From positions 1 to 56,076 of the IMG/VR virus record IMGVR_UViG_3300024240_000004: DNA of 56,076 nt; one strand, 5' to 3'. The notes beneath the pieces were generated by a model. That model was given only the letters and a program-made list of their open reading frames with translations, ran no database searches and had not been told where the DNA came from. A program made the translations under genes and the position numbers. Below, piece after piece: positions 1 to 56,076 of the stretch; the stretch's first letter is position 1; each line of letters opens with the position of its first letter. This stretch comes from a virus.

Positions 1-440
1 ACCACATCATAAGCCACATAAGCCGCAACATTAGCCGCACGAGCCGCCTTATAAGCCGCATCATAAACCACATCATAAGCCACATAAGCCGCAACATTAG
101 CCGCACGAGCCGCCTCACGAGCCGTCTTTCTATTAGCTTCGCAATCATCGGTAATAACAAGTTTAGCGGCGGCGATAGCAAGTCGCGGGCGGTTATCGTT
201 AGGATATTCGTTTTCAAAAATAGGTAATACAAGTTCGGCGACATAGACAACATATTTAATGCGGTTTATACGCTTAAGCGAATGTGCAATAAACCAATTA
301 GCGTAATCGAAGTGTCCGAGTTCGACGGCTTTACGAATGGCGTCGGAGCGTTCGAGCTCATTAAGTTTATTTTCTCTAAAAAACTTAACGCAGTCTTCAT
401 AAGCGTCAATAGATTTTAATAGTTTAATAGTTATTTTCAT
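1..440 (-). CDS. Imm-5-like Ala-rich protein, N-terminal part (continues at 56076)
   Basis: This is the 5' part of a 178-residue gene that crosses the window ends; the rest is 55980-56076. The start at 440 follows TTTGGAGGCTTAAA. The N-terminal half (MKITIKLLKSIDAYEDCVKF...) and the tail of Ala/Tyr/Arg repeats (ARAANVAAYVAYDVV) resemble the Imm-5-like putative immunity proteins common in phages. That family link is from memory; no function is proven. A 49-base perfect direct repeat (1-49 and 67-115) encodes the repeated tail. The gene follows 442-888 by one base, so it lies at the distal end of the leftward operon. Confidence 0.75.
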   Translation of the reverse strand, partial: MKITIKLLKSIDAYEDCVKFFRENKLNELERSDAIRKAVELGHFDYANWFIAHSLKRINRIKYVVYVAELVLPIFENEYPNDNRPRLAIAAAKLVITDDCEANRKTAREAARAANVAAYVAYDVVYDAAYKAARAANVAAYVAYDV

Positions 441-441
441 T

Positions 442-888
442 TTAAGCCTCCAAAAGTTCAGGATTCTGAAAACAATTGCCGATGACTTCTAAATTTTTAC
501 AATAATCGGCATCTGGCGCGCAATCAATGCCAGCATATAAAAGTATACTTTGATAACATATTAAGTTATTTCCTATGACTTTTAGATAAAATACACCTTT
601 AGAAAAAGGTACTTTGCAGTTTTGATAATAAAATTCATCACGTATATTTGAATACATCTTGACGTTAATTATATCGCCGCCCTTACTCATTTTACCATCA
701 ACTTCAAAAGAACCGAAAATAGGAACGCCATTTTTGTCGTAAAGTCCGGTAAACATTGCAAGGGATTCGGTAATAACTTCGTAGGTGTCAATAAAATAAC
801 CGCCAAAGATATTAGAGAAATATCCTATACAGGTCCTATCTGCGTGCATATCTTTACCTCTAAACATACCAATTTGTAATTTATCCAT
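442..888 (-). CDS. Hypothetical protein, 148 aa
   Basis: The start at 888 has a clear GGAG (TTGGAGACAAATA-ATG) and overlaps the preceding gene by 8 bases. The product is soluble, with beta-type alternation and no recognised motif beyond one scattered Cys pair (CxPDADYC). It sits between two short early genes and the Imm-5-like gene, which suggests an accessory early role. Function not recognised. Confidence 0.75.
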   Translation of the reverse strand: MDKLQIGMFRGKDMHADRTCIGYFSNIFGGYFIDTYEVITESLAMFTGLYDKNGVPIFGSFEVDGKMSKGGDIINVKMYSNIRDEFYYQNCKVPFSKGVFYLKVIGNNLICYQSILLYAGIDCAPDADYCKNLEVIGNCFQNPELLEA

Positions 889-1075
889 TATTTGTCTCCA
901 AATTTATTTCTTTTATAAATCCAAGTTCAATTAATAGTATTAAGTCTTCTTTCTGAAAAGTCATAGTTAAGTCATTGCTTCTATCGTAAACTTGATATTG
1001 ACGTGGTATTTGCTTAACTTTCTGACCTTTTAAAGAACCCTTATCTACTATATAATTTGTAGATTCGATTCTCAT
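881..1075 (-). CDS. Hypothetical protein, 64 aa
   Basis: This small basic protein starts at 1075 after AAGGAGAAAAATA, one of the best ribosome sites in the window. It is the first gene after the promoter at 1185-1216, and the structured RNA at 1083-1178 lies between them. Its translation may therefore depend on readthrough of that hairpin. No motif recognised. Confidence 0.7.
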   Translation of the reverse strand: MRIESTNYIVDKGSLKGQKVKQIPRQYQVYDRSNDLTMTFQKEDLILLIELGFIKEINLETNNG

Positions 1076-1082
1076 TATTTTT

Positions 1083-1178
1083 CTCCTTATAAAAAAGCCC
1101 TAAGAATTGCAACGTACAAACTACGCCCGAACTTCACAGTTTCGGATTCTTAGAGCTTAAAATTATTCGTTTGTTTTT
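1083..1178 (-). ncRNA. Structured leader or terminated small RNA, three-helix fold
   Basis: Starting about 7 bases past the promoter, the transcript can form a closing stem P1 (1146-1158 with 1095-1107, 12 of 13 pairs) followed directly by six U. Inside are a hairpin CCGAAACT/AGTTCGG (1127-1145) and a hairpin CGTA/TACG (1113-1125). The U run leads into AAGGAG and the next start. It could be an independent roughly 95-nt RNA or an attenuator for 881-1075. The layout matches the element at 9230-9308. Confidence 0.6.
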
Positions 1179-1184
1179 GCATTA

Positions 1185-1216
1185 CAAAAATAATAAATTA
1201 TTTTGAATAATGCAAA
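1185..1216 (-). promoter_or_regulatory. Promoter TTTG-N20-TATTTTTG
   Basis: On the minus strand the -33 box TTTG and the -7 box TATTTTTG are separated by exactly 20 bases, as in six other promoters here. The consensus TTTG...TAnnTTTG is that known for Bacteroidota. It begins with TTTGCATT, shared with the promoters at 14909 and 17151. Confidence 0.75.
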
Positions 1217-1238
1217 TTTATTTTTAAATTAATTTGAA

Positions 1239-1481
1239 TTATTTTTGACTATAAAAATCAATTATAAAAATAAGTTTTTCCATTAAAATAGTATTACTGG
1301 TTATTGAAAGGAATGTACCATCAGTTTCAAAAAAATGACCATCTAATCCTGCTTTATATCTTGAATCCCGCCAATTAAAATAAATACAATCATTTTCTGA
1401 TAAATCAAAATTTATTATTTGCTCAGAATAAGGTATTGATTTTATTATCGCTTCTAATAATTTTTCTTTTGTTTCAAACAT
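1239..1481 (-). CDS. Hypothetical protein, 80 aa
   Basis: The start at 1481 follows AAGGAAAAAGAAA and overlaps the upstream gene by 8 bases, so it is probably translationally coupled. It is the last gene before the promoter at 1185-1216. No known motif; a mixed helix/strand composition with a hydrophobic C-terminal helix (MEKLIFIIDFY). Confidence 0.7.
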   Translation of the reverse strand: MFETKEKLLEAIIKSIPYSEQIINFDLSENDCIYFNWRDSRYKAGLDGHFFETDGTFLSITSNTILMEKLIFIIDFYSQK

Positions 1482-1908
1482 TTTCTTTTTCCTTAAATCG
1501 TTTAATTAAATGTTCTTTTAAATCATTACAAAAAAAGTTTATTGCATTTTCTTTATTTTCAAAAGTTAAAGACCGCTCTGCAAAATATATTCCAAAAAAA
1601 GTAGTGTATAATGCTCCTATTGATTGATTAACAAAATCAATACTCATATTTGAAATTTTAACATCTATATTCTCATTCTCTTTAACTTTAATAATAATTG
1701 TATTTTTATGCCTATCCAAAAACCAATTGCGAAAATCTTTATTAAAGAATATGTATAATAACCATATAAATAACACTATAACATTGACTATTATATCGCT
1801 TTTTGCAATTGGAACATTAGCGAATAATTGAATAGCTATTCCTAAAAATTCTATTAATTCATAGATTATAATAGACAATATTATTTGATATTTGATATTA
1901 GGATTCAT
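1474..1908 (-). CDS. Two-TM membrane protein, 144 aa
   Basis: I chose the ATG at 1908 (MNPNIKYQIILSIIIYELIEF), preceded by GAGGAAAAAGAGA, over an upstream start that would run deep into the previous gene. Two hydrophobic segments (about residues 8-24 and 36-54) form a membrane hairpin, followed by a soluble C-terminal domain of about 85 residues. Inner-membrane location is inferred. Function unknown. Confidence 0.65.
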   Translation of the reverse strand: MNPNIKYQIILSIIIYELIEFLGIAIQLFANVPIAKSDIIVNVIVLFIWLLYIFFNKDFRNWFLDRHKNTIIIKVKENENIDVKISNMSIDFVNQSIGALYTTFFGIYFAERSLTFENKENAINFFCNDLKEHLIKRFKEKENV

Positions 1909-2140
1909 TCTCTTTTTCCTCACTTTTATAGTGTTCAATAGTGGCTTTACACGACGCGTCAAAATAATGTTTGATAAAAGTTTCTTTGTCATCTTTTGTT
2001 TTTTTACTTGCTTTAAATAAAGTATCGAATAAAGTTAAATTTATCATCGCAATACTATGTAATAATTCTTCAATTTTTTCTAAATCGTTTTTACCATCAA
2101 AGTTAATAACAATATCGTTTCCTGTCGTTTCAATTTTCAT
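1898..2140 (-). CDS. Hypothetical protein, 80 aa
   Basis: The start at 2140 (MKIETTGNDIVINFDG) has GAGGAAAAGTAAA in front. It is an acidic, mostly helical small protein. Its ends overlap the neighbour on the 3' side by 11 bases, and the upstream gene lies 1 base away, which marks a tightly coupled operon. No family recognised. Confidence 0.65.
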   Translation of the reverse strand: MKIETTGNDIVINFDGKNDLEKIEELLHSIAMINLTLFDTLFKASKKTKDDKETFIKHYFDASCKATIEHYKSEEKENES

Positions 2141-2141
2141 T

Positions 2142-2564
2142 TTACTTTTCCTCATAATTATTAATGCACATAGCTAAGTCCAATTTACAATAGCGTTGCT
2201 TAGTTATTAACTCTGTTATTTGTATAAAAGATAATTTGTTTAATTTATCCAATACATTTTTATAAAAGATAATATGATTTTCAAGAACTTTATTTGTCTC
2301 TTGTAAAGCGTTATATTCTTCAATACAATTTTTCATATCGCTATCGCGAATTGCATTAAAATATTGATGATGACTTTCCATTGTGATATATTTGTTCGTA
2401 TATTCCACCGAAATTTTATATGCTTCGTCTCTTTCTTTTTTAAGATTTTCTAAATTATCAATTTCTTCGCTTGTTAAAGAACTTAATTTTTTAAAATCTT
2501 TTTCTTTTTGAAGTAATCTTTGATATTCTTCAATTGACAATTGTACGTAATTGACGTCATTCAT
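2142..2564 (-). CDS. Coiled-coil protein, paralogue of 16413-16871
   Basis: The start at 2564 (MNDVNYVQLSIEEYQRLL) is placed by AAAGGAAAACAAT. The N-terminus matches the product of 16413-16871 closely: VQLS-x3-Y-x3-L-x2-EKD, then a Leu-rich stretch, an E/D-E-I-x2-(I/L)-x-N-(I/L) segment and KER(D/N)E. This points to a duplication within the genome. The remainder is a long charged coiled coil. Role unknown; self-association is inferred. Confidence 0.65.
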   Translation of the reverse strand: MNDVNYVQLSIEEYQRLLQKEKDFKKLSSLTSEEIDNLENLKKERDEAYKISVEYTNKYITMESHHQYFNAIRDSDMKNCIEEYNALQETNKVLENHIIFYKNVLDKLNKLSFIQITELITKQRYCKLDLAMCINNYEEK

Positions 2565-3135
2565 ATTGTTTTCCTTTAACATAATTAATTAATTTAACAC
2601 ACATTGCCGCTAATTGAGTGGCTTCCAAAATTATTCTTTCTCTTTTATCTGATTCGATTTGATTCTGCAATTTAACGTCCATAAGGCTTTTTTCAAGATT
2701 ATCATAGCCACTGTCTAATTCATTTCTTACTTCTAAATATTCTTCACGCGTTATAAAACCTCCATCGAATAATGATTTAAAATTGCCGTGAATTTGATTA
2801 CTTCTTAAAACTTCATTGTCAATTGATTCCAATATTTCTTTATTTACCAAAGGTTTAAATCCTAAGATATTCATACACTCTTGTATTTTATCTTTGAATT
2901 TTCCGTTCATTTCAATCATATTTTTAGCTTGTTGAATCCCGTGCATTACTGTTGTATGGTCGGTTCTTTTTACGGCTCCGCCAATATCGCGTAATGTAAA
3001 ATTTGAAAAATTGTAAGCTAAATAATAATATGCGAATCGCGGATAAGAATAATCATTTGCCTTGCAACGGTCGCTTAGTTGATCAATTGGTATTTCAAAG
3101 ACTTTTGCAACTATCTGTTTTATTTTTCCTAACAT
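2557..3135 (-). CDS. DnaA domain IV-like DNA-binding protein, 192 aa
   Basis: Residues about 1-90 follow the DNA-binding domain IV of DnaA: a helix-turn-helix with TLRDIGGAVKRTDHTTVMHGIQQAKNMIE, in which RTDHTTVMHG parallels the DnaA signature (G)RDHTTVLHA. There is no AAA+ domain. The C-terminal half is a charged coiled coil. It could bind DnaA boxes to recruit or titrate host DnaA. Starts at 3135 after GGAATTAAA. Confidence 0.7.
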   Translation of the reverse strand: MLGKIKQIVAKVFEIPIDQLSDRCKANDYSYPRFAYYYLAYNFSNFTLRDIGGAVKRTDHTTVMHGIQQAKNMIEMNGKFKDKIQECMNILGFKPLVNKEILESIDNEVLRSNQIHGNFKSLFDGGFITREEYLEVRNELDSGYDNLEKSLMDVKLQNQIESDKRERIILEATQLAAMCVKLINYVKGKQYE

Positions 3136-3136
3136 T

Positions 3137-3799
3137 TTAATTCCAATAGTTAATTTTTAAATTTAATCTTTTCTGTAGTGTAATTTTAAATTCATGCGGA
3201 GCTAATCGTATGTCGCTATATTTTTGGAGTTGTTCGCAATAACCTTTTGAATTGATAAAACTTGATATATACTTTATATCTGTTTGTTCTTTCTTGATTA
3301 TTTTATCAACCCTCTCATTATGATTATCGTTATATTCTTTTTTCTTATTTTTTCTAAAACGTAGTTTTTCGTCTGAACGCCGCTTATATTCTCTATTGAT
3401 TTCATTAATTTTCAGATTCGCTATTTGACAATATTCTTTAAAATTGTCATCAAAGTCAAAACATTGCCAAAATAAAACGCCGTCTAAAACCATTGTATTT
3501 TTGAACTCTGAAAATATTTTTGCTAATTTTATAATCCCTATTGATTTATTAATTTCATTGTCAATAATATTAATTATATAATCTGCGGAATAGTAATAAT
3601 TACCGTCAATATAAAATTTAGTTTGTTCAAAAGCCGCTAAAGCTCTATCTGAATCTGAATATCTTATATTGATATAATTACTGTGCTCATACATTTGGAT
3701 TTTATTCAATTTCAATTTAATAAGAATTATATCAATTACATAGCGACCTTTATTTAAAAAAGAAATGGAACGGAAAACCTTACTTCTTAAAATGTGCAT
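3137..3799 (-). CDS. Hypothetical protein, 220 aa
   Basis: The start at 3799 has AAAGGAATTAGA and overlaps the VRR-NUC gene by 13 bases. The N-terminal half is mixed alpha/beta; residues about 130-170 are a Lys/Arg/Glu-rich helix (RREYKRRSDEKLRFRKNKKK-like) that may bind nucleic acid. The family is not recognised. Its place among nuclease and DnaA-like genes suggests DNA metabolism, but this is only context. Confidence 0.65.
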   Translation of the reverse strand: MHILRSKVFRSISFLNKGRYVIDIILIKLKLNKIQMYEHSNYINIRYSDSDRALAAFEQTKFYIDGNYYYSADYIINIIDNEINKSIGIIKLAKIFSEFKNTMVLDGVLFWQCFDFDDNFKEYCQIANLKINEINREYKRRSDEKLRFRKNKKKEYNDNHNERVDKIIKKEQTDIKYISSFINSKGYCEQLQKYSDIRLAPHEFKITLQKRLNLKINYWN

Positions 3800-4158
3800 T
3801 CTAATTCCTTTGTAATTTTAATAATTTCGTCGAGCGTGGATACCTTATAATGTTTAACGTTGTAATGTTCCAATAAATTAAAGAATGTTTTTTGACTTTC
3901 TGATAGTTCTTGTTTGTCATCTTTTTTGCATTCAATAAAAGCAAATAAATTTCCTTTGCAAATGAACAAATCTGAAATACCTTTACTTGCTTTTAAATTC
4001 TCAATAATATAAAATCTTATATAACTTTTTTCTGTTTTTTGCGCTCCGCTATTAAATCTAATTACTATCCACTTATTTAGAAGTAAATATTTTATAATAG
4101 CGGATTGAATTTTATGCTCAATAGTTTTATACCTTTGTGGTATTTTCGGTAATATCAT
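3787..4158 (-). CDS. VRR-NUC family nuclease
   Basis: It shows the VRR-NUC (PD-(D/E)XK) pattern: an early helix with E (HKIQSAIIKYL), then GISDLFICKGNLFAFIECKK with catalytic D, E and K, then Q of ESQKTFF. The ATG at 4158 follows GGAAGACTA; a TTG 42 bases upstream is the alternative. Phage VRR-NUC proteins are small, as here, and are thought to cut branched or damaged DNA. It overlaps the HNH gene by 32 bases. Confidence 0.75.
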   Translation of the reverse strand: MILPKIPQRYKTIEHKIQSAIIKYLLLNKWIVIRFNSGAQKTEKSYIRFYIIENLKASKGISDLFICKGNLFAFIECKKDDKQELSESQKTFFNLLEHYNVKHYKVSTLDEIIKITKELECTF

Positions 4159-4573
4159 TAGTCTTCCGTTTATAATTTTTACGTTTCCAACCTTTCGCAA
4201 TAAGAATCTTTCTTGTTTCTATTGATTTTTTCACAAAACATTTTTTGCATAATTTACCATTAATCCAACCGCGCGAATAATACCAGTTTTCTTTATCGCA
4301 TTTTTTGTATTCTCCGCAGACTTTACAAGGTTTTTCCCATTCTCCATTGACGAGTCTGCAACCACTGTGCAACCGTTTATGTTCAAATGGCGTGACAAGT
4401 TGCAAATTAGAAATATGATTGTTTGTTTTGTCAAAATCTTTATGATGTATTTGCATACCAAATGGAATTTTTCCATAATTTGTCTCCCAAACAATAGAAT
4501 GTTCAAATCGAAGTTTACCTTCGCTATCTTTGGCGAATCTAAAATATCCATTTTTTGTTTTTTTGTGTTCCAT
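4127..4573 (-). CDS. HNH endonuclease with C-terminal zinc ribbon
   Basis: The HNH core is IHHKDFDKTNNHISNLQLVT (H43, H44, K45, then N52 and N56), as in free-standing HNH_3 type phage endonucleases. It is followed by CKVCGEYKKC and CKKC zinc-binding pairs and a basic tail. The start at 4573 is preceded by AAAAGGAAAAAAG. It is likely a selfish homing-type enzyme, but it does not interrupt a recognisable gene here. Confidence 0.8.
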   Translation of the reverse strand: MEHKKTKNGYFRFAKDSEGKLRFEHSIVWETNYGKIPFGMQIHHKDFDKTNNHISNLQLVTPFEHKRLHSGCRLVNGEWEKPCKVCGEYKKCDKENWYYSRGWINGKLCKKCFVKKSIETRKILIAKGWKRKNYKRKTNDITENTTKV

Positions 4574-4698
4574 CTTTTTTCCTTTTGAAAATGTTTCTGC
4601 GTACAATATACAAAAAAAAATTGATAATATCAAATCATTTTCTTTTATTTACTCTGTAATTACTCAAAAAATTTCGCCATTATAAATTTTAGCTGGCA

Positions 4699-4902
4699 TT
4701 ATTTGCCTCCGACTAATTTATTAATTAAAGTGCGATTTTCGCAATTAATCGAATCAAGATACATCATTTGACGTGAGTGCGTATTTATTTGACTTTGCAA
4801 ATTGTTAATACGATTTTCCAATAAAATTAAAGCAACGCTAACAAAAATTATCCAAATTAAACTACTAATAGCATTCATTAATTTTTTATTTATTTCTCTC
4901 AT
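4699..4902 (-). CDS. Small single-TM protein, 67 aa
   Basis: One membrane helix (about residues 10-28, AISSLIWIIFVSVALILLE) is followed by a short coiled coil (NRINNLQSQIN). The start at 4902 follows AAGGAAAGAAAA and overlaps the upstream gene by 4 bases (ATGA). The gap 4574-4698 downstream holds no gene I can support. Function unknown. Confidence 0.65.
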   Translation of the reverse strand: MREINKKLMNAISSLIWIIFVSVALILLENRINNLQSQINTHSRQMMYLDSINCENRTLINKLVGGK

Positions 4903-5096
4903 TTTTCTTTCCTTAGAATCGGACTTCGCCTTTTTTTTAAAGAGTCCAATTTGAATTGTTTAATAACTGAATTTATTGCGTGAGTTTCACAAGTGTATAT
5001 ATCCGGCGCGTCATTAAGTTTGATTCCGACTAATTCGACAAATAAATCCATATTTGTATTAGCAATAGCAAATTGTTCTTTTGTCAATTCTTGCAT
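4899..5096 (-). CDS. Hypothetical protein, 65 aa
   Basis: The start at 5096 follows AAGGACTTTACT. The protein is helical with a basic C-terminus (KKRRSPILRKEK). It is the first gene after the hairpins at 5149-5193, so its level may depend on readthrough. No family recognised. Confidence 0.6.
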   Translation of the reverse strand: MQELTKEQFAIANTNMDLFVELVGIKLNDAPDIYTCETHAINSVIKQFKLDSLKKRRSPILRKEK

Positions 5097-5148
5097 AGTA
5101 AAGTCCTTAAGATAAAATCTATTAATTTAAAAAATAGATATAGAAGGC

Positions 5149-5193
5149 AAAAAGCGGTTATGAAAAATCCGCCCGCCGTTAGAATAGACGGGC
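5149..5193 (-). terminator. Overlapping hairpins with U-run
   Basis: On the minus strand GCCCGTC (5193-5187) pairs with GGCGGGC (5177-5171), and GCGG (5172-5169) pairs with CCGC (5157-5154) just before UUUUU. The two stems share two bases, so they are alternatives. It lies between 5200-5574 and 4899-5096. Confidence 0.5.
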
Positions 5194-5199
5194 TTTTTC

Positions 5200-5574
5200 T
5201 CATTCAGATTCCATACTATTTTGCGATTTTATAAAATCAAATAAAATACATTTGCTATTTCTAATATCGTTTCTTAATGATTTTATTTGACAGTCAGCCC
5301 AATGTTGACAATAATTTTTACTCGTTATTTTTTTTAAAATGTCATTACGTACTTCTATAGCTATTTCTTTTTTATATTCGCCAAATATTATTGGAGCGTT
5401 ATTCATATTTGTTTTTAATCTGAATAAATATAAAATTTCTTCTTCACCAATTAGCTCAAAATGGTCATTATCAACCGCCTTCCATTTTGTTTTTAATTCT
5501 TCAATATCGGTAATAGAGCACGTAATTATATTTTCTAAAGCTATTTCTTTATTTCCTGCTAATATTTTTATCAT
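5200..5574 (-). CDS. Hypothetical protein, 124 aa
   Basis: It starts at 5574 after GGAGAATTTTT, inside the end of the upstream gene (26-base overlap). The protein is acidic with a beta-rich N-terminus (MIKILAGNKEIALENIITCSI) and a helical C-terminus with two Cys (CQHWADC). No domain recognised. It is followed by the hairpins at 5149-5193. Confidence 0.65.
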   Translation of the reverse strand: MIKILAGNKEIALENIITCSITDIEELKTKWKAVDNDHFELIGEEEILYLFRLKTNMNNAPIIFGEYKKEIAIEVRNDILKKITSKNYCQHWADCQIKSLRNDIRNSKCILFDFIKSQNSMESE

Positions 5575-5947
5575 AAAAATTCTCCATTATTTCTGATTTA
5601 TAAAAAGGGCATCGACTTGGCATAAGCTCCGATTCGATAAATAATTCAGGATATTTTTTTAATAATCCTTTCTTTTCTGCTAAATATGTGTGTATATGCT
5701 TTTGCTCACATTTGCAGAAATATTTATTTGTAAAGCTATAATCCCCGTCTTCATTCGGACGTTTTAATTTATATAGATGATCTTTTATTTCTAAATGTTT
5801 ACATTTACCACCGCTCCATAAACATATTGGCTGATTTTTTGGATTCATACTACAGAAATTTTCATGCCAAATCATAGCGTGCTTTCTTATTAGTTTTTTA
5901 TGACAAAAACTACAAATGTAAAGCGTTATATTTTCTCTGATTTCCAT
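5549..5947 (-). CDS. Cys/His-rich zinc-binding protein, 132 aa
   Basis: An N-terminal CSFC...H-x4-C finger (residues 13-32) is followed by further Cys and His (CLWSGGKCKH, CKCEQKHIH, CPF), so several zinc sites are likely. It sits just downstream of ssb in the same operon with a clear AGGAATTTGAATA before the start. DNA or protein binding is possible; the family is not recognised. Confidence 0.65.
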   Translation of the reverse strand: MEIRENITLYICSFCHKKLIRKHAMIWHENFCSMNPKNQPICLWSGGKCKHLEIKDHLYKLKRPNEDGDYSFTNKYFCKCEQKHIHTYLAEKKGLLKKYPELFIESELMPSRCPFYKSEIMENFYDKNISRK

Positions 5948-5958
5948 TATTCAAATTC

Positions 5959-6441
5959 CTAAAATGGTACATCGTCTGAATTGTCAATATCGCTCATAGA
6001 ATCTGTAAAAGTCTTTGGAGCGGGAGCCGAACGTCTGCGATTACCAATGGGTGGTAAATCGTTAGAATTATCAGGCATTGATTCATTTTCAAAGGAAGTT
6101 TCAGATTGATTTTTGTCGCCTAACATAACCAACTGATTCATTATGATTTCTGTAAAATACTTTTTTTCGCCGTCTTTTTCATAAGTATTTGTCTTTAACT
6201 TACCTTCTAAATAAATCAAATTACCTTTTTTAAGGTATTTTTCGGCAATATCAGCAAGTTTGTCGAAACAACAAATATTATGCCATTCCGTAGATTCTTG
6301 TTTCTGACCGTTTTTATCAGTATAAGATTCGCCAGTTGCAAGCGAAAATTTGCAAACTTGCATTCCACCTTGAGAAACTTTAATTTCGGGGTCTTTTCCT
6401 AAACGACCGACTAAGGTTACTTTATTTATTGAACGTGACAT
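5959..6441 (-). CDS. ssb: Single-stranded DNA-binding protein
   Basis: A typical SSB: N-terminal OB fold (MSRSINKVTLVGRLGKDPEI, then FSLAT, WHNICCFDKLADIAEKYLKKG and YLEGKL), a flexible linker rich in N/S/P, and an acidic tip ending DDVPF, which in bacterial SSBs recruits partner proteins. At 160 aa it has the usual length. It protects ssDNA in replication and in RecT/YqaJ recombination. Start after AAAAGGATAATTAAAAA. Confidence 0.95.
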   Translation of the reverse strand: MSRSINKVTLVGRLGKDPEIKVSQGGMQVCKFSLATGESYTDKNGQKQESTEWHNICCFDKLADIAEKYLKKGNLIYLEGKLKTNTYEKDGEKKYFTEIIMNQLVMLGDKNQSETSFENESMPDNSNDLPPIGNRRRSAPAPKTFTDSMSDIDNSDDVPF

Positions 6442-6477
6442 TTTTTAATTATCCTTTTTTAGTTGTTTAAATGATTT

Positions 6478-6990
6478 TTATGAATTTAATATCGCTTGGA
6501 ATATATTGTAAGCGATTTGAGGTACAATAGCGTTGCCTAAAGCCTTTATTCGCTTATTTCTGTCCAATTGTCTGGGTATCCCATAATCCACTCCACAAAG
6601 CGCGGTTGCAACTTCAAACCAGTCGCCGCTTGCACTACCTCCCCAAAATTGCTTTTCCCTCTGTCGTTCATTGTATCTTTGTAAGCAAATGCTCTCGGCG
6701 TCGGCAATATCGATATCTCCGTCGCTAATCCGTTGCCGGAATATTTGCTCAAACCTTTTCGATTGTGATTCCTGCGAACCGTTGGAGTTGGCAACAATCC
6801 ACAATCTATTGCGTTTATGCGGGGCATCGACGGCGAGAGCTGGAATAATAAACGTCTGGACTTCGTAATCTTGATTTTCCAAGTCAGCGAGAATTGACTC
6901 GAAAACCATTCCGTTTTCGATAGTAAGCAAGCCCGGAACGTTTTCAGCGACAACCCATTTTGGCTTGACTTCGGCAATAACTCTAAGCAT
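6478..6990 (-). CDS. C-terminal part of cytosine methyltransferase
   Basis: This segment holds the later motifs of a C5-methyltransferase: VVAENVPGLL (ENV motif), PHKRNRLWIVAN, and a C-terminal GNAIVPQIAYNIFQAI (motif X). The first in-frame ATG is 6990, but the frame is open back to 7059 and includes the catalytic CQPFS. A product starting at 6990 would lack the catalytic Cys. Whether this part is translated is unclear. Confidence 0.5.
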   Translation of the reverse strand: MLRVIAEVKPKWVVAENVPGLLTIENGMVFESILADLENQDYEVQTFIIPALAVDAPHKRNRLWIVANSNGSQESQSKRFEQIFRQRISDGDIDIADAESICLQRYNERQREKQFWGGSASGDWFEVATALCGVDYGIPRQLDRNKRIKALGNAIVPQIAYNIFQAILNS

Positions 6991-7130
6991 TTCTTCCCAG
7001 AGATAGCGGTCATCTTCTTTGCCTTTTCTATTCCCTGCGACGGAGAAAGGCTGGCAAGGTCATCACGGGAACCCGCCAGAAAGAACGTCAATTCTTCCTG
7101 TCCGCGGGCTCCCTTTATCACCTTTTTCAT
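6546..7130 (-). CDS. Overprinted frame across the methyltransferase, 194 aa
   Basis: An open frame of 585 bases overlaps the methyltransferase in a different register. It has its own AAGGATAATTATA before the ATG at 7130. The peptide (GLLPTPTVRR... LQPRFVEWIMGYPDNWTEI) resembles proteins I recall that arise from the second frame of phage and bacterial C5-methyltransferase genes. It may be a real overprinted gene or a conserved by-product of methyltransferase sequence. This frame is not broken by the two TGA codons. Confidence 0.45.
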   Translation of the reverse strand: MKKVIKGARGQEELTFFLAGSRDDLASLSPSQGIEKAKKMTAISGKKCLELLPKSSQNGLSLKTFRACLLSKTEWFSSQFSLTWKIKITKSRRLLFQLSPSMPRINAIDCGLLPTPTVRRNHNRKGLSKYSGNGLATEISILPTPRAFAYKDTMNDRGKSNFGEVVQAATGLKLQPRFVEWIMGYPDNWTEISE

Positions 7131-7779
7131 TATAATTATCCTTATCGTTAATAGCCTTATTATTTATATGCCATTCGTAATGGCAGTGTTGGCATAACCA
7201 AATTACGTCTAATGGCTTATCATAGTCAGAATGGTGTGCTTGGATGCCATTCCTACCATCTGAAAATGTATTTTTATTTCCGCATACACTACAAATTGTG
7301 GGGCGTTCTAATATACATTTTTTTATGGCTTTTTCTACAATATGTTGTACCCTTTTCTTCTTATCGTTAGAAGAATTGTCTCTAAAAAAATGGTTGTCAT
7401 TCTCAAATTGTAAATTACTTCTAAAAATACAACCACGGCGTTTTAATATCTTGTGCATGGCTTGTCTTGTTATACCAAAAAAATTAGCTATTTCTTCGAT
7501 AGAAAGTCCTTGCGTATATAAATTAACACAATCATCATATTTAGCCAAACGTTTCGCTCCCATAAAAACATCCCCATTTTCTATTATTTGTAAAAGGTTG
7601 TCATCTATGTCAGCATAAACGTTTTTAACGTCGCGATATTTTATAACATTTGGAAAATTCTTCTTTAATATTTTTTGACAAAAATCATCAATTTCAATTT
7701 GAAAAACATTTTCAAAACCTACCATTTGAGCGGCTAAATCAAAACCGCCAATACCGGAAAATAAAGAAGCGTGTTTCAT
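7063..7779 (-). CDS. Methyltransferase N-terminus fused to HNH endonuclease
   Basis: Residues 1-71 are the start of a C5-methyltransferase (MKHASLFSGIGGFDLAA, the SAM-binding motif I). From Met73 (7563, preceded by GGGGATGTTTTT) a familiar phage HNH protein begins: an HTH (GLSIEEIANFFGITRQAMHKILKRRG) and an HNH core (CSVCGNK... AHHSDYDKPLDVIWLCQHCHYEWH). The end (IDVLSGGFP) is methyltransferase again, then TGA TGA. The HNH is probably made from the internal start and is a homing-type insertion. Confidence 0.7.
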   Translation of the reverse strand: MKHASLFSGIGGFDLAAQMVGFENVFQIEIDDFCQKILKKNFPNVIKYRDVKNVYADIDDNLLQIIENGDVFMGAKRLAKYDDCVNLYTQGLSIEEIANFFGITRQAMHKILKRRGCIFRSNLQFENDNHFFRDNSSNDKKKRVQHIVEKAIKKCILERPTICSVCGNKNTFSDGRNGIQAHHSDYDKPLDVIWLCQHCHYEWHINNKAINDKDNYNEKGDKGSPRTGRIDVLSGGFP

Positions 7780-7868
7780 AGTTTAAATCGCTTTTAAGCG
7801 TTTTTAATTATTAATTGGTAAAATCCTTAGAATAAGCAATAAAATCTTTACTACCAGCCTTAAAAGGC

Positions 7869-8405
7869 TTATTCAAGTCCTACTATCATAACTTCGCATT
7901 GTAATTTTTCTTTTAAATCGTAAATTTGTTGGCGAGTAATATCATCTTTAAAAATCCAATGGTAATTATTTTTAGTTTTAAAAATTACACGTGGAATATG
8001 ATTAACTGATTCGCCTTCTTTTTCAAGTAATTTTAAATAATCTGAATGATTTTTTAATTTAGGTATTTCTAAACTATAAAAATCTGCAAAAGTGAATTTT
8101 TCATAATGTTGTTTTTTGAGGAATTTTCTCAAATGTTGAAAGAAATAGTCGGAACTCCATCCGTTATTCAATGCTTCTTTAAATATCATTTCTAAAAGTG
8201 GTAATTTTAAAGTATCCTTTTTAAAAAAATCATTTGAAAAATTACTTGAAATAATATTAACGAATTTATAGAAGTCCCCGTGTTTATCTTTTAAGTCAGG
8301 ATTTAAAGAATTGCCAATATTAACTATTGCAGTACGCTTCCCCTGACCGTTCAATGTCGCTAATTGTGAGTTCAAGTCCTTTTTGATAATTAGATTTGTG
8401 GACAT
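7869..8405 (-). CDS. Hypothetical replication-region protein, 178 aa
   Basis: It overlaps the 3' end of the replication initiator by 86 bases and starts with ATG at 8405. The protein is mostly helical (FFKKDTLKLPLLEMIFKEALNNGW, FFQHLRKFLKKQHYEKF). No Walker motif is present, so it is not a DnaC-type ATPase loader. Its position right after the initiator suggests a partner in replication; that is inference only. Confidence 0.6.
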   Translation of the reverse strand: MSTNLIIKKDLNSQLATLNGQGKRTAIVNIGNSLNPDLKDKHGDFYKFVNIISSNFSNDFFKKDTLKLPLLEMIFKEALNNGWSSDYFFQHLRKFLKKQHYEKFTFADFYSLEIPKLKNHSDYLKLLEKEGESVNHIPRVIFKTKNNYHWIFKDDITRQQIYDLKEKLQCEVMIVGLE

Positions 8406-9210
8406 TCTTAAAATCTTTTTTGTTAATAAATGCTTTATATTTATTTAGATAGGAACGAATCCAAGTCGGCGAAATATTGTCGTAAAGAAAATTGTCTTTA
8501 ACTTTCATACAATTAGCAAATAGATTTGTAAAGTCTAAAATAGTTTCTGCGCTTTTCTTTTCAGGATTCTTAGATTTATATTGAGCTAATAAAGTTCCGA
8601 TTGATTTTCGCTCTTTACCTCTATCGATAATTACGAACTCCATTTCTCGAGCTTTTTCGTATTCTTTACAAAAAATTTCTAAAATTGAATCAATAAAATC
8701 CACTGCGCTTTTTTGCGCAGGGTTCTTATTCTTTTCTTTTATTTCTTTATTCTTATAAGAATTATTATAGGGTAAACTTTCTTTACTATCCGAGTAAACT
8801 TTCTTTACTATTCCGAGTAAACTTTCTTTACTATCCGTATTGATTTCGGACGGTGGGTATGAACTTTGTTCATAACGACTGCAAGTTTGATTTACAGGTA
8901 GTAAACTTTCTTTACTATCCGTAAAATTATCATCTGAATAAGAAGCGATATTCCATTTCGGAGTAGTTTTAAGACATTTTGTTTCGTCATGACGCATTAA
9001 AAGACCTTTTTCTATTAATGTATTTATCATAACAAAAATAGCTTGTCTTGAAACGTCTAATTGCTCTGCTAAGTAATCTTTTGAACAATAGCACCACCCT
9101 TCGTTTTTACTCAAATGGTTAATTATATCCAAAAGTACATATTGATTCAAGGTAATGCCTAAGCGTTGTTTAACGCTAAAATGGATGGTGGCATATTTAA
9201 CATTTTGCAT
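8320..9210 (-). CDS. Replication initiator (lambda O-like role), winged helix
   Basis: The N-terminus (residues about 10-90) is a winged helix-turn-helix: KQRLGITLNQYVLLDIINHLS then YLAEQLDVSRQAIFVMINTLIEKGLLMR, as in phage replication initiation proteins. The middle part carries the peptide DSKESL three times, encoded by DNA iterons at 8772-8921. The C-terminal part is charged and helical. It probably binds those iterons and recruits the host helicase. Start at 9210 after GGAGCCATT. Confidence 0.75.
   Translation of the reverse strand: MQNVKYATIHFSVKQRLGITLNQYVLLDIINHLSKNEGWCYCSKDYLAEQLDVSRQAIFVMINTLIEKGLLMRHDETKCLKTTPKWNIASYSDDNFTDSKESLLPVNQTCSRYEQSSYPPSEINTDSKESLLGIVKKVYSDSKESLPYNNSYKNKEIKEKNKNPAQKSAVDFIDSILEIFCKEYEKAREMEFVIIDRGKERKSIGTLLAQYKSKNPEKKSAETILDFTNLFANCMKVKDNFLYDNISPTWIRSYLNKYKAFINKKDFKNVHKSNYQKGLELTISDIERSGEAYCNS
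8772..8921. repeat. Four iterons: probable replication origin
   Basis: The 21-base unit GTAAACTTTCTTTACTATCC-G occurs at 8772-8792, 8817-8837 and 8901-8921, and a 22-base copy with one extra T at 8794-8815. Each contains a dyad GTAAA-N5-TTTAC. The first three are spaced 22-23 bases apart, two helical turns. Copy 2 is read in a different codon phase, so the DNA rather than the peptide is conserved. Iterons inside the initiator gene are known from lambda O. Confidence 0.75.
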
Positions 9211-9229
9211 AATGGCTCCAAAAAATAAA

Positions 9230-9308
9230 AAATCCCTTGTTATTAACGTAGCTCTACGAAAAGCTTATAATTTGTAATCGCTTACAAATTAAAAATAACA
9301 AGGGATTT
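9230..9308 (-). promoter_or_regulatory. Structured leader RNA / terminator before the initiator gene
   Basis: A 15-bp closing stem (9294-9308 with 9230-9244) encloses a 9-bp hairpin (9269-9277 with 9282-9290) and a hairpin CGTAG/CTACG (9247-9258). A U-rich run and GGAG with the initiator start follow. This layout suits an attenuator that would set initiator levels. It matches the leader at 1083-1178. Confidence 0.6.
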
Positions 9309-9346
9309 AGATTTTTATATATGTAATTTCGTAGATTACGTTATTG

Positions 9347-9354
9347 CAAATATA
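9347..9354 (-). promoter_or_regulatory. Candidate -7 box TATATTTG
   Basis: TATATTTG on the minus strand lies about 40 bases upstream of the leader stem. The position 20 bases further upstream reads TTTT instead of TTTG, so the -33 box is imperfect. It would drive the initiator operon. Confidence 0.45.
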
Positions 9355-9378
9355 CGAAATTAATCCCAAATAAAAAAA

Positions 9379-10305
9379 TTATTCTCCATAAGGTCGGAAA
9401 ATTCTTTTTCCGTTCTTATCTGATTTGTAAGTACATAGTAAATTACCATCGTATCTAATAGCTTTGGCGTCTTGCATAAATTTAGCAACTTCAACTTGTA
9501 ATTTTTCAATAGAATTTTTATTTTCTTTCATATCGTATTTTAATTTCTTAATTTTTTGTACAGTTTCAAAAGTACTAAAATCGGCGTCAAGTGCTTTATC
9601 TTTTGTACTTTTTGGAAATAGAAATTGAATATCCGATATTGTTTGTGGCGGTGGCGGCGTCTTAGTTAATACGAATTTGTTCCAAAAAGTAGTCGCAATT
9701 TCGACTAATCCGGCGAATAAATCAGAATCAAAGTCAAAATCATACTGCTCATACTCTAAAGCCGCGCGTAAAACTCTCAATTCGTTATAATCGCGAATGT
9801 TTAAATCGACAAAAATATCATTATTAAATGTATAAGGCATTTTTGCATAAGCAATTATAAGCTTTGGACGTCCCGTAATTCCACAATAATATTGACCTTG
9901 AATAAAATGTTTCTTTAAATATCCTTCAAAACGCTTTTGAGTTGTTTTACATTCTAAAACTGTGTCCGAACCTTTGAAATAATCAATACTGGCGCCACAA
10001 ATAGGATTAGATTCTAAATGATAAATATCATCTAATGGTTTATAAACTAAATTTTCGTAGTCAGGATATTTTTTATTTAAAAATCCTATTTCGTTATTGT
10101 CGGCATACCATTCCCCAACAAAAGGCTCTAAAATATTGCCACGCTCCGTAACGTTATTCCCGTCATCTGGCAATTGATAAACTTTTGATTTCCAAACGTC
10201 TAATGGAGTTCGTTTGTCATCTAATCCAATAATTGCCGCCATATCAGAGCCGCCTAAAGATTTTGCTCTTTCAATTAACCATTTCTCGCGTTCTTCTTTA
10301 GTCAT
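9379..10305 (-). CDS. YqaJ-type recombination exonuclease
   Basis: YqaJ/lambda Exo fold, PD-(D/E)XK nuclease: GGSDMAAIIG (18-27), E60 in GNILEP, GASIDYF with catalytic D108, LECKTT (E118, K120) and QGQYY (136-140). It degrades duplex ends 5'-3' to give ssDNA for the neighbouring RecT-like protein. The two genes overlap by 8 bases. The C-terminal third is a coiled coil with a small beta tail. At 308 aa it has the normal length. Confidence 0.9.
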   Translation of the reverse strand: MTKEEREKWLIERAKSLGGSDMAAIIGLDDKRTPLDVWKSKVYQLPDDGNNVTERGNILEPFVGEWYADNNEIGFLNKKYPDYENLVYKPLDDIYHLESNPICGASIDYFKGSDTVLECKTTQKRFEGYLKKHFIQGQYYCGITGRPKLIIAYAKMPYTFNNDIFVDLNIRDYNELRVLRAALEYEQYDFDFDSDLFAGLVEIATTFWNKFVLTKTPPPPQTISDIQFLFPKSTKDKALDADFSTFETVQKIKKLKYDMKENKNSIEKLQVEVAKFMQDAKAIRYDGNLLCTYKSDKNGKRIFRPYGE

Positions 10306-11203
10306 TGGATTTCCATTTAGTTATAAATTTGTCAAGTTCTTTTATAGTTTTAAATGATTTACTATCATCTTTTGATTCGTCAAGACCGCCGATTAAAACT
10401 TCAAAAGAATCAATATCGGCGTCTTTAAAAATATTAAGAAATTTTTCAGGTTCGCCAATTTTATAACAATCGTCTTTTTTGTCATACTCCAAATTATACT
10501 TTAAACAAAGTTCTATAAGATCCATTTCCTTTGTTTCTTTCTTAACCTCTTTTTTGACGTCATTGGTGGGCGGAGTGAGTTCTTTCACCTTTTCCTCTAC
10601 AATTTCATAGGGGGCGGGTTCCGATTCGCTGTAAGCCTTATTTGCGGTATTGATGGCGGCTAATAATTCATTAGTTTTCGGAGATTCTACTTTCTTTTGC
10701 TCTTTTACTTCGTCATCAAGTTCCTCAATTTCAAAATCAGCATAAATATTAGTCATTAAGACGTCGGGACATCTATGACGAATGCCGGCAATTAAACATC
10801 TTAAAAAAAGCATATTGCGAAGTTGTTTACGATAATTATCTCTTCCGATAAGTCCCATATTTTTAGCGTCTTCAACTGTGTAAATTTCTTTTCCTAAGGA
10901 TTTTGCCGGATTTAATTGGAAAAATTCAATTATACATTTTTCATCAGTTGTTTCTATAATTGAATAATCGTATTTACCGCCACGTTTAAGAAGACCTCCG
11001 GCGGTTACGGGCTTGATTGTCACTTTGCCAGATACAATTTCAATGCCGCTCATTGATTGAAAAGGCTCTAATCCGAGCTCTTTTCCGGCTTGTATCTTTA
11101 CAAAAGCCTGCGCTTTGCTTTTAGCGTCTGTAAAAAGTCCACTTTCAAAGAAATAAGTAGAAATTTCTTTATTTTCTTGAAACGTCGTTAATTGATTTTC
11201 CAT
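10298..11203 (-). CDS. RecT-like single-strand annealing protein
   Basis: The N-terminal 170 residues fit the RecT superfamily as found in phages: AQAFVKIQAGKELGLEPFQSM, then GKVTIKPVTAGGLLKRGG, KQLRNMLFLRCLIAGIRHRCP. The C-terminal third is acidic and low in complexity (EEKVKELTPPTNDVKKEVK). It pairs with the exonuclease 9379-10305, in the same operon and overlapping, to promote strand annealing. Start after GAGGTAAATA. Confidence 0.85.
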   Translation of the reverse strand: MENQLTTFQENKEISTYFFESGLFTDAKSKAQAFVKIQAGKELGLEPFQSMSGIEIVSGKVTIKPVTAGGLLKRGGKYDYSIIETTDEKCIIEFFQLNPAKSLGKEIYTVEDAKNMGLIGRDNYRKQLRNMLFLRCLIAGIRHRCPDVLMTNIYADFEIEELDDEVKEQKKVESPKTNELLAAINTANKAYSESEPAPYEIVEEKVKELTPPTNDVKKEVKKETKEMDLIELCLKYNLEYDKKDDCYKIGEPEKFLNIFKDADIDSFEVLIGGLDESKDDSKSFKTIKELDKFITKWKSND

Positions 11204-11430
11204 TATTTACCTCTTTTGTATTGGAATATTTTTTCCATTAGTGGATATTCTTTAATTAAAGCGATTTTAACAAAATCCGTTATTGTCATATCATTTTCAT
11301 AGCAATATTTTTCAATTTCAATCTTATCAAGTTTACGAATTGATATTGCCAAAGGAGCTGTAATTTTCGGCTTTTTCACATTTGGCAATTTGAATCTTTT
11401 ATTTGATTCTAAATTAGCTTTTTTTTTCAT
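11203..11430 (-). CDS. Small basic protein, possible ribbon-helix-helix
   Basis: 75 residues with a very basic N-terminus and a C-terminal segment (APLAISIRKLDKIEIEKYCYENDMTITDFVKIALIKEY) that looks like a ribbon-helix-helix: a strand, then two helices. It may be a DNA-binding regulator. Start after AAAGGAATTAAA; its stop overlaps the start of the RecT-like gene. Confidence 0.55.
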   Translation of the reverse strand: MKKKANLESNKRFKLPNVKKPKITAPLAISIRKLDKIEIEKYCYENDMTITDFVKIALIKEYPLMEKIFQYKRGK

Positions 11431-11445
11431 TTTAATTCCTTTTGT

Positions 11446-11673
11446 TTATTTAAACTCTATTAAAATAGTTTTTTTATCATTGTTAATTTTTATATCCGTA
11501 TCGGTTAAATTGTCTATTTCTTTTAATTGTATAATTACTTCGTAAGTATTGCATTCCAAAGGTAAATTATCTAATTTTTGGAATAAATCTATTAATGGCA
11601 AATTATCAATAGTATTATAAATTTCGACTATTGTTGAATTTTTTAATTTGTAAACAAATTTTTTTGTAGTCAT
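11446..11673 (-). CDS. Hypothetical protein, 75 aa
   Basis: A small beta-rich acidic protein (VYKLKNSTIVEIYNTIDN, VIIQLKEIDNL, KTILIEFK). Start after AAAGGAATTAAGACA. It lies in the recombination operon. No family recognised. Confidence 0.6.
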   Translation of the reverse strand: MTTKKFVYKLKNSTIVEIYNTIDNLPLIDLFQKLDNLPLECNTYEVIIQLKEIDNLTDTDIKINNDKKTILIEFK

Positions 11674-11677
11674 TGTC

Positions 11678-11884
11678 TTAATTCCTTTTATCGGTTAAAT
11701 AAACGTTCGCGCGATTTTCAATTAATAATAATTCGTAAGTTTCAACGCCAACGGCTGTACATTTTGGACACTCTGTTTCAATTTCTAAGATATTCGTTCG
11801 TATATGATTTTTTAGATGCGTCATTTCGCTACCGCAATGCGGGCATATCCCTTGAAGTTTGTTTGTTTTTATGTTTACTGACAT
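11678..11884 (-). CDS. Zinc-ribbon protein, 68 aa
   Basis: Two knuckles CPHCG (14-18) and CPKC (39-42) make a zinc ribbon, flanked by beta strands. Small phage zinc ribbons are often accessory DNA- or RNA-binding factors. It follows 11886-12401 by one base and is part of the same operon. Confidence 0.65.
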   Translation of the reverse strand: MSVNIKTNKLQGICPHCGSEMTHLKNHIRTNILEIETECPKCTAVGVETYELLLIENRANVYLTDKRN

Positions 11885-11885
11885 T

Positions 11886-12401
11886 TTATAATTCGAAAAT
11901 TGAATTAGCGGAAATAGAATTATTCTTGAAATATCGACTGAACTCTTCTTTATAAATTCTAACAGAAATAGCGTACCTACTATCTAAATTATTCAAGCCT
12001 TTATATTTTTTTTGCATATAATCTATAAATTCATAAATCTTATCGCCACTTGCAGAACCAATTATATAAGCAAAAGGTGGTTTTCGTTCGTTTTCGTCTA
12101 ATAAATCTAAAGAATTATTGACAGGATTATAACCTATGATTTCAATTTTATCAATAATATACCCCCAAACTGTCTGTTTCTTAAAAATTCCATCTATTTC
12201 CATTTCTTTATATGAAAATGTACGAATAAAGCCGTTATCTTTTAACGCCTGTCCTAATTTTTTAGTTCCGATGTTGTAATTAGCGGCGTATTGCATTAAA
12301 TAATTTCTGATTTCCGTAGATGTTTTTACTGTATGGCAAGGGTCGTTCTTTTTACTTGCTTTAAGATAAGTACTAATTAATTTATTCTCAAATGAATCCA
12401 T
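11886..12401 (-). CDS. Winged-helix-like protein, 171 aa
   Basis: I prefer the ATG at 12401 (preceded by GTGAGAATTGAAT) to a TTG six bases upstream. The central part (EIRNYLMQYAANYNIGTKKLGQALKDNGFIRTFSYKE... TVWGYIID) resembles the C-terminal winged-helix domain of phage and virus primases. No primase or helicase core is present. It may be a detached DNA-binding module. Confidence 0.55.
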   Translation of the reverse strand: MDSFENKLISTYLKASKKNDPCHTVKTSTEIRNYLMQYAANYNIGTKKLGQALKDNGFIRTFSYKEMEIDGIFKKQTVWGYIIDKIEIIGYNPVNNSLDLLDENERKPPFAYIIGSASGDKIYEFIDYMQKKYKGLNNLDSRYAISVRIYKEEFSRYFKNNSISANSIFEL

Positions 12402-12403
12402 AT

Positions 12404-13315
12404 TCAATTCTCACAATTAAAATTAAAAAATTGGCGTTCCCAAATATTTATATTAAAATCAATATCAATACTACGTAAATAAAAACCATCTGCAAAATGT
12501 TTTTGGAACTCTTTTTCAGTTAAATAGGCGCTTTTATTCAATAAAAATTGATTCCAACAATACGCAATAGTATTTCTTAAATTTATACTATTCCTATTTC
12601 TTTTAAAATGTAAATAATCAAATAATTCTCTTTCTGGCGAATTTTTGCGTCCTTCACCTAAGGACACTGATTTCCAAAATTCTACGGCATTATCTAAATT
12701 AAATCTAAACATTAATAAAGCTATTGCTAAAATCATACCATTTTTATAAAATTTTAAAAGATCGTTTGCAATAGAATCTTTAAAAAGTTTATATTCGTTT
12801 TCAAAATCTTTAAGAACGATTAATTTTTCGGATTCCGTATATTTAGTTGAATTGCCTCCAATAGTAAGGCGTGAACCTATATGGTTAATTGCCGATAATA
12901 GTTGGGCTGTTTCAGTTTTATTTAAACCCATTTGCTCATCAATATTAAGTATTTCTATTGAGTCTCGCGTTGTTCGTTTAAGATTTTTATCAATTCTCGC
13001 GAATAATTCCTTAACACGTTGTTCGTTTTCAACTAAAAATGAACTTACTGGCAAATTAACAGTTTCACCACTTTTAACAATAGCTAATAATGTGTGGCGT
13101 CCATTAATATTGTAATAAGTCTTTGTATCGGCTGTAGTTGCAAAAGTAATAGTCGCTACAGCTTCAAATCTGTCTGCTAACATTTCCTTTGCAAGATAAT
13201 CGACCCACCAACTACGAGTATTCCTTTGATTATCAAAATTGCAATTTGCGAGCCACTTTGAAGCCATTTCAGGCGTCACATCAAAGAATTTTATTGATTG
13301 TTCTAAATATTCCAT
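12404..13315 (-). CDS. ParB-like protein, 303 aa
   Basis: Residues about 50-130 have a ParB/Srx-like core: a beta strand followed by NINGRHTLLAIVKSG, the counterpart of the (I/V)xGxHRxxA motif, then LFARIDKNLKRTTRD. The remaining 170 residues are helical. Such proteins occur in early regions of many phages; their role is unclear and could be DNA binding or nuclease activity. Start at 13315 after GAGGCATT. Confidence 0.6.
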   Translation of the reverse strand: MEYLEQSIKFFDVTPEMASKWLANCNFDNQRNTRSWWVDYLAKEMLADRFEAVATITFATTADTKTYYNINGRHTLLAIVKSGETVNLPVSSFLVENEQRVKELFARIDKNLKRTTRDSIEILNIDEQMGLNKTETAQLLSAINHIGSRLTIGGNSTKYTESEKLIVLKDFENEYKLFKDSIANDLLKFYKNGMILAIALLMFRFNLDNAVEFWKSVSLGEGRKNSPERELFDYLHFKRNRNSINLRNTIAYCWNQFLLNKSAYLTEKEFQKHFADGFYLRSIDIDFNINIWERQFFNFNCEN

Positions 13316-13322
13316 AATGCCT

Positions 13323-13481
13323 CTAATTTTTACCGGAGTAAAATTTTTCCGGCTCTAAAATATGATTTAATTCGTTAATTTTAATTTGCTCATTTAATAA
13401 TTGAGCTCTAATTTTACTTTCTTGTGCAAGTTTTATTTCGGTTTGAATAAAACTTTGTATTAATCGTTCGTTATTTGTCAT
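13323..13481 (-). CDS. Small coiled-coil protein, 52 aa
   Basis: The frame MTNNERLIQSFIQTEIKLAQ... is a single amphipathic helix with a short Pro/Gly tail. It lies exactly between two supported genes, overlaps the upstream one by one base and fills an otherwise empty gap. Function unknown. Confidence 0.5.
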   Translation of the reverse strand: MTNNERLIQSFIQTEIKLAQESKIRAQLLNEQIKINELNHILEPEKFYSGKN

Positions 13482-13582
13482 TATGAACCTCTCATAACAT
13501 AAATTACGTAAGCGACGGCTAAAAATAGGCTAATGAACAAAAGGAATATATTGCCTAATATCTTTTTTTCTTGATTATCCAT
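13481..13582 (-). CDS. Tiny membrane protein, 33 aa
   Basis: One transmembrane helix (ILGNIFLLFISLFLAVAYVIY) with a charged N-terminus (MDNQEKK). It overlaps the upstream gene by 8 bases and the next by one. Tiny membrane proteins of this kind are common in phage early operons. Function unknown. Confidence 0.5.
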   Translation of the reverse strand: MDNQEKKILGNIFLLFISLFLAVAYVIYVMRGS

Positions 13583-13838
13583 TGAAAGTACCTTTTTCTA
13601 ATAATTGTTTAATTTCTTTTTTAGCTAAAATCGTAGCGTCTAAACGTAAATTAAGGATAGTTATATTTTCGGTATTGCAAAGTTTATCAATTTCGGTATT
13701 AGTAAAGTCATTTTCAATAAGTAATTGTATTTGTAAATTTGTCAATATTGGAAATTTTGATTTTATTATTTCCGGCGTATATTTTTCGATTATTTTTGGA
13801 GTTGGAATCGAGCGGCGATATTTAATTTGATTAGTCAT
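13575..13838 (-). CDS. Hypothetical protein, 87 aa
   Basis: Basic N-terminus, then helices (ILTNLQIQLLIENDFTNTEIDKLCN). The C-terminal half could be a small HTH, but this is weak. Start after GGATTCAAAAAA. In the leftward early operon. Confidence 0.6.
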   Translation of the reverse strand: MTNQIKYRRSIPTPKIIEKYTPEIIKSKFPILTNLQIQLLIENDFTNTEIDKLCNTENITILNLRLDATILAKKEIKQLLEKGTFNG

Positions 13839-14038
13839 TTTTTTGAATCCTCATATAAAGCTTCTTTTTCTAATTCTTTAATTCGCCGAATAAAATATTC
13901 TTGATTATTTTGCATAAAATATAAATCGAGGTCAAATCCTATGCCACTATATTTATGATGTTCTTGTAAATAATCAATTACTGAATCTGCAATACTAATT
14001 TTCCAACTAATAATTTCAGATTTTATTTTTTTATTCAT
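13835..14038 (-). CDS. Hypothetical protein, 67 aa
   Basis: A helical small protein (SWKISIADSVIDYLQEHHKY then IRRIKELEKEALYEDSKK). Start at 14038 after AAAGGAAAGTTATA; it overlaps the next gene by 4 bases. No family recognised. Confidence 0.6.
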   Translation of the reverse strand: MNKKIKSEIISWKISIADSVIDYLQEHHKYSGIGFDLDLYFMQNNQEYFIRRIKELEKEALYEDSKK

Positions 14039-14280
14039 TATAACTTTCCTTTATTTGCCACTAATATATCAAAAAATTCGTTAAGTTCAGGAACGCCTTG
14101 TTTTTCTTTCTCTTTATTCATAACTTCTTTCAATTCGTTTTCATATGATTCACGCATAATCGTAAAATGATCGACGTTTAAACTTGTGTATCCACAAGCG
14201 ATATTAAAACGAATAACGCCATTTTCAGCTTCTAAAAGTGCATTAATTTTTTCACGCAATGTAATGATTGATTCTTTCAT
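14038..14280 (-). CDS. Hypothetical protein, 80 aa
   Basis: I place the start at 14280 (MKESIITLREKINALLEAENG), after GGGATTAAAA. The protein is acidic and helical. It overlaps 13835-14038 by one base. Function unknown. Confidence 0.6.
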   Translation of the reverse strand: MKESIITLREKINALLEAENGVIRFNIACGYTSLNVDHFTIMRESYENELKEVMNKEKEKQGVPELNEFFDILVANKGKL

Positions 14281-14282
14281 TT

Positions 14283-14513
14283 TTAATCCCAAATTTTGTT
14301 TTCTAAATTAGTTAAAACTGTGTCAGGAATTTCTGACACTTTAATTTCGGTTCCATTCAAAATAACTTCTAAAATTTCGTAATCGACTTCAAATTCTGCG
14401 GGCTGATAGTAAGTTTTCGGATATGTTTGCTCTGTCGTAAGTTCGGTTTCAATTTCATAAGTGTCATCGTCTTGATAGATAGTGAAAGTCTTTATTTCGG
14501 TTGTTATTGCCAT
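14283..14513 (-). CDS. Hypothetical acidic protein, 76 aa
   Basis: The ATG at 14513 (MAITTEIKTFTIYQDDDTYEIE) overlaps the end of 14504-14656 by 10 bases. The composition (many E, T, Y in alternating pattern) suggests an all-beta fold. No family recognised. Confidence 0.6.
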   Translation of the reverse strand: MAITTEIKTFTIYQDDDTYEIETELTTEQTYPKTYYQPAEFEVDYEILEVILNGTEIKVSEIPDTVLTNLENKIWD

Positions 14514-14656
14514 TGCGAAGCCCAAATTCGTTTTTTAATTATATGCTTTAAATAATCGCGTTTGTGCATTTGATATTTTTTCAAATGATCAGAATTTACT
14601 TTTGAATTATTAAAAGAAAAATTCAAAAGTCTATCAAGTAATGTTAAATGTGCCAT
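14504..14656 (-). CDS. Hypothetical basic protein, 50 aa
   Basis: First gene after the strong early promoter at 14909-14940. The start at 14656 has TTGGAGCTTAAA. The sequence MAHLTLLDRLLNFSFNN... ends with a basic helix (KKYQMHKRDYLKHIIKKRI). Function unknown. Confidence 0.6.
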   Translation of the reverse strand: MAHLTLLDRLLNFSFNNSKVNSDHLKKYQMHKRDYLKHIIKKRIWASQWQ

Positions 14657-14669
14657 TTTAAGCTCCAAT

Positions 14670-14737
14670 AAAAAAAAGTTAATAATTAGTCGCTAATTCG
14701 AGGCTCGAACTCGTTAATAATCAAATTGCATTATTAA
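14670..14737 (-). promoter_or_regulatory. Leader attenuator-like hairpins before the early operon
   Basis: On the minus strand the 5' arm (14737-14730, TTAATAAT) can pair either with 14721-14714 (short hairpin) or with 14686-14679 just before a run of U (14677-14670). The choice would give readthrough or termination. A perfect 13-base palindrome TTCGAGCCTCGAA (14709-14697) lies inside. The U run leads straight into GGAG and the start at 14656. The rest of 14657-15048 is AT-rich with promoters only. Confidence 0.5.
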
Positions 14738-14908
14738 GCGCCCTTTAGCGGATTCAATTTTCAAAGTACGATTCAATTGCGTTTTTTCTTTCAATACAAA
14801 CTTACGACAAATAAAATTAATTTCCAAATTTATTTTTAAATTAATTTAAAATAATTTAAAAAAAATAAAAATAAATAAGTTTTCAATTCCCGTCTCAATT
14901 TGTTAATA

Positions 14909-14940
14909 CAAATATACGCAATTATTTAATACAATGCAAA
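14909..14940 (-). promoter_or_regulatory. Early promoter TTTG-N20-TATATTTG
   Basis: Exact match to the Bacteroidota promoter with 20-base spacing on the minus strand. Its first 17 bases (TTTGCATTGTATTAAAT) are identical to those of the promoter at 17151-17182. It should drive the leftward early operon beginning at 14656. Confidence 0.8.
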
Positions 14941-15014
14941 TAAAATTTCAATTATTTTTAATTTATTTTTAAAAATAGCAAATAATTCGCAAATAACTTT
15001 AAATAATAATTAAT

Positions 15015-15022
15015 TAAATTTG
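15015..15022 (+). promoter_or_regulatory. Candidate -7 box TAAATTTG for the lipoprotein gene
   Basis: TAAATTTG fits TAnnTTTG and lies 27 bases before the start at 15049. No TTTG is present 20 bases upstream, so the promoter is weaker or regulated. Confidence 0.4.
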
Positions 15023-15048
15023 AATAAAAATTTAAAAAGAGGTCTTAA

Positions 15049-15444
15049 ATGAAATGGTTAATTATTGTTATTGCCTTGCTATTCACGGCTTGCCAAACTC
15101 CTAAATATCAATTAACGTCTAATTGCGAAATTCCAAAAGAGACATTTTTTGAGAAAATATCCGGCGTACTAACCGAACGAAATTTTAACGTTGTTAGCGA
15201 TATTTCTATCGGTCAGATTAAAGCTATTAAATTTGATGGATTCTATACTTATATTTGGAAAGTCCAATTTGTCGATAAAAAAATAATATGCTATTGCATC
15301 CAAAATAGCTCGATGGATTTTAGCAATAATTATATTAACGACAATAGTATTTCAAAAGAATATATAAATGTAAAAGAGTCATTAGAAAGTATTTGTAAAG
15401 ATAAGATAATTATTAATGAGCTTAAAAGAGAATATAACGACTAA
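15049..15444 (+). CDS. Small lipoprotein, possible superinfection-exclusion moron
   Basis: MKWLIIVIALLFTACQ is a lipoprotein signal peptide with lipobox FTAC (lipidated Cys15). The mature part of about 117 residues is soluble and contains several Cys. It is the only rightward gene in the left 42 kb, with its own AAGAGG site and terminator. Phage lipoproteins in this setting often block superinfecting phage at the cell surface; here that is inference. Confidence 0.75.
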   Translation: MKWLIIVIALLFTACQTPKYQLTSNCEIPKETFFEKISGVLTERNFNVVSDISIGQIKAIKFDGFYTYIWKVQFVDKKIICYCIQNSSMDFSNNYINDNSISKEYINVKESLESICKDKIIINELKREYND

Positions 15445-15445
15445 T

Positions 15446-15479
15446 AAAAAAGCCCCTAATTTTGGGGCTTTTCTTTTTT
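15446..15479. terminator. Bidirectional terminator between convergent genes
   Basis: Perfect stem AAGCCCC/GGGGCTT (15450-15456 with 15464-15470), with T-rich DNA on the right and A-run on the left, so it can stop both the lipoprotein transcript and the leftward transcript. Confidence 0.8.
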
Positions 15480-15620
15480 AGATTTTAGAATATAAAATTC
15501 TATAATTTCGTAGGCATTTAAACCTTTTTCTCTTAATTCTTGATATTCTTGTTTAGGAATTTTTATATTATTCAAAATTATATGCGTAGGCGTTTCGCTT
15601 ATTTCCAAAAGTTCTTTCAT
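15456..15620 (-). CDS. Hypothetical protein, 54 aa
   Basis: The frame MKELLEISETPTHIILNNIK... is open from an ATG 8 bases after the stop of 15629-15955. Its C-terminal codons lie in the terminator stem. An AGGAGTTAAA precedes the start. No family recognised. Confidence 0.5.
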   Translation of the reverse strand: MKELLEISETPTHIILNNIKIPKQEYQELREKGLNAYEIIEFYILKSKKEKPQN

Positions 15621-15628
15621 TTTAACTC

Positions 15629-15955
15629 CTAAGATTTTAAAATCTTATTAAATATATCAATAATTGCTTGTTTTTCTTTTTTCGTTTGTTCTATCTTTTT
15701 ATCTATTTTTTCTAATTCTATTTTTAATAGATAATTTGCGACGTCTTTTAAGTCAGAATCTTTTACAATAAATACAAAATATGGAACGAAATGTTTATTG
15801 TTTATAACCTCATAACCAATTTTTGAAAAAAAATTGTCCGATTTAATATTCCAATCTATAATTAATTTGATAGATTGTTTTTTATTTTTAGAAAAAAAAG
15901 AAAAAGATTCAAGCATTTCTTTATTTTCTTTTAAAAACTCTACTAATTTGTTCAT
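15629..15955 (-). CDS. Hypothetical protein, 108 aa
   Basis: The ATG at 15955 has AAGGAACCAAAATA and overlaps the upstream stop by one base; this beats an upstream start inside the previous gene. The C-terminal half is a Lys/Glu coiled coil (IELEKIDKKIEQTKKEKQAII). Function unknown. Confidence 0.6.
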   Translation of the reverse strand: MNKLVEFLKENKEMLESFSFFSKNKKQSIKLIIDWNIKSDNFFSKIGYEVINNKHFVPYFVFIVKDSDLKDVANYLLKIELEKIDKKIEQTKKEKQAIIDIFNKILKS

Positions 15956-16176
15956 TATTTTGGTTCCTTTATTTTTTTTACTTTTAAACAATCGATACAA
16001 CGGATAAATTCTATCCGACTATTTTCGGTAATCCATTTTAATTCTTTGTCAAATAAGAGGCATTTGTCTTTTATTGTACTACAAAAATAACAATTTTCAA
16101 ATTCGTCTCCACAACGCTTTCTATTATAAGTTATTTCTCCCGTTTGTTTTAAATAAAATTCTATTTTTCGTTTCAT
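15955..16176 (-). CDS. Cys-rich zinc-binding protein, 73 aa
   Basis: Pairs CYFCSTIKDKC and CIDC suggest zinc binding. Basic N-terminus (MKRKIEFYLKQ). Start after AAGGAAAAAGTA; it overlaps both neighbours by one base. Family not recognised. Confidence 0.6.
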   Translation of the reverse strand: MKRKIEFYLKQTGEITYNRKRCGDEFENCYFCSTIKDKCLLFDKELKWITENSRIEFIRCIDCLKVKKIKEPK

Positions 16177-16409
16177 TACTTTTTCCTTTTTTTAGTCAAT
16201 AATTTAGTAACTGCCGATTCGTAATAAATAATATTACTTTTAATCCAAATATAATCAATGCCTTCAATTAATAAAGGTGGATAAGTGTAAACGACGTAAT
16301 AGTCGTTTTTTAAAACTTTTTTCTGTGACCAAACTTTACCATAATTCGCTATCGACTGTCGGCTGAGCCCTACTTTTTTTGATAGTTCTTTTTGTGTGTA
16401 TGTTGACAT
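16176..16409 (-). CDS. MerR-like helix-turn-helix protein, 77 aa
   Basis: MSTYTQKELSKKVGLSRQSIANYGKVW is a clear HTH (YTQKELSKKVGLSRQSIANY), with a basic beta-wing/tail ending TKKRKK. A small excisionase- or MerR-type DNA-binding protein is likely. It is in the second leftward early operon (promoter 17151-17182) and may regulate it. Confidence 0.65.
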   Translation of the reverse strand: MSTYTQKELSKKVGLSRQSIANYGKVWSQKKVLKNDYYVVYTYPPLLIEGIDYIWIKSNIIYYESAVTKLLTKKRKK

Positions 16410-16412
16410 TTA

Positions 16413-16871
16413 TTATTTTTGTAAATAGTTAATAACGTAATTTACGAATCCATTTCCAAATAGATAAGGGCGTCTAAAAAATAAGAAAAATAACTTAGTC
16501 ATTGAGGCATTATTTAAAAGATTTATAGCAGTTTCAGCTTTTGTATCGAAATGTTCTAATCTTTCTAATTTTTCTTTTAAATTTGTTATTTGTTTTTCAT
16601 AATCGTCTATTACTTTTGAAGTTGAATTTTTCATTACTTCGATTTTTGCAATATAATAATAAGCGGTTGCTTCTCTGATATTAGAAAATTCTGATGATTT
16701 TCTTTCTAAATATTCAATGCTATTTTTTAGTTCGTTTCTTTCTTTGATAATATTATCTATATTTTCAATATCATCGGCTGATAAAAGTTTCGTAGCTCTT
16801 GAATCTTTTTCTATCTTAATTAATTCGTGGTATCTATCTAAAGATAGTTGGACGTGTTCTGATGTTTCCAT
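16413..16871 (-). CDS. Coiled-coil protein with hydrophobic tail, paralogue of 2142-2564
   Basis: The N-terminus (HVQLSLDRYHELIKIEKD... DDIENIDNIIKERNEL) parallels the product of 2142-2564. The middle is a coiled coil; the C-terminus (TKLFFLFFRRPYLFGNGFVNYVINY) is hydrophobic and may touch the membrane. Start after GAGGAATCAAAATA. Confidence 0.65.
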   Translation of the reverse strand: METSEHVQLSLDRYHELIKIEKDSRATKLLSADDIENIDNIIKERNELKNSIEYLERKSSEFSNIREATAYYYIAKIEVMKNSTSKVIDDYEKQITNLKEKLERLEHFDTKAETAINLLNNASMTKLFFLFFRRPYLFGNGFVNYVINYLQK

Positions 16872-17116
16872 TATTTTGATTCCTCTATTAATTTAACAAA
16901 TTCGTCACGGTATGCTAAGGCTTCTTCTTTGGTATCAAAAGATTCCGACATATAAAAGTCATCAATTGTACTGACCTTGACGTCAAAATGATAATATACT
17001 TCACTATCCAAATTATAAGCTTCAGCATGTCTCGCATAAACATCTGAAATCAATATTATAAAATTAGGATTTATAAAAATAAAATTATCCCGACCTATGA
17101 TTTTAAACTTAACCAT
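16871..17116 (-). CDS. Hypothetical protein, 81 aa
   Basis: First gene after the promoter at 17151-17182, with AGGAGTTTAGTA before the start. An alpha/beta small protein (MVKFKIIGRDNFIFINPNFIILI... EEALAYRDEFVKLIEE). It overlaps the next gene by one base. Function unknown. Confidence 0.65.
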   Translation of the reverse strand: MVKFKIIGRDNFIFINPNFIILISDVYARHAEAYNLDSEVYYHFDVKVSTIDDFYMSESFDTKEEALAYRDEFVKLIEESK

Positions 17117-17150
17117 TACTAAACTCCTAAAATGTTGTAATTAATAATTA

Positions 17151-17182
17151 CAAATATAAGTAAAAATTTAATACAATGCAAA
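17151..17182 (-). promoter_or_regulatory. Promoter TTTG-N20-TATATTTG
   Basis: Exact boxes at 20-base spacing on the minus strand. It shares the first 17 bases with the promoter at 14909-14940, which suggests co-regulation or duplication. It drives 16871-17116 and the genes after it. Confidence 0.8.
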
Positions 17183-17230
17183 TAAATAATTAAAATAATT
17201 GATATTTTTTTCAATTATTTTTAAATTTTA

Positions 17231-17262
17231 TTTGCTATTTAATATTTTATTGATTATTTTTG
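17231..17262 (+). promoter_or_regulatory. Promoter TTTG-N20-TATTTTTG for a small RNA
   Basis: Both boxes and the 20-base spacing match the other promoters, but it points rightward into a short gene-free stretch. The predicted start is near 17269. Confidence 0.7.
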
Positions 17263-17268
17263 TGGCGC

Positions 17269-17327
17269 GTGTAAATATAAGAGCAGTTATATGCCGTAGA
17301 GAATGGGCTTTTCTATGGCATTTTTTA
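17269..17327 (+). ncRNA. Small RNA of about 58 nt
   Basis: It follows the promoter at 17231-17262 and ends in an intrinsic terminator: ATGCCGTAGA (17291-17300) pairs with TCTATGGCAT (17312-17321) with one mismatch, then six T. There is no reading frame. It lies rightward between two leftward genes, so it is not a leader of either. Role unknown. Confidence 0.6.
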
Positions 17328-17351
17328 TCTAAGCGTGTTAATTAGATATGT

Positions 17352-17636
17352 TTATTCATCATAATTTACCAATTCTTTTCTTATAACTTCCTTATTCTTT
17401 TCTATTATATTCTTACATTGCTTATAAAAAGCATAATTACCATAATTACTTTCAATCGTTTTCAATGCGTGAGAAACGTTTTGACGTTTCATTTGAAAAC
17501 AGTTGCAAATTTCGTCTGTAAGAAATTTCGTATCAGTGTCATAAGTTAAGAATTGCATTAGCGTTCCACGTGCTATAACGTTTTCGGGCTTTTGTTTTTT
17601 TTCGCGTGCTATTTCTAACAACCGCTTTACGTCCAT
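17352..17636 (-). CDS. DnaA domain IV-like HTH protein, 94 aa
   Basis: The start at 17636 (MDVKRLLEIAREKK) follows AAAGGTTCAAAT. The central part (ARGTLMQFLTYDTDTKFLTDEICNCFQMKRQNVSHALKTIESNY) follows DnaA domain IV: (A)R-x-(I/V)-x-YL... LxxIGxxF...R(D/Q)xxxVxHAxxxIE. It could be a transcription regulator or an origin-binding factor. Less sure than 2557-3135, as the DHTT signature is RQNVSH. Confidence 0.55.
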   Translation of the reverse strand: MDVKRLLEIAREKKQKPENVIARGTLMQFLTYDTDTKFLTDEICNCFQMKRQNVSHALKTIESNYGNYAFYKQCKNIIEKNKEVIRKELVNYDE

Positions 17637-17665
17637 ATTTGAACCTTTATAATAATTACATAAAC

Positions 17666-17751
17666 AACACAGCACAAAACTACAAAATTAAATTGAATAA
17701 AAAAAACTTTTTATATCTTTTTTATTAAAATAAATAAAAAAGTGCTGTGTT
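17666..17751. repeat. Inverted repeat flanking an AT-rich control region
   Basis: AACACAGCAC (17666-17675) and its exact complement GTGCTGTGTT (17742-17751) flank about 66 bases of very AT-rich DNA. A TAATTTTG box lies at 17690-17683 on the minus strand. It may be an operator pair for 17352-17636. Confidence 0.45.
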
Positions 17752-17752
17752 T

Positions 17753-17935
17753 TTAATTAGTTTCTTTTAATTCAGAAACTGTAATATATTTACTTTCTAA
17801 ATAGATAGATAAATTTTTAATTAATTCGCAAAAATCGTTACAAAATATATCTACAGAATTGGTAGATTCATTTGGCGAAGTATCTATAATTCGAGTTAAT
17901 AAATATCCGGCTTCTTTTTTTTCAATTGTTATCAT
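17753..17935 (-). CDS. Hypothetical protein, 60 aa
   Basis: It starts at 17935 after TAAGGATATTT, right behind the terminator of the late operon. A small acidic protein (MITIEKKEAGYLLTRIIDTS). No family recognised. Confidence 0.55.
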   Translation of the reverse strand: MITIEKKEAGYLLTRIIDTSPNESTNSVDIFCNDFCELIKNLSIYLESKYITVSELKETN

Positions 17936-17944
17936 AAATATCCT

Positions 17945-17982
17945 TAAAAAGAAAGCCCTTTAATCGTTAAATTAAAGGGCTT
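17945..17982 (-). terminator. Terminator of the late tail operon
   Basis: Perfect 12-bp stem AAGCCCTTTAAT/ATTAAAGGGCTT (17982-17971 with 17964-17953) followed by a U-rich run, directly after the last late gene. Confidence 0.85.
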
Positions 17983-17989
17983 ATTAAAG

Positions 17990-18298
17990 TTAAATAGAAC
18001 TTGCTAACGCCGTTTCCATAACAGCTATCGAACTTGTTCCGCCAACGGCGACGCCTATAAACGCCGCTATTGTATCCACTTTCAAAACTCCACCCTTACC
18101 GTCGTTTGCCGCAGTTCCTGCCGCTAATGCAAAATCATAATTTGTTATTGACGGCGCCGCTATTGTGCTTGTTCCCGGCGTTCCCTTTTTTAGGTAAATT
18201 GGGAATGTCCCCACATTCTGCAAGTATAGCGATTGTCTCGCGTTGTTCGATGATATTATCATCGTCGGAGTGATCGCGATTGATATAGGAGTAATCAT
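17990..18298 (-). CDS. Virion-associated beta-sandwich protein, 102 aa
   Basis: The ATG at 18298 has a perfect AGGAGG. The pattern MITPISIAITPTMIISSNNARQSLYLQNVGTFPIYLKKG... NYDFALAAGTAANDGKGG recurs in many phage structural modules as a small beta-sandwich, probably a decoration or tail-associated protein. It closes the late leftward operon. Confidence 0.65.
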   Translation of the reverse strand: MITPISIAITPTMIISSNNARQSLYLQNVGTFPIYLKKGTPGTSTIAAPSITNYDFALAAGTAANDGKGGVLKVDTIAAFIGVAVGGTSSIAVMETALASSI

Positions 18299-18307
18299 AA
18301 GCACCTC

Positions 18308-19144
18308 CTATACTACTGCTGATGTGGACGTTGTAAAAAGGGGGCGTAAATGTTGCAAAATAGTACTTGTTTGTAAAGCATTATTAGCAATTAATTGATT
18401 CGTTTGATTCAAATCGCTAATAGAGTTTTTAGCGTCGTTCAATTGAGCTGTCAAATCGGCAATACGATTAGAAGTAATCAAATCTGTAATTGACTGTGTA
18501 GACGCATTAATTGCTTGTTTGATTTCGCAACAACAATTTGCTTGCTGAGCATTTTGAGCTTGCAAAGTCGCCTGAATAGCATTAAACGAATTTGCATTAT
18601 CGCGTGAATTTTCGTTAAATGATTGTAAAGTCGTTGTATTCAATTGGTTAAACGAGTTCAATTGCTGTAAAGCGGCGTTGTAATTTTGAGCTGTAATAGT
18701 GCTTACGGCTCCATTTAAAGAACTCAAAGTTTGGAAATTATTTGACGCTTGACCTTGTAAAAGCTGACCTGTGCCCGTTAAATAAAGATTAGCATTATCT
18801 TTAATACCACCAAGAATACTAAGCAAACCACCATTCATAGTAGTTTCAATGCTTTCTAATTCATTTGAAAGACCTTGAGTAGTAATTTGTGAACTAAGAC
18901 CGGTCACTTGATTTTGAATTGCCGTCAATGCTGGGCTCAAAGTAATATCAGTTGCAACGGCTGAACGCGCCGCGCCACCGTCCATACCATAACCACCACG
19001 TCCACCTATACCGCCGAAGAGACCTCCGCCAAGTAAAGCCCCGATTAATATTCCGCCAATTCCTGAACCACCTAAAAAACCATCGCTATTATTACTGCCG
19101 CCAGTTATAAGCGTTGGTACTGCCGATGTTGCCATACCGCTATA
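18308..19144 (-). CDS. Gly-rich / coiled-coil virion protein with CCC motif, 278 aa
   Basis: I use the ATG at 19144, preceded by GAGGCTTTT. Order: a Gly-rich hydrophobic stretch (about 20-55, GSGIGGILIGALLGGGLFGGIGG), then a long Gln/Asn/Ser helix with repeating L and the motif NCCCEIKQAI, then a helical tail. Similar proteins with a Gly-rich, possibly membrane-inserting N-terminus and a CCC helix occur in other phages. A role in the virion, perhaps genome entry, is inferred. Confidence 0.6.
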   Translation of the reverse strand, partial: YSGMATSAVPTLITGGSNNSDGFLGGSGIGGILIGALLGGGLFGGIGGRGGYGMDGGAARSAVATDITLSPALTAIQNQVTGLSSQITTQGLSNELESIETTMNGGLLSILGGIKDNANLYLTGTGQLLQGQASNNFQTLSSLNGAVSTITAQNYNAALQQLNSFNQLNTTTLQSFNENSRDNANSFNAIQATLQAQNAQQANCCCEIKQAINASTQSITDLITSNRIADLTAQLNDAKNSISDLNQTNQLIANNALQTSTILQHLRPLFTTSTSAVV

Positions 19145-19250
19145 CATAAAAGCCTCAATTATTTTTTCATTTTGCAAAATTGCAAATGCAAATTAAGGGT
19201 ATTATTAAGGCTTTTATTTGTAAGATATTTACAACAAATTTGACAATCTT

Positions 19251-19712
19251 TTAAGAATTATTGGATAATAATTCTATAGCCATTTGCAGAGAAGCCATAT
19301 TATTTTTTATATTTTCAAATTCTTTTGATTTTAAACGATATTCATTTGTCAAGTCAATTTGATTTAAAGGACGTCCAATACTTCTTTGCCAATTCATAAG
19401 ATTACTTTCTCGCAAAGTTATATCCTCAACCGATAAATCAGAGGCATTAGGTACGCCAATTTTTTTACCTAAAAAATGTAAATCATATAACAATGACTTT
19501 TGGATATTAGGCATTTGCTCAATGGCTCCGTTCAAAACTTGCAAAGGAAAAGTAAAAGTATCATTTTTGGCTTTTTTTATTTCCGGAATATCTGGAATTG
19601 TAATTAAAGATTCGTCAATTGCCGGTGGCGTATTTGCACTGCTCATAGCGTTCACGCCTAAACTACTCGTTACCGGTTGTGCCGGTTGCATTACATTTAT
19701 TCCTGTGTTCAT
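19251..19712 (-). CDS. Hypothetical virion-region protein, 153 aa
   Basis: The ATG at 19712 (MNTGINVMQPAQPVTSSLG) is preferred to a TTG 15 bases upstream. A disordered Pro/Ser N-terminus is followed by a helical domain. It sits among tail-associated late genes. Function unknown. Confidence 0.55.
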   Translation of the reverse strand: MNTGINVMQPAQPVTSSLGVNAMSSANTPPAIDESLITIPDIPEIKKAKNDTFTFPLQVLNGAIEQMPNIQKSLLYDLHFLGKKIGVPNASDLSVEDITLRESNLMNWQRSIGRPLNQIDLTNEYRLKSKEFENIKNNMASLQMAIELLSNNS

Positions 19713-19752
19713 TCGTATTTTATACAAATTAATGAATAATCTTTAAAACTTA

Positions 19753-20259
19753 TTAAACCATTACTTCGGGCGTTTTCATTAAAAAATCGTGTTCGCTTTG
19801 GAGTTCGGCAATTTTTAAAGCCGACTTAGCTTTTTCGTCATCTATTAATTTAAGAATACCATCGGGAGTTTTTCTTAAAGCGACTTTCTTTTTACGCGCT
19901 AAATGTTTTGCCAACTGTCTCTCTTTTTTAGTTTTAATAAATTTCATAAGCTCTGTAAAAATCAAAGGAGCTACGTCCCACCCGCCAATTTCGCAACGAT
20001 CAGGATTACAAATTGCGTCCGTAAAGTTTTCTTTACTTAGCCACATTTTTACGCCGGCGGCTTCTAAATACATAAAATCGTCATGGTCAATCTGACCGGC
20101 TATTTGTTGAAATTCCATATCTGAAAGTGCATAGACTTGACAATCCTTATCGTACATTTCGTAAGTATGTTCTTCATCTGATGCGCTTTTAATAGCTACG
20201 ATATGGTCTTCGTCAATAATGCCTTGTTCCGTGTCTGATTCCCAAATTACTTTGCTCAT
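19753..20259 (-). CDS. Hypothetical virion-region protein, 168 aa
   Basis: Start at 20259 (MSKVIWESDTEQGIIDEDH) after AAAGGAAATTTTAAA. An acidic N-terminal part, then a basic helix (KTKKERQLAKHLARKKKVALRK). It is the first gene after the tape-measure terminator. Function unknown. Confidence 0.6.
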   Translation of the reverse strand: MSKVIWESDTEQGIIDEDHIVAIKSASDEEHTYEMYDKDCQVYALSDMEFQQIAGQIDHDDFMYLEAAGVKMWLSKENFTDAICNPDRCEIGGWDVAPLIFTELMKFIKTKKERQLAKHLARKKKVALRKTPDGILKLIDDEKAKSALKIAELQSEHDFLMKTPEVMV

Positions 20260-20366
20260 TTTAAAATTTCCTTTTATAAAAAAAATCGAATGCAATTTAT
20301 TCAATTTTTAATTATAGTTTTTTGAAAGAAATTTTCAATTTATTTTCAAATTATTGGAAAATTAAT

Positions 20367-20400
20367 ATAAAAAAAGGATACTCTAAAATAGAATATCCTT
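20367..20400 (-). terminator. Terminator after the tape-measure gene
   Basis: Stem AAGGATA/TATCCTT (20400-20394 with 20380-20374) followed by seven U on the minus strand. Confidence 0.8.
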
Positions 20401-20420
20401 AAAATAGTTCGAACTATTTT

Positions 20421-23400
20421 TTATCGCGCTCTTAAATTTGTCTCATATTGATTCGCTTGTATTCCATATCTAAATTTTCCCATTGAAACATCGGCATAGG
20501 AATTTATAGAACGTACGGCATTTTCAACATTTTGAAGTTGTGTGAGCATTGCCGCATTAGCTCCGCCGGCTCCCATAGCTACTATTGTTTTTAATTGGGC
20601 GTCATCAAAAATCCATTCAGTTTTAGAACCGCCTGTGCCGTTGTCGCCAACTAATGCGAGTTGCGCCTCCGTGACTTTACCGCCTGTATTGAAAGCTAAT
20701 AAATTAGAAAGTAAAGGATCGACAATAGCTTTAACTCCACCGTCAATAATTCCATAAATTAAAGGCATTGCTAAAAATCCAATAGGCGACGCCGTAATCG
20801 CGGCAATACTTTTTTCAGATAAAAATAATTGTAAAATAAAACCATCTAAATATTTTTCTAAAATTCCAACTAAGGCGCTTAAATAAGTACGCGCGCCGTC
20901 TTTCATTTCTTTTGTGTCACCAGTAAACATACCTGCAAAAATATCCGTTGCGGCTCCTTCAAACTTTGCTTTCATTGCTTGTATTTCGATGCCGTGCGTA
21001 TCGATTGTTTTTTGCGCTGTCGTAAAAGTTGCGGCTGTAGTTTCTAATGCTTTTTTATCATCTGGCGAAAAATTATAAGGTCTTTCTGCGGCGTCCAATG
21101 CGGCGCGTGCGGCTGTAGCGGCGTCTATGCTTGCTTGCGAACCGTCAATTATTACTTGAGCGTTCGCGTCTTGATAAGATTTTTCAAGTGCTAAAAGTTG
21201 ATCCATACTCGCTTTTGGAACTGTACTATCATATTTTTTAGCCAATAAATCTAATTCTAATTTTGCACTTGTTTCTTGAATAGTGGCTAATGATAAAGCC
21301 TTTTCTCTTTCAACTTCAATAGCATTTCCGGCGGCAATTTCGTCTAATGCTTTAATACGATTTGCTGATCGTTCGGCTTCGTCTTCTCTTTTTTTATCGT
21401 AATCTTGCTGAATTTTTAATTTTTGCGCCTGATAATCCGCCTCCTCTGGCGTTAATTCAGTATATTTACCAAATTGTTTATCTAATGAATCAATTGCCGC
21501 TTGTTCTTGTGCGTCATAACTCGCGGTGACTGCTTTTGTAGTGGCGTCTAATCTATCTTTTAATCCCTCTAAAAAAGCGGTATTAAAATCAGCAGAAAGT
21601 TGCGTTTCTAATTCATATCTTTGTGTCGTAATATCGATTTCTTTTTGAGAATCGGCTTGTAAAACTGTTAATTGCGCTTTATATTGTTTGTCTTTGGCGT
21701 CAATTATTGTTTTTAAACTATTAAAACTTTCTGTTTGCAACTCTTCATTATTCTTTTTTTCTGCGCTATTTATTATTGTATATTTTTGCGTAATTAAATT
21801 GGCGTCGATATTATTTAAAATACTTTCGCCAACAATATCATAAGTTTTTAAAGAATTATTCGCCGTATCTAATTGTGCTTGTAATTGTAATCTTTGTTGG
21901 TCGGTTAAAGATTTAATGGTTAGTTGTTCTTCAATTGCAATTTTATTTTGTTTCAATGCTAAAAGTTTGTCCCAACTTTGCTCCGTTGCATTCGCTTGTT
22001 CTAAATAAGCGTTCTTAATATCATTAATTGGTTGTACGGCTCCAACTACTCCTAATGCTGATATTTCTGCATTAGCTTTTTCTTGACTTGCTTTCAATTT
22101 TGCATTAGACGCGTCAAGTTTCTTTTGAATTTCGTCGCCAAGTCCTTGATAATAATCGACAATTTTAGAATAATCATCGTTCGGACGTATGCCTACGGAA
22201 ATTTCCCATTCTATTTTAGTCTTTTCAAGTTCTTGTAATTTCTTTTCAGTTTCTTTATCGTCTATTCCAACTTTAATCATCATTTCCGCTAATTTACTTT
22301 TAGCGTCCATCTCTTTTGTCATTAATTCATTTAAAGTTTTTTCAGAATCGGCTTTTTCTTTTGCCGCTGTATCTGACCTTTCTTTTGCAGTCAATTTTTG
22401 ACTTAATGCCGCGCCCGCTTTTACCGCGACATCTTCTTTAAATGCTTTATATTCTTTTTGAGCAACGTCATTTTTTTCTAATTCTATCAAATATTCATCA
22501 TAAGCAGAAAGGGCGCGTCCCTCTTCTAATGCTTTTGATTTTAAAGCGAGTTCCGTTTGAGAAATTTGTAATTCGTATTTAGATTTATCGACTTCAAAAG
22601 CTTTTTTAGCTAATTCATAAGCGTCATCGCCAGCTTTTTTATTTTCTTTTTCATATCCAATTTTATCTTTTGCTATTTTTACAGCCTTATCATCTAATTT
22701 ACTTTGAGCTACAGATTCTTTTCCAAGAGCTATTGTATTATTTAAAGTTTTTTGCTCTTCTGGAGATAATTGCTGATGTTTTAAAAGTTTCAATTCTAAA
22801 CTGGCAATTACGTCTAATTCGGCTTTTAATTCTTCGTCTATCTTTTTTTTATGGTCTTCAAATTCTTTACCCTGTAATTGTAAGGTTTTAAGTTTAGTAT
22901 CTTCAGATGCTAATGATTTTTTTTCTTCAGCTATCATAGCCTGAATTTCTGGCACGGTTTTATGATAGCGCAAAGCTAAGTCAGCGACTAATGTGGCTTC
23001 GTCTGCACTATCTTTTAATCCCGTCGTAATTTCATTTGCAAGTGCATTTTGTGCGTCTGCATTCGCTTTCTTTTTTGCGTCCGCCGTAGCTTTTGCTTGA
23101 TTAATAATATTTTGTTTATCTTTTGCTGACAGAGTGCCGTCGCCATTAATTTTAGCGGCAAAAGCATAGTAAGCCTTATCTATTTCTTGACTATTTGTAG
23201 CGGCATTCAAAGCGCTTGAATAATTATTTACTAAGTCATCAGTAATACCAGATATTTTTTTGCCTAATGATACGCCAAAAACTTCAAAATAACCGCCAAT
23301 GTTTTTCCAGAAACCGCCTAATCCATCGTAAATATCTTTTGACATTTGCTCAGCGGATGCTTCGACTGCTAATTTATCAATTTGTAAACCTATTTCAACT

Positions 23401-25712
23401 TTTTGGCGCCCTAAGTCCACCATGCCTTTTTGTAAATCAGAAATTTCACCTTTTGTACCATTTGCCGCGTCTTTTAAATTTGCTAATGTACCGGAAAAAT
23501 CATCAACATTTTTAATTGCACCCGGATACGCCTCCATTAATTTAGTTATTAATACCGTGTTATTCTTAGCCGCCTCGCCTTCCGCCTCATATTGTGCAAT
23601 TAAATCAAGTTTACTTTTTGCCGAATCTATTTGAGCTTTCTGCATTTCAATTTGTTTATCAATTAAAGAATCGTCTGCTTTTGCGTCTTCTAATTTAGCG
23701 GCGGCGGATTTATGAGTTGCTTCATATAATAAATACATAGCTCCCGCGAGTGCAATAACTGCGACAATGATAATTCCTATTGGATTAGCCTCTGCGGCGG
23801 CGTCTGCGGCTTCTTCTGCGGCGGTAGTTGCAACTAATGCCGCTTCTTTTGCTTTTTCTCCAGCAACTACAGCCGCCGCTCGAGCCGCTACAGCCGCTTC
23901 CGTTGCCGCCGTCTTAGCAAACTCGCCTTGCACAGTTGCCGCGAGTTGTTCCGCCTCACTCGCCGTGACTTCAGCCGCAATTGCCGCTTCCGTTGCGGTT
24001 GTGGACGCTAATTTAGCGGCATTTGCGGTTTCTAAGGCTACATTTTGAACAAATATATTTTTAACAATATCTAAAAGTCCCGACGCATATTTGCTTATTA
24101 CGCCAGTTCCTTTTGTAAAACTTGCAAACATTGAGCTCATGGCGCCACTCGTAACGAATGCCGCCGCTCCTAAGGCACCCGTTGCGACCGCCGCAATTTC
24201 CATTGCTGTTTTATTATCAGAAATAAAAGAAGTTACACTTTGAATTGCACTAATCGCCGAATCTAATGCCGGAGTTAATTCGTCCCCTACGGCTGAAACA
24301 ATCGGAGCGAATAAATCAAATAATGCAATGCCTATTTTCTTTTTTGTTTCTTCAAATTTCATTGTCATTTTTTGCATAGCACCAACTGGCGTATCTACCG
24401 CCGCCGCCATACCATTTAAAGTCGGCTCTAATGCTTTTAAAGCGGCATTCGTTAAGTCTGCAGGGTCTTTTATGCCTTTTAAAGCCGTCGCCAATGCAGG
24501 GAATTGAGCTTTTAAACGCCCTAAATTAGCCTGCGCTTCGGGATCGCCTAATCCTTTGGCAAAAGTCTTAATAGCCATATTACCGTCAATCATACCATTG
24601 GATGCTTTATTAACGGCAATAGCTAATTCGACTAATTTAGTATTTGCGTCGCCAGTCGCGCCTCCAATAGAGGCGGCATAAGATGAATATTTCTTTAATT
24701 GAGTGCCACTAATAGCGAATTTATCGCTAAGCATAGCCGCCGCGTCACCTGTATTTTTTAATTGCGCCGTCAAAGCGTCGCCACTCAATCCCGCCTGACT
24801 AAATGCCATTGATTGATCTAATGTGAACTGCTCCGCTTGTTTACCAGTGTCAAATAAGTCTTGAAAACTCGTAGTAATACCGCCAATTCCTTGAGTAATC
24901 ATATTACCGCCAAATACGCCCAACATAGTTCCGGCGGCATTTTCTATTAGTTTGAATGCTTTACTTGTGGATTCAGCAGACGCGTCCATCTTATCCATTG
25001 CCTCTTTGGCTTTATTCACCTCTTGTTCTAATCCTTTGTAAGAATCGGTACCTTGCTGTCCACTTTGTTTCATACCTTCTAAACTTTTTTCGCTTTGTCC
25101 AATAAAAGCGTTTGCGTCAGCTCCAACTTTTTCATATTCAGTTGCTAAGGATTCCATTTGAGCTTTAACGCCGCCAGTATCTATTTTAGCAAATGCCGCC
25201 GCCGATTTGTCGCCAAAATCTTGAATCGCTTGCACCGGAGCGTCATTAAAAGCTGTAGAAAATGCGTCGCCTAATTTATTAACGTCGCCTACTAATGTTC
25301 CTGATAATGTTTCGTCTAATTTTGTTAAATCGACGTTATTTAAAGAATCGTTTAACTCTGTACTTATTTGACTTATATCAATTCCTTGAATCGCGCCGCC
25401 TATTTTAGTTTCTAAGGCGTTAGCATAATTATCTATTGACGCAATTCCCGTTTGCGGATCGATTGTAAACGTCATATTTGCCATATTTTCGCCTACTTTT
25501 GTCGCCTCCGTTTCAAGTTCTTGCATTTGCGAAGCCATACCCGCGATTTGTTCTTGCACTTTTGGCGCGTTTAAATCTATATTCAACTCTAATCCCAAAG
25601 ATTTAAGCATTGTTTCAATTTCTGCAATAGTATCTTTAATTTTCGAAGGATCTGATTTTAAAGATAACGCCATATCAAGAACAAATTGAAATTCTTTTGC
25701 ATTGCCAGCCAT
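20421..25712 (-). CDS. Tail tape measure protein, 1763 aa
   Basis: By far the longest gene, directly downstream of the tail-chaperone pair. Long coiled coils dominate. Ala-rich helices and hydrophobic segments (near residue 520, about 640-665 ANPIGIIIVAVIALAGAMYLLYE, and near 1650) fit the membrane-spanning parts of tape measures. The length sets tail length; by the usual 0.15 nm per residue that is roughly 260 nm, an estimate only. Start after AAAGGATAAAATAA. No lysozyme or peptidase motif was noticed. Confidence 0.9.
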   Translation of the reverse strand: MAGNAKEFQFVLDMALSLKSDPSKIKDTIAEIETMLKSLGLELNIDLNAPKVQEQIAGMASQMQELETEATKVGENMANMTFTIDPQTGIASIDNYANALETKIGGAIQGIDISQISTELNDSLNNVDLTKLDETLSGTLVGDVNKLGDAFSTAFNDAPVQAIQDFGDKSAAAFAKIDTGGVKAQMESLATEYEKVGADANAFIGQSEKSLEGMKQSGQQGTDSYKGLEQEVNKAKEAMDKMDASAESTSKAFKLIENAAGTMLGVFGGNMITQGIGGITTSFQDLFDTGKQAEQFTLDQSMAFSQAGLSGDALTAQLKNTGDAAAMLSDKFAISGTQLKKYSSYAASIGGATGDANTKLVELAIAVNKASNGMIDGNMAIKTFAKGLGDPEAQANLGRLKAQFPALATALKGIKDPADLTNAALKALEPTLNGMAAAVDTPVGAMQKMTMKFEETKKKIGIALFDLFAPIVSAVGDELTPALDSAISAIQSVTSFISDNKTAMEIAAVATGALGAAAFVTSGAMSSMFASFTKGTGVISKYASGLLDIVKNIFVQNVALETANAAKLASTTATEAAIAAEVTASEAEQLAATVQGEFAKTAATEAAVAARAAAVVAGEKAKEAALVATTAAEEAADAAAEANPIGIIIVAVIALAGAMYLLYEATHKSAAAKLEDAKADDSLIDKQIEMQKAQIDSAKSKLDLIAQYEAEGEAAKNNTVLITKLMEAYPGAIKNVDDFSGTLANLKDAANGTKGEISDLQKGMVDLGRQKVEIGLQIDKLAVEASAEQMSKDIYDGLGGFWKNIGGYFEVFGVSLGKKISGITDDLVNNYSSALNAATNSQEIDKAYYAFAAKINGDGTLSAKDKQNIINQAKATADAKKKANADAQNALANEITTGLKDSADEATLVADLALRYHKTVPEIQAMIAEEKKSLASEDTKLKTLQLQGKEFEDHKKKIDEELKAELDVIASLELKLLKHQQLSPEEQKTLNNTIALGKESVAQSKLDDKAVKIAKDKIGYEKENKKAGDDAYELAKKAFEVDKSKYELQISQTELALKSKALEEGRALSAYDEYLIELEKNDVAQKEYKAFKEDVAVKAGAALSQKLTAKERSDTAAKEKADSEKTLNELMTKEMDAKSKLAEMMIKVGIDDKETEKKLQELEKTKIEWEISVGIRPNDDYSKIVDYYQGLGDEIQKKLDASNAKLKASQEKANAEISALGVVGAVQPINDIKNAYLEQANATEQSWDKLLALKQNKIAIEEQLTIKSLTDQQRLQLQAQLDTANNSLKTYDIVGESILNNIDANLITQKYTIINSAEKKNNEELQTESFNSLKTIIDAKDKQYKAQLTVLQADSQKEIDITTQRYELETQLSADFNTAFLEGLKDRLDATTKAVTASYDAQEQAAIDSLDKQFGKYTELTPEEADYQAQKLKIQQDYDKKREDEAERSANRIKALDEIAAGNAIEVEREKALSLATIQETSAKLELDLLAKKYDSTVPKASMDQLLALEKSYQDANAQVIIDGSQASIDAATAARAALDAAERPYNFSPDDKKALETTAATFTTAQKTIDTHGIEIQAMKAKFEGAATDIFAGMFTGDTKEMKDGARTYLSALVGILEKYLDGFILQLFLSEKSIAAITASPIGFLAMPLIYGIIDGGVKAIVDPLLSNLLAFNTGGKVTEAQLALVGDNGTGGSKTEWIFDDAQLKTIVAMGAGGANAAMLTQLQNVENAVRSINSYADVSMGKFRYGIQANQYETNLRAR

Positions 25713-25742
25713 TTATTTTATCCTTTATTTTAATTCATAAAT

Positions 25743-25776
25743 AAAAAGGCGTTTATTTTTTACGATAAACGCCTTT
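25743..25776 (-). terminator. Hairpin between chaperone and tape-measure genes
   Basis: 12-bp stem AAAGGCGTTTAT/ATAAACGCCTTT (25776-25765 with 25756-25745) followed by U-rich sequence. It would lower tape-measure transcription relative to the chaperones. Confidence 0.7.
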
Positions 25777-25780
25777 GAAA

Positions 25781-26104
25781 TTATCTAAAACCGTCGAGTA
25801 TTGTTTCAATTGTATTTACGGCGTCGCAAAATTTCATATTTCTTATTACATCAAAATTTGCTTCTTTAAAATACATTGCTAAAATTGGAACATACCATAT
25901 TTTAACCTCGTGTTCCTTTAAACGCCTAATGATTTCATTTTGCCGATAGACGTTTTGGATTTTAAATTTTCTTTCAATAAGTTGCCGTTGCTGGTATTCG
26001 TACTCGCTATCGTCAATAGTTGCTCTAATAATGCCTGATTGTAAAGCGCGCTTCCTTTCCCCTGCAAGATCTGACAAATGGCTTGTTTCTTCCCGCACTC
26101 GATA
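25781..26104 (-). CDS. Tail chaperone T extension, made by -1 frameshift
   Basis: This frame overlaps the 3' part of 25918-26457 in the -1 register and has no well-placed start of its own (an ATG at 26122 is one base from GGAGG, too close). At 26110-26104 the upstream frame reads T TTT TTT, an ideal slippery heptamer. Slipping there joins 118 residues of G to 107 residues starting YRVREET, giving a 225-residue GT protein. G/GT pairs before the tape measure are a hallmark of long-tailed phages. Confidence 0.75.
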   Translation of the reverse strand, partial: YRVREETSHLSDLAGERKRALQSGIIRATIDDSEYEYQQRQLIERKFKIQNVYRQNEIIRRLKEHEVKIWYVPILAMYFKEANFDVIRNMKFCDAVNTIETILDGFR

Positions 26105-26457
26105 AAAAAATGAGTTATACATGCCTCCAAATTCTTATATTCAGAAAATGGTAAATCGGCAATATACTTTTCAGTTTCGCCAATTTTCGCAGGATCCCAC
26201 TTTGTCGGAACTCCATTGACAACGGGATTTAATAAATAACTCATAGCAATAATTAACCATTCAGCTGAGCGCGATTGCGCCAATTCTCTATAATCCTTAG
26301 CATCTTTTTGGGATTGATAATACTTGAACTCTCCAGTTTCCTTAGCGCATTCAGCTTGTATAATTGAAAGCGAATTAAAATCATAGATATATTTAGCGTC
26401 TTTGATATCGCCTTTTGGAAAATGAATAGGCGAAAAATAATCTTGGTCTTCTTTCAT
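25918..26457 (-). CDS. Tail assembly chaperone G
   Basis: 179 residues, mostly helical, ending KSKTSIGKMKSLGV. The position just before the tape measure and the -1 overlapping frame mark it as the gpG-type chaperone that coats the tape measure during tail assembly. Start after AAGGATTTTTT. No sequence motif is diagnostic, so the call rests on context and the slippery site. Confidence 0.75.
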   Translation of the reverse strand: MKEDQDYFSPIHFPKGDIKDAKYIYDFNSLSIIQAECAKETGEFKYYQSQKDAKDYRELAQSRSAEWLIIAMSYLLNPVVNGVPTKWDPAKIGETEKYIADLPFSEYKNLEACITHFFIECGKKQAICQILQGKGSALYNQALLEQLLTIASTNTSNGNLLKENLKSKTSIGKMKSLGV

Positions 26458-26466
26458 AAAAAATCC

Positions 26467-27303
26467 TTATAATATAATTTGAATTGAATTTCTATTGTCT
26501 AAATTTACTTCGCCGGGACGTCCCTCATATCCTCTACTTTCTTTTATTTGAGCTGAAATTTTTATATCCCAATAACTTCGTAAATCGGAACTCTTTAATT
26601 CTATTGTATAAGAATAATAATCAAGTTCAATATCGGCTCCAGCGTTAGCGTTTAAAACATCGGGTATATCTGGAGCCGCATAATCGACAAAAACTTCAAT
26701 TCCACTCGTTATTCCGGCGTCGTTTACGGTAATTAAAATATTATTATTAATATCAATTGAATTAATAGTATAAGTTCCAATAGGTATAGCTTGTAAATTA
26801 TTACTTTGATTAATTGCTATAGAATCGCCAGGATCCCATTTATTAACTCCATAAGGAATTGTCAAAGTTGTACCGGAACGCGTGCAATTACTTATTGTTT
26901 TACCATCTGTATAATAATAAGGAGTGTAATTTCCTAATGTTATTATAACTTTTGTCGATGATTTTAATTTATAATTAATAGTATCGATTATAACTTCGCC
27001 ACTTCTTTTTATAATAGCGTCATTAGAATTTTCAACTAATGCCGGATAATTTTCAAAATTTAATAAATTAGGTATATCAAATAAAGGATGGTTGTAAGGC
27101 ACTATAAATTCCGAATCAAAGGTATAACCTAAAATTCGAGCGCGTCCTTTACTATCCGTTTTAGTTCTTGGCGTCAAGGAATATTGACTATTAGATTCAA
27201 ATCTAAAAATAGATATATATTCGTCTCCATTAATAAAAGTCAAAGTTCTAATAGGCATTTTAGTTACTTTATTAACTATATTACTATAAATTATATTTCC
27301 CAT
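26467..27303 (-). CDS. Tail protein, candidate major tail or baseplate protein, 278 aa
   Basis: An all-beta protein with internal Ig-like strands (IIDTINYKLKSSTKVIITLG, TLTIPYGVNKWDPGD, SIDINNNILITVND). It lies directly before the chaperones, where major tail proteins often sit, and overlaps 27284-27805 by 20 bases. Beta-rich baseplate protein is the alternative. Confidence 0.5.
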   Translation of the reverse strand: MGNIIYSNIVNKVTKMPIRTLTFINGDEYISIFRFESNSQYSLTPRTKTDSKGRARILGYTFDSEFIVPYNHPLFDIPNLLNFENYPALVENSNDAIIKRSGEVIIDTINYKLKSSTKVIITLGNYTPYYYTDGKTISNCTRSGTTLTIPYGVNKWDPGDSIAINQSNNLQAIPIGTYTINSIDINNNILITVNDAGITSGIEVFVDYAAPDIPDVLNANAGADIELDYYSYTIELKSSDLRSYWDIKISAQIKESRGYEGRPGEVNLDNRNSIQIIL

Positions 27304-27805
27304 TGTCGTCTCTTAATATTGGTTGTTCTTCTTTTAAATCTAATGCAAATTCAGGATAAATAATTAAATCATCTAAGAACGTCAAAGGCTCCGTCGCCGC
27401 TGTTTTTGTCACCCGTCTAAAATCGCTCCATATCCCATTTTCTTTTATAGAAATATAATTATAGTTAGCAGTCCAAAAGTTTCGTAAAAAATCTATTCCA
27501 TAAGTCCCTAAATTTCCACGTTCAATAACGTCTCCATTCGAATTGTAAACAAAATCATCTGCGATTTCGTCTGAACCAATAGTCATCGAATAATTTCTGT
27601 AAACATTCGTAATATGATTCGCTCTACGCCCAGCTAATGTTTTGATTTCTATTCCGGTTGTTTCAATTATTTTTCCTAAAAATTTTATAGGATCAAAAAA
27701 CATTACTCCGCCTGCCTGACTAAAAGTTGGCGTGAAAGAAAATGTTAAATCATCTAATGCTTTTGAACTCCAAATTAAACCGATTGTAGCGTTGTCTAAA
27801 TTCAC
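27284..27805 (-). CDS. Tail/baseplate protein, 173 aa
   Basis: It begins with GTG overlapping the upstream stop (GTGA) and has GGAG six bases before. The protein is a mixed alpha/beta fold with aromatic residues (NYNYISIKENGIWSDFRR). No family recognised; tail role from context. Confidence 0.6.
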   Translation of the reverse strand: MNLDNATIGLIWSSKALDDLTFSFTPTFSQAGGVMFFDPIKFLGKIIETTGIEIKTLAGRRANHITNVYRNYSMTIGSDEIADDFVYNSNGDVIERGNLGTYGIDFLRNFWTANYNYISIKENGIWSDFRRVTKTAATEPLTFLDDLIIYPEFALDLKEEQPILRDDNGKYNL

Positions 27806-30369
27806 ATTGGCTCCACATAATAAAATTTTGGATTAACGGTAAATTTTTTAACGTCTAAAAAAATAGAAGCAGGCGAATCGGCTTTTCCTAAAATTACAAA
27901 TAGGTTTTCATTATCATTTGCGTCCGTATTTTGTGGCGTCGTTCCGATATTAATACTTGTTTGTGAAATACCGGTATTTCTTGCATAAACTATGCCGTCC
28001 GCATTTAAACTAAGCGAGTCGATATTCGCACTACCATCAAAAACAACGCGCTTAAAATCATTTATAACTCCATTTTCTAAAATTATACCGATTCTTTTCT
28101 TTTTATTAGCAGAAATACAAACAAGTTTTTTAACTGTACCGTCATTTTCCAACATAACAACATCGCCAGCGTTTAAATCATCGGAAAGCTTATAATATTC
28201 GCCTGTAATATCATTAGTTATTGGAACAATCGGACGTAAAGCGTTCGCTTGTGGCTCGCCGCTCCATTCCCCATAAGCAAACCGACTAACACTTTGTAAT
28301 TTAATAGTCGTTTGAAATTCTTTAATTTTTCTTTCAATTCCGACCACTACTAATGTTTCTGTAGAGGTTCCATTTACAAAATTTCCATTTGAATAAATCT
28401 TTGAGGGCTTGTTTATCGTTACTATAGAGCCTAATGTTAAATTTTTCCAACTTGAATTATCGTTTAATTTAAAACCATTAAAATTTGGAATAGTAATATC
28501 GCGTTCCGATTTATAGAATTGGACGTCGGTGCCGGAAATACTATTAACGTAATTTGATAATGAATTAAAAACTGTTGGAATACTATCTACATTCGTATAA
28601 ATTCTCGACGCATAAGCAAAACATTTTTCGCCAGTTGGCGGCGGCGCTAATACGGGCTGATCATTTAATAAATCGCTTTTATAACTTATAAAAAATGCAG
28701 TAGTTGGCAATTCCATTAATTTATCATTGATTTTATCAGAACAATAAGCAAAAGTACGGTCGGCTTTTACATCTAAATATATAATCATTCCATTTGGAGT
28801 AGGCATATTTTCGCCAAAAATATTTGTATAAGTCAAAGGAATAAAAGGAACCTCCTCTGTATTCGCGTTTATATTCTCACCGTCTTTTAAACGTCCTAAT
28901 ACTGGCGAAGTACTTATACTCAATATTTGCGATTCGACACTTTTTTTATCTTTTAAATTTGTTCTATAATCAGTGGCTTTATTCAAACGGTCGGAATTAA
29001 AAAATTTTAAACTTGGCACGCCTAAACATAGATAATCAAAATCATTGTCATTTGGCACGTCCCCAACATTAGAACTATCAGACGTAAATAACGTCCCCTG
29101 ACCATAAAATTGACTGGCTGTAGTGCTTACCGTACTTGCAACGTCAATTCCACTATCAGTTGCATCTTGAATAAATATTTCAGACGCATTCAATTGAGAG
29201 CGTGAAACAAATTCTAAATAAATAGTATAAATTCCATTCTCGACAATTTGCGTACTTTTAATATAACAACCAAATGCTTTTGCAATTGAAAATAAAATTT
29301 CCGAAACACTACCTAAATTTAAAATACAAAATTTATTTGACGCCGGATCATTAATTGGCTTGTTTTCATTATCAGTCCAATTATTTAAAGATTCTTTGTA
29401 ATCCGGAGTAAGCCAGTCCCTATGCATATAAACAGAACTTTTTTTAGTATCTAAATTTTCAGTTTCTGTTTTAATAATTCCAATATTTATTAATGATTGT
29501 GTTAATTCAATAGTATTATAAAGTATAGGAAAATCATTATATCCAGAAATTTCATAATAACCACCAATAAATGGAGCCGTCGAAAAATTAAAGAAACTAT
29601 CAGAAAGTTTAAAATTTAAAACAGTATTGTATTTTGCATTTACAATTTCAGTAGAATAATCTAACATTTTTTGTAAAATATCAAAAAGGTTAGCCATTGG
29701 ATAAAAGTTAATCCAATGATTAGCTGTTTTCATGTGTTGTCTTACCGCATAAATTGCATTAGCGTCCGTCCAAAGTCCGTCGGTACCTTTGAATCTATCA
29801 TAAATATTAAGAATTTTACCGCCGTCCTTATCGACAATTTTTTCCGTACATTTACAATCGTCAAGTAAAGATATATCAATTGATAATGCCGAAAAACTAA
29901 ACTCGACTAATGCCTCTGTATCTGGCGAATATTCCAAACGTGGATTAACAGTATTAGGTTTTAACCACGCAACTTCTTTTCCTTTTATCTTATCGCTAAT
30001 CTTGCCAATAAATTCAAAATTTTCTAATAAAGTTAAATTTGCGTCCGATTCATTTATAATAAAAAATGCAAAATATCTTGCAACGTTAATATCGCCTGAT
30101 CCTAAAACAAATGCTAAGCAATTTTTATCATTTTCCGTTTCGCAATTGTAAGAATTTATAGAAAAATCTAATTCGTCTACAGCAAATTTATTATCATCAG
30201 TGTTTAAGTCTTTTTTAGAACTGTCAAATTCAATTATAGATGTGCTTATAAAAGAAGTTAATTCGTCATTCTTTTTAAATAAGTCAGCATAATTGTCGGA
30301 AATAGCAATTCTAAAAGTTGTTAAATCGTGATCGGCGTCTAAAATAGATTGTTCTTGAATGAAAATCAT
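27802..30369 (-). CDS. Large tail tip / baseplate protein, 855 aa
   Basis: I choose ATG 30369 (MIFIQEQSILDADHDLTTF) after AAGGATATT. The large N-terminal part is mixed alpha/beta, as in tail hub proteins. The C-terminal about 130 residues (YYKLSDDLNAGDVVMLENDGTVKKL... RIGIILENGV... GIVYARNTG) resemble the small beta domain in 32965-33486 and 33488-33922. It is probably the central tail tip or receptor-proximal hub. No hydrolase motif noticed. Confidence 0.6.
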   Translation of the reverse strand: MIFIQEQSILDADHDLTTFRIAISDNYADLFKKNDELTSFISTSIIEFDSSKKDLNTDDNKFAVDELDFSINSYNCETENDKNCLAFVLGSGDINVARYFAFFIINESDANLTLLENFEFIGKISDKIKGKEVAWLKPNTVNPRLEYSPDTEALVEFSFSALSIDISLLDDCKCTEKIVDKDGGKILNIYDRFKGTDGLWTDANAIYAVRQHMKTANHWINFYPMANLFDILQKMLDYSTEIVNAKYNTVLNFKLSDSFFNFSTAPFIGGYYEISGYNDFPILYNTIELTQSLINIGIIKTETENLDTKKSSVYMHRDWLTPDYKESLNNWTDNENKPINDPASNKFCILNLGSVSEILFSIAKAFGCYIKSTQIVENGIYTIYLEFVSRSQLNASEIFIQDATDSGIDVASTVSTTASQFYGQGTLFTSDSSNVGDVPNDNDFDYLCLGVPSLKFFNSDRLNKATDYRTNLKDKKSVESQILSISTSPVLGRLKDGENINANTEEVPFIPLTYTNIFGENMPTPNGMIIYLDVKADRTFAYCSDKINDKLMELPTTAFFISYKSDLLNDQPVLAPPPTGEKCFAYASRIYTNVDSIPTVFNSLSNYVNSISGTDVQFYKSERDITIPNFNGFKLNDNSSWKNLTLGSIVTINKPSKIYSNGNFVNGTSTETLVVVGIERKIKEFQTTIKLQSVSRFAYGEWSGEPQANALRPIVPITNDITGEYYKLSDDLNAGDVVMLENDGTVKKLVCISANKKKRIGIILENGVINDFKRVVFDGSANIDSLSLNADGIVYARNTGISQTSINIGTTPQNTDANDNENLFVILGKADSPASIFLDVKKFTVNPKFYYVEPM

Positions 30370-30377
30370 AATATCCT

Positions 30378-30409
30378 TAAAAGAAAATAAAGCGGAGCCG
30401 AAGCCCCGC
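30378..30409 (-). terminator. UUCG-tetraloop terminator
   Basis: GCGGGGC-UUCG-GCUCCGC (30409-30392) followed by UUUAUUUUCUUUU, then AAGGA of the next gene. It follows the 271-residue gene. Confidence 0.85.
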
Positions 30410-30415
30410 ATAAAA

Positions 30416-31231
30416 TTAAGCGGCGGGTACTATTACAACTTTTCCAGCGGCAATAGAAGTAATTTGTGCGTCTGTTAATGTTGGAAAAGGAGGACTTACT
30501 TTTACGTCTGTACTCACATTGCTAACAGTTATAAATGTACCGGTGGCTCTTATACCGTCGCCAACTGGAATTGCTTTTATCGCTGTAGAAAATTCATCTG
30601 TAAATTCAGAACTTAAAGCGGCAGAATCAAAAGTAATCGCTGTAACTGCATTTGCATTAGCCTGCGTTCTATCATAATCGCTTGCACGTTTACCTAACAT
30701 AAAAACCCAACCGTCGGGCTTTCCAAGTCCTTTTGAACTATAGGAAAAGCCATTAGGGAATGCTAAAAGAAACATTGTAAGTTCGGAATCATCAATAACA
30801 TTTTCAAAAGTTGCGAAATTTGTTGAATCCAAATCGCAACCTGCCGCAGTTAAAATAACTTCGCCTAATCCTGTACCACCCGAAGTCGTTGAACTTGACG
30901 AATACTTTCCACCATTAGTACCATCGTATTGATAAGTTTCTTTTGGAAATACTATAGAAGCATTATCAGACAATGCTATTTCGAGCGTACTTGAAGACGA
31001 ACTCGAACTCGACGCCGCTCTAATTATTTTATATTGAATACTTTGCATTGTGTCGAAAAGCATTCTAAATAATGGAGGTGTAGGTTTTGGATGCGCGCCA
31101 CTTGTATCAGGGTCTGCGCCTGCAATAGTCACCGTATTAGGAGTCCCAACGGTTGTTACTATTCCTAAGCAATAAGCGACTGGCACGCCCTCAAGTAATA
31201 TTGATTTTTTGAAATCGGAGGTTAATCCCAT
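30416..31231 (-). CDS. Virion protein, candidate tail tube, 271 aa
   Basis: Beta-rich with low-complexity Ser stretches (AASSSSSSSSTLE and SSSSTTSGGTG). A strong upstream AAGGATTTATAAA and its own UUCG terminator suggest high, separately tuned expression, as expected of an abundant tail protein. The segment DGWVFMLGKRASDYDRTQAN reads like an outer strand of a tail-tube domain, but I am not sure. Confidence 0.45.
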   Translation of the reverse strand: MGLTSDFKKSILLEGVPVAYCLGIVTTVGTPNTVTIAGADPDTSGAHPKPTPPLFRMLFDTMQSIQYKIIRAASSSSSSSSTLEIALSDNASIVFPKETYQYDGTNGGKYSSSSTTSGGTGLGEVILTAAGCDLDSTNFATFENVIDDSELTMFLLAFPNGFSYSSKGLGKPDGWVFMLGKRASDYDRTQANANAVTAITFDSAALSSEFTDEFSTAIKAIPVGDGIRATGTFITVSNVSTDVKVSPPFPTLTDAQITSIAAGKVVIVPAA

Positions 31232-31232
31232 T

Positions 31233-31370
31233 TTATAAATCCTTGTTAGTAAGTGAATTAATTATTTCAATTTTTTGTTCGGCTGTAATTAGACCCTTAG
31301 CCACCATTTTATCTAAGTACGCTTCGTTAATTTTGCCATTTTGGAATTGTATCTTTAAATATTCCACCAT
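31233..31370 (-). CDS. XkdX-like protein, 45 aa
   Basis: MVEYLKIQFQNGKINEAYLDKMVAKGLITAEQKIEII fits the XkdX family: a short protein of 40-50 residues with Y-x7-G, a middle L-x2-MV-x2-G-x-IT and a final E-x3-II. XkdX genes usually lie next to tail-fibre genes, as here. One base separates it from 31372-31683 and from 30416-31231. Confidence 0.65.
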   Translation of the reverse strand: MVEYLKIQFQNGKINEAYLDKMVAKGLITAEQKIEIINSLTNKDL

Positions 31371-31371
31371 T

Positions 31372-31683
31372 TTATACCTGCAATAATAGTGTATTTAAAA
31401 CATCATCTCGAATACTAAGTTGCTCATCATAATAATCTTTCAGTTCTTGATTAGTCGCCGTACCACTGTTTATTCTTAACAATAGTTCAGATTTTTCTTT
31501 TTGAATTATTGCTAATTCTCTTTTTTCAAGAACGGTAATTACTTCGGAACTTTCCGTATCTTTCCAAACTTCATTTTCTAAGAGTGGAATATAATATTCT
31601 GAATTAGGATTTGAATGTAAGGAAATATCGCTGACTACATCGCTACCAATATCATTTGTAACTGTATTATATTTTACAAACAT
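31372..31683 (-). CDS. Tail fibre-associated protein, 103 aa
   Basis: A beta-rich start (MFVKYNTVTNDIGSDVVSD) leads into a coiled coil (EKRELAIIQKEKSELLLRI). The genes of fibre chaperones or small fibre proteins sit in this place. GGAGG before the start. Low certainty about function. Confidence 0.55.
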   Translation of the reverse strand: MFVKYNTVTNDIGSDVVSDISLHSNPNSEYYIPLLENEVWKDTESSEVITVLEKRELAIIQKEKSELLLRINSGTATNQELKDYYDEQLSIRDDVLNTLLLQV

Positions 31684-32960
31684 TAAATTACCTCCATATA
31701 AATTGCGCCGTCGGCTCTAATAACTAAATGATAAGCATTTGCTAATCTTTGACGTGAATAAGGGATTACTGTATAAATTCCAAAAGTTGAATAAGTGTTC
31801 GCTGAAATTACAGCTCCGAGTTGAAAATTAGCTCTTATAAACCTATGTACCGTGTTTAAATCGTTTTTACGATAAAAAATAGAACCTGTACTTATTGACG
31901 CTAAAGAGTTATAACCTAAAAATAAAATATCGCTATTAGTAGAGTTGTTGGCTAAATAATAAGCGACTGTTGTTAAGAAAGCTGAAAAACTGTTTGTACT
32001 GTAATCAAATTTTATTACAGTTGTAGTGGCAATATAAATATTATTATTTGAATCAATTATAGAGTTTAAAATATTAGTCGAAGTACTATCGTAAACCGTC
32101 CAAGTTCCGCTAACTTTTTTAGCGATAGCGACTTTAGAGCTCGTTGCGCTTTGATTATTTAAAAATGCTATAATAGGATCGTTTGTGCTTGTATAAAATA
32201 ATTGCGGAGCCGCCGTCGATGTAACCGTTGCCGCTCTTACTGGCGTACTTCCGATAATTTCAGGCGTTCCCCAAGTTCCCGTCGTTCCCGCGCTCCGTTC
32301 TACATACATTAATTGAGAATAAGTAGTGGACGCGCTATGCTTTTGAAAAAAAGCAACTCCAAAACGATTATCGGAACTGACATTTAAGGAAATTGTTGTT
32401 TCAGGAATGTAAGATTGATTATCGCATATATTAAAAGTGACTGTTGGCGCATAGTTGTTTGAGGCATTAAAAAAGAACGAATACAATAAAAAATTTAATG
32501 TACTATTTGCGACTATTAAAATATTGCCATTTGTATCCATACAAATTTTGGGATTTGAAATACCGTAAGCATCATTTTCATAAGTGCAAACTTCTGCAAA
32601 TATATTCCAATCTTTAGTTTTATATATTTTAAATCTTTTCACTGTACTACCTACATAACCACTCGTTTGACTCAAAATCATTGTTACTAAATACCAATAT
32701 CCATCGGTATGGTACCAAATCCATTCTAAAGCAGGATAATTAATTTGGTTAAAATACCAATCCCCACCAAGATTATTCGATAATAATATTTTAGTTGAGA
32801 GTGAATTGGAGTCGTCTATAATCTTATTATAATTGCCGACAATATCCAAAGTTGGACGTTGCGTTAAGGATACTTCGTTATTTTGGATAGTTAAAGAAGA
32901 ACCGCCACCCGCGTCAAATTCTTGAATATTATTATCGCTATTTATGCCTAATGCTTTCAT
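31683..32960 (-). CDS. Tail fibre / receptor-binding protein with propeller-like repeats, 425 aa
   Basis: After a short N-terminal attachment part (MKALGINSDNNIQEFDAGGGSSLT), the protein shows repeating strands with W, Y and N/D turns (YWYLVTMILSQ, NPKICMDTNGNILIVANS, DNRFGVAFFQKH, NDPIIAFLNNQS, DSNNNIYIATTT), as in BNR/sialidase-type beta propellers. A receptor-binding or glycan-recognising role is inferred. Confidence 0.55.
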   Translation of the reverse strand: MKALGINSDNNIQEFDAGGGSSLTIQNNEVSLTQRPTLDIVGNYNKIIDDSNSLSTKILLSNNLGGDWYFNQINYPALEWIWYHTDGYWYLVTMILSQTSGYVGSTVKRFKIYKTKDWNIFAEVCTYENDAYGISNPKICMDTNGNILIVANSTLNFLLYSFFFNASNNYAPTVTFNICDNQSYIPETTISLNVSSDNRFGVAFFQKHSASTTYSQLMYVERSAGTTGTWGTPEIIGSTPVRAATVTSTAAPQLFYTSTNDPIIAFLNNQSATSSKVAIAKKVSGTWTVYDSTSTNILNSIIDSNNNIYIATTTVIKFDYSTNSFSAFLTTVAYYLANNSTNSDILFLGYNSLASISTGSIFYRKNDLNTVHRFIRANFQLGAVISANTYSTFGIYTVIPYSRQRLANAYHLVIRADGAIYMEVI

Positions 32961-32964
32961 TAAA

Positions 32965-33486
32965 TTAAGCTCTTATTATTGGATCGCCAGCTTCAAAAAG
33001 TAATTCAGTTGCGGAACTTGCAACGCCTACGGTTTGTAAAATATGACCGGTCGCTGATGGAGCAGACGCCAAAACTAAAACGCCGCCTGCGGTTGTATCG
33101 CTTAAAACATAAGTCGCGCCGATTGTTAATCCGGTCAAACCATTAATAGTACCGTCTAAATAAATAGTCGCCGTCTGACCGCTCGTCACTGCTGATTTAA
33201 CAAATCCAATTGCTTTCTTAGCAACGCCACCACTCGCGTCTGCTTTACGAACGCCTAAAACGCTCGTATTATTCCAAATGTTTACAATATCGCCTGCGCT
33301 AAGATTTTCACTTGCTACGGCTGTTTTTGTATCGGCTCCGATACCGTCCGGCAATAAAGTCAAATCAATATGACCGGTGCCGTCTGTACCAAAAAGTTTG
33401 CCGGCGTCCGTTGCGCCCGCACTCGTCGTTATCGGAGTAAGTTCCGCAACGTTATTTGTCGAATCAATAACTAATATTTTCTGCAT
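32965..33486 (-). CDS. Fibre protein with GDIV-type beta domain, 173 aa
   Basis: Its N-terminus (MQKILVIDSTNNVAELTPI) resembles that of 31683-32960. The C-terminal about 110 residues have the pattern LSAGDIVNI... KAIGFVKSAV... TIYLDGTINGL... YVLSDTTAGG found in fibre and cement proteins. Structural role in the tail is inferred. Confidence 0.6.
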   Translation of the reverse strand: MQKILVIDSTNNVAELTPITTSAGATDAGKLFGTDGTGHIDLTLLPDGIGADTKTAVASENLSAGDIVNIWNNTSVLGVRKADASGGVAKKAIGFVKSAVTSGQTATIYLDGTINGLTGLTIGATYVLSDTTAGGVLVLASAPSATGHILQTVGVASSATELLFEAGDPIIRA

Positions 33487-33487
33487 T

Positions 33488-33922
33488 TCAATTTCTCTTT
33501 ATAGGTATTTGTAATTTTATAAATAAATTTTCTGAATCAATTGCGAATCCAATTATTTGAGTAAAATTATTGTCGCCGCCTAAATAAATTTCACCGTTAG
33601 TATTTAAAAGATAATTAGCATTTTGAATCAATCCCCAATTAGGATTATTAATTTTACCAAATGTTCTTATATTTACAGTATCGTTTATTGTCGCCGCGTT
33701 TAAACTCATTCCAATAACTTTATTTAAACAATCGGTATTATTTGCGTCAGCATAAAAAGCTTTTCCATCTTTAATGTAAATCATTCTATTGCCGCTTATA
33801 TTTTCGCCTGCTATTAATTGAGCATTGTCATTGCCAGACGAACCTGTAGTTGTGTAAATATTACCATTAATATTAATTTCAATATTCGGCGGCTTTATAA
33901 TATCGACTTCTATATTATCCAT
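33488..33922 (-). CDS. Fibre protein with GDIV-type beta domain, 144 aa
   Basis: Same small beta domain as 32965-33486: LIAGENISGNRMIYIKDGKAFYADANN... KVIGMSLNAA... NIRTFGKINN... YLLNTNGEIYLGG. Overlaps 33915-34250 by 8 bases. Probably part of the tail-fibre complex. Confidence 0.55.
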   Translation of the reverse strand: MDNIEVDIIKPPNIEININGNIYTTTGSSGNDNAQLIAGENISGNRMIYIKDGKAFYADANNTDCLNKVIGMSLNAATINDTVNIRTFGKINNPNWGLIQNANYLLNTNGEIYLGGDNNFTQIIGFAIDSENLFIKLQIPIKRN

Positions 33923-34250
33923 TCCACCACCTCGACGTTGTTATTTGAAATTTGTCGCGCGGTAAGGTCATAGGCTCATTATTCAATCCAATTAAATTTA
34001 TTTCCAAATAATAATCAGCAGGTTTTATTGTTAGTTCTTGTGGCGTTAATTGAATTTTTACAGAACCTAATTCAGGATTCGGATAATCAATAAAAGTTTT
34101 AGAAATTATAGGATTCGTTCCATTCGGCGAATCAAATAAATCTAATCTTAATGAAGTACCCGTCAAATCCATAGGCGAATCGTTTATTTTAAAATTTAGA
34201 TTCGTTTCAAAACCATTTCCGCAAGGTATTGATATTAATTCGTTTTGCAT
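33915..34250 (-). CDS. BppU-N-like baseplate/fibre protein, 111 aa
   Basis: The sequence ISIPCGNGFETNLNFKINDSPMDLTGTSLRLDLFDS... GSVKIQLTPQELTIKPADYYLEINLIG fits the N-terminal domain of BppU-type upper baseplate proteins: an Ig-like sandwich with LTGxxxxxxF and L-x-P-x2-T-x2-G/A-Y-Y. It likely joins fibre proteins to the tail. Confidence 0.6.
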   Translation of the reverse strand: MQNELISIPCGNGFETNLNFKINDSPMDLTGTSLRLDLFDSPNGTNPIISKTFIDYPNPELGSVKIQLTPQELTIKPADYYLEINLIGLNNEPMTLPRDKFQITTSRWWNG

Positions 34251-34254
34251 TTTA

Positions 34255-35553
34255 TTATTCTAAAATTTGTAAATTAGCGTCCATTATATAATTATCGTAT
34301 AATGAACTAACTAAATTAGTATTTGCTAAATTTCCAAAAGTACTATAATCATATATATTACCGGTAGTAGTTCCTGTCATAATAAAATTTTGAGCTCCTA
34401 CCATTCTACAATTATCAGTAATTAAATTATAATTGCCTGTTACGTTTGCGCAATAATTAGTAGTTTTAACTCGACATTGAATTAATGACAAATTACCGCC
34501 GGTCATTATAATAGGTATATCAGTTCCATTTGCCGGAGCTATAAAAGCATTTTTAATTGTTAATGTACCGGAACTTTCATTTATAGAATTAATATAATTT
34601 GATTCAATAACAATTTTATCGCTATTCGTTTGAGAAATACTTGCTATTGAATTTGCTTTTATATTGATATTTGCCGCCGTTTGAAAATTTAGACTATCAA
34701 TATAATTTGAAATTATATTTAAGTTATTGCCGTAAATTGTCATAGCTCCAAATTTATCAGATTCTAAAACTGAATGATCACATTCTAAACTTGTGCCGCC
34801 AATTGAATTAGCTTTTACTTTTACATTTGAAGTACTTTGACCTAAAAGCATACCATCTATAATATTGCCTTCAAAATAAATATTATTTCCGGTAATATTT
34901 AAAGATCCGTAACCGTTATTCTCAATATTTAAAAATCCTTTAACAACAACGTTATCAGTTTCTATTGTTAATGTTGTTATTTTAGTTCCACTATGAAAAT
35001 AAAAATTAATATAAGGGACGTCCATAATTATATCTAAATTATTATTAAAGTCATTTGGAGAGACTTCAATAAGAATAGGAAAATCTATACTCCTATTAAG
35101 AGTTTTAGCGTAATTATAGGCTTCTTGAATATAAATAAAAGTATTTGAATCTTCAATACTATTGTCTGTAAATCTTTTTACGTATAAATGATTATGCGCA
35201 TAAATAGTTTTAACTCCAATATAATCGGCGGATACATGACCAAGATTATTACCGTCGGTATCTTTGGTTGTAAACTTAATTGTGTCAGTGTCTCTGAAAT
35301 AAGACGATAACTCATTGATTACAACATTTTCAACTTCAACATCAAAACCGTCTATAGTATTGACATTTTGATAACCGGTATGATTCTTTCTATCCAATAG
35401 AAAATTTTCATATTGAATATTAACGTTTTCTTTTTCGACTAATCCCAAATCATTAACGTCAATTTGAGTTATATCATCGATATTCGTTTTTACAATTGGA
35501 ATAATACCGCGTTCAGTTGGACCTATACTGATATTTGGAGTTGGAATGTTCAT
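34255..35553 (-). CDS. Tail fibre with beta-helix repeats, 432 aa
   Basis: ATG 35553 overlaps the upstream stop (ATGA). Residues about 180-400 repeat short strands with N and I (LNIENNGYGSLNITGNNIYFEG, KVKANSIGG, NLNIISNYIDSL, INIKANSIASI), the look of a right-handed parallel beta helix (pectin-lyase-like). Such tailspikes bind or cut glycans; no catalytic residues could be assigned. Confidence 0.6.
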   Translation of the reverse strand: MNIPTPNISIGPTERGIIPIVKTNIDDITQIDVNDLGLVEKENVNIQYENFLLDRKNHTGYQNVNTIDGFDVEVENVVINELSSYFRDTDTIKFTTKDTDGNNLGHVSADYIGVKTIYAHNHLYVKRFTDNSIEDSNTFIYIQEAYNYAKTLNRSIDFPILIEVSPNDFNNNLDIIMDVPYINFYFHSGTKITTLTIETDNVVVKGFLNIENNGYGSLNITGNNIYFEGNIIDGMLLGQSTSNVKVKANSIGGTSLECDHSVLESDKFGAMTIYGNNLNIISNYIDSLNFQTAANINIKANSIASISQTNSDKIVIESNYINSINESSGTLTIKNAFIAPANGTDIPIIMTGGNLSLIQCRVKTTNYCANVTGNYNLITDNCRMVGAQNFIMTGTTTGNIYDYSTFGNLANTNLVSSLYDNYIMDANLQILE

Positions 35554-36026
35554 TTGTGTAATCCAAATCCAATAAGACCTCCAAATAATCCCGCGCCGGT
35601 ATGACTTAAAATATCTAACCATGTTGGACGTTCAACTTTTACAATTTCAATCTTAGTCGTAATCGTATTAATTTCTTTATAAACTAATGGTTTTGGTAAT
35701 AATTTAAGATAAAACGAATCCTGTGGAAAAGCATATTTACTTTGAATTGTATCGCCGTTTAAGATAGTGTCTAATGTGGCTACAAAAGGTTTTGTAGTAA
35801 TGACTTGACCATTATCTATAATAATAGTCGTATCCGATTTATTACTAATATAAATTGGCTTTAAAGTCACCGTCTTTTCAATTGTGTCATAAGTAATTTC
35901 TTTTGTTATACTTGGCTTATCGACGTATTGAATAGTTGGCGCAACTGATCCTTTTCCTATAAAAAAAGATATTGCTATTAAAGCCAAAATTAGTAAACCG
36001 CCGGCGTAATAAATATGCTTATCCAT
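35550..36026 (-). CDS. Membrane protein of the lysis region, spanin-like, 158 aa
   Basis: An N-terminal membrane anchor (HIYYAGGLLILALIAISFFIG), a beta-rich outer part (ITKEITYDTIEKTVTLKPIY) and a C-terminal Gly-rich hydrophobic end (AGLFGGLIGFGLHK). It sits next to the lysin and holin-like genes. A type-II membrane protein acting in the periplasm, possibly a spanin, is inferred. Confidence 0.45.
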   Translation of the reverse strand: MDKHIYYAGGLLILALIAISFFIGKGSVAPTIQYVDKPSITKEITYDTIEKTVTLKPIYISNKSDTTIIIDNGQVITTKPFVATLDTILNGDTIQSKYAFPQDSFYLKLLPKPLVYKEINTITTKIEIVKVERPTWLDILSHTGAGLFGGLIGFGLHK

Positions 36027-36037
36027 TTTGATTCCTT

Positions 36038-36226
36038 TTAAATAAGTTCGTCAAAGTCATCATCATCTAAAATTTCATTAAATTTCCCGGTTATACAAGG
36101 ACACCATTCATTAGTTAATTTTAAACAAACATTGCAAATTCTAACTTCTTTATTTGCAATCATTTGTTTATCTTTATGAGTTTTTTCCCAATTATAACAA
36201 AGTCCGCAACGTTTTTTAATCTGCAT
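36038..36226 (-). CDS. Zinc-finger protein, 62 aa
   Basis: Four CxxC-like pairs (CGLC, CNVC, CPC) and an acidic tail (LDDDDFDELI). It overlaps the lysin by 11 bases. A small zinc protein of unknown function in the late operon. Confidence 0.6.
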   Translation of the reverse strand: MQIKKRCGLCYNWEKTHKDKQMIANKEVRICNVCLKLTNEWCPCITGKFNEILDDDDFDELI

Positions 36227-36803
36227 TTTCGTAGCTCGAATATGGAGTAATCCAACGTATCCTAAAATGATAATTATAAGGCTCTATACGTCTTGATTTA
36301 AAGTAAACGCCGTCGCCTTCGCTTTGATTTTCTTTCTTAATTCCACTTGTATTAGCCTCAATTGTAGAGCCTGAATTACCGTTCCAATTTTCATTTGCAA
36401 AACCAAAATGACCTTGATATGAATTGTTCTTTTGCCAAATCAAACCGTCGCCTATTTTGATTGATTTTCTATGATTCAGTACGTCTAAAATTGTAAACGA
36501 ACTTTTATTTACGTGGCTTCGCGCTAATCCACTTTTCTTTTGTGGATAAATAACTTTTGCCGAATCTAAACAATAATATCCGAACGCTCCACAATACGGT
36601 GAGCCTAAGGGCGCGTTTACATTCTTATTCCATTTATCAATCCAATAACCACGATTATTTTTTAGTTCTTTTGTCCCTATAAAACTTCGCGCTATTTTAA
36701 TATGCAATGGAATATCATTTAAAGTTGAGTCCAATGAACACGGCAAAAGCGCCAAAAAAAGAAATAGAAATAAGAAGCGCGACCGCGATAAGAAATAAAG
36801 CAT
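36216..36803 (-). CDS. Secreted CHAP-like endolysin, 195 aa
   Basis: An N-terminal signal sequence (residues 10-25, FLFLFLFLALLPCS) is followed by a CHAP/NlpC-type hydrolase: SPYCGAFGYYCLDSA with catalytic C71, GDGLIWQKNNSYQGHFGFA with H132, and a downstream Glu/Asn. It should cleave peptidoglycan peptide bonds. The start overlaps the previous membrane-protein gene by 89 bases, so the signal peptide is encoded in that gene's second frame. The signal could make it independent of a holin. Confidence 0.7.
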   Translation of the reverse strand: MLYFLSRSRFLFLFLFLALLPCSLDSTLNDIPLHIKIARSFIGTKELKNNRGYWIDKWNKNVNAPLGSPYCGAFGYYCLDSAKVIYPQKKSGLARSHVNKSSFTILDVLNHRKSIKIGDGLIWQKNNSYQGHFGFANENWNGNSGSTIEANTSGIKKENQSEGDGVYFKSRRIEPYNYHFRIRWITPYSSYENAD

Positions 36804-37146
36804 AAGCTACATTCCTATTAGTTATAATTTCTGTAATTGAATCGACTTTGCCCAATAATTTACTTTCTGTAAAACTAAAAATAAAAATTACTATTGCGGA
36901 ACAAAAAGTTCCTGCGGCGAATGCAATTACTTCGTTAAAAATATACTCTCCAATTAAATACAAACCTAATGAAATTCCCAATAGAGTTAATACCCACTTG
37001 AATTCCATAAAAGGTTTGAAAGTATTCGTCGCCAAATTTTCTGCGTCCGTTATTAATTTCGCTTTATTAGATTTTGAAACGAAATAATAAATTGCAAAAC
37101 AAACTATTACTAATAAAACTACATAAGTCCAAAAACTTGTAAACAT
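36715..37146 (-). CDS. Four-TM membrane protein, holin candidate, 143 aa
   Basis: ATG 37146 follows AAAGGATTTAAT. Four hydrophobic helices can be seen (about 5-24, 48-66, 70-92, 113-138). It lies directly upstream of, and overlapping, the endolysin. A holin role is plausible from position and topology, but no holin family was recognised. Confidence 0.55.
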   Translation of the reverse strand: MFTSFWTYVVLLVIVCFAIYYFVSKSNKAKLITDAENLATNTFKPFMEFKWVLTLLGISLGLYLIGEYIFNEVIAFAAGTFCSAIVIFIFSFTESKLLGKVDSITEIITNRNVAYALFLIAVALLISISFFGAFAVFIGLNFK

Positions 37147-37147
37147 A

Positions 37148-37651
37148 TTAAATCCTTTGTTTGTTATGATTAGGGCACTGACCAAATTGATCGGATATTT
37201 TCTTTAAATTTGATTCGTTCAAATCGCTTATCGTCTTAGTTATATTCAATAAAAAAGTTGTCAATGTACTATTTAACTGCGCATTGCTATTACTTATTAA
37301 ATCCCTAACCTCTTGAACGGCTTTTTTTATTTCTGAAATATTCACGTCTCTAATTTCAAGTTGTTCTTGTAAATATTCACGTTCACTTTCAAACTTTTCT
37401 TTGAATCGTTTAGTTAATTCTTCTTTGTCAGATTCTAAACTATTTAACCATTCGCTATGTTTTAGAACATCGTTTTGCAACGCTTTAAATTCGTTCCTAT
37501 TAGTCTGCTTCTTAGTCAATTCATAGGTAATCCAAACTGCTAATAGAACTGATATAACGCCAATGACTGCGGCAATTAAAGTAGGTAAGGCTCCACTCCA
37601 CGCGTTATGATTTAAGTTTGTTGCAATAATATTTAAAGAATCTATTTGCAA
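37148..37651 (-). CDS. Membrane-anchored coiled-coil protein, 167 aa, TTG start
   Basis: The only start with a good site is TTG at 37651, after AAGGAGTTTCAAA. One membrane helix (about 23-43, LPTLIAAVIGVISVLLAVWITY) precedes a long coiled coil (KEELTKRFKEKFESEREYLQEQ). The layout resembles i-spanin-like proteins. It is part of the lysis block. Confidence 0.6.
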   Translation of the reverse strand: MQIDSLNIIATNLNHNAWSGALPTLIAAVIGVISVLLAVWITYELTKKQTNRNEFKALQNDVLKHSEWLNSLESDKEELTKRFKEKFESEREYLQEQLEIRDVNISEIKKAVQEVRDLISNSNAQLNSTLTTFLLNITKTISDLNESNLKKISDQFGQCPNHNKQRI

Positions 37652-37662
37652 TTTGAAACTCC

Positions 37663-38295
37663 TTATTCGCCAGCATTATAGTAAGTAGTTGTTTGGAAAT
37701 TTAAAACATAATGCCATTCCCCATCGTATTCACCTGTGAACATATCATTTTGAATTATCCACGGTTTGACGCATTTATAACCTTTTATTCGAGAAACGAT
37801 TTGTCTAATTTTTGAAAGCATTCTTAAGGCTCCATTACTATTCCTTTGCGAATATGTAATTAAATATATCATTAACATTGGATACCTTTCTTGACTTCGC
37901 ATTCCCGCAGTGCTACCACCTGCGTCTGTGTAATTCGAGCCGTTATATCTTACAAAGATTGACGAACCATTATTATAATTTATCGGCGTCTCTACATCAT
38001 CTGGAAATAATGAAACGGTAGCCTCCGTAATTCCTTCGAATAAATTTGAAACGATTTGAATTTCCCAAACTTCTTCAATAGATATTTTTTCAATTATAAT
38101 ATCTTTACTTGCTTTTGTTTTTAACGCTTTACAAGAAATAATGAAATTAGTATTATCTATAATTTGTAAGATTACAGCGAATCCTAAACTTATATTATCG
38201 CTTATAAATTTCATACCTACATCTAAATTAGAAGTATCCGCGCAACTAATTTGCGCGGAATCCTTTGTAAAATTATAGGTCATTGTATTAGCCAT
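37663..38295 (-). CDS. Head-tail connector, Mu gp37-like (DUF1834), 210 aa
   Basis: The C-terminal 120 residues (EGITEATVSLFPDDVETPINYNNGSSIFVRYNGSNYTD... RSQERYPMLMIYLITYSQ) match the pattern of DUF1834 / Mu gp37 tail-terminator proteins. It follows the DUF1320 protein with a TAATG overlap, as in Mu-like genomes. A beta-rich extra N-terminal part of about 70 residues is unusual. Confidence 0.65.
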   Translation of the reverse strand: MANTMTYNFTKDSAQISCADTSNLDVGMKFISDNISLGFAVILQIIDNTNFIISCKALKTKASKDIIIEKISIEEVWEIQIVSNLFEGITEATVSLFPDDVETPINYNNGSSIFVRYNGSNYTDAGGSTAGMRSQERYPMLMIYLITYSQRNSNGALRMLSKIRQIVSRIKGYKCVKPWIIQNDMFTGEYDGEWHYVLNFQTTTYYNAGE

Positions 38296-38720
38296 TAATA
38301 TAAATCCATTAGACTTTTAGGAAACTCCGGCGTTCGTTCATTATGTAAATAAAATGATTTACCAATTTGTGGCGCTTCGTCTCCGATACCTTCATCTAAA
38401 ATAATAACGCCGCGCTGTATATCTTTTAGTTGCGAAATAGCATTCGTATATAAATTCTCAAAATCCTTATCCTTATTGCGTCTTTGGAGCAATGAAAACT
38501 TTGCTAAGTTCACACATATAAGTTTGACTACTTCATGTTCACGCTTTAAAGGTAAGGTATATTTTGAACGAATATAAGAATCAATGATAGAACTTGCAGA
38601 TGAAATACAACCATCAACTACGGCTCTATCTATTTCACGCCCTCCATTGTCGCCGCTTAGTTCAGCGATACGGCTCGTTGGCATGCCAAAATTTACTATG
38701 TCATCTAATGTGCAATACAT
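38295..38720 (-). CDS. Head completion protein, Mu gp36-like (DUF1320), 141 aa
   Basis: MYCTLDDIVNFGMPTSRIAELSGD then DRAVVDGCISSASSIIDSYIRSKYTLPL is the typical DUF1320 signature: an N-terminal T-x-(E/D)DL-x2-(R/F)... and helices with DSYLxxRYxLPL. In Mu this protein connects head and tail. Confidence 0.85.
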   Translation of the reverse strand: MYCTLDDIVNFGMPTSRIAELSGDNGGREIDRAVVDGCISSASSIIDSYIRSKYTLPLKREHEVVKLICVNLAKFSLLQRRNKDKDFENLYTNAISQLKDIQRGVIILDEGIGDEAPQIGKSFYLHNERTPEFPKSLMDLY

Positions 38721-38721
38721 A

Positions 38722-39096
38722 TTAATTCAACGCTAATTTGACTAAAATAATATCGCCGTCGCCAGTTGCCGCCTCCATTGCAGTACCATAGGCAACATCT
38801 GTAGTTCCTTTTGTAATTGCTTTACCGCTTGTACCGACTGTAATTTGCGCTTTATTAGCAATTGCCGCGCCAGCCATTACGTGAACAATACCGTCAAGGA
38901 TTACAGAGACTTCATCGCCAGCCGCACACGGCAAACCATACATATTAACTTCTTTCGTCACACCTAAAATTGATAAGGCTCCTGTAGCGGCATAATTAAC
39001 TGTGCCGTCTGTTTCCGGCGTGCCAATAAGTCGAGCATTTTCTAAAACTCCAGCCGCTAAGTAAGTGGTTGTTAAACCTTCAACTGTGCATCTCAT
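38722..39096 (-). CDS. Capsid cement protein (DUF2190-like), 124 aa
   Basis: A small all-beta protein next to the major capsid gene: ARLIGTPETDGTVNYAATGALSILGVTKEV, GDEVSVILDGIVHVMAGAAI, TVGTSGKAI. This is the usual pattern and place of DUF2190 capsid decoration proteins, which stabilise the shell. Confidence 0.7.
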   Translation of the reverse strand: MRCTVEGLTTTYLAAGVLENARLIGTPETDGTVNYAATGALSILGVTKEVNMYGLPCAAGDEVSVILDGIVHVMAGAAIANKAQITVGTSGKAITKGTTDVAYGTAMEAATGDGDIILVKLALN

Positions 39097-39108
39097 ATAT
39101 TTTCTCGT

Positions 39109-39315
39109 TTAATTTTTTAAATTATTTTGTTTCTTTTCTTGAATCTTACTATCAGTCGGTTCGTCTGAAATAAATTCAATATCGCCATCCGCTAAAAGAT
39201 ACTTTGCATTTTCTTTTTCAAGTGAAATTTTAGAGCCAACTCCAAATAAAGCTATATTGCCATTTTCAAATTTGGTTAAATTTCCTTTTAAAACTTTATA
39301 TATTGCCATTTTCAT
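39109..39315 (-). CDS. Small head-region protein, 68 aa
   Basis: MAIYKVLKGNLTKFENGNIALFGVGSKISLEKENAKYL has the look of short phage head proteins that follow the capsid gene (V-x-V-L-x-G...F...GD-x-V-x-L). The start follows GAGA after the hairpin at 39329-39401. Role unproven. Confidence 0.6.
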   Translation of the reverse strand: MKMAIYKVLKGNLTKFENGNIALFGVGSKISLEKENAKYLLADGDIEFISDEPTDSKIQEKKQNNLKN

Positions 39316-39328
39316 TCTCGTTTAATTT

Positions 39329-39401
39329 AAAAAATAAGTCTCGCAAAATTTAACGCAACAATAATTAAATTTGTCTTGCTTTAAAATATAATGCGAGACT
39401 T
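39329..39401 (-). terminator. Long-loop hairpin after the capsid gene
   Basis: Perfect 10-bp stem AAGTCTCGCA/TGCGAGACTT (39401-39392 with 39345-39336) with a 46-base loop, then six U. It would partly stop transcription after the major capsid gene and raise capsid over downstream products. Confidence 0.6.
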
Positions 39402-39408
39402 AATTTAA

Positions 39409-40350
39409 TTAAAATTTTGTAGGATCAATAGGGTTCTTTAAATAAAATCCCGCGTCCTTACCTACGATTTTAATATCGTAATTGTCTGTTGCTCTATAAC
39501 AATCGACCTTACCATCCTTAGTAAATTCGTCTGCATAAGGATTGCCTTTCAATTGCAAAGTATAACCAAAAGCAGGCTCATAAGGAGTTGAATTTAATGC
39601 CTGAGCAGGTTTGATATAACCAGCCCAAATACCGTTGCCCCAAATTGGTTTAAAAGAACCATCGGTATTTAAAGTATTTGCATTCGCAATCAAAATTCTA
39701 TCTACGCCTAATAATTGAGCTAAGAAATCAGTAGTTAAAAGAGGTGTCGTTCCTAATGCGAAGTATTTTTTTATCGACGCCTGACTTCTTAAGAATCTAT
39801 AAACGCCAGCCGGTATAACATATGTATTTGGATATTCGCCAATTTGCGAACGAACTTTTTCATTCACATTTTCATACAAATATTTTATAACATCTGTATC
39901 GTCAATATCTAAATATGTTCCAGCCGTTAATGTAGCTTTGTTTGTATCGTCATAACTATCCAAATTAAAAAGCAAATTAGCCATTTGCGCTTCGCGTCCT
40001 AATGCTATTGCTCTCGTAGCCGATTCAATTGATGCTTTCTTTCTGTCAAAACTTGCGTGATCTCTTTCTAAGTAATCTAATTCAACGACCGCATCATACT
40101 CTCTACATTGATAAGTAGTAGTCTGAACATCGCCTTCGCCGATAACATTAGATTTTGCTCTCAATGCGCGTCTTGTATCGTAAAGCGTCATATCATTTTT
40201 ACCAAACAAAGGAATCTGAGCGCTAAGTAAATCGACGCTTACTATTGGAAAAATCTCTGTACCAATTAACTGACCATTATGATAACCACGTGCGAGTGTG
40301 GTTAAGAGTGGACTTATCTTTATATCTGGATAACCAGTGCTTACAGCCAT
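39409..40350 (-). CDS. Major capsid protein, 313 aa
   Basis: Located between protease/scaffold and cement genes. MAVSTGYPDIKISPLLTTLARGYHNGQLIGTEIFPIVSV and later DAVVELDYLERDHASFD, QIGEYPNTYVIPAGVYRFLRS and FGYTLQLKGNPYADEF are typical of an HK97-fold coat protein of the Mu-like/Bacteroidota phage type. Followed by a partial terminator, consistent with high expression. Confidence 0.85.
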   Translation of the reverse strand: MAVSTGYPDIKISPLLTTLARGYHNGQLIGTEIFPIVSVDLLSAQIPLFGKNDMTLYDTRRALRAKSNVIGEGDVQTTTYQCREYDAVVELDYLERDHASFDRKKASIESATRAIALGREAQMANLLFNLDSYDDTNKATLTAGTYLDIDDTDVIKYLYENVNEKVRSQIGEYPNTYVIPAGVYRFLRSQASIKKYFALGTTPLLTTDFLAQLLGVDRILIANANTLNTDGSFKPIWGNGIWAGYIKPAQALNSTPYEPAFGYTLQLKGNPYADEFTKDGKVDCYRATDNYDIKIVGKDAGFYLKNPIDPTKF

Positions 40351-40383
40351 TTTACACCCTATTGTTTTTTATAAATTAATTGT

Positions 40384-42096
40384 TTATTTGCCGATTTTTG
40401 CATAGGCGTCTTTTAAACTCAATTCCTGACCTTTTGATTTAGCCTCCGCCATTAAATTTATTGCTTCAAAATATTCAGGTTCGTCTGCTATCGTCATATA
40501 TTTTTCATTGTATTGCAATGGCAAATCAAAACCCGCTGGAGTTGTTTCTGACTGCATACCTTTTTTTGCTAATTCACTAAATTCAACTGCTTTTGGGAAT
40601 GAATTGATAAGGCGTTTAATAGCGTCTTTTCCGGAACCTTTTTTACCTTTTTCACTAAACTGCATTTCTTTAACTGGATGTACGGCATTGAAGGCATCTT
40701 CAATAAATGGAATTTGCGCAGGCGTAATTTTGCCTAATACTTTTTGCTCTGAAAAATAGATATTATTATCAGCAATTTCTTTTTGAATTTTCAAAGTTGC
40801 AATTTCTTTTTGCATTTCTGCAAATTGCGTTTGCATTGGTTCGGAAAGAGTTGCGGTATTAGTGGCGGCTGTGGCTGGCTTAGTGGCGTCTTCTGCTTTT
40901 TCTTGATCGGCAGTTTCAGTTTCCCAGTATTTAGGATCTGCGGATAAGGCTGTCATTAACGAACCTACGCCGGCGGCTATTTCTGCGGAAAATTGCTCAT
41001 TAACTTTTGCAAGTAAATCAGTTTGGAACTGATTGAATAAATCTTCGGACATTTCTTTTACGTCCATTTTATCCTCTGCGAATGGTTTATTTAAAATATT
41101 TGGTTTTGTCATATTCGCAATAACTTTTAGTAATTGCGGTTTTGAAAGCATATCGGCGCCAACTGAAAGTACGGGAGCCGAAACGCCGTCTTCATAAATT
41201 AAAACGCCTTTCAATTCTTTCTTAGAATTGTTGGCATAAGAACTAATTGCGTTATGTTTACCGTCTTTGGAAAACTTATTTAAGACTTCGCTATACGCCC
41301 AGTCATAACCTTGCATACTTATCTTATTTCCAATAGCGGCATTAATAAGTTTTGCCTCAATAATATTTTGTTCTTTCTCGCTATAAACTTCTTTGTTTGC
41401 TTTTTTGCTCCATGAACCTAAGGAACCTTTAATAGTTTTTGCCGTTAAAGGGAATTTATAATGAACTGGGTCGGCAAAGTCTGCGTCATTTAAATCAGCA
41501 TACTCCGTCGGCTTTACATTTTGCATATCTTTTTGCGGCTTTATTCCAAAATAATACGAACGCTTGTTTTGGTCTTCTATGTATTGAGTATCGACAATTG
41601 GAATTACTTTTTCAATTGGATTCAAAGCGTCTGAATAAATAGTAAAAGAACGTCCCTTATCATTGAAAGCCATCGGCTCCAAACCTTTTACTGCGGGTGG
41701 CTGTCCGCCCAAAGCCGCGACGTGTCTTAAAAGTCCGTTGCCATAAAATGCCGCTGACTTCATTTTGTACGCGCCGTCTTTTACAAGTTCTCTAAACTTT
41801 TCCGGTATATCTTTAATGTAAGCAATAAGTTTGTCGCCCTCTACGCCTAATTTTTCAACCCACCCCATAGCAGGCGCGGCGGCGTCATTTACTTCGCCGG
41901 CATCTTTAACTTCTTGTTCTTCAGGGTGACCTAAAACAATTGGCGCATAATGCCTTTCTTCTTCAGGTTGGTTATTATACATATCAGCGCGACGTTGCAA
42001 CTCCGCTTGATCAAAGGTCATAGTAGTACCGTTCGCGTCCGTATGCGTCCCGGTCTTAAATATTTCCTCTTTATGTAGCGGCATATCATTTGGCAT
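40384..42096 (-). CDS. Capsid maturation protease and scaffold (Mu gpI-like), 570 aa
   Basis: The N-terminal 150 residues match Mu gpI-type proteases: FDQAELQRRADMYN, YAPIVLGHPEEQEV, GWVEKLGVEGDKLIAYIKDIPEKFRELVKDGAYKMKSAAFY. The C-terminal half is a charged helical scaffold with an Ala/Thr linker (ATKPATAATNTATL). In Mu the scaffold is also made from an internal start; I did not see one that I could support here. First gene of the late leftward operon. Confidence 0.85.
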   Translation of the reverse strand: MPNDMPLHKEEIFKTGTHTDANGTTMTFDQAELQRRADMYNNQPEEERHYAPIVLGHPEEQEVKDAGEVNDAAAPAMGWVEKLGVEGDKLIAYIKDIPEKFRELVKDGAYKMKSAAFYGNGLLRHVAALGGQPPAVKGLEPMAFNDKGRSFTIYSDALNPIEKVIPIVDTQYIEDQNKRSYYFGIKPQKDMQNVKPTEYADLNDADFADPVHYKFPLTAKTIKGSLGSWSKKANKEVYSEKEQNIIEAKLINAAIGNKISMQGYDWAYSEVLNKFSKDGKHNAISSYANNSKKELKGVLIYEDGVSAPVLSVGADMLSKPQLLKVIANMTKPNILNKPFAEDKMDVKEMSEDLFNQFQTDLLAKVNEQFSAEIAAGVGSLMTALSADPKYWETETADQEKAEDATKPATAATNTATLSEPMQTQFAEMQKEIATLKIQKEIADNNIYFSEQKVLGKITPAQIPFIEDAFNAVHPVKEMQFSEKGKKGSGKDAIKRLINSFPKAVEFSELAKKGMQSETTPAGFDLPLQYNEKYMTIADEPEYFEAINLMAEAKSKGQELSLKDAYAKIGK

Positions 42097-42139
42097 ACTC
42101 GCCTCTAACTTTATTTTAAATTTGTTTACTTATTTTTTG

Positions 42140-42171
42140 CAAATATACACAATAAATTTGTAATTTCCAAA
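42140..42171 (-). promoter_or_regulatory. Leftward late promoter TTTG-N20-TATATTTG
   Basis: Exact boxes and spacing on the minus strand, 44 bases before the protease/scaffold start. It overlaps the rightward promoter 42157-42188 by 15 bases, so the two probably compete or are regulated together. Confidence 0.8.
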
Positions 42172-42188
42172 AATATTTCGTATATTTG
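42157..42188 (+). promoter_or_regulatory. Rightward late promoter TTTG-N20-TATATTTG
   Basis: Exact boxes with 20-base spacing, 60 bases before the NinG start at 42249. It overlaps the leftward promoter 42140-42171. Confidence 0.8.
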
Positions 42189-42248
42189 TACATTAAAAAT
42201 AGCATACGATATTTTTGATGTACTATTTTAGATATTTTTGATAAATTT

Positions 42249-42605
42249 ATGAGCAAAAAATTATTACATTCTTTAGATGGATATTTCTCAAAATTTATCA
42301 GACAGCGCGATTTAGTTAATGGTATTGCGACTTGTTTCACGTGCGGTAAAAAAGATAGTTGGCAAAATATGGATTGTGGTCATTTCATTCCACGCGGTTA
42401 TATTTATACACGTTTTAACGAAATAAATTGTCAAGTCCAATGTAAAGAATGTAATCAATTTAAGAATGGAAATTTAGAAGTCTTTGAAATGGAACTTACT
42501 GAAAAATATGGAATAGAAAAAGTAAATGAACTTAAAGATTCTAAATTTAAAATAAGAAAGTATCGCGACTTTGAACTAAAATCGTTAATTGAATATTACA
42601 AATAA
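42249..42605 (+). CDS. ninG: NinG/Rap-like recombination endonuclease, 118 aa
   Basis: The pattern DGYFSKFIRQRDLVNGIATCFTCGKK... MDCGHFIPRGYIYTRFNEINCQVQCKECNQFKNGNLEVF is that of lambda NinG (Rap): two CxxC pairs, CGHF, and an HNH-like C-x2-CN. It resolves recombination intermediates. Here it lacks the longer N-terminal part of lambda NinG. First gene of the rightward block. Confidence 0.85.
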   Translation: MSKKLLHSLDGYFSKFIRQRDLVNGIATCFTCGKKDSWQNMDCGHFIPRGYIYTRFNEINCQVQCKECNQFKNGNLEVFEMELTEKYGIEKVNELKDSKFKIRKYRDFELKSLIEYYK

Positions 42606-42607
42606 GA

Positions 42608-42639
42608 TTTGGAACTGTTAAAATTTATCCGTATTTTTG
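42608..42639 (+). promoter_or_regulatory. Promoter TTTG-N20-TATTTTTG for a noncoding transcript
   Basis: Exact match to the other promoters, starting 3 bases after the NinG stop and pointing into about 530 bases with no reading frame. Confidence 0.75.
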
Positions 42640-42682
42640 TAAAGAAATAAAAACATACGGGCGGTATGAAAAAATTTAATAA

Positions 42683-42751
42683 GAGTTTGCTTTAATCTTA
42701 AATTTTCCGCCCGATTATTTAATGATTATCTATTAAGCAAACTCTTTTTTT
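42683..42751 (+). terminator. First terminator of the noncoding transcript, interlocked with stem A
   Basis: GAGTTTGCTT (42683-42692) pairs perfectly with AAGCAAACTC (42735-42744), followed by seven T. Its 5' arm is the loop of another strong hairpin, so use of this terminator depends on RNA folding. Confidence 0.65.
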
Positions 42752-43124
42752 ATTTTAGGGATTTAGAGACTCTTTCACCTGCCGAACGCTAATAGACGTA
42801 GAGCAAACGAAACGTAACAACTGATAGCTCTAATTAGAACGAGTGCAACGTCTAACAACTTGACGACACAACAAATGCCATATATTCTCTAAAGGAATAG
42901 ACGTAAACTTAATTAGGTAAGGCGAAGGCGGCGCGAACATCAGAACTGGATTAGTATGTAATTCATATAGAATGAAGACTAAGAAAACAAAATATTAATT
43001 TAATCATTTGGAACAAATTCAAAGATTATAAGAATATGGCGGAAGTAAAAGTTGTGTTTAAAATAAATAGAATTTTAAAAGTTGTACATTTAATTGTGAA
43101 ATTAAACTCGGTATAACTTTAAAT

Positions 43125-43157
43125 AGAGTAGGGTTTTAAATACTCTACTCTTTTTTT
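43125..43157 (+). terminator. Second terminator of the noncoding transcript
   Basis: AGAGTAG (43125-43131) pairs with CTACTCT (43145-43151), followed by T7, then AAGGAG and the start at 43173. Confidence 0.75.
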
Positions 43158-43172
43158 ATAATTATAAGGAGT

Positions 43173-43457
43173 TTGATAATGCCAAAGACTAAAAAAGAAC
43201 TACGAAAAGAATTGCAGGTTTGTTTAGACGAAAAAGAAAAGTTGGAAAACTTTCTTGAAAATGTTTTGCAATTCAATACTTCGCTAAAAGAAAAGATAGA
43301 ACAAATGGAATCAGATTTTAATTTCTTAAAGTTTGAATCGGACGGTAAAATTGCTTTACTTATCGAAGTTAATAAAAAATTTCAAAAGGATATTGAGGAC
43401 TTGAAAAAAGAAAATGAAACTTTAAAAGAAAATATAAGGAATGAATTTAGTGATTAG
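43173..43457 (+). CDS. Coiled-coil protein, 94 aa
   Basis: Almost entirely a charged coiled coil (KKELRKELQVCLDEKEKLENFL...). Start after AAGGAGTTTGATA; an ATG six bases upstream of the strongest site is possible. Overlaps the next gene by 17 bases. Possibly a structural or regulatory partner of the next coiled-coil protein. Function unknown. Confidence 0.65.
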   Translation: MIMPKTKKELRKELQVCLDEKEKLENFLENVLQFNTSLKEKIEQMESDFNFLKFESDGKIALLIEVNKKFQKDIEDLKKENETLKENIRNEFSD

Positions 43458-44142
43458 ATTTGCGCCGGAAAATTATCCGACTTCTATAACAATTGAAATA
43501 TCTGAAAAGGATATTGATTTTAACGAACTCGAAAAAGAAATGCAAAAAATAGACGCTATTTTAAAAGAGTATAATTTAAAAAGAAATAGTAAAGAACTTT
43601 TTGAAAAATATTTGAATGACGCCGAATTCCGTAATAAAATTATTAATCAAGATATGATTAAAGAATTAAATGACAAATACGAACGTTTAAGTAATGAATG
43701 TTTACGCGATATTCAAGAAATAAATAAAGAAGTAGAGCCTATGGAAACTACAATTCCCGCTCCAAAAGATCCATCTGAATTAATGCAATATAAAGTGGCG
43801 TTATCAGAAACACAAAAAAGATATATAATATTAGAAGGTAAGTGTTTACGCTTAGAAGATATGAATCAAAAATTACAATCCGAATGCGAACGCTTAGAAA
43901 AGGATTGTAAAACGATGGCGGAAAGTCATAGCGAAATAGTGGAAGAGAACGAATCTTTAAATCAAGAAAAAGAAAGAATATCTAAAATCCTTAATGACGT
44001 TAATTTAAGAAGGTTAAATGCTATTTCTGAAAATAACGATTTAAAGAAAGAAAAAGAAGAGTTAGAAAAAGAAAATAAATATTGGAAAAAATTCATTGAT
44101 GAATTTTATAAAGGCGTCGAAAACCAAAGGGCGCACTTATGA
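43441..44142 (+). CDS. Coiled-coil protein, 233 aa
   Basis: A short beta-containing N-terminus (LVIRFAPENYPTSITIEIS) and then three long heptad regions with a Pro break near residue 105 (TTIPAPKDPSEL). It is flanked by two other helical proteins, so a complex is likely. Function unknown. Confidence 0.65.
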   Translation: MNLVIRFAPENYPTSITIEISEKDIDFNELEKEMQKIDAILKEYNLKRNSKELFEKYLNDAEFRNKIINQDMIKELNDKYERLSNECLRDIQEINKEVEPMETTIPAPKDPSELMQYKVALSETQKRYIILEGKCLRLEDMNQKLQSECERLEKDCKTMAESHSEIVEENESLNQEKERISKILNDVNLRRLNAISENNDLKKEKEELEKENKYWKKFIDEFYKGVENQRAHL

Positions 44143-44384
44143 ACTTAAAATCTGAAATAGAAAAAGAGTTGGAATATTGTAATGAGAGACTACAATATAT
44201 AGATAAGTTAATGAACATGGCGTCTATTCTTGATATGGTTAAATCTAATATGAGTAAAGATTATATTAATTTAAAACATTGGAAAATTGATTTACTACGA
44301 ATGCTAACTGATTTGGAAATACACTCAGAAAAGAATCAAATAGACAATTGCAACGTTGGCGAAATCGGAGACGAATTAAAATAA
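44139..44384 (+). CDS. Helical protein, 81 aa
   Basis: ATG overlaps the upstream stop by 4 bases. MNLKSEIEKELEYCNERLQYIDKL and IDLLRMLTDLEIHSEK are amphipathic helices. Downstream is the structured element at 44418-44510. Function unknown. Confidence 0.6.
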   Translation: MNLKSEIEKELEYCNERLQYIDKLMNMASILDMVKSNMSKDYINLKHWKIDLLRMLTDLEIHSEKNQIDNCNVGEIGDELK

Positions 44385-44417
44385 AGTTTTATATTTTGTG
44401 CTGAAACAAAGTAAGCC

Positions 44418-44510
44418 ACGTATAAGGCTTTTAAAGCATACTTTATACGTCGCGCGGTAAATAAGATAAACGGTATATATACCCGAGAGTGTCGATTCAC
44501 TCACCGCGCG
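44418..44510 (+). ncRNA. Hairpin plus tRNA-like fold in an intergenic gap
   Basis: First an 8-bp hairpin ACGTATAA/TTATACGT (44418-44425 with 44443-44450). Right after it, an 8-bp closing stem CGCGCGGT/ACCGCGCG (44451-44458 with 44503-44510) holds a hairpin GGTA/TACC (44472-44483) and a T-arm-like hairpin GAGTG-TCGATT-CACTC (44487-44502) stacked on the closing stem. There is no D arm and no anticodon loop of 7, so it is not a standard tRNA. It lies before 44530-44715. Confidence 0.55.
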
Positions 44511-44529
44511 CTAAATATTGGAGTAAATA

Positions 44530-44715
44530 ATGACGCGAGACGAATTAATTCAAACTAAAAGTTATTGGACGGCATTAGTCAGAGAACAACTATACAATCA
44601 TACCAAAGTGAAAGAATCAATGGTAGAGGATGTTGCTAAACAAGTTGTCGATAATTTTTTTATGTTATGTATTAAAGAACTAATAGAATTAAAAAATGAA
44701 ACTAAGCAAGATTAA
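44530..44715 (+). CDS. Hypothetical protein, 61 aa
   Basis: Helical acidic small protein (MTRDELIQTKSYWTALVREQ). Start after TTGGAGTAAATA; it overlaps the ParB-like gene by 20 bases. Function unknown. Confidence 0.6.
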   Translation: MTRDELIQTKSYWTALVREQLYNHTKVKESMVEDVAKQVVDNFFMLCIKELIELKNETKQD

Positions 44716-45316
44716 ATCTAATCCAAATAATCCAAGACTAATTAAAGACGTTAAGTTTTTAAAGTTAGTAAAGAGTATATTGACTTTTCCTGAAATGCTT
44801 ACTTTGCGTCCGATTGTCTTAGACGAATCTAATATAATCTTAGGCGGTAATATGCGATTTAAGGCATTAAAACATATCATGCCATTAGATATATCAAAAG
44901 AAATAGAATCGTTTGAATTAGAGCCTGAGCGTTCGCAATTTCTTATTAACTATTGGAATGAATTCAAAGTAAATCAAGACGTTCCATTTTTACAAGCAAA
45001 AGATTTAACAAAGGAACAAAAGAAAGAATTTATAATTAAAGATAATGTTTCGTTTGGCGAAAATGACTTTGATATATTAGCGAACGAATGGAACGAATCA
45101 GACTTGCAAGACTGGGGAATGGAATTGCCGATATTTGATACAGAACTTTTAAATGAAAAAGATTATGAGACAAAAGAACCGGATAAAAAAGATTTATCAG
45201 ATAGTTTGACAACTGAATTTGTTTTAGAAATTAGATTAGAATCGGAAATTGAACAAGAAAATTTATATAATGAAATGAATAGCAAAGGATATAAATGCCG
45301 AATTTTAACATTATAA
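44696..45316 (+). CDS. ParB-like protein, 206 aa
   Basis: N-terminal ParB fold: LSKIKSNPNNPRLIKDVKF, then LRPIVLDESNIILGGNMRFKALKHI, where GGNMRFKAL matches the ParB motif GGHxRxxAL. Phage ParB proteins of this type sit next to terminase and to DNA-modifying enzymes and may be nucleases or NTP/DNA-binding modules. The C-terminal third is an acidic domain. Overlaps the ABC-GNAT gene by 22 bases. Confidence 0.8.
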   Translation: MKLSKIKSNPNNPRLIKDVKFLKLVKSILTFPEMLTLRPIVLDESNIILGGNMRFKALKHIMPLDISKEIESFELEPERSQFLINYWNEFKVNQDVPFLQAKDLTKEQKKEFIIKDNVSFGENDFDILANEWNESDLQDWGMELPIFDTELLNEKDYETKEPDKKDLSDSLTTEFVLEIRLESEIEQENLYNEMNSKGYKCRILTL

Positions 45317-46371
45317 AAGAAATAAATCCTATAGAAACATTTAGAGTAGCAAGTATAAAAGGTACTTATGATTTACAAACTTGCAATGTTAAAGAAGTAT
45401 TTACAGGCAATTTAGATATTAACTTTGATTACAATATTGGCGTAATAGTAGGTAATAGTGGCACAGGCAAAAGTACGATAGCAAAAGAATTATTCAAGGA
45501 TTCTTATTTTAATAAAAATGAATATGTATCTGAATCTATATTAGACGATATGCCTAAAATTAAATCTATTGAAGAAATTTGTCGTATGTTTAATACCGTT
45601 GGATTCAGTTCACCTCCAAGTTGGTTAAAACCATATAATGTTTTATCTAATGGCGAAAAGATGAGAGTAGATTTGGCAAATTGTTTATTGCAAGAAAAAG
45701 AACTAATTGTATTTGATGAGTTTACAAGCGTTGTCGATAGAAATATTGCACAAATTGGAAGTTTCGCCGTACAAAAAACGATAAGAAGATTAAACAAGAA
45801 ATTTATAGCCATAAGTTGTCATTATGATATTTTAGAATGGCTCGAACCGGATTGGATTTTTAATACTAATACAATGGAATTTAAAGACGTTAGGGGGTTG
45901 CTTCGGCGTCCACAAATCCAATTTGAAATATATGAAAGTACAAACAAAAGCTTTCATTGGAAATTGTTTAGTAAGTATCATTATCTAAGTCATTCTCATA
46001 ACAATGCGGCGAAAGTATATATACTTTTTATAAATGGTTGTTTAGCAGGTTTCAGCAGTCTAATGACTTTTCCACATCCAATAGCAAAAAATATGATTAA
46101 AGAACATCGTACAGTATTATTGCCAGATTATCAAGGTTGCGGATTTGGAGCAAAATTAAGAGACATTATTGCAAATCATATTGTAAACGATGGTAAAAGA
46201 TATATTACGACAACTTCAAATCCAAGTTTAATAAAATATATGCAAAAATCAAATAATTGGATATGCACTCGCAAAGGTAGAACAATACCAAGTAAAATAT
46301 CTAAATTATCAGTTAATAAAAGTATAGCAAAAGATAGAATAACTACAAGCTGGGAATATATAAAACTTTGA
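45295..46371 (+). CDS. ABC-type ATPase fused to GNAT acyltransferase, Mom-like candidate
   Basis: Residues 1-200 are a soluble ABC ATPase: Walker A GNSGTGKST (53-61), signature LSNGEKMR (117-124), Walker B LIVFDEF (137-143), H-loop SCHYDI (H176). Residues about 205-340 are a GNAT fold: HYLSHSHNNAAKVYILFINGCLAGF and RTVLLPDYQGCGFGAKLRDIIA with the acyl-CoA-binding QGxGxG. This fusion is known in phages and its GNAT part relates to the Mu Mom DNA-modification family, as I recall. It may modify phage DNA bases. No membrane segments. Confidence 0.75.
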   Translation: MPNFNIIKEINPIETFRVASIKGTYDLQTCNVKEVFTGNLDINFDYNIGVIVGNSGTGKSTIAKELFKDSYFNKNEYVSESILDDMPKIKSIEEICRMFNTVGFSSPPSWLKPYNVLSNGEKMRVDLANCLLQEKELIVFDEFTSVVDRNIAQIGSFAVQKTIRRLNKKFIAISCHYDILEWLEPDWIFNTNTMEFKDVRGLLRRPQIQFEIYESTNKSFHWKLFSKYHYLSHSHNNAAKVYILFINGCLAGFSSLMTFPHPIAKNMIKEHRTVLLPDYQGCGFGAKLRDIIANHIVNDGKRYITTTSNPSLIKYMQKSNNWICTRKGRTIPSKISKLSVNKSIAKDRITTSWEYIKL

Positions 46372-47027
46372 ATTATAAAGACCTATCCAATAATTCGATC
46401 GGTTTGATATTTAAAAATAATGATAAGTTCAAACCAAATAGCGATTACTTCTTAATTGACTTTACTCGCAAAAAGTTAATGACTCCAAATAGCATTGTAC
46501 ATTATTATGCGTGGGATAGGGACTTTCATACAATCAATACTAAGATTAAGTATATCAAGCATTTACAGAAATTAAAAGCGAACGGAATTAAAATAGTTTG
46601 TCAAACAGATTTTAGCGCGTGGTATTGGGAATATTCTGAAAGAAAGGCGGCAATTAAAAAGAACTTCGAGTATTTAGAAATTGCAAATAAGTTAGGATTT
46701 GAATTGATTCTAAACTTTAATAATATATTTGCAGATGACGTAGACAATTGGAAAGAGCAAATAAAAGACGCTAAGACTTGTATATTTGACTTTAACCATA
46801 AGGAATCTAAATACGCCGAACTTGAATTTAATGCACTTAGAAAGCTTTTAAGCATTGCTAAGATAAATCTATTCTTAGTCAAAACAAATAAGCGTTCAAT
46901 CCCAAAAGAATACAATGCGTTCTTTTCTCTATTGCGTGAATCGAATATCCGTATAGAGTTTTTACCAACTGAAATGAGCATATTAGAAATAAGAAAAAAG
47001 AAGTACTACAATGAAAATAGCAAATGA
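46368..47027 (+). CDS. Unknown protein of the modification cassette (DUF4417-like?), 219 aa
   Basis: It overlaps the ABC-GNAT gene by 4 bases and starts with TTG; no ATG alternative lies near. Segments VHYYAWDRDFHTI... IVCQTDFSAWYWEYSERKAAI and DAKTCIFDFNHKES resemble DUF4417 proteins, though weakly. Consistent coupling with ParB and ABC-GNAT suggests a joint task. Confidence 0.55.
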   Translation: MNYKDLSNNSIGLIFKNNDKFKPNSDYFLIDFTRKKLMTPNSIVHYYAWDRDFHTINTKIKYIKHLQKLKANGIKIVCQTDFSAWYWEYSERKAAIKKNFEYLEIANKLGFELILNFNNIFADDVDNWKEQIKDAKTCIFDFNHKESKYAELEFNALRKLLSIAKINLFLVKTNKRSIPKEYNAFFSLLRESNIRIEFLPTEMSILEIRKKKYYNENSK

Positions 47028-47535
47028 TATGAAAAATAACATTGAGAAAGTGAAACCTATTGAAATGGATAATGAATTTATATTATTAGAACATAGAATA
47101 TCCAAAGTAAAAGAGGCTATGCTTATAGGTATGAGCACTCTTGACCTCATAAGACGTTTCAGTGAAAAGGAAATAGAGAGAAACGGTGAAATGGTTCCAA
47201 ACAAAAACTTCTTAGGAGTGTCGTCTCGTCAAGTTTATAACTATATGACTAAGGCAAAAAAGGAAATAGTACAATCAAGTCTATTTAATAAAGAAGAACA
47301 ATTAGGCAAAGCAATAAACAGATACGAAGTATTATTCAAAACGGCTATGAGCACTAATAAAGTCAAAGAAGCGATAGACGCTAATAAGGCTTTAACTGCT
47401 TTACTTGGATTAACGCCGGAACAAAAACTTGATATTCATTCGACAAACATAAATGGTAATTTAGAAATAAGCAAGGAAAGAATGATTGAACTTAAACCAA
47501 AATTCGATGAGCTTATTGCAGAATTATCTAAGTGA
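47011..47535 (+). CDS. terS: Terminase small subunit, 174 aa
   Basis: Located directly before the large subunit. An HTH (TLDLIRRFSEKEIERNG... FLGVSSRQVYNYMTKAKKEI) is followed by a helical oligomerisation part and a C-terminal beta hairpin (TNINGNLEISKE). It recognises the packaging site and recruits the large subunit. Overlaps the previous gene by 17 bases. Confidence 0.75.
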   Translation: MKIANDMKNNIEKVKPIEMDNEFILLEHRISKVKEAMLIGMSTLDLIRRFSEKEIERNGEMVPNKNFLGVSSRQVYNYMTKAKKEIVQSSLFNKEEQLGKAINRYEVLFKTAMSTNKVKEAIDANKALTALLGLTPEQKLDIHSTNINGNLEISKERMIELKPKFDELIAELSK

Positions 47536-47554
47536 GAATTACGATAAGGACTTA

Positions 47555-48895
47555 ATGGCTTTCTTATATAAGTCTTCAAAAGGTAAATATAAGTTTCCCG
47601 CTCATATCAAATTGATAATAAACGAATTAGAACAATTAGTTGAGAAAAAGAATCAAAGGATAATCGTTACCTTACCACCACGACATGGTAAGTCAGAGCT
47701 AATTTCTAAGTACTTCCCTGCGTGGCACGTAATTAAATATCCTGATAAACGAATATTATTAGCGAGTTATGAAAGTTCATTTGCGACATCTTGGAGTTAT
47801 AAAGCTCTACAGATTTATAAAGAGTATCGCAATGATTTAGTAATTGAAAAGCAAGATGACTGGCGTAATAAAAGTGGCGGGGGCGTTAATGCCGTAGGAG
47901 TTGGCGGTTCGATGACTGGAAAAGGAGCCGACTTGATTATCATTGATGACCCGGTTAAAAATGCAGAAGAGGCTAATTCAACTACGTATCGCAAAAAAGC
48001 GATGGACTGGTTTAATTCGACTGCTTATACACGTTTGGAACCGAACGGTAATTTTATAATATTACAGACGCGCTGGCACGAAGACGACTTAGCAGGGCAT
48101 TTAATTAAAGAAATGGAAGACGGCGGGGAATCTTGGAAAGTTATTAATATACCGGCAATTGCTTATCCGAATGATATATTAGGACGTGAGGAGGGTGAGG
48201 CATTATGGAGTGAACGTTTTCCTATTGAACGTTTAGAAGTTATTAAAAAGCAATTAGGCTCTTATTGGTTTAATTCTCTTTATCAGCAAAAACCTACGAG
48301 CAATGAAACTGAAATTATTAAACGGCAATATTGGCAATTCTTTGAAGAGGAGCCAACTTTCAATTTTATTTGTCAATCTTGGGACACTGCATTTAAAGAT
48401 GGAGAATTCAATGATTATTCAGTTGGTTTAACATTTGGACTTGCAAGCAATGGTTTTTATTTAATAGATTCTATTATTTCTAAATTGGAATATCCTGATT
48501 TAAAGAATCAAATTCTTTTGGCATCAAGTAAATATAAACCTAATGTAATTCTTATTGAAGACAAGGCGAGCGGACAAAGTTTAGTACAGGATTTAAAACG
48601 ATCGACGCGTTTACCAATATTGCCAATAAAACCTCAAGGCGATAAGACTACTCGAGTTTATTTAATAACTCCATTATTTGAAGCTAAGAAAGTCTTTATA
48701 AGATTAAACGATCCAAATACGGTAAGGATAATAAATGAATGTGCAGAGTTCCCTTTTTCTGCTCATGATGATATTGTGGACGCGATTAGTCAGGCTTTAA
48801 CTTATTTGAAGTATAAATTGAATAATACGGCTTCAAATAATAATTACATTCCTAAACGTGAAAGTCGAGAGAAATTTAATATTAATGGATTTTAA
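47555..48895 (+). CDS. terL: Terminase large subunit
   Basis: ATPase: Walker A PPRHGKSE (41-48) and Walker B DLIIIDDP (127-134). Nuclease: QSWDTAFKDG (D277), LIEDKASG (E335, D336), HDDIVDA (405-410). It cuts and pumps DNA into the head. I favour the ATG at 47555 after AAGGACTTA; an ATG at 47507 and a TTG at 47486 in the end of the small subunit gene are possible. 446 aa is a normal length. Confidence 0.9.
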   Translation: MAFLYKSSKGKYKFPAHIKLIINELEQLVEKKNQRIIVTLPPRHGKSELISKYFPAWHVIKYPDKRILLASYESSFATSWSYKALQIYKEYRNDLVIEKQDDWRNKSGGGVNAVGVGGSMTGKGADLIIIDDPVKNAEEANSTTYRKKAMDWFNSTAYTRLEPNGNFIILQTRWHEDDLAGHLIKEMEDGGESWKVINIPAIAYPNDILGREEGEALWSERFPIERLEVIKKQLGSYWFNSLYQQKPTSNETEIIKRQYWQFFEEEPTFNFICQSWDTAFKDGEFNDYSVGLTFGLASNGFYLIDSIISKLEYPDLKNQILLASSKYKPNVILIEDKASGQSLVQDLKRSTRLPILPIKPQGDKTTRVYLITPLFEAKKVFIRLNDPNTVRIINECAEFPFSAHDDIVDAISQALTYLKYKLNNTASNNNYIPKRESREKFNINGF

Positions 48896-48898
48896 AAT

Positions 48899-50497
48899 AT
48901 GAATGAACCGATTGTAAATGAAAAACCTTTAAAGTCGTGGAATCCGCCAAACAAACAAACAGAATTACAAAAAATACTTAATGTAATTGCTACTCGTAAA
49001 TCTTATACTGGCATTGCGCAACTAATGGCATATTTGCCTAATCCTGATTTAATCTTAGAAAAGATAAATCAAGAAATTGACGTCTATAAACAGCTTAAAA
49101 CCGATCCTCACATTTCCGCTTGCATTCAATCAAGAAAGTCCGGTATAATGGGTTTACTATGGAGTATCGATAGAGGCACAGAACCAACAGAGCAAAGTGA
49201 ATTTATCAAAGGAATATTTAAACATTTAGATATTGAAAGCATTATCAATAGCATATTAGACGCGCCGAGTATAGGCTATAAGCCTTTAGAAGTTATGTGG
49301 CAATTAAAAGATGATAAGATAATTCCTATTGCCGTTATCGGTAAGCCTGCGGAATGGTTTGTCTTTGATAATGAAAATCTTTTACGCTTTAAAATACGTG
49401 GTCAGGTACAGGGTGAGTTGATGCCGGCACGTAAGTTCTTAGTTGCTAAATTTAATCCGACTTATGAAAATCCTTACGGCGAAGGTTTCTTGTCTAAATG
49501 CTGGTGGTCTTGGACGTTTAAAAAGGGGGCTATGAAATTTTGGGTTCGCTTTATGGAAAAGTACGGTATGCCGATGCTTATTGGAAAATATGATAGAAAT
49601 TTAGCAGATGATTCAGCGAAGTCAGAATTATTTGAACAACTCGACGCCGGTATTCAAGATAATGTATCAATAGTTCCAAACGATACCGATATTGCTATGT
49701 TGGATACTTCAAAAGCAAGTTCGCCTGCTATTTTCCAAGACTATGCCCATTTTTGTAATAGTGAAATATCTAAGGCTATTTTAAGTCAAACATTGACTAC
49801 GGAACAAGGTGAGACAGGTTCTTACGCAATGTCTCAAACACATTTAGAAGTACGTCAAGATGTAGTGGATTCTGATAAAAGAATGGTAGAGACGACTTTA
49901 AATACTTTTATAAAGTGGATTATAGATTATAACTACACAGGCGTTATTGACTATCCTAAGTTTATTCTTTACAAACCTACAGACGTCGATCAAAATTTGG
50001 CAACGCGCGATCGTACACTTTGGGATTCAGGGTGGGTAAAACCTACGCAAAAGTATATAAATAAAGCCTACGAATTTGAAGAAGGCGAAATGATAGTAAT
50101 TGAAAAAGCAACGGCTAAAGGAGTTTTAGAACCGGACGTTACCGGAATAGCGCCACCAGAAAATCAAGTTATTACTGGTGGTATTCCAACGCCAGTTATA
50201 CCACAAGAACCATTTGACGAATTAGCTATTCCAAAAATCGAACCGATAAAAGATGATACGAACTTTGATATAAATACATTTTCTTTTAATGAACTTAATA
50301 ATATTCAAAAGGAAATGTTAAAACCTGCTCAAGATTTAATTGATAGCTCTCAAGATCAAGACGAATTAAGACAAGGATTACCTAAATTATATCCGCATTT
50401 AAAAGATGATGGAGTTTCAGATTTTATAATGAAATTATTAATAGCAGGACAGGTTGGCGGTGCAGTAGAAGTTTCTAAAAAATTACAAACTAAATAG
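48899..50497 (+). CDS. Portal protein, Mu gp29-like (DUF935), 532 aa
   Basis: The pattern of DUF935 portals is clear: KTDPHISACIQSRKSGIMGLLWSIDRG, DAPSIGYKPLEVMWQ, AEWFVFDNENLLRFK, NPYGEGFLSKCWWSWTFKKGAMKFWVRFMEKYGMPMLIGK. It forms the dodecameric DNA channel. The C-terminal tail (residues 400-532) is acidic and Pro-rich. Confidence 0.9.
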   Translation: MNEPIVNEKPLKSWNPPNKQTELQKILNVIATRKSYTGIAQLMAYLPNPDLILEKINQEIDVYKQLKTDPHISACIQSRKSGIMGLLWSIDRGTEPTEQSEFIKGIFKHLDIESIINSILDAPSIGYKPLEVMWQLKDDKIIPIAVIGKPAEWFVFDNENLLRFKIRGQVQGELMPARKFLVAKFNPTYENPYGEGFLSKCWWSWTFKKGAMKFWVRFMEKYGMPMLIGKYDRNLADDSAKSELFEQLDAGIQDNVSIVPNDTDIAMLDTSKASSPAIFQDYAHFCNSEISKAILSQTLTTEQGETGSYAMSQTHLEVRQDVVDSDKRMVETTLNTFIKWIIDYNYTGVIDYPKFILYKPTDVDQNLATRDRTLWDSGWVKPTQKYINKAYEFEEGEMIVIEKATAKGVLEPDVTGIAPPENQVITGGIPTPVIPQEPFDELAIPKIEPIKDDTNFDINTFSFNELNNIQKEMLKPAQDLIDSSQDQDELRQGLPKLYPHLKDDGVSDFIMKLLIAGQVGGAVEVSKKLQTK

Positions 50498-50505
50498 GAT
50501 TTATA

Positions 50506-51258
50506 ATGAAAAGATTTTTTGGATGGAAAGCAGACTTACCAGATCATAGGGATTTAATCTATAAACTTCAAAAAAATTTGACAATCCCTACGAAAATGGA
50601 TTTACGTTCTAAGTGTCCGCCCGTATATGATCAAGGCGAATTAGGTTCTTGTACTGCAAATGCAATTGCCGGAGCTATTGAGTTCGATCAAATCAAACAA
50701 AAGTATTTAAAACCTTTTGTACCGTCAAGACTTTTTATTTATTACAATGAAAGAGTAATTGAGAATACAGTTAAATCAGACTCTGGCGCAGAAATTAGAG
50801 ACGGCATTAAATCCGTTGTTAATCAAGGCGCGTGCTCTGAAACTACAGTCTCTTATGATATTACTAAATTTGAAATAAAACCGCCTGCAAAAGCCTATAC
50901 GGAGGCTTCAAAATATCAAGCTGTAAAATATGAAAGACTAACCGATATAAATTCTTATAAGAATTGTTTAGCGGCGGGAAATACTTTTGTATTTGGATTC
51001 TCTGTTTACGAATCTTTTGAAAGCGATGCCGTCGCTAAAACGGGTATCGTTCCAATGCCAAAGAAAACAGAAAAGTTATTAGGCGGGCACGCAGTTCAAT
51101 GCGTAGGATATGATGATACTAAAAAAGCGTTTATCGTTCGCAATTCGTGGGGAGCGAATTGGGGAGACAAAGGCTATTTTTATTTGCCATACTCTTATTT
51201 CACGTCAAGTTTAACAGATGATTTTTGGACAATTTATACGATTGAACAAGGCAATTAA
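50506..51258 (+). CDS. Papain-like (C1 family) cysteine protease
   Basis: Full papain catalytic set: Q43 and C49 in YDQGELGSCTAN, H195 in GGHAVQCVGYDD, N213 in VRNSWGANWGDKGYF. No signal peptide or long prodomain, so it would act in the cytoplasm or be packaged. Between portal and MuF genes it may process a head protein or be injected. Start after GGATTTATA. Confidence 0.85.
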   Translation: MKRFFGWKADLPDHRDLIYKLQKNLTIPTKMDLRSKCPPVYDQGELGSCTANAIAGAIEFDQIKQKYLKPFVPSRLFIYYNERVIENTVKSDSGAEIRDGIKSVVNQGACSETTVSYDITKFEIKPPAKAYTEASKYQAVKYERLTDINSYKNCLAAGNTFVFGFSVYESFESDAVAKTGIVPMPKKTEKLLGGHAVQCVGYDDTKKAFIVRNSWGANWGDKGYFYLPYSYFTSSLTDDFWTIYTIEQGN

Positions 51259-52262
51259 TGAATAGGTTAGAACTCCTATTTCAAATATCTAAACGACAAT
51301 CTAATCCGGCGGAATCTGAATTTGCAGATCCGCCGGACTTAGGCGTATCATTAGGTTTAGCTATTAAAGCAAAACCCGACACGGCTATTTCTATGCTTAA
51401 AAAGCGTGGTGAGAATATTATTCCTACCGATAAATTTGATAGTATAACAAACGACGCTCATCAAAAAGCGTTTACAGTCGCTAAGGTTATGAAAGCCGAC
51501 GCACTCCAAAGGATTTATGATTTATTGGAATCCGGTTTGAAAGAAGGAAAAGCCTTCGCCGATATAAAAAATAGTCTATCTGGCGAATTGCCGGAAGGAC
51601 GCATAAGAACAATCGTACAAACGAATTATCAAACCGCTTATCAAAAAGGACGTTATAACCAACAAAGATTAGCGGCTGAGACTGGCGGACTTATATATTG
51701 GCAATGGCTACATATGAACGAAGGTAGGACTCACGAACGACCAGAACACCACGCTTTACATTTAAAAGTGTTTAGATATGATGATCCGTTTTGGACAACG
51801 AATTATCCACCGTATAGTGCACAAGGAGTGTTATATAATTGTAATTGCCGTGTAAGAGTTATAAACGAGAAGCAAGCTAAAGCCGCAGGATTTAAAATAG
51901 AGACTGGAGAGGAGGCTGGCTACATTCCACAACCTGATGATTATAATGCATTTGCAGATTGGACGCCAGACTTGAGTGGCTATATGGAGGATCTAAAAAC
52001 GGAGCTAAGTAAGGACTTAAAAGCCGAACCAATTGAAGAAATTCCAGTTAAAGAATTGCCAAAAGATACAACTGAAACTACAGACGAAATTCCTACAGAT
52101 TTACCAATAGGAATGACCGACAATGAATTTTTGAATATAAAACGAATGCTAACTGATGATAAATTATTAACAGTTGCTTTCTTGGCCTCTTATATGAAAA
52201 TAAGTAAAGACGAAGCTAAGGAAAAATTAGATTATGTTAAATCTAAATTAGGCATAGAATGA
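51258..52262 (+). CDS. Head morphogenesis protein, MuF (SPP1 gp7) family, 334 aa
   Basis: IRTIVQTNYQTAYQKGRYNQ and the block WQWLHMNEGRTHERPEHHALH...FRYDDPFWTTNYPPYSAQGVLYNCNCRVRVI form the MuF signature (His/Cys-rich, possibly metal binding). Minor head protein packaged near the portal. The start overlaps the protease stop by one base. Confidence 0.9.
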   Translation: MNRLELLFQISKRQSNPAESEFADPPDLGVSLGLAIKAKPDTAISMLKKRGENIIPTDKFDSITNDAHQKAFTVAKVMKADALQRIYDLLESGLKEGKAFADIKNSLSGELPEGRIRTIVQTNYQTAYQKGRYNQQRLAAETGGLIYWQWLHMNEGRTHERPEHHALHLKVFRYDDPFWTTNYPPYSAQGVLYNCNCRVRVINEKQAKAAGFKIETGEEAGYIPQPDDYNAFADWTPDLSGYMEDLKTELSKDLKAEPIEEIPVKELPKDTTETTDEIPTDLPIGMTDNEFLNIKRMLTDDKLLTVAFLASYMKISKDEAKEKLDYVKSKLGIE

Positions 52263-52882
52263 CAATAACAGAAGAATTATTTAATAAAATAATAGAAATA
52301 TCTGATCAAGTTAAAAACTTAGGAAAAGATTTAACTCCAATTTTACCGGCATTAGCAGAAATCTTTGCAAGTTCAATCGATACTAATACCTTAGTTGGCG
52401 GGCGTTGGGACGGCGACGTGTCCAATATAGGATTATTCAGCGGCGGCTCCCAAAAATGGGCGCCGCTCGCTGAATCGACTAAGAAAGGTTATTTAAAAAG
52501 AGGTATAACAAATTTACAAAGGACGCTTAATAGGAATGCCGGAGGTCTCCAAAGTTCAATTGAAATTTTGCCAATAGGAAAGTCCTCAATTAAATTTGGA
52601 ATTAAATCCGGTTCGTCTCCAAAAATTTACGCCGCTATTCAAAACTTTGGCGGTACCATTATGATAAAAGAAAAAAAACGAACTTTACGCTTTCGTTATT
52701 CCGATACTGGCGCTACTTTATTTGTAAAGAAAAAAGCAAAAGGCAAGGGATTATTTGATCAAGATGTAACAATACCTGCTCATCAAATCAAAATTCCGGC
52801 AAGCCCTTATCTTGTTTTACAACAAGAAGACTTAGAACTCGCTTATGAAATTTTAACCGATTACTTGCAAAATAATTTATAA
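52259..52882 (+). CDS. Virion morphogenesis protein, Mu gpG-like, 207 aa
   Basis: Pattern of PF05069: LAEIFASSIDTNTLVGGRWDG, WAPLAESTKKGYLKRG, LQSSIEILPIGKSSIKFGIKSGSSPKIYAAIQNFGG, PASPYLVLQQED. In Mu gpG acts in tail/head morphogenesis. Overlaps MuF by 4 bases (ATGA) and its end meets the convergent gene 52877-53038. Confidence 0.85.
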   Translation: MTITEELFNKIIEISDQVKNLGKDLTPILPALAEIFASSIDTNTLVGGRWDGDVSNIGLFSGGSQKWAPLAESTKKGYLKRGITNLQRTLNRNAGGLQSSIEILPIGKSSIKFGIKSGSSPKIYAAIQNFGGTIMIKEKKRTLRFRYSDTGATLFVKKKAKGKGLFDQDVTIPAHQIKIPASPYLVLQQEDLELAYEILTDYLQNNL

Positions 52883-53038
52883 ATCTTTTTGATAAGTATT
52901 ACACTCTATAATTGCGTCATATTGTTTTTCTTCCAATTCATTTAATGGATAAATATCGCAAGCAAATTTGACTATATCCATTCCACACTCTGGAATAACA
53001 AATTTACAAGTGTCGCAAAGGTTAATTATTCCTTTCAT
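52877..53038 (-). CDS. Small Cys-containing protein, 53 aa
   Basis: MKGIINLCDTCKFVIPECG... has CDTC and C-x-C-like pairs. Its stop overlaps the end of the rightward gpG-like gene by 6 bases in a convergent way. An AAGAGACAGTT precedes the start. Function unknown. Confidence 0.5.
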   Translation of the reverse strand: MKGIINLCDTCKFVIPECGMDIVKFACDIYPLNELEEKQYDAIIECNTYQKDL

Positions 53039-53108
53039 AACTGTCTCTTATTAAACTATAAATAATTAAACCGTAAATTGCTATTGTTAAGATATAAACG
53101 AAAATCAT
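53022..53108 (-). CDS. Tiny membrane peptide, 28 aa
   Basis: MIFVYILTIAIYGLIIYSLIRDS is one membrane helix. A good TAGGAGTTTAAA precedes the start. Overlaps 52877-53038 by 17 bases. Function unknown. Confidence 0.45.
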   Translation of the reverse strand: MIFVYILTIAIYGLIIYSLIRDSYERNN

Positions 53109-53137
53109 TTTAAACTCCTAATAATTTTTAATAAATT

Positions 53138-53173
53138 GAGTTGTAAAGTAATTCTTTACAACTCTTTTTTTTT
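53138..53173. terminator. Perfect 11-bp terminator
   Basis: GAGTTGTAAAG (53138-53148) pairs perfectly with CTTTACAACTC (53154-53164), followed by nine T on the plus strand. It would end the rightward late transcript; on the minus strand it lies just after 53177-54325. Confidence 0.85.
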
Positions 53174-53176
53174 AAA

Positions 53177-54325
53177 TTAAATTTTAATCCCGCAAGGCGT
53201 TTTCTCGCCAGTGTCTTTATTGATAAATTGAAGAAATTTAAAAGCGTCCTTAAAATCTACATCGCATAAAAAGTGTAGTTGTATTTCCGCAGTTTCAACA
53301 TTATAACCTATTATAGTATCTATATTTCCATCTTTATCAATTACCTGTCTCCCAATATTTGGCATAAATTCTTCTAATGTTTGGAACGCGCGATAAGTAG
53401 GCTTTGGTATAGGAATTAAATTATTTAATTTACAAGCATATGGATATATGAAATGGTCTCTTTCTCTATTAACTATTATTTCAGTTTTTAGAATTTTGTC
53501 AATAGTACCGACAAAACTACATTCATTTAATCTAAATTCTACTTTTATCGGATCCCCAACTTTTAAATCATTATCCTTGACAAACTTTTGCAATTCATAT
53601 TCTTCTTTCGATATGATTTTTGTAATGGCGAAGTAAGGGATATGCCATAAATAATCTGAATTACAACTTTTTTCAACGTTAATACATTCGAATTCATTGG
53701 AATAAAATTTTAGTAATTTACATACATCTTCAAGAGCATCAGCGCAAGGTCTATCAAATCCTTTCTCTCCATATTTCCACGCTTTAAACTCTACATAATC
53801 CCCAATACTTAGCTTATTATTTTTTAACCATTCAACTTGTAATTCTGCATATGACGGTTCTTTTATGAGTTCTAAGGCAAAATAAGGAACGAAATAAGTA
53901 TCGGCATTTCCTGTTATTGAACGAATACCAACACGATCATTAGCTAAAAAAGTAATCAATACATTATTATTAATTTTTATTGGAGTGCCAATTGAATTAA
54001 ACGTAATTCCTTTTTCACCTTTTTCCCAACTTCTTACAAGTTTCGCTTTATCGCCAACTTTAACTCCATTCTCTTTAATCCACTTAGCCTGCAATTCGGC
54101 ATAAGTTGGAGTGGGAGTGAGGCGATAAGAATTGTCGCTATAAAACTCCGAATATCCTTTCTTTTCCCAAGCGCCACCGCTCCTATGAAGTTCTACATTC
54201 TTATATTCTTTCTTTTCTTCATCCCAGTCAGCTTCTAAAAGGATAAGTCCTAACAACTCGTTTCTTTCTTTGACTGTTAAATTTTCCTTTGCGGATAGCT
54301 CCGCGTATCTTTTTGCGTTATACAT
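53177..54325 (-). CDS. Three-repeat protein with VGD motif, 382 aa
   Basis: Three related units of about 90 residues: YAELQAKWIKENGVKVGDKAKLVRSWEKGEKG, YAELQVEWLKNNKLSIGDYVEFKAWKYGEKGF and a shorter YELQKFVKDNDLKVGDPIKVEFRL (quoted in parts; each begins with (Y)ELQ and contains (V/I)GD). Similar repeats occur in many phage accessory genes; the function is not known. Start after AAGGAGCTTAAAA. Confidence 0.7.
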   Translation of the reverse strand: MYNAKRYAELSAKENLTVKERNELLGLILLEADWDEEKKEYKNVELHRSGGAWEKKGYSEFYSDNSYRLTPTPTYAELQAKWIKENGVKVGDKAKLVRSWEKGEKGITFNSIGTPIKINNNVLITFLANDRVGIRSITGNADTYFVPYFALELIKEPSYAELQVEWLKNNKLSIGDYVEFKAWKYGEKGFDRPCADALEDVCKLLKFYSNEFECINVEKSCNSDYLWHIPYFAITKIISKEEYELQKFVKDNDLKVGDPIKVEFRLNECSFVGTIDKILKTEIIVNRERDHFIYPYACKLNNLIPIPKPTYRAFQTLEEFMPNIGRQVIDKDGNIDTIIGYNVETAEIQLHFLCDVDFKDAFKFLQFINKDTGEKTPCGIKI

Positions 54326-54623
54326 TTTTAAGCTCCTTATTTATTAAATCTAAAATCAAATCTGAAAGCATAGGCAGTTCATTATCATTTCGACGCTCAA
54401 TTTCTCTGTCTCTTATAACTTCTAATAAATTTCGCATTTGAGCCAAATTTTCCTTATCTTTATTTTTGCAATCATTAATTATATCTAATCTAAAAATTAG
54501 AAGTATGGAGGTAATATTTTCTTTTAAATCTTTTATTATACTATTTTTTAAAGATAAGCCGTAAGAAGCTCTCTTTATAATTTCGTAAATTTCATTGGCG
54601 AGTTCTTTTTCTTTTTCAATCAT
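54318..54623 (-). CDS. Hypothetical protein, 101 aa
   Basis: Helical charged protein (MIEKEKELANEIYEIIKRASYG). Start after GGAGAGAAAA; overlaps 53177-54325 and the HNH gene by 8 bases each. No family recognised. Confidence 0.6.
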   Translation of the reverse strand: MIEKEKELANEIYEIIKRASYGLSLKNSIIKDLKENITSILLIFRLDIINDCKNKDKENLAQMRNLLEVIRDREIERRNDNELPMLSDLILDLINKELKNV

Positions 54624-54978
54624 TTTTCTCTCCTAATTTTTCAAAATAAAATTTATCATCGAATGGTTTTATAAATTTTATAACGCCATATTTCAAAGCA
54701 ACTTTTACTAAAAAGATTTTTAAAACTCTTTCGTGCAATGTTTTTAAAAGTTCTCTGAAAGCCTCTAACGGTTCATTTTGAGGCATATAACGTTCGTATC
54801 GTTTGTAAGTATTGCAAGTCTTACAGCTCGGAGTGAGGTTGTTTAAATCGTCTGTACCATTACGGGACTTAGGAATAATGTGTTCGACTTGCATTTCTTT
54901 AATTGTTATTTCACAGCCGCAATAAGCGCAATGACCGTTATATTTAGCATATACTATTTCTCGTTTAGCTGGCGTCAT
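54616..54978 (-). CDS. HNH endonuclease, 120 aa
   Basis: Classic HNH: CAYCG (17-21), VEHIIPKSRNGTDDLNNLTPSCKTCN with E32, H33, N47 and C52-x2-C55. I choose the ATG at 54978; a TTG 15 bases upstream is the alternative. The C-terminal 60 residues are helical. A selfish or packaging-related nuclease. Confidence 0.85.
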   Translation of the reverse strand: MTPAKREIVYAKYNGHCAYCGCEITIKEMQVEHIIPKSRNGTDDLNNLTPSCKTCNTYKRYERYMPQNEPLEAFRELLKTLHERVLKIFLVKVALKYGVIKFIKPFDDKFYFEKLGEKND

Positions 54979-55174
54979 TTTTTTTCTTTTCAAAAAGTAA
55001 TTGAAAATATTTATTTTCGACTATTATACAAGCATTAGGACGTTTATTATTTCCATGACACCCATATCGGCATGTATAATATTGCTCTATATTATCCCAA
55101 AAAAGCATTTCACAATCAGAGTTGCACTCTCCAGTACTCTTATAACTAATGGTAGTTACTATTTTACCTTTCAT
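54965..55174 (-). CDS. Cys-rich protein, 69 aa
   Basis: Six Cys in a small domain (ECNSDCEMLFWDN... YTCRYGCHG... PNACIIV), likely zinc-binding. Overlaps both neighbours. Family not recognised. Confidence 0.55.
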   Translation of the reverse strand: MKGKIVTTISYKSTGECNSDCEMLFWDNIEQYYTCRYGCHGNNKRPNACIIVENKYFQLLFEKKKNDAS

Positions 55175-55592
55175 TTTCTAAGTCCTTGATTAAATCATTA
55201 ATTGAAAATACAATTCCAACGCAATAGAGTTCTCCATTTTCCATAATATTAAAAGTAGCGTGAGGTATATCAGTTTCGTAAATCCAAGAGCAAAGTGGTT
55301 CTTGAGGCGCAAAAATGGCTTTTATTCGATTCAGTTTTAATTCCCCAAGTATATCCTCAATTATTCCAATTTCGTCTTCCGTAGGGAATTTACCATTTTT
55401 AGTAAATGAAATAGTGCCACCATCAAAACAACCTATTTCGTCATTAATCGCGCCTCTTAATTCGCAAATATCATCTGAATAACCAAAAACAACTACTAAA
55501 CCGTCTTGTTTAGCTTGTTTTTCTTCTTGAGAAGTAATTTCATTCCCATATTCTCTGCCGTCTAATAAAGCGGCTAATTCTTCTTTATTCAT
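55164..55592 (-). CDS. Conserved phage protein of unknown function, 142 aa
   Basis: NKEELAALLDGREYGNEITSQEEKQAKQDGLVVVFGYSDDICELRGAINDEIGCFDGG is a sequence type I recall from many phage accessory regions, always unnamed. It overlaps 54965-55174 by 11 bases and begins with ATGA overlap to the upstream gene. Confidence 0.65.
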   Translation of the reverse strand: MNKEELAALLDGREYGNEITSQEEKQAKQDGLVVVFGYSDDICELRGAINDEIGCFDGGTISFTKNGKFPTEDEIGIIEDILGELKLNRIKAIFAPQEPLCSWIYETDIPHATFNIMENGELYCVGIVFSINDLIKDLENER

Positions 55593-55768
55593 TTTTCTAA
55601 GTCCTTAATTTGTTTGATTAATAATTTCTTATTAGCCCCTAAGTCGAACAACGTATCCAAATAAATAACCACAGAATTATTATTTGATTGAATTTTTTCT
55701 ATTTTTAAAACCACATTCGCCAACTCAATTTTGAGAACATCGATTTTAGATTTGATTTCTGGCGTCAT
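55589..55768 (-). CDS. Small helical protein, 59 aa
   Basis: MTPEIKSKIDVLKIELANVV... fills the gap between two supported genes, overlapping each by 4 bases. Amphipathic helices. Function unknown. Confidence 0.5.
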   Translation of the reverse strand: MTPEIKSKIDVLKIELANVVLKIEKIQSNNNSVVIYLDTLFDLGANKKLLIKQIKDLEK

Positions 55769-55983
55769 AATTTTGCTCTGTGTTTAATGATAAAAACGTC
55801 TTTTTCAAAAAGATAGCAAGCGTCATCTTTACATTTTATTTTTAAAAGTTTGTTATGCGTTCTGTTGCTTTTCGTTTTTCCGCAATAGAAAAAGAATTTG
55901 GAATTGCATTTCCATTTTTGGATATGCTTACAATTTCTGCATTTATTTAGGTTCTCTTTTGAAATTTCAAATAATTGATTCAT
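55765..55983 (-). CDS. Zinc-binding phage protein, 72 aa
   Basis: CRNCKHIQKWKCNSKFFFYCGKTKSNRTHNKLLKIKCKDDAC is a small phage protein type seen elsewhere with conserved CxxCxH and C residues. Probably a zinc finger. It overlaps the Imm-5-like gene end by 4 bases (ATGA). Confidence 0.65.
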   Translation of the reverse strand: MNQLFEISKENLNKCRNCKHIQKWKCNSKFFFYCGKTKSNRTHNKLLKIKCKDDACYLFEKDVFIIKHRAKL

Positions 55984-56076
55984 TTTTGCAACTCCAGAAG
56001 TGAAATTCCGTATTCAATAATTTTATTTACATAATCCGCACAAGCCGCATTAGCCGCCGCATAAGTCGCATAATAC
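55980..56076 (-). CDS. Imm-5-like Ala-rich protein, C-terminal part (continues from base 1)
   Basis: Read on the minus strand, bases 56076-55980 continue in frame from base 1 of the window: VYYATYAAANAACADYV then NKIIEYGISLLELQK and a stop at 55980. The joined gene has 178 residues. This continuity is direct evidence that the ends of the window are adjacent. Confidence 0.75.
   Translation of the reverse strand, partial: YYATYAAANAACADYVNKIIEYGISLLELQK

Follow-up and report, generated by a model that had tools for sequence, protein, structure and literature searches.

The 567-nt gap that follows ninG in the window (the whole stretch of viral DNA analysed, 56,076 nt) is best divided in two: a predicted RNA of about 107 nt, and then about 380 nt whose folding is no more stable than that of shuffled sequence. 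The best explanation, to which we assign a probability of roughly 0.55, is that a promoter at the 3' end of ninG, P1, would drive a short untranslated RNA that stops at an intrinsic terminator, T1, the form taken in this phage by a small-RNA unit that appears to accompany short ninG genes in phages whose promoters are of Bacteroidota type. The promoter, the terminator, the conservation of position and, in relatives, a coordinated complementarity between RNA and target are demonstrable by computation.

Promoters in the window fit the Bacteroidota sigma-ABfr consensus TTTG/TAnnTTTG (PMC7366714 and PMC6847099), with 16 sites against 3.8 expected, and from this promoter type we infer that the host of this uncultured phage belongs to the Bacteroidota-type bacteria. 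Searches by TerL or NinG returned no prophage relatives in GTDB genomes. The ninG gene (42249-42605, plus strand) encodes a Rap/NinG recombination endonuclease of the short-NinG type (118 aa; Pfam PF05766, E 2e-19; PHROG 5034, E 3e-29). It opens a series of plus-strand genes, in which the gap is followed by several small coiled-coil genes, one ParB-like gene, an ABC-ATPase/GNAT fusion, the terminase and the portal; the gene next to the gap (43179-43457, plus strand), for a small coiled-coil protein, is the first of those leading to terminase and portal. The ParB-like gene and the fusion directly behind it (44696-46371; PHROG 11143, unknown function) form a conserved pair, both members being present in close to 80 viral contigs. 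By eye, we also noticed a papain-like (C1-type) cysteine peptidase between the portal and a Mu-gpF-like gene (50506-51258), and a DNA-cytosine methyltransferase-like sequence, apparently split across overlapping frames and with an HNH-like stretch within it (6478-7779). The nearest phage by TerL (L163, 75% identity) has a capsid protease and a ParB-like gene back to back at its positions 8304-8540; ninG, the RNA gap and the coiled-coil genes are absent from that place, so that this phage provides no test of the gap.

The gap itself (42606-43172) is the window's longest and contains no open reading frame over 36 aa and no tRNA, so the half-kilobase stretch lacking a reading frame that a preliminary description had reported is real. 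The same description held the genome to be otherwise almost gapless, which it is not, because other gaps measure 523, 415 and 327 nt. The first of these (14526-15048) likewise has no long reading frame; it carries two minus-strand Bacteroidota promoters (14797-14828 and 14909-14940), and may give rise to another short transcript. P1 (42608-42639, plus strand), of sigma-ABfr type, reads TTTG-N20-TATTTTTG, in exact agreement with the Bacteroidota consensus, as had been noted; it begins 2 nt past the ninG stop codon, the same place as the post-ninG promoter of relatives. When the gap was searched against Rfam, no family was found at the gathering threshold, and chance-level matches alone appeared at E up to 10. 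Exact pattern scans gave no match for the terminator stem, 18 for a G+C-rich 16-mer (mostly in G+C-rich contigs, with flanks unlike the window) and four for a 17-mer of hairpin B, described next, every one inside an open frame.

From the positions of promoter and terminator, the predicted RNA would extend over 42646-42751 (plus strand), the start being placed about 7 nt past the -7 element. Its first fold is hairpin B (42654-42668, plus strand; CATAC-GGGCG-GTATG, -3.4 kcal/mol), which is mutually exclusive with hairpin A (42658-42713, plus strand; -17.0 kcal/mol in prefix folds). Hairpin A is the 16-bp two-part hairpin of the preliminary description, recovered here as a stem of 7 bp (42658-42664/42707-42713) and 9 bp (42671-42679/42698-42706), and 17 of 1000 shuffled sequences formed a hairpin as stable. 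Its loop includes AAGAGTTTGCTT and does pair with a downstream arm before a run of seven T, as had been stated, with 12 of 12 positions matched to 42735-42746. That pairing is T1 (42681-42751, plus strand), with arms at 42681-42692 and 42735-42746 and a T-run at 42745-42751. A nine-codon frame (MKKFNKSLL; 42666-42695, plus strand) lies within the RNA and may encode a leader peptide or be due to chance. The whole first element is more stable than its shuffles (z -4.2); terminator-like structure is frequent in this genome's gaps, many of which reach similar z-scores through their terminators, so that the z-score by itself is unremarkable.

Minimum-energy folds of the growing RNA suggest an order of events: hairpin B forms first, hairpin A prevails from 42713 to about 42737, and then hairpin B plus T1 take over (-25.2), T1 beating hairpin A by about 7 kcal/mol past that point. 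Prefix folds thus predict a mutually exclusive antiterminator (hairpin A) and terminator (T1) within a leader. Of the two options put forward earlier, a pseudoknot or a terminator switch, the second is physically possible by these folds, and we consider it the better view, a full 12-bp pseudoknot in the 18-nt loop of hairpin A being sterically unlikely. The interlocked fold as such, which by its proposers' own rule falls if related phages lack the stems, is not upheld: the stems named for it, hairpin A switch included, were not seen in relatives. The proposed transcript itself still stands under that rule. The longest RNA among the relatives (about 90-100 nt; locus L231, 3375-3490) has a terminator hairpin that likewise holds a second hairpin in its loop.

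Past T1 the picture changes. The preliminary description took the next 400 bases to be richer in G+C than their surroundings, which applies to the T-poor stretch at 42757-42960 (41%) and fails for 42960-43140 (21.5%). The nested helices that it placed there are at chance level (z +0.6 for 42757-42965 and -0.8 for 42757-43125), the value of -2.6 for 42966-43125 reflecting a single hairpin before the second terminator, and its repeated AATAGACGTA is at the level of chance, since 18% of shuffles hold at least two repeated 10-mers. The G+C-richer stretch contains no open reading frame, and searches of phage records, plasmid records and the fetched viral loci found no relatives of the post-T1 sequence. 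A 26-codon frame (MAEVKVVFKINRILKVVHLIVKLNSV; 43036-43116, plus strand), whose start pairs with 42704-42711 (p 0.047), gave no homologue and may be a chance occurrence. The second terminator claimed for the end of the gap is present: T2 (43125-43157, plus strand) has a 10-bp stem followed by seven T. A single half-kilobase structured RNA like GOLLD or ROOL, suggested by the non-coding length and by the rise in G+C at 42757-42960, therefore strikes us as very improbable: a terminator follows the first 107 nt, the last 380 nt or so show neither excess folding stability nor relatives, and the gap differs from GOLLD and ROOL in matching no Rfam family and in its z-score of -0.8 over 42757-43125.

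The DNA downstream of ninG was listed in some 80 viral contigs, and a recurring order emerged: the end of ninG is overlapped by a promoter, after which come, in turn, a short RNA, a T-run hairpin, another promoter and a gene whose product, as in the window, is often a small coiled-coil protein. In a scripted test, an orphan promoter-to-terminator unit lacking a reading frame was present at 21 of 27 dereplicated ninG loci and at 5 of 343 other gene ends taken from the same loci (P 2e-24), an enrichment of about 50-fold, and in a second set of loci a T-run terminator followed ninG in 80 of 80. These relatives are uncultured contigs, in which the transcription starts are placed by prediction. The median RNA is 52 nt long, and terminator and start codon are usually 48-96 nt apart. 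In 36 of 38 loci the target gene carries its own -7 element, so that two distinct transcripts are expected, one for the RNA and one for the target. Where neighbours could be identified, tail fibre, portal and holin genes precede the unit, and helicase, primase, exonuclease or sigma-like genes follow it. The unit accompanies short ninG genes across contexts, at the end of the tail/holin block in relatives and at the start of the terminase operon in the window. No unit was found in the named ninG-bearing phages that were inspected (Bacteroides BS-TP2 and phages of Flavobacterium, Riemerella and Polaribacter), where the next annotated gene begins within about 25 nt. The non-coding transcript that had been predicted to begin right after ninG is thus matched by a promoter-RNA-terminator unit at a conserved position in most related phages, and the recurrence of this arrangement behind ninG in most loci examined, taken with the sequence match between RNA and following gene, suggests that these phage regulatory RNAs form a group not described before.

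In these relatives, the RNA is complementary, over helices of about 7-19 nt, to the region around the next gene's start codon, and the sequences differ between phages, as in the pairs GTGTGTTTT/AAAACACAC, GTAAGTTTT/AAAACTTAC and GTTCTGTTTATTA/TAATAAATAGAAC, where pairing is kept by different letters. Compared with shuffles, the combined P was 1e-10 by energy and 2e-9 by helix score; 12 of 27 loci fell individually below 0.05 by energy, so that pairing is not shown by every locus. In a stricter test, the RNAs and start regions were swapped among loci by permutation: the helix score of RNAs with their own start regions was 283.5, against 223.5 ± 7.7 after swapping (P 5e-5, with related loci treated as exchangeable after dereplication). 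The control in the coding region (+40..83) was null (P 0.57), and the upstream region (-70..-27) gave a weak signal (P 0.04). Because the pattern had been noticed before the first test, the second set was fetched, through a ninG alignment for which 571 relatives were reported. Its 11 new dereplicated loci, unlike those of the first set, scored 122.5 against 96.3 ± 6.4 (P 5e-5), and their controls were null (P 0.82 and 0.39). A protein-bound inverted DNA repeat would yield identical statistics; RNA pairing is the simplest reading of the matched sequences.

The gap could also be ordinary gene-end punctuation, T1 being the terminator of ninG, the promoter spurious and the remainder decayed or spacer DNA. 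The frequency of terminator-like structures in this genome's gaps would agree with this, as would the ease with which promoter-like sites arise in AT-rich genomes and the lack of structure and relatives in the middle 200 nt, but punctuation does not account for the roughly 50-fold enrichment of an empty promoter-terminator unit behind ninG in relatives, nor for RNAs there that match the start of the next gene. We regard it as distinctly unlikely.

How closely does the window resemble these loci? As in the post-ninG unit, its promoter lies directly after the ninG stop; the T-run at 42745-42751 falls within about 140 nt of that promoter, and the nine-codon frame is the only one between them. The automatic test for the unit missed the window owing to the 42-nt loop of T1. 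NinGs whose loci have the unit share 40-55% identity with that of the window; the ninG genes of phages that share the window's ParB/ABC-GNAT neighbourhood (32-37% identical) have none. We read the window as a probable mosaic that carries a short ninG along with its RNA unit. Its RNA shares no sequence with that of any relative, T1 lies 430 nt from the coiled-coil gene versus the usual 48-96, and no second exact promoter was found between the two. At 42738-42747 (plus strand), CAAACTCTTT is complementary to AAGGAGTTTG, which lies immediately ahead of the next start codon, at 43166-43175; this helix had p 0.034 versus shuffles and ranked top of 12 gene starts, two candidate targets having been examined. 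The energy of the duplex between the RNA and the next start was no better than that of shuffles (p 0.78). The window thus looks like a long, rearranged version of the unit, in which pairing to the next gene is weakly supported, and the riboregulator role that had been proposed is backed, with respect to the next operon, by the matched pairing in relatives.

In relatives, the RNA would use its 5' part to pair with the start-codon region of the following gene and presumably block its translation, which would make it a repressor that acts by base pairing and is encoded immediately ahead of its target, on the target's own strand. In the window, the RNA would be longer and its likely contact with the coiled-coil gene (43179) would be the descending arm of its own terminator; the competing hairpin may adjust how frequently transcription proceeds past T1, and the 380 nt or so beyond would be an untranslated leader or spacer that T2 brings to an end. 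Transcription, repression, its timing and a function in the window equal to that in relatives are what we infer from these sequences.

Since P1 may feed the terminase operon in the window, attenuation at T1 and T2 has to be taken seriously as a rival, though we hold it to be rather unlikely. P1 would then be the main promoter of an operon that begins with the coiled-coil genes and reaches terminase and portal, with T1 and T2 stopping most transcription until hairpin A, the leader peptide (42666-42695) or a phage antiterminator permits passage. It draws strength from the lack of another exact promoter between T1 and the coiled-coil gene, from the two terminators preceding the first gene, from the extent of the operon, and from hairpin A, which forms first and excludes most of T1. 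In relatives, however, no hairpin switch is seen, and the gene after T1 has its own promoter (36 of 38), so that T1 there does no more than end the short RNA; within the window, the upstream promoters of ninG itself (42157-42217) could read through too. Returning to the ninG-linked small RNA, we suggest more tentatively, at clearly less than even odds, that the window holds a divergent representative of a widespread, so far undescribed kind of phage regulatory RNA, one that hitchhikes with ninG and re-matches its pairing sequence to any gene that comes to lie downstream, the hairpin switch having been gained here. On this reading, the units of relatives, located between the tail/holin block and the replication block, may silence the second set of genes while the first is expressed.

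Among known systems, lambda pR'/6S RNA/tR' comprises a promoter near the end of the nin region and a short terminated RNA, a likeness that offers an analogy for the attenuated leader; it differs in that no Q-like gene was found among the subset of window proteins scanned and in that, among relatives, the post-terminator gene is served by a promoter of its own. A second analogy for that leader is the put RNA of HK022, a nascent phage RNA element governing terminators (PMC9378689). It acts on RNA polymerase to suppress termination; no such fold was found in relatives. The DonS-type cis-antisense RNAs of Bacteroides (78-128 nt) act negatively on a neighbouring gene (PMC7366714); size, phylum and the proposed negative action on an adjoining gene are comparable, but DonS is divergently encoded, whereas the RNA described here lies upstream of its target on the same strand.

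Small regulatory RNAs of Bacteroidota phages have hardly been described so far, and a literature search that largely excluded subscription papers and preprints returned neither a ninG-linked RNA nor a small RNA from such phages. The predicted RNA is a readily testable regulator, position-conserved in dozens of distinct uncultured phage lineages and matched to differing downstream genes. The closest system by action is C4 of phages P1 and P7 (Rfam C4), a small phage RNA that is encoded just upstream of its target on the same strand, is cut from a transcript shared with that target and has a conserved fold. C4 pairs around the ribosome-binding site of the target mRNA and blocks translation (PMC12197685), comparable to the pairing at the target start proposed here. 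The present RNA differs in matching neither the C4 covariance model nor any other Rfam family and in showing no C4-like conserved fold; in relatives, moreover, RNA and target each have a promoter, and a terminator separates them. The conserved unit and the start-matched RNA together suggest that ninG travels with a small RNA resembling P1 C4 antisense RNA in action, and this, if true, would be a second natural design, beside C4, for RNAs that repress the gene directly downstream.
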